33,058 nt of DNA from a virus. The notes beneath the pieces were generated by a model. That model saw only the letters and a program-made list of their open reading frames with translations, was not told the DNA's origin and did no database searches. Positions 1 through 33,058 of this stretch are shown here, one piece after another. A program made the position numbers and the translations under genes. The stretch spans positions 1-33,058 of IMG/VR virus record IMGVR_UViG_3300000115_000098, one strand, 5' to 3'. Each line of letters starts with the position of its first letter. The first letter of the stretch is position 1.

Positions 1-40
1 GACGGATGTCCGGGCGGATTTTGCCCATGGTGTTAAATAT
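1..40. other. G+C-rich left edge, possible start of another minus-strand gene
   Basis: About 19 of the first 30 bases are G or C, in strong contrast to the A/T-rich phage genes beside it. The stretch contains a short inverted repeat (GGGC at 13-16 against GCCC at 23-26). On the minus strand an ATG at 28-26 opens a frame reading MGKIRPDIR that is still open at the window edge. It lies just downstream of the terminator of the structural operon, so it could be the start of the next gene, part of an RNA, or foreign or artefactual sequence. Nine codons are too few to decide. Confidence 0.2.
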
Positions 41-74
41 AAAAAGGGGAAGTCGTAATGACCTCCCCTTTTTT
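41..74 (-). terminator. Intrinsic terminator at the end of the structural operon
   Basis: An inverted repeat pairs AAAAAGGGGA with TCCCCTTTTT, extended by GTC/GAC around a GTAAT loop with one A/C mismatch. Read on the minus strand, the G+C stem is followed by TTTTTATATTT, the classical rho-independent pattern, about 50 bases after the stop of the giant gene. The A/T arms are symmetrical, so it could also stop transcription arriving on the plus strand. Confidence 0.75.
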
Positions 75-124
75 GGTTACAGGAACTTTGGGTATGGTGC
101 CCAGTTTTTTTATGTTCCTTATTT

Positions 125-3100
125 TTAAAATCCAAAGTTACTTCTATCTTTTTTTTCAGAATTACTTGTTCCTCCTCCGAAGAAACTTTCTCTTTGTTTC
201 TTTCTCTCTTCTAAACCTGTTTCTGCGTTCTGTTTTTCCCAGTCTTTTTTCATATCAACTAATTGCCACTTAGACCAACCACCTAACAAAGCAGCTCTAG
301 TTAACCACTCATTTTCCTCATCAGTTGCATCTATTAGATTTTGCATTTTTCTTCTAAGTCTTTCTACTGGTGTATTAGTAAGTCCTTCAACCAAGTTAGT
401 TGAAACTTGTACCATAGGATTACTAAAAGACATTGGTCCAGGTACTTCATCTACTTTCTTCTCGTATACATAAGCGGCAGATTTTAGTTTTGAAAACCTA
501 CTGTTTATACCAGGAGCTAGTTGAGTTAACTTTTGCACCTCATCTATATATTCAGGTCTTTGTCTTTGGCTTCTTTCAACAATACCCATAGTCATATTTT
601 TAGCTACTACAAGTGCGTTACCACCTATACCAAATCCTCTAGCGTAACTATCAATCATACCGTTTAAAGTAGCAATTTCTTTTTCTGTTATGTTATCCTC
701 ATCTGCGGCAAACAAAGCTTGCGACAAGCTATTAAATAACAAATTCTGAACAAAGCCATAATACATTATTTTACTAATATTTGCTTTAGCATCACCTCTA
801 CCATTTTTAAGATCTTGTGCTGCTCTAGCTTGTAGTCTTAAATACTGTGCAGGCGTATTAGCAAATGCCAACATAATTCTACCAGCCGTGCTAGCTTGAT
901 CAGCTCCTATTTTAGAAGGATCACTAGACTGTTGAGACTCTCTAGCTAGCTTAACCCATTCTTCTCTTGCTTGAGCTGTCGCATCTGCTTCACTCATTTT
1001 TTCACGGCTTATTAAATCATTTATTCTATTCCTGTAAAAACTAGCGCCACCAAAAGAAATAGCAAAGCTATCAGCCATCTTAGTCATAACATAACCTTTG
1101 TCATGCAAATAAGACATTATGCCTTGATAACCGTTTTTCTTAGCAGCAGCAGCAACTTCAGCTTCATTAATGTTTACTTTATTACCACCTCTTCTTTCAG
1201 TTAGAAATGGATCGTTCATAAGAGTAATATAATCTTTAGCAAACTGAGGTATATTAGCAAATGCTGCAGTAGCTTTTAAAGGATTGTTAAAACTCCAATT
1301 AACGTAGTTAGCAGCAGATATAGTTTGCAATAATGCTGATCTAGTATTTAGAGTCATTGTGACTGCATTAGTATTATTTATAATATCTAACATCCTGTTA
1401 CCAACTTTTGTACCTACATCTAATCTATTTGTTCCAGCTTCCATACGAGCAAACATGTTTTCTAAAGCATCTATATATTTGTTACCTAAATTTGCTCTTA
1501 ACTTGTTTTTAGTATCTTCATTAAATATTTCATTTTTATTATTTAAAAATTCTTCAAGGTATCTTTTTCTTTTTATTGTTTTACCTATTTCCATGAGATC
1601 CATAGCTATATTACCTGTGTTCCAAGTTTCAGTTGGTTTACCATATGTCCCTTCGCCTGTGGCTTCTAGTATCTTACCAGCAAAAGATTGTAATTCAGGA
1701 TTAGATTCTACTTGCTTTATTAATTTTTTTATTTCTTTATTATTTAAGCCAGGTATTTTTTCACCAGTTTGATTCCACAAGTAAACTCTTACAGCATCTT
1801 GATTAGTAAAAGTAGTTTCTCCTACTTTTTCATTTAAGTTTTTAGGCGCTGTTTTTTTAGCTATTTTAAAACTATTATTTACTCTTGCCATGTCTATTTC
1901 AAAAGCTTGGTTACCTCTCTCATACGTGTCTAACAATGTTTCTTCGTAAAACTTAAATTGTCTTTCACCTACTTTGCCTTTACCTAACGTAGCGTATAGT
2001 AAACCTTTAAGATCTTCCATACCATAAGAAAGAAGTCTTATACCATCTTTAGATGCGCCTAAGTTTTTAGCTGACGCTAAAGAATATTTAGTATCTGGAG
2101 ATATTCTTAAAGAAGCATTAATGTAGTCGTTAAACTCTTGACCTATATTTCTAGAAGCTAAAGATGTATATATTTCTCCTGTTATGTCTAATTGGTTAGT
2201 GACAAACTTAACTGAAGATGTATTTGGTATATAATCATCTCCCATGTTTACTTTGTTATATTGCTTACCATTATATTCACCAATGTAGAAATCTGTAACA
2301 GCAACTGCTTTTTTATTTTCACCAGCTAAAGGACCTTCAGTAAACTCTGTACCTTCAGTAGTTACAATATTTTCTACAGGTATTTCATAGCCTTTGCTTT
2401 TTAACCACTCTGCTATAGCTAGCTTAGAACCACGAGCTCTTGCAGTCATTATAAACATATTTTCTGGACCTAATCTTTTATAGTCTTTAGTCCAGGTTTT
2501 CCAATAAGGACCTTCTTTTCCTCCAATTACTTGATCAAACTCTTCATAAGACATTTTATAACCGTCAGCTTCTAAAGCTTCTTTTTGAAAATTAAAGTCT
2601 TTAGCGTCAAGCTTTATTATTTCATCACCTTTAGTTGCTGTTATTTTACAGTCAGTATATGCAACGTTGTCGTCAAAGTCACCTATTGTACACTCTTCTA
2701 CATCTTGTCTTACTTTATTTAAGTTTACTTGTCTGCCTAGCTTAGCCATTTGTTCAGTAGTTAAAGCTAAGTCTTTTAAAACTGAACTTTTACCAGATCC
2801 TGGTCCACCAGCCATTAGTACCGCTACTTTATTACCGCCTTTAAATTTAGATCTAACTTTGTTTATAAATTCAATAGGTGTTTCTCCTTGGCCAAGTTTT
2901 GTGTTATCTATGTAAAAGAAATCTTGACCAAAATCTTTTTTATACTGCTTTTCATTTTTCTTTACACTTTCCCCTGTTCTTTTAACTACAACATCTAATA
3001 ATTTTCTCTCTCCTCTTTGTTGATTTCTTTGCATTGCAACTTCTTGTTTTGCATCAACATAGACCATTACAACATCGTAACCTTCTTTTCTAAGTTCGTT

Positions 3101-6100
3101 AGCTCTTTTAGTAGTAGCGTTGTAGCTAGCACCAGTACCGTCCATTACTATATTAGATCCTACTTTAACAGCAAAAGGTTTTACTGTAGCTGTAAGTTTT
3201 CTAGCTTGACCCATTATCTTGCCCATTTCACTTGAAGTTGGTTGATAATCTTTACCGTTTAACTTTTTAAGCTCTTTTATTTTTCTTTCTACATAGACAT
3301 CGACGTTGCTAGATATTGCCACTTCTTTAGCTTCTAGAGGTACTAATTGAATATTACCATCAGACGATTCTGTTATAACATCAATAGCTTTCTTACCAAC
3401 CGGGGAATTCAAATTAGGCAGGTTTTCAGTAAGATACTGATTAGCACCTTCTTTTAGTGAGTTTTTATTTACTTCATCTTGCAACTCTGTTTCTACTATG
3501 TCGTCAAGTATACTCCAAGGTTTTTTACGCATATTTAAATCAAATATATTGTAAACATTTTCAAACAAGAAATTACCATCAGCTTTAATAGCCATTTTAT
3601 AAATACCATCAGGGGTAGTTTTACCTAACAACTTATCCATTACATTAGATCTAGCGGTTTCAGTAAGAGCTTGATAATAGTAGTTGCTAAGTAACTCATG
3701 CTTAGCCGCGCTATATCCTCCTTCTTCAGTTATAGCTATAAACTTTTCTAAAGTATTACTAGAAGCATCTACTATGTGTTCACCTTTTCTATGGAAAGTT
3801 TGTTGCCCATCAAACAGTTGCATATATTTAAAAGCAGCAAAAGCTCTATCAGACTTAACAAAGTTAGTTGTTGCTTGATAATGTCTATATAAAAATTCTT
3901 TACCTTTAGTTTTCATTTCTTTAGGTAGGTTATTGTACCATAAACCTAAAGCTCTGTTCACTACAAAATCGTAAGTTCTAGCTGCTTCAACAACTCTTTT
4001 ATCAAATACTCTTTCTATTAAGTTTAATTTATCTTGTACAGTACTACCTCTAACTACTTCCATAGCTTGTGGATAATCTTTAGAGTTGTATTTTAGCTTG
4101 CCGCTTGGATCCCATAAAAATTGCTTACCGTTTTTATCTACTAAAGTATGAAAAGATTTTAAAGGTTTAGCTTCTGCTATTTCAAATATCATAGAAGTAT
4201 TCATCTTATCAAAGCCTCTACCTTTATTTATATCAGAGTTGGCAGCTTCAAAATATGGCGCTAGTTCTTTAAGCTTTTTATATCCTTCTCTTAGCTGTTC
4301 ATCTTTTATATCTTCTAGCTTAACTTCTTTTAACCCTTTAACCATGTTAGAGAACTTAACACCTTCAGGTCCTCCAGCATTGTCTATACCTCTATTAACA
4401 CTACCAAACTTAAAAATAGGTAGTAAAGCATCTTCACTAGAACCTTTACCTGCTTTTATGTTTAATATGTTATTAACATAATCAGATCCAAAGAAACTTT
4501 CAAGCATGTCCATATGATCTTTTCTTATCTTAGCTTGACCTTCTTTACTAGCGTTTTGAAACGTAGTAGTTGAGTAACCAGTTCTCTTTTTTATTTCTGT
4601 TTTAAATTGATTTGATTTTTTCTCTAGATTAGAACTTACATTATTTATAGTTATATTATGTATTAAGTTTCTAGTTACGTCATCTAGTTGCATCGGGTCA
4701 GATACATATGTTTTCATGTCTTCTAACGTCTTAACAGCGTCTCCTAAGCCTCTTATATTGTATTCATTAACTAAAGCTTCGTATGATCCAAAAGCCATTA
4801 AGTCTGGACTTGCTCCACCAGCTAAATCCATTTGCTCAGCAGCAGATGTTATTTTACCTAGTTCACTTCTATTAAAATTTTCTTGAGCTTGATGCGAAAA
4901 AGATTTGTGTATAGATCTTATAAGCCTTGGAACTCTATTACCTATTTGTCTATTGTATTCTACGTTAAATCCGAAATATTCTGTTACCGCATTAATATCT
5001 AACTCTTCTACAGGAACTTTCTTATATATAGGTAAACCTACAGCATCACCAACCCTAGCTTGCTTGCCAGTTTGTGGATCTATAACTTTTCTATAAAACG
5101 GCGACTCAAGTATAGTAGTTGTAACACCAGTAGATGTACCTGCAACTTTGTCACTAACTATAATTTCATCATTGTTTGCTCTAAAAGTTTTACCGTACTT
5201 AACATAAGCTTCAGGTAGTATTTTACTTATAGCTTTTACTTTGTTTTCTGTAGTTGTTTCGCCATCAGGCGCAAATAATTTTTCATTAGCACTAGTGACT
5301 TCTTTTTTACCTGCTACACCTTCGTTTATAGATATTTGTCTATCAACAGTTATTTTTTTATCTTTTATACCGTAATGTGATTCATAAAAACCAACTGGCG
5401 TTAAGTCAGTAACCTCTGCATATGTTTTAGGATCATCATTTTGTCTTCTATTTTCTTCATTTAAAGAATTAGAGAACTCTACTTCGTCTCCTAATATTTT
5501 ATTTTGTGAAGCTTCTGTTACTCTAGTAGGGGTAAGATCTATAGTATTATTAAAGCTTTCAATAGTTGTTGCACCTGATTCAAATTGAGTTGTGTATTCT
5601 ACAGCGATATTATCTAGTGTCATTGTGCCATCTCCTAAATCGCTAACATTAACTTCTTTATTCATAGCATCAAACACTTTAGCTTTTCTCATTACATTAG
5701 GTATTTGTAAGCCCATAAACTTACTTAAATAACCTCTTACATTACCAGTACCATCAAATCTTCCAGCATAATATACAAGTTTCTCCATTAAACCTTCTGC
5801 TATTTTATCTCTTTGAGCTTTAGGTGGTAAAAACAAACCAGCTTTAGTGTAAGATTCAGAACTATTTGCTATTATATTTATTAAATCAAGATTTTCTAAA
5901 ACAATTCTGTCAGACATAGCTTGAGAATTACCTTTTTCTCTAACTTCTTCAGATGTTTTTTCTCCATCCGAATAAGCTCTTTCTGGACTTTTTGTGTATT
6001 CTTTAAACAAATCAGCATAGCTATCCATAGAGCTTAGCCCTTGCTCTTCCATCACTTTATCTAATACTCTTTTTTCAGTTGCTTTAATATTTTTCGCTCC

Positions 6101-9100
6101 TTGTACAATGTCTGTTTCTATATTTAGCTCTCCAATACCTTTATCTACTTTCATTAGATCTTCCATAAAGTTTATTGAAGCTTCAGATAAGCCTACATCT
6201 TTAGCCATATAGTTTAGCTGTCTATAAAGATCGTTAACAGTCATTGTGCTAGGCTTTCTAGGTTTAAAACCTTCAGGTAAATTAGGTTTTATTACTCTAT
6301 CATAAAAAGCTAAGTAATCATTTTTAAGCTCTCCAAAAAACGTAGCTGCTTCCATTGGGTTTTCAGCAAGTGTTTCAGGATTAGAAAATATCTCTATTAA
6401 GTTTGCACTATACTCTAGCTCTAATATTTCAGCATCTGACATGTTAGCTTTAGTACCAAGGCCATACTCTTTTCTTAGTAACTTCATTAAGCTTTTTAGA
6501 TTTTCAGGGTTTTTTTCACCTATTAAACCTATTTTATCTACTTCACTAAATAAACCTTTTCCAATTTCTCCATTTTTGGCTTGAGATTTAACAAGTTTTT
6601 TAAGCTCAGGTTGTCTTCTATACATTTCAGCTTGTACAACATGGTCTATCTCATGCATAGCTTTACCCTTGTTAAATTTAGCTACATCGTAAATTAACTT
6701 GTAGCCACCACCTTTAACTGGCATAAACTTAGCAGCGCCACCATTTAACAATGCAAAGTTAGCATCACCTTCTTTAACAAACTCTACAGTAGTTTCCATT
6801 GGCTCAAGTCCAGCTTCTTTAGCTTTCTTAGCCATGCTTTCATTTAGTCTATCTATGTATAGTTTCTTAAAGTTTTCAGGATTTTTAAAATCTCTAGATT
6901 TGCTATCCATAGCAATCATCTTAGATGCGTTAGCTAATATAATACCTTTAGTATATAGCTTATCATATAAAGCTTTAGCTTCAGGATTATCAGACTTAGC
7001 TAATTTAACTAACTGCTCTAATACTTGGTCATTAGTTAATTCTTTACCATCAACACCTTCAAACTTACCTTTAGCATCTGATAAGGTTTTATTGTAATCT
7101 TTCTGTAACTCTACTAAAGCTTGTCTCTGTGCTTTTCTAGACTGAGGATTTAATTTTAAATGAGATACACCAGACAATCCAAATACCATGCCATCTACAA
7201 TAAGAGTTTGTATAAACTCTTTTTTAGCGTCCTCATCCCCTGATAATAAATCACCATATAAGTTATCCATTTCAGTTGCAAAATCTTTATCACCTAATAA
7301 GTCTTTTCCAAAGGCTTGTACTATTTCATTTGTTTTAGTAGACAAAGCACCAACCCAGCCTGCTCTAACTACTTTTTCGTAGAAAGGTCTAAGAGTTGTA
7401 AAGTATTTATCAAAAGCTTTTATAGGTATTTTGTTAGCTAACATACCTCCAGCCGCAAAGAAAGCTCCAACACCAAATTCATATGGCGTACTTGGTGCTA
7501 ATCCCATTTTAAATTCTTCTTTAACTAAAAGCTCTGTTCCTTTTAAAAACTTGTTAAATCTTTTGTATCTAGTTAAAGCAGCAGGTATGCCAATACCTTC
7601 TGTAGCAGCTCCTATAACAAACATCTCAAATAAGAAAGGTACCATACCTCCTAATCCTTCAGCTACTAAATCTGAAGTTGTGCTAGCAAGTTTTTCTTTT
7701 TGCCTGTCATTAAGTTTTATAGTATTATCTGGAAACTTTTTATTGTGTAAGTCTATTATACTTTGTGTAGAAGCTTGCATTTTTTGCACATCTACACCAA
7801 ATATAGCTCTACTAGTTTGTTCAACAGATTCCCGTGTACCTCCATAATAAAAATCACTACTTTTAAAAGCCTCTACTGTTTTTCTAGCTAGTCTCGGAAA
7901 GAAACTATCTTTAAAACTTTTTTCTGGTAATTGTTGTAAGTTTAACATATTAAACGCAGCTACCATATTTCTTTTATGCTCTCTCTTGTCGTTTAACCAA
8001 GCTTCATAAGCTCTAAAGTTTTCAGGATCAGTACCTAACATAGCCTCATCAAGTGGTCCACTTATCTCTGAATTACTTATACCTAGCTTGTAATACTCAG
8101 AAAAAGGCATAGTTACTTTTTCTTGAACTCCAATCTCACCTGTTTCAAATTTTTTACCTAAACGAGAAGCTACAATTGCTAAGTTGGCTTTAAAAGAACC
8201 AAAAGCAGCATCACCAACACTAGTCTTATTTAATGCAGTTTTAAAAGCAGGTAACAATAATAAATCTTTAGGTATAGTTATTTCACTAGTGTTTCCTACT
8301 TTATTATTAAATATAGCTAACTTTTTTTCTTCGTCATATAATAATTTAAACTGATCTTTTTGGCTCAAATAATCATCAGTATTTTCATACATAGAATATA
8401 TCTCTTCTAAAGAAAGCATATTAGCCTCTGCATCTTCTTTAGTTTCACCTTTAAAATCTCCTTTTTCATTAAAAATTAAGTCGCCAATTTTAGCTTCTAT
8501 ATCTCTAACTTTTATATTGTTCTTATTTATATACTCACCATAAGGCATATTTACACCATTAGGTAATTCTATTATAGTATTATATTTTTCTTTGGAATAT
8601 TCACCGTATTCAGAAGTAATACCGGCTTTTTCAGACTTTAAAAATGTTAATGTATTAATATCAGCTACTCTTGCTTTGTCTTCGCCAGACATGTCTTTTA
8701 CAATTTCTTCTTCTAAACTTTTTATAAACTTAATTTCAGGTTCTCCTTCTAAGTTTATATCTTTAAAATCTTTAGTAGCTATTATTTGTGAGTTAGCTTC
8801 ATCTTGAAGCTCCGCATTTAATAAATATTTAAATTCGTTTCTATCTATTATTTTAGATATATCCTGTAGCTCAAGATCTTCAAAGCCTATATTACCGGAT
8901 ATTTGTTGTTCTTTTAAAAAATCAAAAGTATACTCTCTTATTTTTTCTTGATCAGAGTGATTTAAGTTTTGAAAGTCGTTTCTTTTACTTAATAAAAATT
9001 CATTAGAAGTATCATCACCAGCTATTTCTTTAGCTAGTTTAGTATATGCATCTTTGTAGCCTACCTCTAGTACTTGAACTAGATTTTTAGTTGCTGTAAC

Positions 9101-9673
9101 ATTTGCATTAAATCCATAATCTCCGTTTTCATCAGGTGTTAAACCTGTTTTACTATGAATATATAATGCGTCTTCATTATTAGTTTCTGAGGCCTCTACA
9201 AAAGCAGTAAAACTTTTATACTGTTCATCTGCACTAGGAGTTAAAGAAGGATTAACACCCATGTAATCTCTTGATTGAAGACTGCTATTAGTTTTGTTTA
9301 TTTCTTTTTGGTCAAGTAAAAAACTCTTTGATTCTCCCGTACCTATATTAGTAACATTGATACGGCCATTAGAATCTTTTTTTATTTTAACTTTAGGATA
9401 TATAGAAGATAATTTACTAGTACCAGCGGTCTTAGCATCTTCAAAAGAAATATGTTTATATTCTTTTGGAGGATCAGTATCAGTAATTAATTCTTGCTTA
9501 AGATCTGCTAACTCCGATGAAGTAGTTTCCAAGCTGGATGCCCCACTTTCTGGATCCGCAGTCGGGGCAGTTGTTATCTCCGGATCCTCTGTCTTTTCCA
9601 CGGGTTGTTCTTCAACAAGTTCTTCTACGCCTAGTATTTCGTTTTTAAGTAACTCTAAATCTTTGTTTTCCAT
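125..9673 (-). CDS. Giant polyvalent virion/ejection protein (metallopeptidase + P-loop kinase + HAD phosphatase)
   Basis: This 3182-residue protein is the last gene of the virion operon. Residues 1-75 are acidic, Ser/Thr-rich and probably disordered. Hydrophobic Gly/Ala-rich stretches near 664-690 and 730-750 could enter membranes. HEIDH at 1007-1011 is an HExxH zinc-metallopeptidase motif, with candidate third-ligand Glu residues in an acidic helix at 1082-1094. Residues ~2150-2300 hold kinase elements in an odd order: MDGTG (2177-2181), an Arg-rich RNQQR segment near 2213, then Walker A GGPGSGKSS near 2288. A HAD phosphatase follows: DFDD (nucleophile D2332, acid D2334), motif II T2410, a Lys near 2455, and DD at 2479-2480. 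Residues ~2910-2990 (SQQSS...ANTPAQYLR) resemble a C-terminal block I recall from other marine phage giants. The position after the lysozyme protein suggests an internal, ejected protein in the manner of T7 gp16, although no homology to gp16 is visible. The start follows the previous stop as TAATATTATG, with no SD. Confidence 0.8.
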   Translation of the reverse strand: MENKDLELLKNEILGVEELVEEQPVEKTEDPEITTAPTADPESGASSLETTSSELADLKQELITDTDPPKEYKHISFEDAKTAGTSKLSSIYPKVKIKKDSNGRINVTNIGTGESKSFLLDQKEINKTNSSLQSRDYMGVNPSLTPSADEQYKSFTAFVEASETNNEDALYIHSKTGLTPDENGDYGFNANVTATKNLVQVLEVGYKDAYTKLAKEIAGDDTSNEFLLSKRNDFQNLNHSDQEKIREYTFDFLKEQQISGNIGFEDLELQDISKIIDRNEFKYLLNAELQDEANSQIIATKDFKDINLEGEPEIKFIKSLEEEIVKDMSGEDKARVADINTLTFLKSEKAGITSEYGEYSKEKYNTIIELPNGVNMPYGEYINKNNIKVRDIEAKIGDLIFNEKGDFKGETKEDAEANMLSLEEIYSMYENTDDYLSQKDQFKLLYDEEKKLAIFNNKVGNTSEITIPKDLLLLPAFKTALNKTSVGDAAFGSFKANLAIVASRLGKKFETGEIGVQEKVTMPFSEYYKLGISNSEISGPLDEAMLGTDPENFRAYEAWLNDKREHKRNMVAAFNMLNLQQLPEKSFKDSFFPRLARKTVEAFKSSDFYYGGTRESVEQTSRAIFGVDVQKMQASTQSIIDLHNKKFPDNTIKLNDRQKEKLASTTSDLVAEGLGGMVPFLFEMFVIGAATEGIGIPAALTRYKRFNKFLKGTELLVKEEFKMGLAPSTPYEFGVGAFFAAGGMLANKIPIKAFDKYFTTLRPFYEKVVRAGWVGALSTKTNEIVQAFGKDLLGDKDFATEMDNLYGDLLSGDEDAKKEFIQTLIVDGMVFGLSGVSHLKLNPQSRKAQRQALVELQKDYNKTLSDAKGKFEGVDGKELTNDQVLEQLVKLAKSDNPEAKALYDKLYTKGIILANASKMIAMDSKSRDFKNPENFKKLYIDRLNESMAKKAKEAGLEPMETTVEFVKEGDANFALLNGGAAKFMPVKGGGYKLIYDVAKFNKGKAMHEIDHVVQAEMYRRQPELKKLVKSQAKNGEIGKGLFSEVDKIGLIGEKNPENLKSLMKLLRKEYGLGTKANMSDAEILELEYSANLIEIFSNPETLAENPMEAATFFGELKNDYLAFYDRVIKPNLPEGFKPRKPSTMTVNDLYRQLNYMAKDVGLSEASINFMEDLMKVDKGIGELNIETDIVQGAKNIKATEKRVLDKVMEEQGLSSMDSYADLFKEYTKSPERAYSDGEKTSEEVREKGNSQAMSDRIVLENLDLINIIANSSESYTKAGLFLPPKAQRDKIAEGLMEKLVYYAGRFDGTGNVRGYLSKFMGLQIPNVMRKAKVFDAMNKEVNVSDLGDGTMTLDNIAVEYTTQFESGATTIESFNNTIDLTPTRVTEASQNKILGDEVEFSNSLNEENRRQNDDPKTYAEVTDLTPVGFYESHYGIKDKKITVDRQISINEGVAGKKEVTSANEKLFAPDGETTTENKVKAISKILPEAYVKYGKTFRANNDEIIVSDKVAGTSTGVTTTILESPFYRKVIDPQTGKQARVGDAVGLPIYKKVPVEELDINAVTEYFGFNVEYNRQIGNRVPRLIRSIHKSFSHQAQENFNRSELGKITSAAEQMDLAGGASPDLMAFGSYEALVNEYNIRGLGDAVKTLEDMKTYVSDPMQLDDVTRNLIHNITINNVSSNLEKKSNQFKTEIKKRTGYSTTTFQNASKEGQAKIRKDHMDMLESFFGSDYVNNILNIKAGKGSSEDALLPIFKFGSVNRGIDNAGGPEGVKFSNMVKGLKEVKLEDIKDEQLREGYKKLKELAPYFEAANSDINKGRGFDKMNTSMIFEIAEAKPLKSFHTLVDKNGKQFLWDPSGKLKYNSKDYPQAMEVVRGSTVQDKLNLIERVFDKRVVEAARTYDFVVNRALGLWYNNLPKEMKTKGKEFLYRHYQATTNFVKSDRAFAAFKYMQLFDGQQTFHRKGEHIVDASSNTLEKFIAITEEGGYSAAKHELLSNYYYQALTETARSNVMDKLLGKTTPDGIYKMAIKADGNFLFENVYNIFDLNMRKKPWSILDDIVETELQDEVNKNSLKEGANQYLTENLPNLNSPVGKKAIDVITESSDGNIQLVPLEAKEVAISSNVDVYVERKIKELKKLNGKDYQPTSSEMGKIMGQARKLTATVKPFAVKVGSNIVMDGTGASYNATTKRANELRKEGYDVVMVYVDAKQEVAMQRNQQRGERKLLDVVVKRTGESVKKNEKQYKKDFGQDFFYIDNTKLGQGETPIEFINKVRSKFKGGNKVAVLMAGGPGSGKSSVLKDLALTTEQMAKLGRQVNLNKVRQDVEECTIGDFDDNVAYTDCKITATKGDEIIKLDAKDFNFQKEALEADGYKMSYEEFDQVIGGKEGPYWKTWTKDYKRLGPENMFIMTARARGSKLAIAEWLKSKGYEIPVENIVTTEGTEFTEGPLAGENKKAVAVTDFYIGEYNGKQYNKVNMGDDYIPNTSSVKFVTNQLDITGEIYTSLASRNIGQEFNDYINASLRISPDTKYSLASAKNLGASKDGIRLLSYGMEDLKGLLYATLGKGKVGERQFKFYEETLLDTYERGNQAFEIDMARVNNSFKIAKKTAPKNLNEKVGETTFTNQDAVRVYLWNQTGEKIPGLNNKEIKKLIKQVESNPELQSFAGKILEATGEGTYGKPTETWNTGNIAMDLMEIGKTIKRKRYLEEFLNNKNEIFNEDTKNKLRANLGNKYIDALENMFARMEAGTNRLDVGTKVGNRMLDIINNTNAVTMTLNTRSALLQTISAANYVNWSFNNPLKATAAFANIPQFAKDYITLMNDPFLTERRGGNKVNINEAEVAAAAKKNGYQGIMSYLHDKGYVMTKMADSFAISFGGASFYRNRINDLISREKMSEADATAQAREEWVKLARESQQSSDPSKIGADQASTAGRIMLAFANTPAQYLRLQARAAQDLKNGRGDAKANISKIMYYGFVQNLLFNSLSQALFAADEDNITEKEIATLNGMIDSYARGFGIGGNALVVAKNMTMGIVERSQRQRPEYIDEVQKLTQLAPGINSRFSKLKSAAYVYEKKVDEVPGPMSFSNPMVQVSTNLVEGLTNTPVERLRRKMQNLIDATDEENEWLTRAALLGGWSKWQLVDMKKDWEKQNAETGLEERKKQRESFFGGGTSNSEKKDRSNFGF

Positions 9674-9677
9674 AATA

Positions 9678-12170
9678 TTATTTAAACATATTTACCCTAT
9701 TACTGTGGCTATTTCTATAAGCTTCAACTGCGGCTTTCAACTTAGGACTGTTATTATCTTTCATCACCTTTATTCTACCTAAATACAATTCATCTTTAGC
9801 AGCCGCTATAGCTTCAGCTGATATTTCACCAGCTTTAAGTGCGTCGTACACTTCTTTTGTAGGTTTTGGCGCTGTACCTTTAGCAGCTTTTAAACCATCC
9901 CAAGTTTTATTTAAATTACTTGAATCTTTTTTACCCGCTTGTTGATTTTGATAAGCAATTATAAGCAAGTCATCCATACTTCTGCCAGTATTCATTTTAT
10001 AATCAACTAAACTAGCAGTTACATTTTTAGGTATTGAATCTAACTCACCAAGCTTAAATCCTAAATCATCTTCTACTTTAGGAACAACAGCTGTCTTTAT
10101 ATATTTCACAGCTTCTTCAGGAGATTTAGGTGTATTTGGATATGTTTTTTTATCTGTAAATCCATACCCAGGTGTACCAGTACCATCTGTTAGTCCGCCT
10201 ATTGTTTCAAAGTTAATTATTTTTCTATATTGATCATCTAAACTACCATCATTTTTATATACAGCTGCATCTCCTACTCTTGTATTAGAGCTGTAATCTC
10301 CACCTCCAAAGCTTGTTTCAGATAATTGTCCTACTTGTGCGGCAGGTGGTGTAGCTGCTTGAGGCTGTATACCTAATTGTGCCTGTACACTGTTATCTAC
10401 TGGTTGTGTTTGACTTAATGGAGTAACGTTGTCTAAAGCCGCAGCTTGACTACCACCGCCTAAACCATCGGTTTCCCATGGCCAGTCTATAGTATTGCTA
10501 TTTAATGGTTTTTCAGAACCTTCAACTTTTTCCATGTATTCTGCATAGCTAATGCCGCCTTGTGTTTCTGTACTAGTTATTCTAACACTTTCTTTTTCAG
10601 AGCCATTGTAGACTCCTTCAACTTCTCCACCAAACTCATCAGAATTATAAAAACCATCAACATGTTTTCTATCTGTAGTTCCTTGAAAATTACCTTTCAT
10701 TAAACCTAGCTCAAGCTTACGCCTTCCACCTAAATCATTTAACTTGAAATAGCCTTCTTCTGGCTTTATCTTATTACCATCTTTCATAACTAAAACCATG
10801 TCAGATGAACCTGTTGATATTGGCTCCATGTGATCTATTGTATAAGTCTTGCCTCCTTGACTATATGGTCTATTCTGTATATATAGATTGAAATCATTCA
10901 TTGCATCCTTGTCGCCAGGTAATGTAGGTAGTAATCTACCAACTTCACCGTGTACTTCTTCATAAAAACCTTTAACAACTTTAGAGTTAGTGTCTTTCGT
11001 ATACTGACGGCTTGTAGTTTCTTTGTTTGGCGAAAGCATGTCTTTGTCACCATCTGATATTAAAGGATCTAAATCTTCATATAGTCTAGTTTTTAGCTTT
11101 AGCATGGCTTGATCGTAACCTTCTGTACCTTGTTCAGGAAATTTAGCAGCTACATCCGCGCCAAAGTAAGCTTGAACAGCAGCGTCAATACCGCCATGTT
11201 TCTCTATCATAGCGTCTACAGTTACAGCAGCCCCTTCGCCATTAATAAAATAATCTTGTGTTTTTTTCTCATTAAGAACTTTCATTTTGAAAGGGACGCC
11301 ATCAGGACCGGTTACATTATATATCTTAAACATGTCAACAGCTTTGTTGTTTTGAGCTGTTTTTATAATTGGTCCCATATCTTTAGCAACTTCAGATTTA
11401 TCTTTTATATCTTGAAAATAAACTTCTTGATTACCGTTAATATAGTTTGTTTTCATTTTACTCAAATCTATAACTTCTGTATCATCAGCTATACCAAAAC
11501 CTTCTTCACCCTCTGATTGGCCATCAAAATATATAGTGGTACCTCCAGTTAGGCTACCACTTATTTTCATTTTACTCCATTGAATATCTTCTTGACCTTC
11601 TGCATCTCCGGTCATAGCAGAAAATATATTACTAAATTCACTACCAACAACAACACTACCAGTGTTTTTACCGTTGCTTCCATCACCAGCCTTTATACCT
11701 TTAGCATGTGCATTAGCTAATCCTTCAAAAGCCACAAGAGATTCACCAAGATCATTAGCAGCGTCTATTTGACTTTGAACAAAAGCGTTTATTTGGCTTT
11801 CAGTAGGATTTTTTATTGGCTCTTCTCCTTCTTTAGATATGTATTGACCTCTTACAAAAGCTTGTATGTTATCGTAACCCTCATCAAATCTACCAGCTAT
11901 TTGATCACTAAATTGTTTCTTAGCATCTTTAGCCATATCAGGTCTAGTACGCGCAAACTTTCTAGATGATGCTCTAGAATCTTTAACAGCTTTGTTATAA
12001 ACATCTCCAAAGCTTCCATACTTTTTAGCTTGTGCAGCTTTTCTAGCTTGCTTTCTTTTACCTATTAACTGCAGGTTGGCATCTACGTTTTTATAAAGGT
12101 TGTTTAGTTCACCTCTGACTTTTTCAAATCTTTTGTCAACAATAATTTGTGGATCTGCGTATCTTCCCAT
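9678..12170 (-). CDS. Virion-associated protein with C-terminal lysozyme-like domain
   Basis: The protein has 830 residues from the preferred start. An upstream in-frame ATG at 12206 would add 12 residues, but it lies inside the previous gene; the ATG at 12170 begins MGRYADPQ behind an A/T leader like those of its neighbours. The N-terminal ~120 residues are charged and helical (Lys/Arg/Ala-rich). A Gly/Ser/Gln/Pro-rich linker precedes the C-terminal part. Residues ~650-760 resemble a GH24-type muramidase: E655, D662 and T672 in FETIGGLTDGTGTPGYGFT recall the Glu-Asp-Thr triad of T4 lysozyme, and the order of parts after it fits (a helical segment with DYKMNTGRS). It probably opens peptidoglycan during genome entry, as a virion-associated lysin, rather than releasing progeny; no holin adjoins it. 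The lysozyme call is moderate and the virion location is inferred from context. Confidence 0.75.
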   Translation of the reverse strand: MGRYADPQIIVDKRFEKVRGELNNLYKNVDANLQLIGKRKQARKAAQAKKYGSFGDVYNKAVKDSRASSRKFARTRPDMAKDAKKQFSDQIAGRFDEGYDNIQAFVRGQYISKEGEEPIKNPTESQINAFVQSQIDAANDLGESLVAFEGLANAHAKGIKAGDGSNGKNTGSVVVGSEFSNIFSAMTGDAEGQEDIQWSKMKISGSLTGGTTIYFDGQSEGEEGFGIADDTEVIDLSKMKTNYINGNQEVYFQDIKDKSEVAKDMGPIIKTAQNNKAVDMFKIYNVTGPDGVPFKMKVLNEKKTQDYFINGEGAAVTVDAMIEKHGGIDAAVQAYFGADVAAKFPEQGTEGYDQAMLKLKTRLYEDLDPLISDGDKDMLSPNKETTSRQYTKDTNSKVVKGFYEEVHGEVGRLLPTLPGDKDAMNDFNLYIQNRPYSQGGKTYTIDHMEPISTGSSDMVLVMKDGNKIKPEEGYFKLNDLGGRRKLELGLMKGNFQGTTDRKHVDGFYNSDEFGGEVEGVYNGSEKESVRITSTETQGGISYAEYMEKVEGSEKPLNSNTIDWPWETDGLGGGSQAAALDNVTPLSQTQPVDNSVQAQLGIQPQAATPPAAQVGQLSETSFGGGDYSSNTRVGDAAVYKNDGSLDDQYRKIINFETIGGLTDGTGTPGYGFTDKKTYPNTPKSPEEAVKYIKTAVVPKVEDDLGFKLGELDSIPKNVTASLVDYKMNTGRSMDDLLIIAYQNQQAGKKDSSNLNKTWDGLKAAKGTAPKPTKEVYDALKAGEISAEAIAAAKDELYLGRIKVMKDNNSPKLKAAVEAYRNSHSNRVNMFK

Positions 12171-12183
12171 ATTTATATTTTTT

Positions 12184-12852
12184 TTAATTACCCATTGCGC
12201 CAGCAACGCCTGTTAAAGTTCCTGCTGCTCCTGCAAAGCCTTGAGCCACGGCCGCCATAGCGTCTCCTCTATATTGATCTTCTCTTGCTATGTCTCTGTC
12301 TATTAAACCTGCTGTTCTATCTAGCTTCTGTTGTTCTCTATTTTCTCTAACTTGAAAAGCAAATTGCTCGCCTTGAGCTTTTAGTTTTTCGTTTTGTACA
12401 AGCTGTTGTTCTATATTAGCAGAAACACCTTGCTTAGACTTCATAGCTGCTTGTGCTAGTGCTGTTGCACCACCAGCTCCCATACCTGTAGAAGCTAACG
12501 TATCTAAAGTATTTGCCAATGCTTTATCAGTTTCTTGTATTTGCATTTCAGCTGCTTGAGTAGCTACTGATATATTTTCATAAGGATTTATAATATCTTG
12601 TCTAGAGTTTTCTAACTCACTAAGTAAATTTTCATTTTGAATTCTTCTTTCTTCAGCTTCATTAGCTAACTTATTAGCCTGTGCTTGCTGTATGAAGCCC
12701 ATTGTTATTTGCCCAGCAGCCATAACCCCTCCAGTGATGGCTAGAGTTGTGTCCATTTTACTACTCATATTTCTTGATTTATTTGTTTTTGTGGTAGAGC
12801 CACTACCAAAATCTTTTTCTATTTCTAAGTCTATATCATCGTAAGGTCCCAT
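12184..12852 (-). CDS. Small internal/ejection protein (T7 gp14-like in character)
   Basis: The 222-residue protein has an acidic N-terminus and a hydrophobic segment at about 37-55 (LAITGGVMAAGQITMGF). A long Gln/Glu/Ala-rich helical region (~60-190) follows, then a Gly/Ala-rich hydrophobic C-terminus (AAVAQGFAGAAGTLTGVAGAMG). Two apolar ends around an amphipathic coiled-coil core are typical of podoviral internal proteins that line a channel through the envelope. The next two genes, a lysozyme-bearing protein and a giant protein, repeat the T7 order gp14-gp15-gp16, which supports an ejection role; no sequence family can be named. The stop overlaps the upstream alternative start of the lysozyme gene, and its own ATG follows the previous stop as TAATATG. 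Confidence 0.65.
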   Translation of the reverse strand: MGPYDDIDLEIEKDFGSGSTTKTNKSRNMSSKMDTTLAITGGVMAAGQITMGFIQQAQANKLANEAEERRIQNENLLSELENSRQDIINPYENISVATQAAEMQIQETDKALANTLDTLASTGMGAGGATALAQAAMKSKQGVSANIEQQLVQNEKLKAQGEQFAFQVRENREQQKLDRTAGLIDRDIAREDQYRGDAMAAVAQGFAGAAGTLTGVAGAMGN

Positions 12853-12853
12853 A

Positions 12854-14722
12854 TTATATCACGTTTGTTCCTACTGTAAATAATTCTTTTATATCACCTG
12901 TGTTTGTGCTATCCGTGGTCATACTTACTTTGGCGACAAAACCTTTAACTCCAGTTATTGATTGACCGAACAATACTTCCTTAGGTCTTTGTTGACTATC
13001 ATTAATTATATTAGCATAGTATTTGTTTTCTCTAGGTTTAAAACCTGAGTAAAACTTTATTCCACCATCTGTATATTCGCCTTCCGCGTAGCTTAGTATT
13101 ATTTTAGATTTATCACCTTGTGGCTCACTAACTCTTTTAGACTTGTCGTCTGTTCTTATGTAATCTACTTGCCACCCGTTACTACCTTCATAGTCTATAG
13201 TAGTAAAAGTTTTAACTCTGCTAGGGTTTTGGTTAAATATAAATACAACATTAGATTTGCTATATACACCATAAAAATTACCCATATCACAAGGAGTAAT
13301 TTTATCAAAGACGTCGTCACCTAAAAAGCCACCCTCATAATGCTCGTACAACTTGCCATTTTTGGTACTAAAATACCTACTTTTCATACTAAAAGCTACA
13401 TCAGGTCTATAAGTATAAAAACTAACCCACCCTTTTACCTTTTCATCAAAGTGTAGGGTACTATAATAATCACTTGTTTCTTCTATTGTTTTACTTGGAG
13501 CAGATCTTTGCAGAGAAACAACGTATTGATCTTGATAAGAATCGTAAGCTCCTACAACAGAATCTTTTACTTTTGAAACAAACCTACAAGTTCCTTGACT
13601 AGTTTCTCCTGAAGTTATAAAATCACTAAAACCTGCTTGCGTTAAAAATATAAGACGATTAGTAGTGTTTATTCCTGTTACTATAGCGTTTGTAGTTATG
13701 TATTGGCCAGAGGTAAGTGATAGTATTTCTAATACAGAACCTATTGAAGGAGCTGTTGCAGTTGTTAAAGCATTTTCAGTCTGTATAAAAGCACCTAATT
13801 CATTTATAGATATACTGTTTCCTATTGTAACAGGAGGCATTTGGCCTTGTACTAAAATTTCTGAAGATGTAGAAGTTTTAAAACCGTCATCAATTTTATT
13901 AAGGTTATCTCTAAAAAAGTCTTTCATACCATACTCAGATATTTCAGTTATACCATCTCTTGAAAGCCTTAATATTGAGTTTCTATATTTATCTGCAAAA
14001 TACCTTCTAAACCCGTACTTAGCAAAAGATTCTGGGTTTCTGCTTATGCCATAATCTCCAGCATATGGAGTTATTTGACCTATTACTTGCTTAGCCGCAG
14101 TTGTCAACGCTTGGCCTTCAGCGGTGAATATAGCATCTTTATCTATCAATGCTCTATTTACTTTGTTTTCTTGTACAATAGTTAAATCATTGTCCATCGC
14201 GTCCAGTAATTGTATAGAACCGTAACCAGGATCAACGGCTCTTGAAATTTCTTCTCCTATGCTAAAAACGTTTGTTTCATTAAAACCAGTTCTAGAATTA
14301 AAAATACCAGAATATACTAAAGCATTTGGCCTTTCTAAAGCTTCGTTAGAATCTTCTCTTAAAAAAGCTCTAACGCCTAACTCTACAGGAGCGTTATTGT
14401 AGCCTCCTCTTATTCTAGATTCTTCAATAATCCAGTTACTACCAAGAGTATCGTTAAAAACCGTTGAAACATGATTAACATTACTTTTAGGTTTAACAAC
14501 ACTGCCGCTGTTAGTAAAATTTATACTACCATCATATTCAACTAGCTTAGTACTGGTTCCAGACCAACCTTTATAAGGAACTCCTGGGTATACAGCATGG
14601 AACTCTTGTTTTGTTACAGGGTAAGTACCAGTATAAGCACTTGAGTTAACCATTGCTTTAGTAGTGATATTCTTTAGTAAAAACGTATTATAATAAACTA
14701 TTTCTTGATTAAACGCTGCCAT
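12854..14722 (-). CDS. Tail nozzle/stabilisation-like protein, beta-rich distal part
   Basis: The protein has 622 residues, is beta-rich and has no signal peptide. Two segments resemble blocks I recall from stabilisation (nozzle or muzzle) proteins of short-tailed phages. The first, ~212-272, contains GQITPYAGDYGISRNPESF and an RLSRDGITEIS repeat typical of propeller blades. The second, ~391-461, contains DEKVKGWVSFYTYRPDVAFS then NGKLYEHYEGG. It lies directly downstream of the 1370-residue tail protein, in the same reading frame, separated only by TAA-AAG-AAA before its ATG. The pair could therefore form one structure in two chains, or descend from one gene. The nozzle role is inferred from these patterns and from gene order. 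Confidence 0.65.
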   Translation of the reverse strand: MAAFNQEIVYYNTFLLKNITTKAMVNSSAYTGTYPVTKQEFHAVYPGVPYKGWSGTSTKLVEYDGSINFTNSGSVVKPKSNVNHVSTVFNDTLGSNWIIEESRIRGGYNNAPVELGVRAFLREDSNEALERPNALVYSGIFNSRTGFNETNVFSIGEEISRAVDPGYGSIQLLDAMDNDLTIVQENKVNRALIDKDAIFTAEGQALTTAAKQVIGQITPYAGDYGISRNPESFAKYGFRRYFADKYRNSILRLSRDGITEISEYGMKDFFRDNLNKIDDGFKTSTSSEILVQGQMPPVTIGNSISINELGAFIQTENALTTATAPSIGSVLEILSLTSGQYITTNAIVTGINTTNRLIFLTQAGFSDFITSGETSQGTCRFVSKVKDSVVGAYDSYQDQYVVSLQRSAPSKTIEETSDYYSTLHFDEKVKGWVSFYTYRPDVAFSMKSRYFSTKNGKLYEHYEGGFLGDDVFDKITPCDMGNFYGVYSKSNVVFIFNQNPSRVKTFTTIDYEGSNGWQVDYIRTDDKSKRVSEPQGDKSKIILSYAEGEYTDGGIKFYSGFKPRENKYYANIINDSQQRPKEVLFGQSITGVKGFVAKVSMTTDSTNTGDIKELFTVGTNVI

Positions 14723-14728
14723 TTTCTT

Positions 14729-17700
14729 TTATTTAAAAATTATAAAATGAAACACTTTTCTAGAGCTTTCTCTAGTGCCAGCTCCGTAGCCACCTCCAGA
14801 ACTTGATTGAGCATCTTTAGCTACAACAACTATTTCATATATAAAAGCTGCCTTATAACCACCACCAGCATTGCTAAATTGAAAATCTCTATCTTGGATA
14901 GTTCCATTATAGTTGAATTTAAATTGGAAAGGTCCGTTAGCGTGTAGTGAGCTAGACTTATAAACTGACCAAGAGCTCATAGCGTTATCAGCACCACCTC
15001 CTTGTATATAGTACTTAGGGCTAGAATCTTTTTCAAACTGACCATGGTATCTAAGAGCTTGTACTATCTCAACATTTACACCAAGCAACCTTTGTTCGAC
15101 ATCTAGCCTGTTGTTAACACCAATAGCTGTAGTATCATTAAAAGTAGTTAAAGGTTCAAACCCGTTTGTTACAAACTCAGCATTAGCGTATCTTAAGCTA
15201 TCTCCAAGATTACCTTGATTTTGGTTTAATCTATTATGCTCTATATAAACACAGTCCGTTGTGTTTCCATAATCATTGTTAGTTGTATTTGTTTGGTTGA
15301 TAATAATTTGATTGCTAGCTCCATAGTAACTAGCAGAAGAATTTGAACCATTAGCTTGAGCCATTTCATACATTGTTTTTGATGGGTGACCACTTAGCCA
15401 AGGTGTCCATTGTAATTTATTACTAGTTCCTCCTGAATTAAACTCAGCGTTTAGAAATGTAGAGTTCTTAACTGTTAAGTTATAAATTATAGGATCCATA
15501 TTAGTAACTCTAAAGTTATTAAATACAAAATCTCTAGATATAACAGTACCTTCACTGTCAGGGCAAGTTGCAGTTAATGTAAAAGTAAATAAACAGTCTC
15601 CATCATAAGAACCTTCTGTGAAAACATATTTTTTATTATTTTTTATTTGAAACGTAGGAGAGGTACCAGAACTACCAGCAGTTGCCTGAACTATGCTCCA
15701 ATCGCTAGTAACATTAGTTCCATTACCATTAAATACTTTTTTAATTTTTATAACAGAAAGAGGGTTATTTATTTTAGCACTACCTGACATTACTTCAAAA
15801 GTATTAGTGCACGTTGTAGATATTGCATCTCCTTCTTGCAAAGCAAAAACAATTGGAGATATACCTGACAACACTCCTGTTGGTTCTGCTGTTCTTATAC
15901 TATTGTTTAGGTCTGATATTAAGCCAGAAGTACTGGTTTCATAAAATATTTCTATACTGCTTTCAACCGGCGATGTTTCAAAAACATGAAGCCTTTTTGA
16001 AAATTCCCAATTTGTTTTTTGTTCACTACCAAGATAACCTAACCTACTATTTGTAGCTAATTTTAACACATAAGGGTTTTTATTACCATCTAAATAGAGT
16101 GGATCAGCCTTACCTGCTGAACCTGGATATATATAAGTATCACTAGTAAATTGACCAGCTGAAGAGCCAGTGCCATCTAAATGCTTTAAATTTATACCTT
16201 TATACATTGTCCAGTCACCTAGATCTCTAAACTTTTTAAACTCTTCTACTTTTATTCTTTTAGGATCTAGTAGCTGCTGTGATGTTCTTATTACTTGAGC
16301 GCTAGTTTGAATACCGTTACCAGTATGTCCAGTTGCTATTAAAGGTTCACCAACCACACAAAACAAATCTGTAGTAGAACCAAATTGAGTATCTTGACTT
16401 CCTACTTCCTTAAGCTCCCTAGGTACTTTATTTATGTTATCTCCGTAAAGAACTATATGAGAGTTGCCTCCATCATCTTCAAAATCTAAATTATTGGTAT
16501 TAGCACCTAGGCCTTTAAATACTATACTTCCACTCATACTTCCAGGGACGTAGACGTTGTAGTAATCTTGTTGCTTTTGTTTAACTACAATTTGGTAACT
16601 ATGCCAGCCGAGTGGGTTGTCTTTATCATGATACAAGCCAGGCCATTGACCTGAAGCTTCTTTTGGTATTTCTCTATTCCATTTTATTTTCAAAGATCTT
16701 CCAAAAAATTCTAAAGGATCAGATCCGCCAGCTGTATATGGCACGTATATAGTACTAGATTTATCACTTGTATCGTCATTTATTATAACGTTGCTAGTCC
16801 TACCGTATCTATCTCTAAGAACTACACCAACTTGATAAGTTCTACCTTGCTTAACAGTGTGATTAGGATGTTCTTTTATTTGTTGGTCATTATTAGATAA
16901 AACTTTTTTATCAGATATTTCTATATCATAATCTAACTTATCTAAGTTGCCATATTTTTGTAGAAAATTACCATATACTACTCTATTACCAACCACTGCT
17001 TGGGCTAAAGCTTTTATAGGAACTATATCTGATACTCTAGTTATCTCTTTACTAGGTAAAACTTTTATAGGTTGCTGTGAGTTGTAGTTATACTCAACAT
17101 AATTTGTTAAAGATGCTACAGTTATTGTAGCTTTGCTTGCTCCGTTATCTAAAGCAACAGGATCATGAAAGTCTAAATCTAAAGTTAATACATCACCTAC
17201 AGTGTACCCAACACCTGGTGAAACTATTTGTATAAAGTTACTGTCTAGAGGTCCATAGTCTGGATAATTCAAAGTGTTACCAGTAGATGTTGATGATCTT
17301 CTTACTTTAACTAACATTCCAGATCCACTTCCACCAGTAGCACCTACAGTATAAATACCAGGTGAAAAAGGAGTTATAGAACCATTACTTCCAGTGTTGG
17401 TGACAGTTGCAGTTGATATTCCACCAACTATTGATTCTAATTCTAAGTCAGTTACAACTTTTATATTCTGATCATCAGAAGCCTTACTTAGTATTTGTAC
17501 TTCTTTTACTTTAAATTTATCTCTTAATTCAACGTTTCCAAGTGTACTAGTAGCAATAGGCATTGGTATATTTAAGGTAACATTAGTTACTTCGTTTTCC
17601 ATAAAAGGCACTATACCTTTCTGTCCTGCTCTTTTAGCATCTTGACCTACAAAATATCCTTTCTGCTTTGGAATAAATGCAGCTTGAGTAAATGGAGCCA

Positions 17701-18841
17701 TTAAAGAATATTCATCATCATCAAACTTAAATCTATAACTAAACTTTAAAAACTTATCTTCCATATATTTAGAAGCACCACTATACGCAAAACTAGTATC
17801 GTAATCTGGATTTGGCCAACTAAAACCTAGCTGATCCATAGTATCCCAACTAGATAGCACGGTAGCAGCATCATTAACTATATCTGAGCCATCTTTGTTT
17901 TCAATTTTTATTTCGCAGTCGCCATTAGCTTTTATGTCTATTCTTCTTACGTAACACTCGTTTGAACCTTCTTTTGATAAGTTTGAAATTTTTATTCTTT
18001 TTTGAGCGCCATTTATTACTGAGTGACTTGTTAAACTTATGTTGTGATTATTTAAAGAACTAACAGTCTGCATATGTGCTATTAAGTCAACAAGAGAGTC
18101 GTCTGTTACGTTTTTTAAAATGACTAAGTCATCACCAGATCCAGCTGTGTAAACAGATCCAAAAGCAACTAGCGAAGGAGGCAGGTACTCGTCTTGCTTG
18201 TTCACAAGACCTAGCTTTTTAATACCACTAGAATTGTCTAAAAAAGATATAGGTTGATAAGGATAATATTTAGCTACTGAAATTTGATCTTCGTTAGTAT
18301 AATAGCTAGAGCTAGATTGTGCTGACTTTATGTTAATTTTTCTAGGTTGGTTGAAGTTATCAGTAAAAAACATTAAGTCTTCGACTATATTAGCTACAAC
18401 TCTAAAAAGTTTTGAAAAATTTAAAAAAGATCCTTCAACAAGTATACCCGTAAAACCTGGAGAATACATACATATATAGTTGTCACCTGTTGATTTAGTT
18501 ACATTATTGATAGTAGTACCATTAGGAAGAGTAACACTACCGGTTTTATCCACAGTAGATAACCTTTGATCTGTAGATGAATTTGTTAAGAAAACAACAA
18601 TAACGTCTTTAGATGCGTCTACGGCATGTCCAACAACTTCTAATCCAACTACTGTAGAAGGTATGCCAAATTCTGTAAGCTCAAAGTTACCTAACACAGT
18701 TTGAAGCGTACCTACATCATCTGATTCTGAATTACCAACTTGAATGTTTGTTGCGCTTCTATAAGTACCGTTAGGAATTAAACGATCATCTAAGTCTCGG
18801 TTCATTTTAGAACCTTGAAAAGTGTTTTTAATCTCTGCCAT
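14729..18841 (-). CDS. Large tail nozzle/stabilisation-like protein, proximal part
   Basis: This 1370-residue, Ser/Thr/Asn/Gly-rich, beta-dominated protein begins with a block (residues 13-35, MNRDLDDRLIPNGTYRSATN, then NSESDDVGTLQ) that I recall at the N-terminus of stabilisation or nozzle proteins in marine short-tailed and crAss-like phages. Further conserved-looking text includes a LMFFTDNFNQPRKIN segment near 155 and a VVLRDRYGRTSNV segment near 670. No enzymatic motif is seen. The gene sits between a ring-type protein and the beta-rich 622-residue protein, as expected for the tail tube extending from the portal. Its length is at the top of the range for nozzle-type proteins. The C-terminus (KVFHFIIFK) is hydrophobic and basic. 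Confidence 0.65.
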   Translation of the reverse strand: MAEIKNTFQGSKMNRDLDDRLIPNGTYRSATNIQVGNSESDDVGTLQTVLGNFELTEFGIPSTVVGLEVVGHAVDASKDVIVVFLTNSSTDQRLSTVDKTGSVTLPNGTTINNVTKSTGDNYICMYSPGFTGILVEGSFLNFSKLFRVVANIVEDLMFFTDNFNQPRKINIKSAQSSSSYYTNEDQISVAKYYPYQPISFLDNSSGIKKLGLVNKQDEYLPPSLVAFGSVYTAGSGDDLVILKNVTDDSLVDLIAHMQTVSSLNNHNISLTSHSVINGAQKRIKISNLSKEGSNECYVRRIDIKANGDCEIKIENKDGSDIVNDAATVLSSWDTMDQLGFSWPNPDYDTSFAYSGASKYMEDKFLKFSYRFKFDDDEYSLMAPFTQAAFIPKQKGYFVGQDAKRAGQKGIVPFMENEVTNVTLNIPMPIATSTLGNVELRDKFKVKEVQILSKASDDQNIKVVTDLELESIVGGISTATVTNTGSNGSITPFSPGIYTVGATGGSGSGMLVKVRRSSTSTGNTLNYPDYGPLDSNFIQIVSPGVGYTVGDVLTLDLDFHDPVALDNGASKATITVASLTNYVEYNYNSQQPIKVLPSKEITRVSDIVPIKALAQAVVGNRVVYGNFLQKYGNLDKLDYDIEISDKKVLSNNDQQIKEHPNHTVKQGRTYQVGVVLRDRYGRTSNVIINDDTSDKSSTIYVPYTAGGSDPLEFFGRSLKIKWNREIPKEASGQWPGLYHDKDNPLGWHSYQIVVKQKQQDYYNVYVPGSMSGSIVFKGLGANTNNLDFEDDGGNSHIVLYGDNINKVPRELKEVGSQDTQFGSTTDLFCVVGEPLIATGHTGNGIQTSAQVIRTSQQLLDPKRIKVEEFKKFRDLGDWTMYKGINLKHLDGTGSSAGQFTSDTYIYPGSAGKADPLYLDGNKNPYVLKLATNSRLGYLGSEQKTNWEFSKRLHVFETSPVESSIEIFYETSTSGLISDLNNSIRTAEPTGVLSGISPIVFALQEGDAISTTCTNTFEVMSGSAKINNPLSVIKIKKVFNGNGTNVTSDWSIVQATAGSSGTSPTFQIKNNKKYVFTEGSYDGDCLFTFTLTATCPDSEGTVISRDFVFNNFRVTNMDPIIYNLTVKNSTFLNAEFNSGGTSNKLQWTPWLSGHPSKTMYEMAQANGSNSSASYYGASNQIIINQTNTTNNDYGNTTDCVYIEHNRLNQNQGNLGDSLRYANAEFVTNGFEPLTTFNDTTAIGVNNRLDVEQRLLGVNVEIVQALRYHGQFEKDSSPKYYIQGGGADNAMSSWSVYKSSSLHANGPFQFKFNYNGTIQDRDFQFSNAGGGYKAAFIYEIVVVAKDAQSSSGGGYGAGTRESSRKVFHFIIFK

Positions 18842-18843
18842 AT

Positions 18844-20046
18844 TTAATGTTTAATCCACTTGCTTCTGTTTCTAAATACTTGTGATATTTCCTCTATCTT
18901 AATATTGCTTAATCTTATTTTAGCGTTTCTTAATGCTGCTCTTTTATCTAGCTTAAATCTATTTACTATATATTCAGGAACTCTAGACCTCGATGAAAGT
19001 ATAGCATGAGCTATAGACATATACATTGCTTGCTCAGCTAGTTTTGGAACTCTCATGTCTTCAGTTATTGCAAGTCCGTCCGATACGTATTCAACTAAAA
19101 TTAATTTATTAACTAATCCAGAAGAAAAACTAAAACAACCTTCTCTATCATTTATAGTAAACTTGCCATTAACTTGAGCTTCTTCAGGTAATAAACCAAT
19201 TCTAGCACCTAAAGCTCTAGAATCTTTTGAGTATCTATAATCATCAGGAGAAGTTCTAGTAATATCTATATCGGTTTCAGAATACCTTTTTTCAATTACA
19301 GAACTTAGTTGAAGATTTTTACTAAAATCATCTTGAACAGCTTCTCCATCACTGTCTTGCGTATACATTTCAGATGGGTTACTAGTAATTCTTGTAGGGT
19401 AAATAACGTGTTTAGCTCCAACTTCATCTATCCAAGACACTTTAACGTAGTTTACATAGTCTTTTGGAAAAGGAACTTTTAAACTAGCAGGAATACTTAG
19501 TTCTTGAGCTTTTATAACCTTAAGAGTATCGTAACTAAATTCTTGCATTGATCTTCTAGCGTGAAAAACTATATCAGATCTCTTGCAAGAAGCTATTAAC
19601 TTGTCAGCACCTACATAAGCTACTATAAAGTTATTTATAATATCATCTAACTTTATATATTGATATTCCCCATAATTATAAGCTTTAGCAGAAGACTTTA
19701 ATTGAACATAATAATCTCCAGTTGGTATTACACTACTTGATAATACAGTAGTTCCATCTTCATATATTAAACCTGAATGAAATATTGTAATAATATTATT
19801 TGCTACACTTAAGTTATTTTCTTTTAATTTTTTATAAGCATTATTACCTGTTCTAAAATAAACTTCAAAGTTGCTAGCAGAGCCTATTTGAATAGCGCTA
19901 GAGTTGAAAGCTGAAACTAAGTCTGTATTAAATGTAGTTACTGGAAGGGCTTTACCAGAACCTGACCCAGCAGCTTCACTATTAAAGTATTGCTGGCCAG
20001 TGTAATACTGTCCGTCGTTTTCGTTTAGTAAGAAGTTAGTGGCCAT
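18844..20046 (-). CDS. Tail ring/connector-type structural protein
   Basis: The protein has 400 residues. The N-terminal ~130 residues are beta-rich and Ser/Asn-rich. The middle (~131-215) begins IKLDDIINNFIVAYVGADKL and continues through SDIVFHARRSMQEFSYDTL to PFPKDYVNYVKVSWID and a YPTRITSNP motif. The last 60 residues form a basic helix ending in RNAKIRLSNIKIEE and NRSKWIKH. I recall similar blocks in structural proteins of marine short-tailed phages, where they sit next to portal-ring genes. The ATG follows the previous stop in frame as TAAAATATG. A ring or adaptor role between portal and nozzle is inferred from order; the exact position in the virion is not shown by the sequence. Confidence 0.6.
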   Translation of the reverse strand: MATNFLLNENDGQYYTGQQYFNSEAAGSGSGKALPVTTFNTDLVSAFNSSAIQIGSASNFEVYFRTGNNAYKKLKENNLSVANNIITIFHSGLIYEDGTTVLSSSVIPTGDYYVQLKSSAKAYNYGEYQYIKLDDIINNFIVAYVGADKLIASCKRSDIVFHARRSMQEFSYDTLKVIKAQELSIPASLKVPFPKDYVNYVKVSWIDEVGAKHVIYPTRITSNPSEMYTQDSDGEAVQDDFSKNLQLSSVIEKRYSETDIDITRTSPDDYRYSKDSRALGARIGLLPEEAQVNGKFTINDREGCFSFSSGLVNKLILVEYVSDGLAITEDMRVPKLAEQAMYMSIAHAILSSRSRVPEYIVNRFKLDKRAALRNAKIRLSNIKIEEISQVFRNRSKWIKH

Positions 20047-20049
20047 ATT

Positions 20050-20820
20050 TTATGATTTTTCTAATTGTTTGTCTTTAGCTAGTTCAGAAGACATAGTTTG
20101 AAGCACTACAGGATCTTTTACTATAACCCCAGCATATAGTAATATTCTTTTTATTACTTCTGTTTTTTCAGCTATATGAAGATCAAAGTTTTTAGCACCT
20201 GTGCTAGGTGTTACTGTAGTTCCAGTTGTAGTACCAGCAAATATATAACCACTAGTATCTTCATCAACTGTGTAAGCCCACGTTGGATCATCAACGTTGT
20301 CTGTGCCTCCTCCGGGTTTTCTTAAATATTGAACTTTAATAGAATCTGATGCGATTGTGGTAGGATATACTAGTATCTTAGTGTGTGTATCTCTGGTGTT
20401 GTCTTCCTGTAAGAAAACAGGATATGATAAAGATGGTGCTGTTAGTTTTGAATTAATTATATTGTAGAACTCTCTTCTTCCTAGTTTTTGTAGTTCTACT
20501 TCTTGACTCCCACTTGTGTAAGTAACAGAGCCTAGCCTATATAAGTCTGTGGGTACTGTAAATATACCACTTGAACCAGATACGGTTCCTTCCTTTTTAA
20601 ACTGTGCTATCTTCTCATCCATGTATTCTGCTCTATCAGAATAATCAAAGTCAGTTTGAGGCTGTCTTAAATATTGATTAATGTCGTTAAAGTAATTTTC
20701 AAATATTTCATTTTGAACTTGTGCACCTATTTTATTAAATTCAGCAGGGGTTATATATCCTCTTTGCTCTTTATTTAAAATAAGTAATACAGTTTTGTAT
20801 ACATCATCAACATTTATCAT
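20050..20820 (-). CDS. Head-tail ring/adaptor protein (putative)
   Basis: The protein has 256 residues. The helical N-terminus (LLILNKEQRGYITPAEFN, residues ~12-30) is followed by QVQNEIFENYFNDINQYLR. Then comes a beta-rich centre with VPTDLYRLGSVTY and RREFYNII, a variable Gly/Thr-rich loop (~165-210), and a C-terminal helix that begins LHIAEKTEVIKRILLYAGV. This alternation of helical ends and a beta core suits adaptor proteins that dock under the portal (P22 gp4 or T7 gp11 type), and I recall the N-terminal block from marine phages. The gene lies just after a terminator and opens the tail-gene block. No homologue can be confirmed from sequence alone. Confidence 0.6.
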   Translation of the reverse strand: MINVDDVYKTVLLILNKEQRGYITPAEFNKIGAQVQNEIFENYFNDINQYLRQPQTDFDYSDRAEYMDEKIAQFKKEGTVSGSSGIFTVPTDLYRLGSVTYTSGSQEVELQKLGRREFYNIINSKLTAPSLSYPVFLQEDNTRDTHTKILVYPTTIASDSIKVQYLRKPGGGTDNVDDPTWAYTVDEDTSGYIFAGTTTGTTVTPSTGAKNFDLHIAEKTEVIKRILLYAGVIVKDPVVLQTMSSELAKDKQLEKS

Positions 20821-20835
20821 CTTAAATATTTTAAA

Positions 20836-20859
20836 AAGAGGCTACAATAGTAACCTCTT
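20836..20859 (-). terminator. Intrinsic terminator between the post-capsid gene and the ring gene
   Basis: On the minus strand AAGAGG-T-TAC / TATT loop / GTA-G-CCTCTT forms a ten-pair stem with one G-T wobble, followed directly by TTTTTAAAA. It sits in the 56-base gap upstream of the 256-residue ring protein. It is well placed to lower transcription into the tail genes or to protect the upstream 3' end. Confidence 0.8.
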
Positions 20860-20876
20860 ATAATTATAATCACTTG

Positions 20877-21656
20877 TTATTTTAACTTTTTAGTGATAGT
20901 TTTGTAAACTTCTACACCTTCATCTGTCTTAAACCACGCAGCCATTGCTGAGTATGGGTTTTCTTCAAAAGGTATTGTCATTAATTTTCTACCGTTAGAA
21001 CCCCAATTAAAAGTTCTTTGATCTTGAGATATAACTATTATTCCATTTTCTTGGGCTTTTATAGCTACGTTTCTTAAGTCAACGTTTTCATCTTCTAACA
21101 ACTCTAAGAACATAAAAGGGTTTTTCTTAGCCATTAATAGTAAGTCTCTTTTTATCTCTTTAGAGCTCATTCTACTAACTTCAGATCCAATTTCTACTCT
21201 CAACATAGCCTCTGCTTTATCTATATCTACAGATCTAGCAGCTACTAAAGCATCTATTTCTGCATTTATATAATCTACGTCTTCAGCAGCTTCTTCTGCT
21301 TTGTTTTGTTCAGAATATGTTTTGTTAAGACCAGGGTGATATAAACTTAGTAGCTTTTGTAATGCAACTTTTTCTTTTGGAACCATCAATAGGCCATCTT
21401 CAAAAACTATTTGCTCTAATCTAGCTGTTCCTTTTTGCTCATCCATAAATGGAGAAGGCATATTTACAGCGTATCTCAGCTCTCTTTGTTCGCCTCTTTC
21501 CTCGTCAAACCATAACATGTTTTTACTTGGTAATCTAAACGACAATGGAGTGTAACTCGTGTTTAACATATAGAGCCTATCTTTAATCTCCCAAGTATTT
21601 TTTTTAATTTCTTTTGCTACAGATTTAACTGGAGCCTTTTTTTCTTTTGTTTCCAT
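20877..21656 (-). CDS. Post-capsid structural or assembly protein of unknown function
   Basis: The protein has 259 residues when started at METKEKKAP. A longer frame from 21704 would run through the terminator hairpin and add an implausible hydrophobic leader, so it was rejected. After a basic Lys-rich start come TWEIKDRLYMLN, LPSKNMLWFDEERGEQR, then SPFMDEQKGTARLEQIVFED and LQKLLSLYHPGLNKTY. An acidic helical middle (EAAEDVDYINAEIDAL) follows, and the end carries GRKLMTIPFEENPYSAMAAW then KTDEGVEVYK. I recall this pattern as a conserved unknown next to capsid genes in marine phages. The gene is bracketed by two intrinsic terminators and has an ATATT-repeat leader like that of the scaffold gene, suggesting separate dosage control. 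A head-completion or capsid-associated role is only a contextual guess. Confidence 0.65.
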   Translation of the reverse strand: METKEKKAPVKSVAKEIKKNTWEIKDRLYMLNTSYTPLSFRLPSKNMLWFDEERGEQRELRYAVNMPSPFMDEQKGTARLEQIVFEDGLLMVPKEKVALQKLLSLYHPGLNKTYSEQNKAEEAAEDVDYINAEIDALVAARSVDIDKAEAMLRVEIGSEVSRMSSKEIKRDLLLMAKKNPFMFLELLEDENVDLRNVAIKAQENGIIVISQDQRTFNWGSNGRKLMTIPFEENPYSAMAAWFKTDEGVEVYKTITKKLK

Positions 21657-21680
21657 AATATAATATAATATAATAATTAA
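21657..21680 (-). promoter_or_regulatory. ATATT-repeat leader before the post-capsid gene
   Basis: The bases directly before this ATG are A/T only and built from repeated ATATT units (minus strand TTATTATATTATATT...ATG). The scaffold gene has almost the same leader at 24272-24290. With no SD present, this is probably the ribosome-loading region. A promoter role cannot be excluded. Confidence 0.4.
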
Positions 21681-21684
21681 AAAT

Positions 21685-21708
21685 AAAGGTGGCCTTTCGA
21701 CCACCTTT
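21685..21708 (-). terminator. Intrinsic terminator after the major capsid gene
   Basis: A perfect eight-pair stem, AAAGGTGG with CCACCTTT, encloses a CCTTTCGA loop (TCGAAAGG on the transcript) and is followed on the minus strand by ATTTTTAATTATT. It begins ten bases after the capsid stop. A terminator or 3'-stabilising hairpin here would raise capsid transcript relative to downstream genes. Confidence 0.8.
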
Positions 21709-21717
21709 TAATTAGGA

Positions 21718-23166
21718 TTATGATCCTGCTTTTAACAATACAAAGTTATTTGCACCTTGCACAACTAAACATCTTTCTGATAAGAAGTGAACTTCCATGT
21801 TATCAGTAGAAGTAGTAGCTGCTCCACCAACAGATCCTAAGACCCATGATTTCATTCTACGATCTTCAGTCTCAGAAGCTCTATATCTTACGTGTAAGAA
21901 AGGACGTCTGATGTTAGATCCTAATGACTGATCATAAACAGTCGAAGTTCCAGCAGGAACCACAACACCATCTAAATCACTCATCATACCTCTTGTAGTA
22001 GCATCATTTAAGTATCTCCAATCAGTTTTGTAGAAGTCATAAGAACCTCTTCTAAAACCTGAAAAACCTAAGTTAAGAGCCATATTCTCATCGTTATCAA
22101 ATAAACCATAAGAAGTACCACCTGTACCATAAGAGTTAAGACCAGCTAATAGATCATCAATCTCTAAAGTTTTAGCTCTATTTAAGAAAAGCATATTTTC
22201 TTCAATAGCTCCTTGCTTATCAAGAGTTGAAAGTATAGAATCAAAATCATCTAAATCTAACTTTTCATTCGCAGATCCTTGGAACACGTGACCACCTTTT
22301 TCAATTTGATCAAGCATACCTGATGTGCCTTTTAAACCAGCAGCATTTGTTCCAGGTACAGCTTCAACCATAGTCATTTCTAAGTAATCTTCAAATCTAA
22401 GTCTTGTTTCAGACTCAGCTTTTAGATACCATAAATAACCAGATGTTCCGTCTTCAGTAGCAACTTCAACCCAACCAATCTGTGCAGCATCAGAACCATT
22501 AACTTCGTAATAGTCTTTAATGATTACAGGATTGTTTGTTTTAGTAGCAAATTCAGGCTGTAAAGCTTCTGTTCTACCAGCTGAACCTTTTGCATATTCA
22601 GAACCAAAAACAAACAAGTTAACAGCATTTCCAGCAGCTAAGCTAGCATTAGATAATGCAGCATAGTTGTAAGGATCAACTGTGATAGTTGTTACTAAGT
22701 TACTAGAAGATGTAGCTCCAGTAACTGTAGAATTAGCTGTAACAATAGCTACAACTCTCTTGTCTGAATCAGTCTTTAGTATAGTTAATAAGTCACCAAC
22801 TCTAATAGCGCAATTCTCAGCACCAGAGTGAATCTCTATTTTATTAGCCGTGTGACCATCAGATGCTTTTAACTTAGCTCCAGCGCCAGCTGCGAAAGCT
22901 TTGTACCCGATGTGTAGTCTATTTTGTTCAGACCAAATTACTTGATCCGATGTCATTGGCATCTCTGCGCCAACCATTCTTAAGAACCCGTTTAAAGTTC
23001 TGTTTCCGTATCGCTCTACTTCCTCTTCGTATAACTCAGGTAAGTATTGCTTTGACCAACCCTCTCCATTAGCTTGAAAGTCCAAATAATTACCATTGGT
23101 AAGATTTTGTGCTTTCTCAGGCATAATAGCGGTAGAGTCGTGTGTGCTTGAAAATGTATAAGCCAT
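21718..23166 (-). CDS. Major capsid protein (putative)
   Basis: The protein has 482 residues, a usual size for an HK97-fold shell protein with little or no delta domain. It follows the scaffold gene and precedes a strong terminator, the normal place for the coat gene. The N-terminus is Ser/Thr-rich, then LPELYEEEVERYGNRTLNGF and GAEMPMTSDQVIWSEQNRL suggest an N-arm and long helix. A Gly/Ala/Thr-rich beta segment (~125-165) precedes AYSYG-like loops and SFRRGSYDFYKTDWRYLND (as GFRRGSYDFYKTDWRYL). The C-terminal part has FLHVRYRASETEDRRMKSW and SERCLVVQGANNFVLL. I recall the N-terminal block from coat proteins of uncultured marine phages. Family assignment rests on this, size and neighbours. 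Confidence 0.8.
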   Translation of the reverse strand: MAYTFSSTHDSTAIMPEKAQNLTNGNYLDFQANGEGWSKQYLPELYEEEVERYGNRTLNGFLRMVGAEMPMTSDQVIWSEQNRLHIGYKAFAAGAGAKLKASDGHTANKIEIHSGAENCAIRVGDLLTILKTDSDKRVVAIVTANSTVTGATSSSNLVTTITVDPYNYAALSNASLAAGNAVNLFVFGSEYAKGSAGRTEALQPEFATKTNNPVIIKDYYEVNGSDAAQIGWVEVATEDGTSGYLWYLKAESETRLRFEDYLEMTMVEAVPGTNAAGLKGTSGMLDQIEKGGHVFQGSANEKLDLDDFDSILSTLDKQGAIEENMLFLNRAKTLEIDDLLAGLNSYGTGGTSYGLFDNDENMALNLGFSGFRRGSYDFYKTDWRYLNDATTRGMMSDLDGVVVPAGTSTVYDQSLGSNIRRPFLHVRYRASETEDRRMKSWVLGSVGGAATTSTDNMEVHFLSERCLVVQGANNFVLLKAGS

Positions 23167-23188
23167 GTCTCTATTTTTTTATTAATTG

Positions 23189-24271
23189 TTATCGTTTTAT
23201 TTTTAATCTAGAACTAGTTACACCTCCGACTGCTCTTACTTTTAAGCCTCCAATATCCATTGTAGAAGCACTATTTCTAGGCTCAGATGATATATTTTTA
23301 GACTTAGCCATAACGTTTTTTACAGCGTCAGCTTTACCTTGTTCATAAAAATGCTTAGCAATTGCATCAGCATTTTCTCCTGCAAAAATAGCTTTATGAT
23401 AACCATTGAAATCTTTAACATTACCTTCACCGTCCAGAAACTTCTGAACAAAATTAGTTAAATTCGATTGTTTATCAGCAACATCGTCAGCGTTGTTAAC
23501 GCCATATCTAAACTGTTTCTCACCTAAGTTAAATTCAAAACCTTTGAAATTATTAAAGTAATCTTTGGTTTGTGACTTAAACGTATCGTGTTGTTGTTCA
23601 GCTTTTTCTTGCTCTTTGTTGTATCTGTTGAAAAACTCAGTAGCTTTTTGTTGGTCTTGAGTTACGCCGGGTCTCAACTTGATTTCGTCGTAGTATTTAC
23701 TCTTTGTTTCCTCTAAAAAGCTTTTAGCTTTTGCAACTTCTTCTTTGTACTCTAGTTTTTTCTTTTTAATCTCTCTATCTTCAGCAGTGTCCTTGTCATA
23801 AGAAAACTTATCCTCTAATAAAAAGCTTATTTCTTCAGAGTCCAAATGCGGTTTAGTAGTTTTATAATACTCTAGTAATAGAGCATCACTATCTACGTTA
23901 GAATAATCTCTATTTAATCTAACATAATCTTCTACTGTTCCACCTGTTTCTTTCATAAAATCAACTAACTTTTCTACGTTTTCAGGTAAGTTAGCTTTAG
24001 CTACTTCAGGTTCAGGTGTTTTAATCTCTTCTTTTTGTTTTTCTTCTTGCTCTGTTATTTCCATTATAGGAGAGTCTGGCGTTTTTTCTACTTGCTCTAC
24101 TACAGGTTTTTCTTCAGCAACAGGTTCTTCTTTTATAACTTCCTCTATTTTAGCTTCTTCAACTTGTTCTTTTGTTTTAGCTTTTACTATTGTTGCTTTT
24201 TCTTGAGAAAGTTTTTTAGGGGTTTTTTTAATTTTAAAAGAACCTTCTTCTTTTGTTTTTTCTTCTGACAT
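23189..24271 (-). CDS. Capsid scaffolding protein (putative)
   Basis: The protein has 360 residues, is highly charged, helical and nearly free of Cys and Trp. Residues 1-90 are Lys/Glu/Pro/Val-rich and probably disordered. From ~94 a segment with NLPENVEKLVDFMKETGG starts a long Lys/Glu-rich helical region (to ~240). The last residues (SSRLKIKR) form a short basic tail. A charged coiled-coil body with a basic C-terminus that contacts the coat is typical of phage scaffolds, and the gene lies between portal and capsid. No protease domain is visible, so if the scaffold is removed by proteolysis the protease is elsewhere; the HExxH domain of the giant gene is one conceivable but unproven candidate. 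Confidence 0.75.
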   Translation of the reverse strand: MSEEKTKEEGSFKIKKTPKKLSQEKATIVKAKTKEQVEEAKIEEVIKEEPVAEEKPVVEQVEKTPDSPIMEITEQEEKQKEEIKTPEPEVAKANLPENVEKLVDFMKETGGTVEDYVRLNRDYSNVDSDALLLEYYKTTKPHLDSEEISFLLEDKFSYDKDTAEDREIKKKKLEYKEEVAKAKSFLEETKSKYYDEIKLRPGVTQDQQKATEFFNRYNKEQEKAEQQHDTFKSQTKDYFNNFKGFEFNLGEKQFRYGVNNADDVADKQSNLTNFVQKFLDGEGNVKDFNGYHKAIFAGENADAIAKHFYEQGKADAVKNVMAKSKNISSEPRNSASTMDIGGLKVRAVGGVTSSRLKIKR

Positions 24272-24290
24272 AATATAATATAATAATTAA
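24272..24290 (-). promoter_or_regulatory. ATATT-repeat leader before the scaffold gene
   Basis: The minus-strand leader AATTATTATATTATATTATG ends at the scaffold start and matches the leader of the post-capsid gene apart from the number of ATATT units. It contains no Shine-Dalgarno sequence. It is probably an unstructured ribosome entry region. Confidence 0.4.
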
Positions 24291-24296
24291 TAATTG

Positions 24297-26693
24297 CTAC
24301 CCCATTAATTGGCTAAGGTTTAAACCTTGGTCCGCTTGTGGTGTAGGCATAGCATTTTCAGGTGCTATTTTTTCTTGCTGGGTTTGTCTTTGTTCTTGAC
24401 CCTGCATTGAAACTCTTTTATCTTTACGATCTTCTCTTGACGAATCTGAATCAGTTCTTGCTTTAGCTTTAAGCTCTTCTAATTGCATGTCATACTCAAA
24501 CTGAGACTGCATTAGTTGTTGTTTTACTTGTGCTTCTTGTTGAAGTTTTTGTATTTCAAATTGAGACTTAGCTTGTTCAAGTTGTATTTTTTGCTCATTA
24601 AGAACTTGTTGCTTTTGTGTTTCAGCTAAAGAAGTTTGCTCTGCTGCTTGCGCTTGAGCTTGTGACTGAGCCTGCATATTTTGTTGTTGCATAGCTTGCT
24701 CTTTAGCCATTTTTTCTTCACGCTTCTTTTTTAACATTCTATTAGCTAGCTTTAAGTTTTTAACTTCTCTAAGCTCTATAGCATCTTCTAAATATATTTG
24801 CCCGCCTTGTAGTGCTACTTGTATATTTTGCTCTAATAATTGATTTTCCGCTTCGTCAGGCTCTAGATTTAAAGATATTCCAAAATCTAATAGGCTACTG
24901 TTTTCCAACTCTTTTAATGTTTTAGAGTTATATAAAGAAACACTTTGTATTAAAGCTTGATAAGTTGTAGGAAAAGCTATTGCATCTGCTATTCTCATGC
25001 TTATATTCTCACAAGTTCTTAGTGTAACATACAAGCTAGATTGTAATATGTGTCTAGTTGCTACGTTAGAATTTGCTGCAGCAAGTTTTTGTAAACCTAC
25101 TAAAGCATACTTATCTGGATTACTACCATCTCTAGCTTCGTTAAGCCCGGTAACGTCTCTTATCATTTGTAAGTAATATTGATAAGTTTGTATAAGTCCT
25201 TGTATTTTACCCATACCATTATTAGTATTTAACTCTTGTATAGGAACTCTACCAGGATTACCAGTACCATCTTGAGTCATTGACCTACCTACAATACTAC
25301 CAGTTTGAAAATACATATTCAAAGCTTCTGCTGGATTATAGCTAGTTCCGTTTCCTAAGTCTACTTCTGACAATCCGTCTATGTCCATATAAACACCATC
25401 AGGTATTATTCTAGACATTACCTGTTGTAGCTTTAAATGTGTAATTTGTATCATATCAGCAAATGCTGTAATTCTACTAACTAAACTTTCTATTCTACCC
25501 TTGTACATTCTAGGTGCTACTAAAGAATAATTCATATTAACCTTAGTAATATCAGCTTCAGGTCTAGTCATGTTTTTTGACATACCCCATTTTAGCATTT
25601 TATTAGTTCCTAAAACTTTAGCACCAGAATATAATACTTCTATAGATCTATGAGCTTTTTTAAAGTTGTCAGTTTCTTCAGCTTCTAAAAAAGTATCTTG
25701 TTTTTCTAAAGCTTTTTCAAAGCCATTGTCTTTTTTCTTTATTTTAAAAACTTGATTAGTATAGGTTTTGTAATCAAAGTATAAAACTTGAACAGTTTGA
25801 TTATCATACTTAGCGCCTAAAGACCTAGTGTTCTGAGCACTTCCGCGGTATTTTTGTAAATCTTTTATATCTTCAGGAGACAAGTCAGGAAACTGTTTTA
25901 CTAACTCAGCTAAGCTTATTGATTTGACTTCACCAATATAATACAAATCATCAAAATAAGGATCTTCAGTAAATGAATATACTAAAGAAGATGGATCTAC
26001 GTATTCTACTTTTATACCTTCACTTTCATTAAAGTTTGTTTTAGTGCAAGCTATACCTAATACTGTTAGGTCATAGTTTAATCTTCTTCTAATTAAATCA
26101 TATTTATTTTTATCTAATATATAATTTATAGCTTCTTCTTGAGCAACCTCTATAGATTGTTTGTAATCAAACTGCATGTGAGCTTCTATATCTTCGACTT
26201 GCTTAGGTATGTTTTTTCCTCTAGGACCTCTTGAAACATCTTTACCAGTTGTTCTTTTAACAGCTTCTATATACTTAGCTGCATTAATATCTTCAAGTAT
26301 GCTTGTTGCGTATTCAGTTCTTTTCTGAACAGATGTAGGATCTTGTGAGTAAGCTTTTAGCTCGTAATTTCTTTGTGATATACCGTTAACTAATATATCT
26401 ACAAACTTAGGTACAACTGGCACAGGTTTCCAGTCTAAGTTTAAATAAGATAAATCACCATTAATAGATAGTTCGTCTTTGTATTTTTGAACAGATTGCT
26501 CTCCTCTTGCATATAGTCTAAGTCTGTGGAAGTTGTTATAGTTGGTGTTAAACCTATCGTAAACTCCTCTATCGTTTCTAAACCACTCATTTTCTATAGC
26601 TCTACCTACAGCTAGCCCGTACTCTAGTGTAGCTTTTTCTGATTCAGGTACTACCTGATCTGGAAATGAACTATTATAATTAGTATTTATCAT
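24297..26693 (-). CDS. Portal protein
   Basis: The protein has 798 residues, the size of the larger podoviral portals. N-terminal landmarks are FHRLRLYARGEQSVQKY, then WKPVPVVPKFVDILVNGI and YELKAYSQDPTSV. The core includes VEYVDPSSLVYSFTEDPYFD and a region around LKLQQVMSRIIPDGVYMDI, then YQYYLQMIRDVTGLNEARDG (ending ...TGLNEARDGSNPDKYALVG), a recognisable portal block near residues 505-540. Residues ~653-741 form a Gln/Lys/Glu-rich coiled coil (repeated QAQAQ, QQ), suited to the portal barrel inside the capsid. Its ATG abuts the terminase stop as TAAATG. It forms the DNA-packaging vertex with the terminase and the ring proteins downstream. Confidence 0.85.
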   Translation of the reverse strand: MINTNYNSSFPDQVVPESEKATLEYGLAVGRAIENEWFRNDRGVYDRFNTNYNNFHRLRLYARGEQSVQKYKDELSINGDLSYLNLDWKPVPVVPKFVDILVNGISQRNYELKAYSQDPTSVQKRTEYATSILEDINAAKYIEAVKRTTGKDVSRGPRGKNIPKQVEDIEAHMQFDYKQSIEVAQEEAINYILDKNKYDLIRRRLNYDLTVLGIACTKTNFNESEGIKVEYVDPSSLVYSFTEDPYFDDLYYIGEVKSISLAELVKQFPDLSPEDIKDLQKYRGSAQNTRSLGAKYDNQTVQVLYFDYKTYTNQVFKIKKKDNGFEKALEKQDTFLEAEETDNFKKAHRSIEVLYSGAKVLGTNKMLKWGMSKNMTRPEADITKVNMNYSLVAPRMYKGRIESLVSRITAFADMIQITHLKLQQVMSRIIPDGVYMDIDGLSEVDLGNGTSYNPAEALNMYFQTGSIVGRSMTQDGTGNPGRVPIQELNTNNGMGKIQGLIQTYQYYLQMIRDVTGLNEARDGSNPDKYALVGLQKLAAANSNVATRHILQSSLYVTLRTCENISMRIADAIAFPTTYQALIQSVSLYNSKTLKELENSSLLDFGISLNLEPDEAENQLLEQNIQVALQGGQIYLEDAIELREVKNLKLANRMLKKKREEKMAKEQAMQQQNMQAQSQAQAQAAEQTSLAETQKQQVLNEQKIQLEQAKSQFEIQKLQQEAQVKQQLMQSQFEYDMQLEELKAKARTDSDSSREDRKDKRVSMQGQEQRQTQQEKIAPENAMPTPQADQGLNLSQLMG

Positions 26694-28919
26694 TTATATT
26701 AATTTTGAATTATACCCTGTATTGTCATATTTTTTAATACTCAAACTAACTCCGTTACTTTTTCGTAAAGCTGTAGGCTTGTATTTATTTTGATTTACTG
26801 CCATTATAGCCAAACCAGAACTAATTGAAGCATCATGTTTAGTTCTATTGTTAATGTTGAACTTAGCCCAATCTTCTAATGTATTTTGAAAATATATATT
26901 GCCATATTGGTTGTTTTCACCAATACCAACGTGGTTTTCTATATAGCTTTCAATAGCAGCAGCATGTGCTTGCTTAATATCTTCACTGGTATTAGGTATA
27001 CCACCAATTTCTTTTTCAGTTGTAGAAAGCTTGTTCCAAACTTTATCAGGTCTGTTTATGCTAAAACCTCTATAGCCTCTTCTTTTTAAATAATACAATA
27101 AACGAGGTTTGTTGTTCTCTGCTAGTATAGGCATCCCATAAAAGTGAAGCGCCATTAGAACGTCCTCAAAGAACACCTCGGCGGTTTGTGGTCTACATAT
27201 ATACTCTAAAAAGAAATGGTTTGGTGGAGAGTCAAATAAGCTAAACTTAGTTAATCCATGAAGTGCTCCTTTACTGCCGCGACCATCAACAGTACCGCTA
27301 ATATCGTAAGAGTCACAGCCGAAAGCTCCAACATCTTTATTACCTGGATGCTTAATACCATTTTTAATTATTATATTGTTTTGCATTTCTAAATTAGGAA
27401 CCCAAGATACTAGAAATCTTCCATTTTTATTAGGAACAAACTCTACTTTAGTATCTTTTATACCTTTTTGCCAATAAAAACTTCCTTGAGTAACTAGCTT
27501 GTTGTTTTCAAAATCAGAGTTGTAATCAATTTGTTCGTATATCTTAGTTAAGTTAAACAAACTATCTTTAGTTTCGTCTCTAAAAGCGTGAGCCTCAGTT
27601 CTTGGAAACTGTCTATAGTATTCGTTTAAACTATCACTATCTTCTTTTAATCCTGCAACTTCGTTTTCCCAGTGTTCAATAACTCCTGTTGTAATTTCAT
27701 AACCATCTGCTCCTTTGATATTATCTTGTCCTCTAACGAATACAGGCAATCCGTAAGTATCGATGAATCCCTCGTAGTTCCACTCCATAGGTATGAACAA
27801 GCTATAGAGTCCAGAAGCAGTTTGTCCGTTTCTATTTCTTTTTGTAACGTTTGAACTTTCGTATAGTTTTTTAAAATTGTCTCCACCTTTATCTAAAGCA
27901 TTTGAAGTTGAGCCCATCATACATTTGCCTACAATCCTTGATCCTAGCCTTAATGTGGTTTTTGTAACTCTCCAGTTGTTTAATATATTGTCAGGTCTCT
28001 CCCATTTACCACTTTCATCGTGAGCTAATAGTTTTAGCTTTTCACCATCGTAAGAGTTATCACCAGTGTTCTTCCAGTCAATAGTTGTATCAAGACCGTC
28101 TAATTCTCTTAATTGTTCATTGCTCTCCAGCTTTTTTCTAGTAAGTTTGGATGCTGGAACCCTATATGCCAACTCAGTCTTTGGCCGATCCATGCCGTCT
28201 TGAATTGGCTTGAAGAAAAACGGATAGTTAACGGATATTGGTACAACTTTATCTGTAAACATTTTTTTAGCATCTGAACCCGATTTGCTGAGTATTCCAA
28301 ATCTTGAGTCACTAGATATTGTTGCTTGGTTAACAAGTTCGGCTGAAGACATAAATGAAAACCCAGATCGTCTGTTTTTGAGGTAGCACATTCCGTAACA
28401 CCTTGCATCTGCCTTGCATGCTTCCCAAAATATAAAGAAAAGTCTGTTTGCTTCTCTAAAATCAGGGGCTCCAACGTCGATCTTTGACCATTGGAGGTAC
28501 ATGTAATGTGTACCAGTAATATAAGTAGGAACATTGTTATTATAAAACCAGTAACCTTGTTCTCTTCTCTTGAACTCTTCGTCGATATAATCATACCACT
28601 TTTCTTTAAACTCGGCTGGATATTCTTCCCAGTCAAACCTACTTTTAATTCTTTTTAATTCTTTTGGATACTCTTGTCTTTCCCAGTGTTGTTCCGCTTT
28701 TTCTTTACTTCGTTTAAACGGTTCATCTGTTGCTGGTAAAGCAATCCTGAGATTCTGTATTTCAATGATCTGTCCAATTTTACCTGTTTTACTTATTACT
28801 ATAAAATCATAATCAGAGTTATAGCCATACTCCCATTTTTTAAATCTATTGTTTTTAGCTAATATCTTAGGATTTACAACGTCCTTAACTTCTTCCCATA
28901 GAGCTTGCTTGTAACTCAC
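26694..28919 (-). CDS. terL: Terminase large subunit (packaging ATPase-nuclease)
   Basis: The protein has 741 residues from a GTG at 28919, chosen because the minus-strand sequence GGGAG lies six bases upstream, the clearest SD in the window. The ATPase has an atypical P-loop, KNRRSGFSFM near residues 181-190, lacking the usual GK[ST]. It is followed by a Walker B-like LLAHDE (D301, E302) and a coupling motif-like GSTSNAL. The RNase H-fold nuclease shows acidic residues in GCDSYD (D536, D539), LAENN (E601) and KHDASISSG (D696), in the order expected for terminases. The GTG overlaps the TGA of the 91-residue gene (GTGA), so translation is probably coupled. It would cut and pump DNA through the portal encoded next. 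Confidence 0.9.
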   Translation of the reverse strand: MSYKQALWEEVKDVVNPKILAKNNRFKKWEYGYNSDYDFIVISKTGKIGQIIEIQNLRIALPATDEPFKRSKEKAEQHWERQEYPKELKRIKSRFDWEEYPAEFKEKWYDYIDEEFKRREQGYWFYNNNVPTYITGTHYMYLQWSKIDVGAPDFREANRLFFIFWEACKADARCYGMCYLKNRRSGFSFMSSAELVNQATISSDSRFGILSKSGSDAKKMFTDKVVPISVNYPFFFKPIQDGMDRPKTELAYRVPASKLTRKKLESNEQLRELDGLDTTIDWKNTGDNSYDGEKLKLLAHDESGKWERPDNILNNWRVTKTTLRLGSRIVGKCMMGSTSNALDKGGDNFKKLYESSNVTKRNRNGQTASGLYSLFIPMEWNYEGFIDTYGLPVFVRGQDNIKGADGYEITTGVIEHWENEVAGLKEDSDSLNEYYRQFPRTEAHAFRDETKDSLFNLTKIYEQIDYNSDFENNKLVTQGSFYWQKGIKDTKVEFVPNKNGRFLVSWVPNLEMQNNIIIKNGIKHPGNKDVGAFGCDSYDISGTVDGRGSKGALHGLTKFSLFDSPPNHFFLEYICRPQTAEVFFEDVLMALHFYGMPILAENNKPRLLYYLKRRGYRGFSINRPDKVWNKLSTTEKEIGGIPNTSEDIKQAHAAAIESYIENHVGIGENNQYGNIYFQNTLEDWAKFNINNRTKHDASISSGLAIMAVNQNKYKPTALRKSNGVSLSIKKYDNTGYNSKLI

Positions 28920-29191
28920 TTACTTCTCCCTTCTGCAAAACCCTTAAAAGTTTTTTGTTCTTTAACTTCCTTAGGTTTTTCATTTAGCATATCTTCTTCT
29001 TGTTGTATACGATTAAGTATTTCAAAAGCATCGAATATAGCTAGTTTTTTAGTAGCGGCAGCATTCTTTAATCTGTCAGCGCTTACATCGTCGTCTGAGT
29101 CAACAATCTTTTCTTTTGCTACCTTTATTAATTCTTCTACAGCTTTTTGCCCAGCTTCTATAATTTTTATTTTAGTTTCTTTGGTTTTCAT
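28916..29191 (-). CDS. Small helical protein, candidate small terminase subunit
   Basis: The protein has 91 residues and is helical and charged: EAGQKAVEELIKVAKEKI, a DSDDDVSADRLKNAAATKK segment, IFDAFEILNRIQQEE, then a basic tail (FKGFAEGRSK). It lies immediately before the large terminase and overlaps its start by four bases, the usual place of the small subunit that recognises viral DNA. No helix-turn-helix can be asserted, and the protein is short for a TerS. An unrelated packaging accessory or DNA-binding role is equally open. Its start overlaps the preceding GroES-like gene by 20 bases. Confidence 0.55.
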   Translation of the reverse strand: MKTKETKIKIIEAGQKAVEELIKVAKEKIVDSDDDVSADRLKNAAATKKLAIFDAFEILNRIQQEEDMLNEKPKEVKEQKTFKGFAEGRSK

Positions 29192-29720
29192 AATTTAATA
29201 CAATTTTATTTAATCTCATACAGTAGAGCTTTTCTTTGTTAATTAAAAACTCAAATTCAGATTCTGGTTTAAAAATTATATGGTCACCAACTTTTACATA
29301 TTGGTTTTGTGGGCAAGTATGAACTACACCTTCATTTGGCTGCTCTTTTCTAGTATGTAAATAGCTAGAGTTGTCAACAGGTTTAATAAAACAATAATCT
29401 AAATGAGATTTATCGTTATACATATACAACTGATCAGGTCCACAAAAATAAAGATCGTCTTTAAAATACCTAGCACTATTTCTTTCTCTACCTTTTTGGT
29501 CGTACCATCTTCTAAATATATTGTGATGAACATATACTTCATCACCTATTTTAACTGGAGAAGAGTAAGCAGTCGGTGTCGAAACAACAACTGCTTTTTT
29601 ACTCACAAATTTGTGGTCTTCTATTATGGTATTTATAATAAGAGATTTATCTCCTACTTTTGTCTCATTATCATACCTTTTGTTTAAAGGTTTAATAATA
29701 AAGTCGTACAAGCTATTCAC
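29172..29720 (-). CDS. Tandem GroES-like co-chaperonin (putative)
   Basis: The protein has 182 residues from a GTG at 29720. It reads as two GroES folds in series. Unit 1 (~5-105) has FIIKPLNKR, a VVVSTPTAYSSPVKIGDEV core, then RYFKDDLYFCGPDQLYMYN. Unit 2 (~108-178) has CFIKPVDN, GVVHTCPQNQYVKVGDHIIF and INKEKLYCMRLNKIVL. GroES shows the same series: an I[RK]PL-D-R start, an xVVxxG turn, VKxGDxVxF, then a DGxxYxxxxxxDIL end. Phage co-chaperonins such as T4 gp31 fit GroEL to capsid protein, and this gene lies in the cluster before the head genes, so a role in coat folding is plausible. The mobile loop is not clearly identifiable. The stop-start overlap with the preceding gene is eight bases. 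Confidence 0.6.
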   Translation of the reverse strand: MNSLYDFIIKPLNKRYDNETKVGDKSLIINTIIEDHKFVSKKAVVVSTPTAYSSPVKIGDEVYVHHNIFRRWYDQKGRERNSARYFKDDLYFCGPDQLYMYNDKSHLDYCFIKPVDNSSYLHTRKEQPNEGVVHTCPQNQYVKVGDHIIFKPESEFEFLINKEKLYCMRLNKIVLNYENQRN

Positions 29721-29952
29721 CGTAATTCAAATCGTATTCTACAGATATAGCCATATTTCTATTAAACTTTTTCCAAGGAACAATCTCTTTATTCTTAGTT
29801 ATAAAAATATCATAAGAGTTGTCCTCGTTATTATGTATTATATTAGAAATAACGTGATCGCCCCAAACTTTCTGTCCAATAGAATAGTGCATTGCTTTAT
29901 CTTTGTAGTCAGAGCCTATACTTATTTTTCTTACAGTGCTACTCTGCTTCAT
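29713..29952 (-). CDS. Small conserved-looking protein of unknown function
   Basis: The protein has 79 residues with a balanced composition and no membrane segment. It includes VRKISIGSDYKDKAMHYSIG, then a beta-strand-like YDIFITKNKEIVPWKKF and an acidic end (VEYDLNYGE). I recall similar short proteins with an IGxDYKD start and a WKxF motif in marine phages, without a function. It overlaps the previous gene by 14 bases and the GroES-like gene by eight, so the four small genes are probably translated in a coupled chain. Confidence 0.65.
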   Translation of the reverse strand: MKQSSTVRKISIGSDYKDKAMHYSIGQKVWGDHVISNIIHNNEDNSYDIFITKNKEIVPWKKFNRNMAISVEYDLNYGE

Positions 29953-30187
29953 CTTGTTCTATTTCTCCTATCTTTCCGTCTTTCAAGTCAATGCTCACTT
30001 TACCGTACTTTTCTTCTAGCACTTTTTGTAGTTCACTAAGCTCAATTCTACTTTCTTGTAAAAGTTGAATGTGATCTGTTTTTCTCATTTCTAATAAACC
30101 TAAATTATTAATCTCAATATTGATTTTATTATTTACTTCAACTATTGATTTTAACTCTTCTTTTGTTACTTTTTTTGCTTTTGCCAT
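29939..30187 (-). CDS. Small coiled-coil protein of unknown function
   Basis: The protein has 82 residues. A Lys-rich start leads into a helical heptad-like region (residues ~8-60, rich in Leu, Glu, Ile and Gln, including LLQESRIELSELQKVLEEKY). A short YGKVSIDLKDGKIGE beta hairpin and an acidic tail follow. It could oligomerise. No enzymatic or DNA-binding motif is visible. It opens the overlapping small-gene cluster and has an A/T-only leader (AAATAAAATAAAACAAAATG). Confidence 0.65.
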   Translation of the reverse strand: MAKAKKVTKEELKSIVEVNNKINIEINNLGLLEMRKTDHIQLLQESRIELSELQKVLEEKYGKVSIDLKDGKIGEIEQDEAE

Positions 30188-30244
30188 TTTGTTTTATTTT
30201 ATTTAATTTAACTTAATTATATAATCACCTGTAAGTTAGCACAC
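30188..30244. other. Short A/T-rich spacer with an 11-base direct repeat
   Basis: The 57-base gap carries AATCACCTGTA at 30223-30233, repeated exactly at 30253-30263 inside the end of the fibre-associated gene. It also holds the palindrome ATTATATAAT at 30216-30225 and a five-pair inverted repeat, GTAAG/CTTAC, at 30231-30248. The repeat suggests a small local duplication of the gene's 3' end. No convincing promoter or terminator is present. Confidence 0.5.
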
Positions 30245-30715
30245 TTACCTACAATCACCTGTAGAGGTTACTACGCCACTTGAACTAGTATTTACAAATG
30301 CTCTTTTAGAACCGTTGTGAAATGCTATAAAAGTACTATTAAGTGTAGTTGTACCAGCGTTGCTATACACAATGTCGTTCAGACCTGGATAAGTTCCACT
30401 TCCATTATGATAAAGTGTTTCTTCAAACTCTTCTATAGCGCAAGCTAAACTAGGACCGTCACCATCTACTCCACCTATAAAAGAAGTTACAGAAACAAAA
30501 TCATGATCATAGGCATAGAACTCTGACATATTATGTGGTGCATTTCCATCGGGACGATCACTAGAAGCATTGTTTAAGTTTATATTATCTACAGTACCAT
30601 CGCTGCAGTCTTTCAAACTTATATTGCTATGAGCGTTTTCAGCACTGTAGTTGTCATTACTAAGTTCTCTTTTAATACCTAGTAAACTAAGAGCACCACT
30701 ACTTGGAACAGCCAT
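30245..30715 (-). CDS. Small tail-fibre-associated structural protein (putative)
   Basis: The protein has 156 residues and begins MAVPSSGALSLLGIKRE, a start I recall from small structural proteins of marine phages (MxxPSSGxxSLxxI). A Asn/Asp/Ser-rich segment follows, with MSEFYAYDHDF, an acidic helix (CAIEEFEETLYHNG) and a beta-rich C-terminus ending in STGDCR. Cys residues at ~36, ~93 and near the end are notable in an otherwise Cys-poor set. The ATG overlaps the fibre stop as TAATG, so it is likely made together with the fibre and may cap, assemble or attach it. Receptor-binding function is not shown. Confidence 0.6.
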   Translation of the reverse strand: MAVPSSGALSLLGIKRELSNDNYSAENAHSNISLKDCSDGTVDNINLNNASSDRPDGNAPHNMSEFYAYDHDFVSVTSFIGGVDGDGPSLACAIEEFEETLYHNGSGTYPGLNDIVYSNAGTTTLNSTFIAFHNGSKRAFVNTSSSGVVTSTGDCR

Positions 30716-32319
30716 TATATTAATCTTTTTAATCCATCAACTTGTTTTGACAAGTCTTTTATAGCTTCAATTAGTAAAGGCACTATCTTTTCATACTTAA
30801 CAGCTTTGTAGCCATTTTCTCTAGTAGTAACCACATCTGGTAGTACTTTTTCTATTTCTTGAGCTATAACACCTATGTCGTGTCCACTATTACCATGAAC
30901 TTCTTCTTTTTCTATCCAGTCAAACTCTACACCTTGTATTTTTTTTACTTTGTCTAAAGCTTTATCAATAGTTTTAATATTATCTTTTAATCTAATATCA
31001 GATGTAGAAAAAGCTACAATATCATTTGAAGCATCTATTCTACCTTGTGTAGCAGATGGATTTACAGTTCCTAAACCTATAGAATGATTAATCTTTAACT
31101 TACCTTGCATGTTTAAAGACATTGCACCTGTAGATTTACTTTGTCCATCATAACCCCACCAAAAACCTCTATCTGAATCACTGTTCATGCAGAAAGTCAT
31201 AGCGTAGTCATTGTTTAAAGCACCATATGTAAACCCGTTTGTCATACCAATACCGTAAGTGCTTGCGCTACTCCAAACTCCTAGCTTAACATAGTATTGA
31301 TTAGAATTAGCTATTAAACGTTGGCTAAAAACCATGTTGCCTGCTACATCTAATTTCTGTGAAGGAGAAGCATCTCCAATACCCACATTGCCCGCAGCGT
31401 CAATACGTATTCTTGAAGAACCATCATCTCTAATATCTAAAAGACCACCGCTTGTTCCTACGCCATCAAAAACTGCAAAACCTGTGCCACTACCAAAAGT
31501 AAAATAAGGAGTTTGTCCGCTTTGTTGTATCCTTATTTGTGGATATGAAGAAACCACTGATAGTGGTTGTGAAGGACTAGTTGTTCCAATACCTACATTT
31601 CCTCTATCAAGAACTAAAACGTCGTTATAAGCTGTGCCTCCATTAACCATTGAAAAGTTATACCTAACAACGCCGGATGTTACTGTTTGTTTTAGTGATA
31701 ACGTATAAGACTCATTGTTTGCTGCGTAATACCACTTTTGATACAAGCCATTGTTGCTTGTGGTAGATGCCGCTATGTCAAGCGGCGAATCTATTGATGT
31801 AGCCCCATTTATACCTACATTATCAGAAAATTTCGCATCATCACTAAAAGTTTTAATACCAGCTACTGTTTGAGCTCCAGTAGTTAATACCGCATTTGTA
31901 GGTATTCCCATCTGAGATTGAAACTCAGACTTTGTAGCTTTTCTAATATAACCATCATTAGTGTTAATGTATACATCGGTAATAGTAGCAGTTGTATTAC
32001 CTGAGGTTGTATTTATCCAGCCAAACTCTGCATAACCATTACCTTGTGTTCTTACAATTTGATTTGCTGAATTGTTTCTACCTGTACCTACAGCTAAACC
32101 ACCGGCCAGTGTTGAGTTAGCTGCTGTTCCTGTTGCAGCTAAGTAACTTGTACTAGTAAAAGCATTTGAACCTAGCTCTCTAGTTCCAACAACATTAGAC
32201 CCATTAACAACTAAAGCCGTTGCTTCACTATTTTGTGCTGACAAACCTGATAACGTCAGACCGGCACTGCTACTGACAGAGCCGGTTACGTTAATGCTGT
32301 TAAGGAATTTTATCGCCAT
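30715..32319 (-). CDS. Tail fibre/spike with C-terminal S74 self-cleaving chaperone
   Basis: The protein has 534 residues. The N-terminus (MAIKFLNSINVTGS) probably attaches to the virion. The body is Gly/Ser/Thr/Asn-rich and beta-helical, with recurring hydrophobic-Gly-hydrophobic-Gly...PS motifs (VGIGTTSPSQPLSV near 240, VGIGDASPSQKLDV near 310, and a related GLGTVNPSATQG near 415). The C-terminal ~95 residues are a peptidase S74 intramolecular chaperone: SDIRLKDNI supplies the Ser-Lys pair (S440, K445), followed by a GVEFDWIE strand, HDIGVIAQEIEKVLPDVV and a C-terminal coiled helix. Such domains trimerise the fibre and then cut themselves off before the Ser. It is probably a host-recognition fibre. 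Confidence 0.85.
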   Translation of the reverse strand: MAIKFLNSINVTGSVSSSAGLTLSGLSAQNSEATALVVNGSNVVGTRELGSNAFTSTSYLAATGTAANSTLAGGLAVGTGRNNSANQIVRTQGNGYAEFGWINTTSGNTTATITDVYINTNDGYIRKATKSEFQSQMGIPTNAVLTTGAQTVAGIKTFSDDAKFSDNVGINGATSIDSPLDIAASTTSNNGLYQKWYYAANNESYTLSLKQTVTSGVVRYNFSMVNGGTAYNDVLVLDRGNVGIGTTSPSQPLSVVSSYPQIRIQQSGQTPYFTFGSGTGFAVFDGVGTSGGLLDIRDDGSSRIRIDAAGNVGIGDASPSQKLDVAGNMVFSQRLIANSNQYYVKLGVWSSASTYGIGMTNGFTYGALNNDYAMTFCMNSDSDRGFWWGYDGQSKSTGAMSLNMQGKLKINHSIGLGTVNPSATQGRIDASNDIVAFSTSDIRLKDNIKTIDKALDKVKKIQGVEFDWIEKEEVHGNSGHDIGVIAQEIEKVLPDVVTTRENGYKAVKYEKIVPLLIEAIKDLSKQVDGLKRLI

Positions 32320-32354
32320 TTAACTTAATTTTATTATATTTATTTAGATATTTT

Positions 32355-33058
32355 TTACGTTACTAAAGTAATAACATATCTATATTGATTTGAACTTGCT
32401 CCGTTATTAAATTTAAGAGTTATTGTTCCACCGTTAGTAGTAGTTGATTGTACTTCTGGAAAAACCTGTTGTGAAACAGTGTTGGATTCTAAAGTTGTAT
32501 CGTACACAGCTACCATTACGTGATGACCCATGCCATGTGCTATAACTTGATTAAAAGCATTAGCTTCTCCAACTTCTGGAAATTGACCCATTTGAAATCT
32601 ACTTTGCAGTGCAGCTGGTGTAACAGCTCTACCAGTATCTGTACCAGTTCTAGCCTCTGCATTTGTTGCTAGTTCAACAACACCTCTTTGAGTCGAGCTA
32701 GCATTTAATTCGTCACCAGTATTTGAACCACTTAGTGTTGAAATACCATCTAATAAGTTTAGTTCAGATGTTGATGAAGTAACACCGTCTAATATATTTA
32801 ACTCAGCTGCGGTGGCTGTTACTATTGCGTTATTTATAGCTAAACCGCTATTTTGTACATAGATTCTTCCAATATCAAGGTGTGCTTTAGTTCCACTAAA
32901 TACTTCTGAAGTATTAGTTGCAGAAGTAAGCATAGTGAATCTTTGAGCAGAATTGTCGTAACCAAAGAAACCTAACGCTGCTGCTTCTTCATTATGATAC
33001 CTGAATTCTATACCTTTATCTTTTCCATCGTTTGATGAAGGTGCGGTATCACCGCCTA
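32355..33058 (-). CDS. Tail fibre protein, partial (5' end beyond window)
   Basis: The stop is at 32355 and the frame stays open to the right edge, so the ATG at 32933 is an internal Met: in-frame codons upstream read GGDTAPSSNDGKDKGIEF and then a YHNEEAAALGFFGYDNS segment. The visible C-terminal ~234 residues contain two copies of an AELNxLDGx repeat (TAAELNILDGVT and TSELNLLDGIS), then RGVVELATNAEARTG, RAVTPAALQSRF and a His/Met-rich GMGHHVMVAVYD stretch before a beta-rich end. The LDGV repeat and the GVVELAT block are familiar from phage fibres. It precedes the S74 fibre and may form its proximal part. Confidence 0.8.
   Translation of the reverse strand, partial: GGDTAPSSNDGKDKGIEFRYHNEEAAALGFFGYDNSAQRFTMLTSATNTSEVFSGTKAHLDIGRIYVQNSGLAINNAIVTATAAELNILDGVTSSTSELNLLDGISTLSGSNTGDELNASSTQRGVVELATNAEARTGTDTGRAVTPAALQSRFQMGQFPEVGEANAFNQVIAHGMGHHVMVAVYDTTLESNTVSQQVFPEVQSTTTNGGTITLKFNNGASSNQYRYVITLVT

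Follow-up and report, generated by a model that had tools for sequence, protein, structure and literature searches.

The 3182-residue protein encoded at 125..9673 on the minus strand of the window, a stretch of 33,058 bases that makes up a whole virus record, is best explained, in a reading that we consider reasonably likely, as a polyvalent virion cargo that would be injected, process itself and act in end healing or anti-defence. Its unusual features, neither of them listed in the first-pass annotation, are an apparently permuted kinase and the swapping of cassettes within the gene. The reading frame starts with ATG and runs through 3182 codons without an internal stop, and the earlier description of one gene taking up about 29% of the window was accurate: it is a single intact ORF (9549/33058, 28.9%). 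We read it as a coding gene and not a chance ORF because the one full-length ortholog known, in IMGVR_UViG_3300025626_000080 (L002), is 3073 aa long and 46% identical by blastp over 3269 aligned columns, and because relatives of the C-terminal ~1000 residues are present, at about 32-41% identity, in dozens of giants.

The giant is encoded among late virion genes. As had been proposed, it closes the virion operon, being the last gene of a co-oriented block that comprises the terminase (TerL), portal, scaffold-like, capsid (MCP; phrog_13704) and other structural genes followed by two muzzle-like genes, one of which carries the crAssvirus muzzle C-terminal domain PF25729 (crAss_MUZ_C). The window portal is 41-51% identical to those of the Flavobacterium elemo phages, Maribacter phage Panino and the unclassified podovirus ctfjg026, and 26-35% identical to those of Cellulophaga and Tenacibaculum phages (Pervagoviridae, Pachyviridae); judged by sequence, it would be a portal of the kind found in Elemovirus, Panino and the Pervagoviridae/Pachyviridae. 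The upstream neighbour of the giant (9678-12206) encodes an 842-aa protein that is 85% identical to its counterpart in L002, versus 97-99% for genes further upstream. It had been called a lysozyme, a name that was not confirmed: Pfam gave no match for it, and its C-terminal 201 aa matched no PDB sequence. Upstream of the terminase, positions 29172-29720 match a GroES co-chaperonin PHROG (4e-15), and GroEL/GroES are found in relatives too. Between the stop codon of the giant and the window end (1-124) there are hairpin-forming stretches; AAGGGGAGGTC...GACTTCCCCTTTTT (minus strand, ~41-70) looks terminator-like by eye and is absent from the list produced by a simple scan.

A scan of IMG/VR with the kinase core yielded 72 loci, 46 of which are giant ORFs, some of them truncated; L002 and L016, both already known, are included. 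Two more giants (L100 and L101) were found on contigs of an Aliivibrio-labelled MAG; these are probably phage contigs binned with a bacterium, and the label may say little about the host. In all eight giant-group contigs tested (L047, L052 and L065 among them) the portal is 55-87% identical to that of the window. Another relative, L105, encodes a 2422-aa giant with family matches at 1062-1424 and 1611-2380; a kinase match is absent among the matches listed. One related phage (contig G005) encodes a separate RNA polymerase sigma factor (L108, 6415-7176; phrog_351, E 7e-22). The terminal virion gene product measures 3694 aa in elemo, 3859 in ctfjg026, 1829 in Panino, 1691 in phi38:1 and 1935 in phi18:3. 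Most of these related phages have a giant gene in terminal position; none was found in the stretch read after the portal of Gundel_1, and the window C-terminal block had no sequence-level match in the five isolate genomes searched. The earlier remark that the protein matches no named example is right in that its family is unnamed, but the protein does not stand alone: it belongs to a sizeable family whose members close the virion operon in marine phages akin to Bacteroidetes podoviruses.

Over 10.2 kb that cover virion genes and the start of the giant gene, the window and L002 share 95.3% identity, and 123 of the 124 bases after its stop codon match. Within the gene, 178 of the first 180 bases are identical, corresponding to a constant N-terminal leader (residues 1-63; 9485..9673, minus strand), after which identity collapses, to ~50% at the DNA level and mostly ~25-45% at the protein level, up to about residue 2240, and then climbs to 80-95% over most of the C-terminal block. 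The exchanged segment (2944..9485, minus strand; 3' boundary approximate) is flanked by sequence of 80-99% identity. Blockwise breaks of the same kind separate L053 and L056, which are about 90% identical except at the very start and in three adjoining blocks of 15-28%, as well as the pairs L045/L072, L038/L046 and L044/L050. On these alignments the giant gene is a mosaic, its middle swapped between near-identical phages. The theme has precedent, since mosaicism of polyvalent proteins in Helicobacter was noted by Iyer et al. (PMC5512222); here it is seen between near-identical phages. The exchange pattern suggests that the leader and the C-terminal block most likely serve packaging or ejection, and that the middle would be an exchangeable effector set.

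The kinase parts reported at the first pass were recovered by Pfam as Zeta_toxin (PF06414; best at residues 2155-2224, E 1.8e-13, 50.8 bits against a cut-off of 22.3). A kinase profile built from 46 relatives with the canonical order matched the window giant in two pieces, a core without P-loop at residues 2123-2278 (2840..3307, minus strand; NxD, DGTG and RNxxRxER motifs; 110.9 bits, profile positions 39-197) and, after it, a P-loop element at residues 2281-2324 (2702..2833, minus strand; GGPGSGKS at 2289-2296; 18.4 bits, profile positions 7-50; pLDDT ~88). The phosphatase claimed earlier follows at residues 2325-2500 (2174..2701, minus strand) and is recognised as an HAD-type domain by its conserved motifs only (D2332xD2334, T2410 and D2479-D2480): it had no Pfam or PDB sequence match, and an HAD profile gave no convincing match to PDB sequences. 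An AlphaFold2 model of residues 2110-2515 reached pLDDT values of mostly 77-95 over the kinase, counted from its DGTG strand and with the relocated strand and P-loop included; the end of the HAD part was of low confidence. The best PDB fold match of the kinase model was the polynucleotide kinase 4gp6 (Foldseek probability 0.99, E 0.015; the Foldseek E-values of the kinase against PDB exceeded 0.01), and its best PDB profile match was 4gp7, of the same family (E 0.001). Among relatives, with near-identical contigs counted separately, the kinase is nested in the HAD domain, separating motif I from the remainder, in 28, has no HAD found beside it in 15, and has moved N-terminally, with an unbroken HAD, in two; one is truncated. 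In L059 and L065 the kinase lies just after the zincin and the unbroken HAD far downstream.

A DxD-motif phosphatase adjoins the kinase in the window giant, as in Pnkp-type enzymes, and the two would make a polynucleotide kinase-phosphatase-like pair. Such a pair would repair the ends of nucleic acids, phosphorylating 5' and dephosphorylating 3' termini, or would counter host defence in some other way within the first minutes, a target that we propose tentatively. The RNA ligase family PF09414 was not found in 24 partial contigs, and a search with PF09511 gave no match, its controls being silent too; the missing ligase weakens a T4-like tRNA-repair reading, though the contigs are partial. Another possible explanation is that the kinase is a zeta-type toxin which phosphorylates cell-wall precursors (UDP-sugars) and so weakens peptidoglycan for DNA entry. 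The Pfam match above cut-off points that way, as do the role proposed for zeta-like kinases in other polyvalent proteins (PMC5512222) and one BFVD relative labelled UDP-N-acetylglucosamine kinase. We consider it unlikely, however, since the best PDB sequence and fold matches are to polynucleotide kinase and not to zeta, ~28 relatives carry the kinase inside an HAD phosphatase, the kind of partner found in Pnkp enzymes, and no antitoxin-like gene was seen in the virion operon.

Returning to the polynucleotide-type kinase, its P-loop kinase catalytic elements are present, but the Pnkp-type order, P-loop before core, is not the one seen in the window or in L002. In both, profile positions 39-197 come before 7-50 (in the window only two residues apart), whereas other kinase-bearing giants have the P-loop first. 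Profile order and structural model together indicate that the kinase of these two proteins is almost certainly circularly permuted, in the order core, P-loop, HAD; in the window lineage, beta1 and the P-loop now follow the last helix of the kinase and directly precede the HAD domain. No more permuted kinases were found beyond L002, a weak negative because the scan needs short conserved peptides. An assembly error is an unlikely source of the permutation, which occurs in two separate contigs whose sequences differ strongly over this stretch. In a tree of the C-terminal block the permuted pair groups with the nested-kinase giants (local support 0.90), and the permutation therefore likely arose from a nested ancestor, as far as such a tree can tell. 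That core and P-loop give separate profile matches could also mean that residues 2123-2278 are a dead kinase, with the P-loop at 2289 forming the start of another, truncated NTPase. This is improbable: a second kinase would not fit into the stretch of under 40 residues that separates the P-loop from HAD motif I, core and P-loop element jointly cover profile positions 7-197 with little overlap, both orthologs retain the DGTG and RNxxRxER residues, and beta1 and the P-loop are placed by the model at pLDDT ~88. It is quite possible that the family is injected and evolves by exchanging enzyme cassettes in its interior, with the leader and the C-terminal carrier block kept constant, and that its polynucleotide-type kinase passed from being nested in HAD to being permuted before it, while remaining catalytic.

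The protease motif mentioned at the first pass lies in a zincin-like metallopeptidase region (residues 927-1137; 6263..6895, minus strand), with HEIDH at 1007-1011 and E1087 as candidate third ligand. HExxH was found in 47 of 53 giants, exactly once in all but one of those, against a chance expectation of 0.005 per protein. Across an alignment of 19 sequences, only H1007, E1008, H1011 and E1087 (window numbering) are invariant; as this alignment was partly anchored by the HExxH motif itself, it is the invariance of E1087 that carries more weight. For polyvalent MPTases the described pattern combines HExxH with a glutamate located on a subsequent helix (PMC5512222). A search of PDB sequences with the zincin profile gave no convincing match. 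Self-processing by the protease is a serious possibility that falls short of being likely; as has been suggested for polyvalent proteins, the zincin would probably split the polypeptide into its working parts while it enters the host or afterwards.

Zincin, kinase and HAD are unrelated enzymatic domains in one chain. A Pfam sequence search of the giant returned no recognised LPD or other polyvalent family. The C-terminal block noted earlier was confirmed as a conserved helical block (residues 2510-3182; 128..2146, minus strand) and is included in a model of residues 2090-3182 (mean pLDDT 62, pTM 0.46). In BFVD this model matched three uncultured-virus proteins at 30-33% identity and, with a Foldseek probability of 1.00 at 10-14% identity, several 'Large polyvalent protein associated domain' and 'PolyVal ADP-ribosyltransferase' proteins together with an elemo 'Structural protein'. 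TM-scores of the BFVD matches were low (0.2-0.4, and 0.2-0.3 for the proteins with LPD or PolyVal annotation), which would fit a floppy multi-domain model, and we rate this predicted-fold evidence as moderate; a PDB fold search with the 1093-residue model was uninformative. Because of the match to phage proteins annotated as large polyvalent or PolyVal-ART, the giant is very probably a polyvalent protein, as had been guessed. By analogy with the C-terminal region of the N4 virion RNA polymerase (PMC5512222), the C-terminal block may have a role in packaging. Another conserved domain is marked by the nearly invariant E1965-H1966 motif (3776..3781, minus strand), often EEHxxPAS in relatives.

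Operon position and relatives suggest that the giant is probably packaged in the virion. The records of phi18:3 gp123 and phi40:1 gp101, encoded at the same operon position, read 'annotation based on experimental MS/MS proteomics analysis', and the N-terminal core of gp123 is homologous to the N-terminal region of ~20 kinase-bearing giants. The N-terminal core domain of the window giant (residues 582-859; 7097..7930, minus strand), common to L002, L047, L048, L049 and L067, had no significant match to the MS/MS-detected group by sequence or profile. The idea of a polyvalent, packaged and ejected protein therefore holds at the level of the family, through position, the zincin with its unrelated enzymes, the fold match and the MS/MS-annotated counterparts, but the core of the window protein is not linked to the detected ones. 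This core may act in ejection. Of the 'membrane-like segments' reported for the protein, a single hydrophobic stretch within the core was found (~668-700, maximum Kyte-Doolittle 1.72) and no others. Such a segment, and the existence of podoviral ejection proteins (PMC10172136), would also suit a purely structural ejection protein that merely lines the DNA channel and whose domains are relics, yet the invariance of catalytic residues across very divergent giants and the retention of the kinase in 15 giants with no HAD found beside it make this a poor explanation. Least probable of all is that an injected sigma-like domain makes the giant mainly an early-transcription factor: the sigma-70 region 2-like stretch at residues 1256-1345 (5639..5908, minus strand) is weak and was rejected as a sigma-factor domain, because similar-looking stretches seen by eye in other giants and a Sigma70_r2 match in the ortholog only (E 0.0067; 1 of 16 giants) are opposed by the lack of any PDB match and by the separate sigma factor of a relative. 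Polyvalent cargo remains the preferred reading, in which the giant would be a late product that is packaged next to the genome and driven into the host along with the DNA.

These results would tie a mostly uncultured phage group with many members to the polyvalent-protein idea, and offer natural cases in which cassettes are exchanged within a probably injected protein, as well as one kinase family that occurs on its own, nested in a phosphatase and permuted against one. Packaging and processing are approachable in isolates with a gene at the same operon position (Flavobacterium elemo, Cellulophaga phi18:3 and phi40:1).

Among known systems, the Crassvirales cargo proteins gp45-gp50, which are packaged and thought to be ejected (PMC10172136), are likewise encoded after a muzzle gene, and the window has a crAss_MUZ_C match; unlike them, the giant did not match crAss cargo or RNAP families in sequence searches. 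The N4 virion RNA polymerase, a ~3,500-aa ejected protein whose C-terminal region is needed for encapsidation, shares an HExxH domain with the giant (PMC5512222), in which no RNA polymerase was matched in Pfam or PHROG, searches that very divergent crAss-type RNAPs could escape. Cellulophaga phi18:3 gp123, phi38:1/phi40:1 gp101, Flavobacterium elemo gp18 and the giant of Maribacter Panino share its operon position, and their phages have homologous portals; the phi18:3, phi38:1 and Panino giants, unlike that of the window, lack HExxH. The kinase domain of Clostridium thermocellum Pnkp, and T4 Pnkp, the phosphatase of the latter being of HAD type, resemble it in their P-loop kinase core and kinase-phosphatase pairing, but the window kinase differs in its apparent circular permutation, in its place inside a 3182-aa virion-operon protein and in that no ligase partner was found. 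Closest are the polyvalent proteins (Iyer et al. 2017, PMC5512222), among whose domains a zeta-like kinase is known: they too are giants with several unrelated enzymes per chain, a zincin and a virion-gene setting, and the window protein departs from them in having no Pfam LPD sequence match and in a kinase that, across its family, is nested in or seemingly permuted against an HAD domain.
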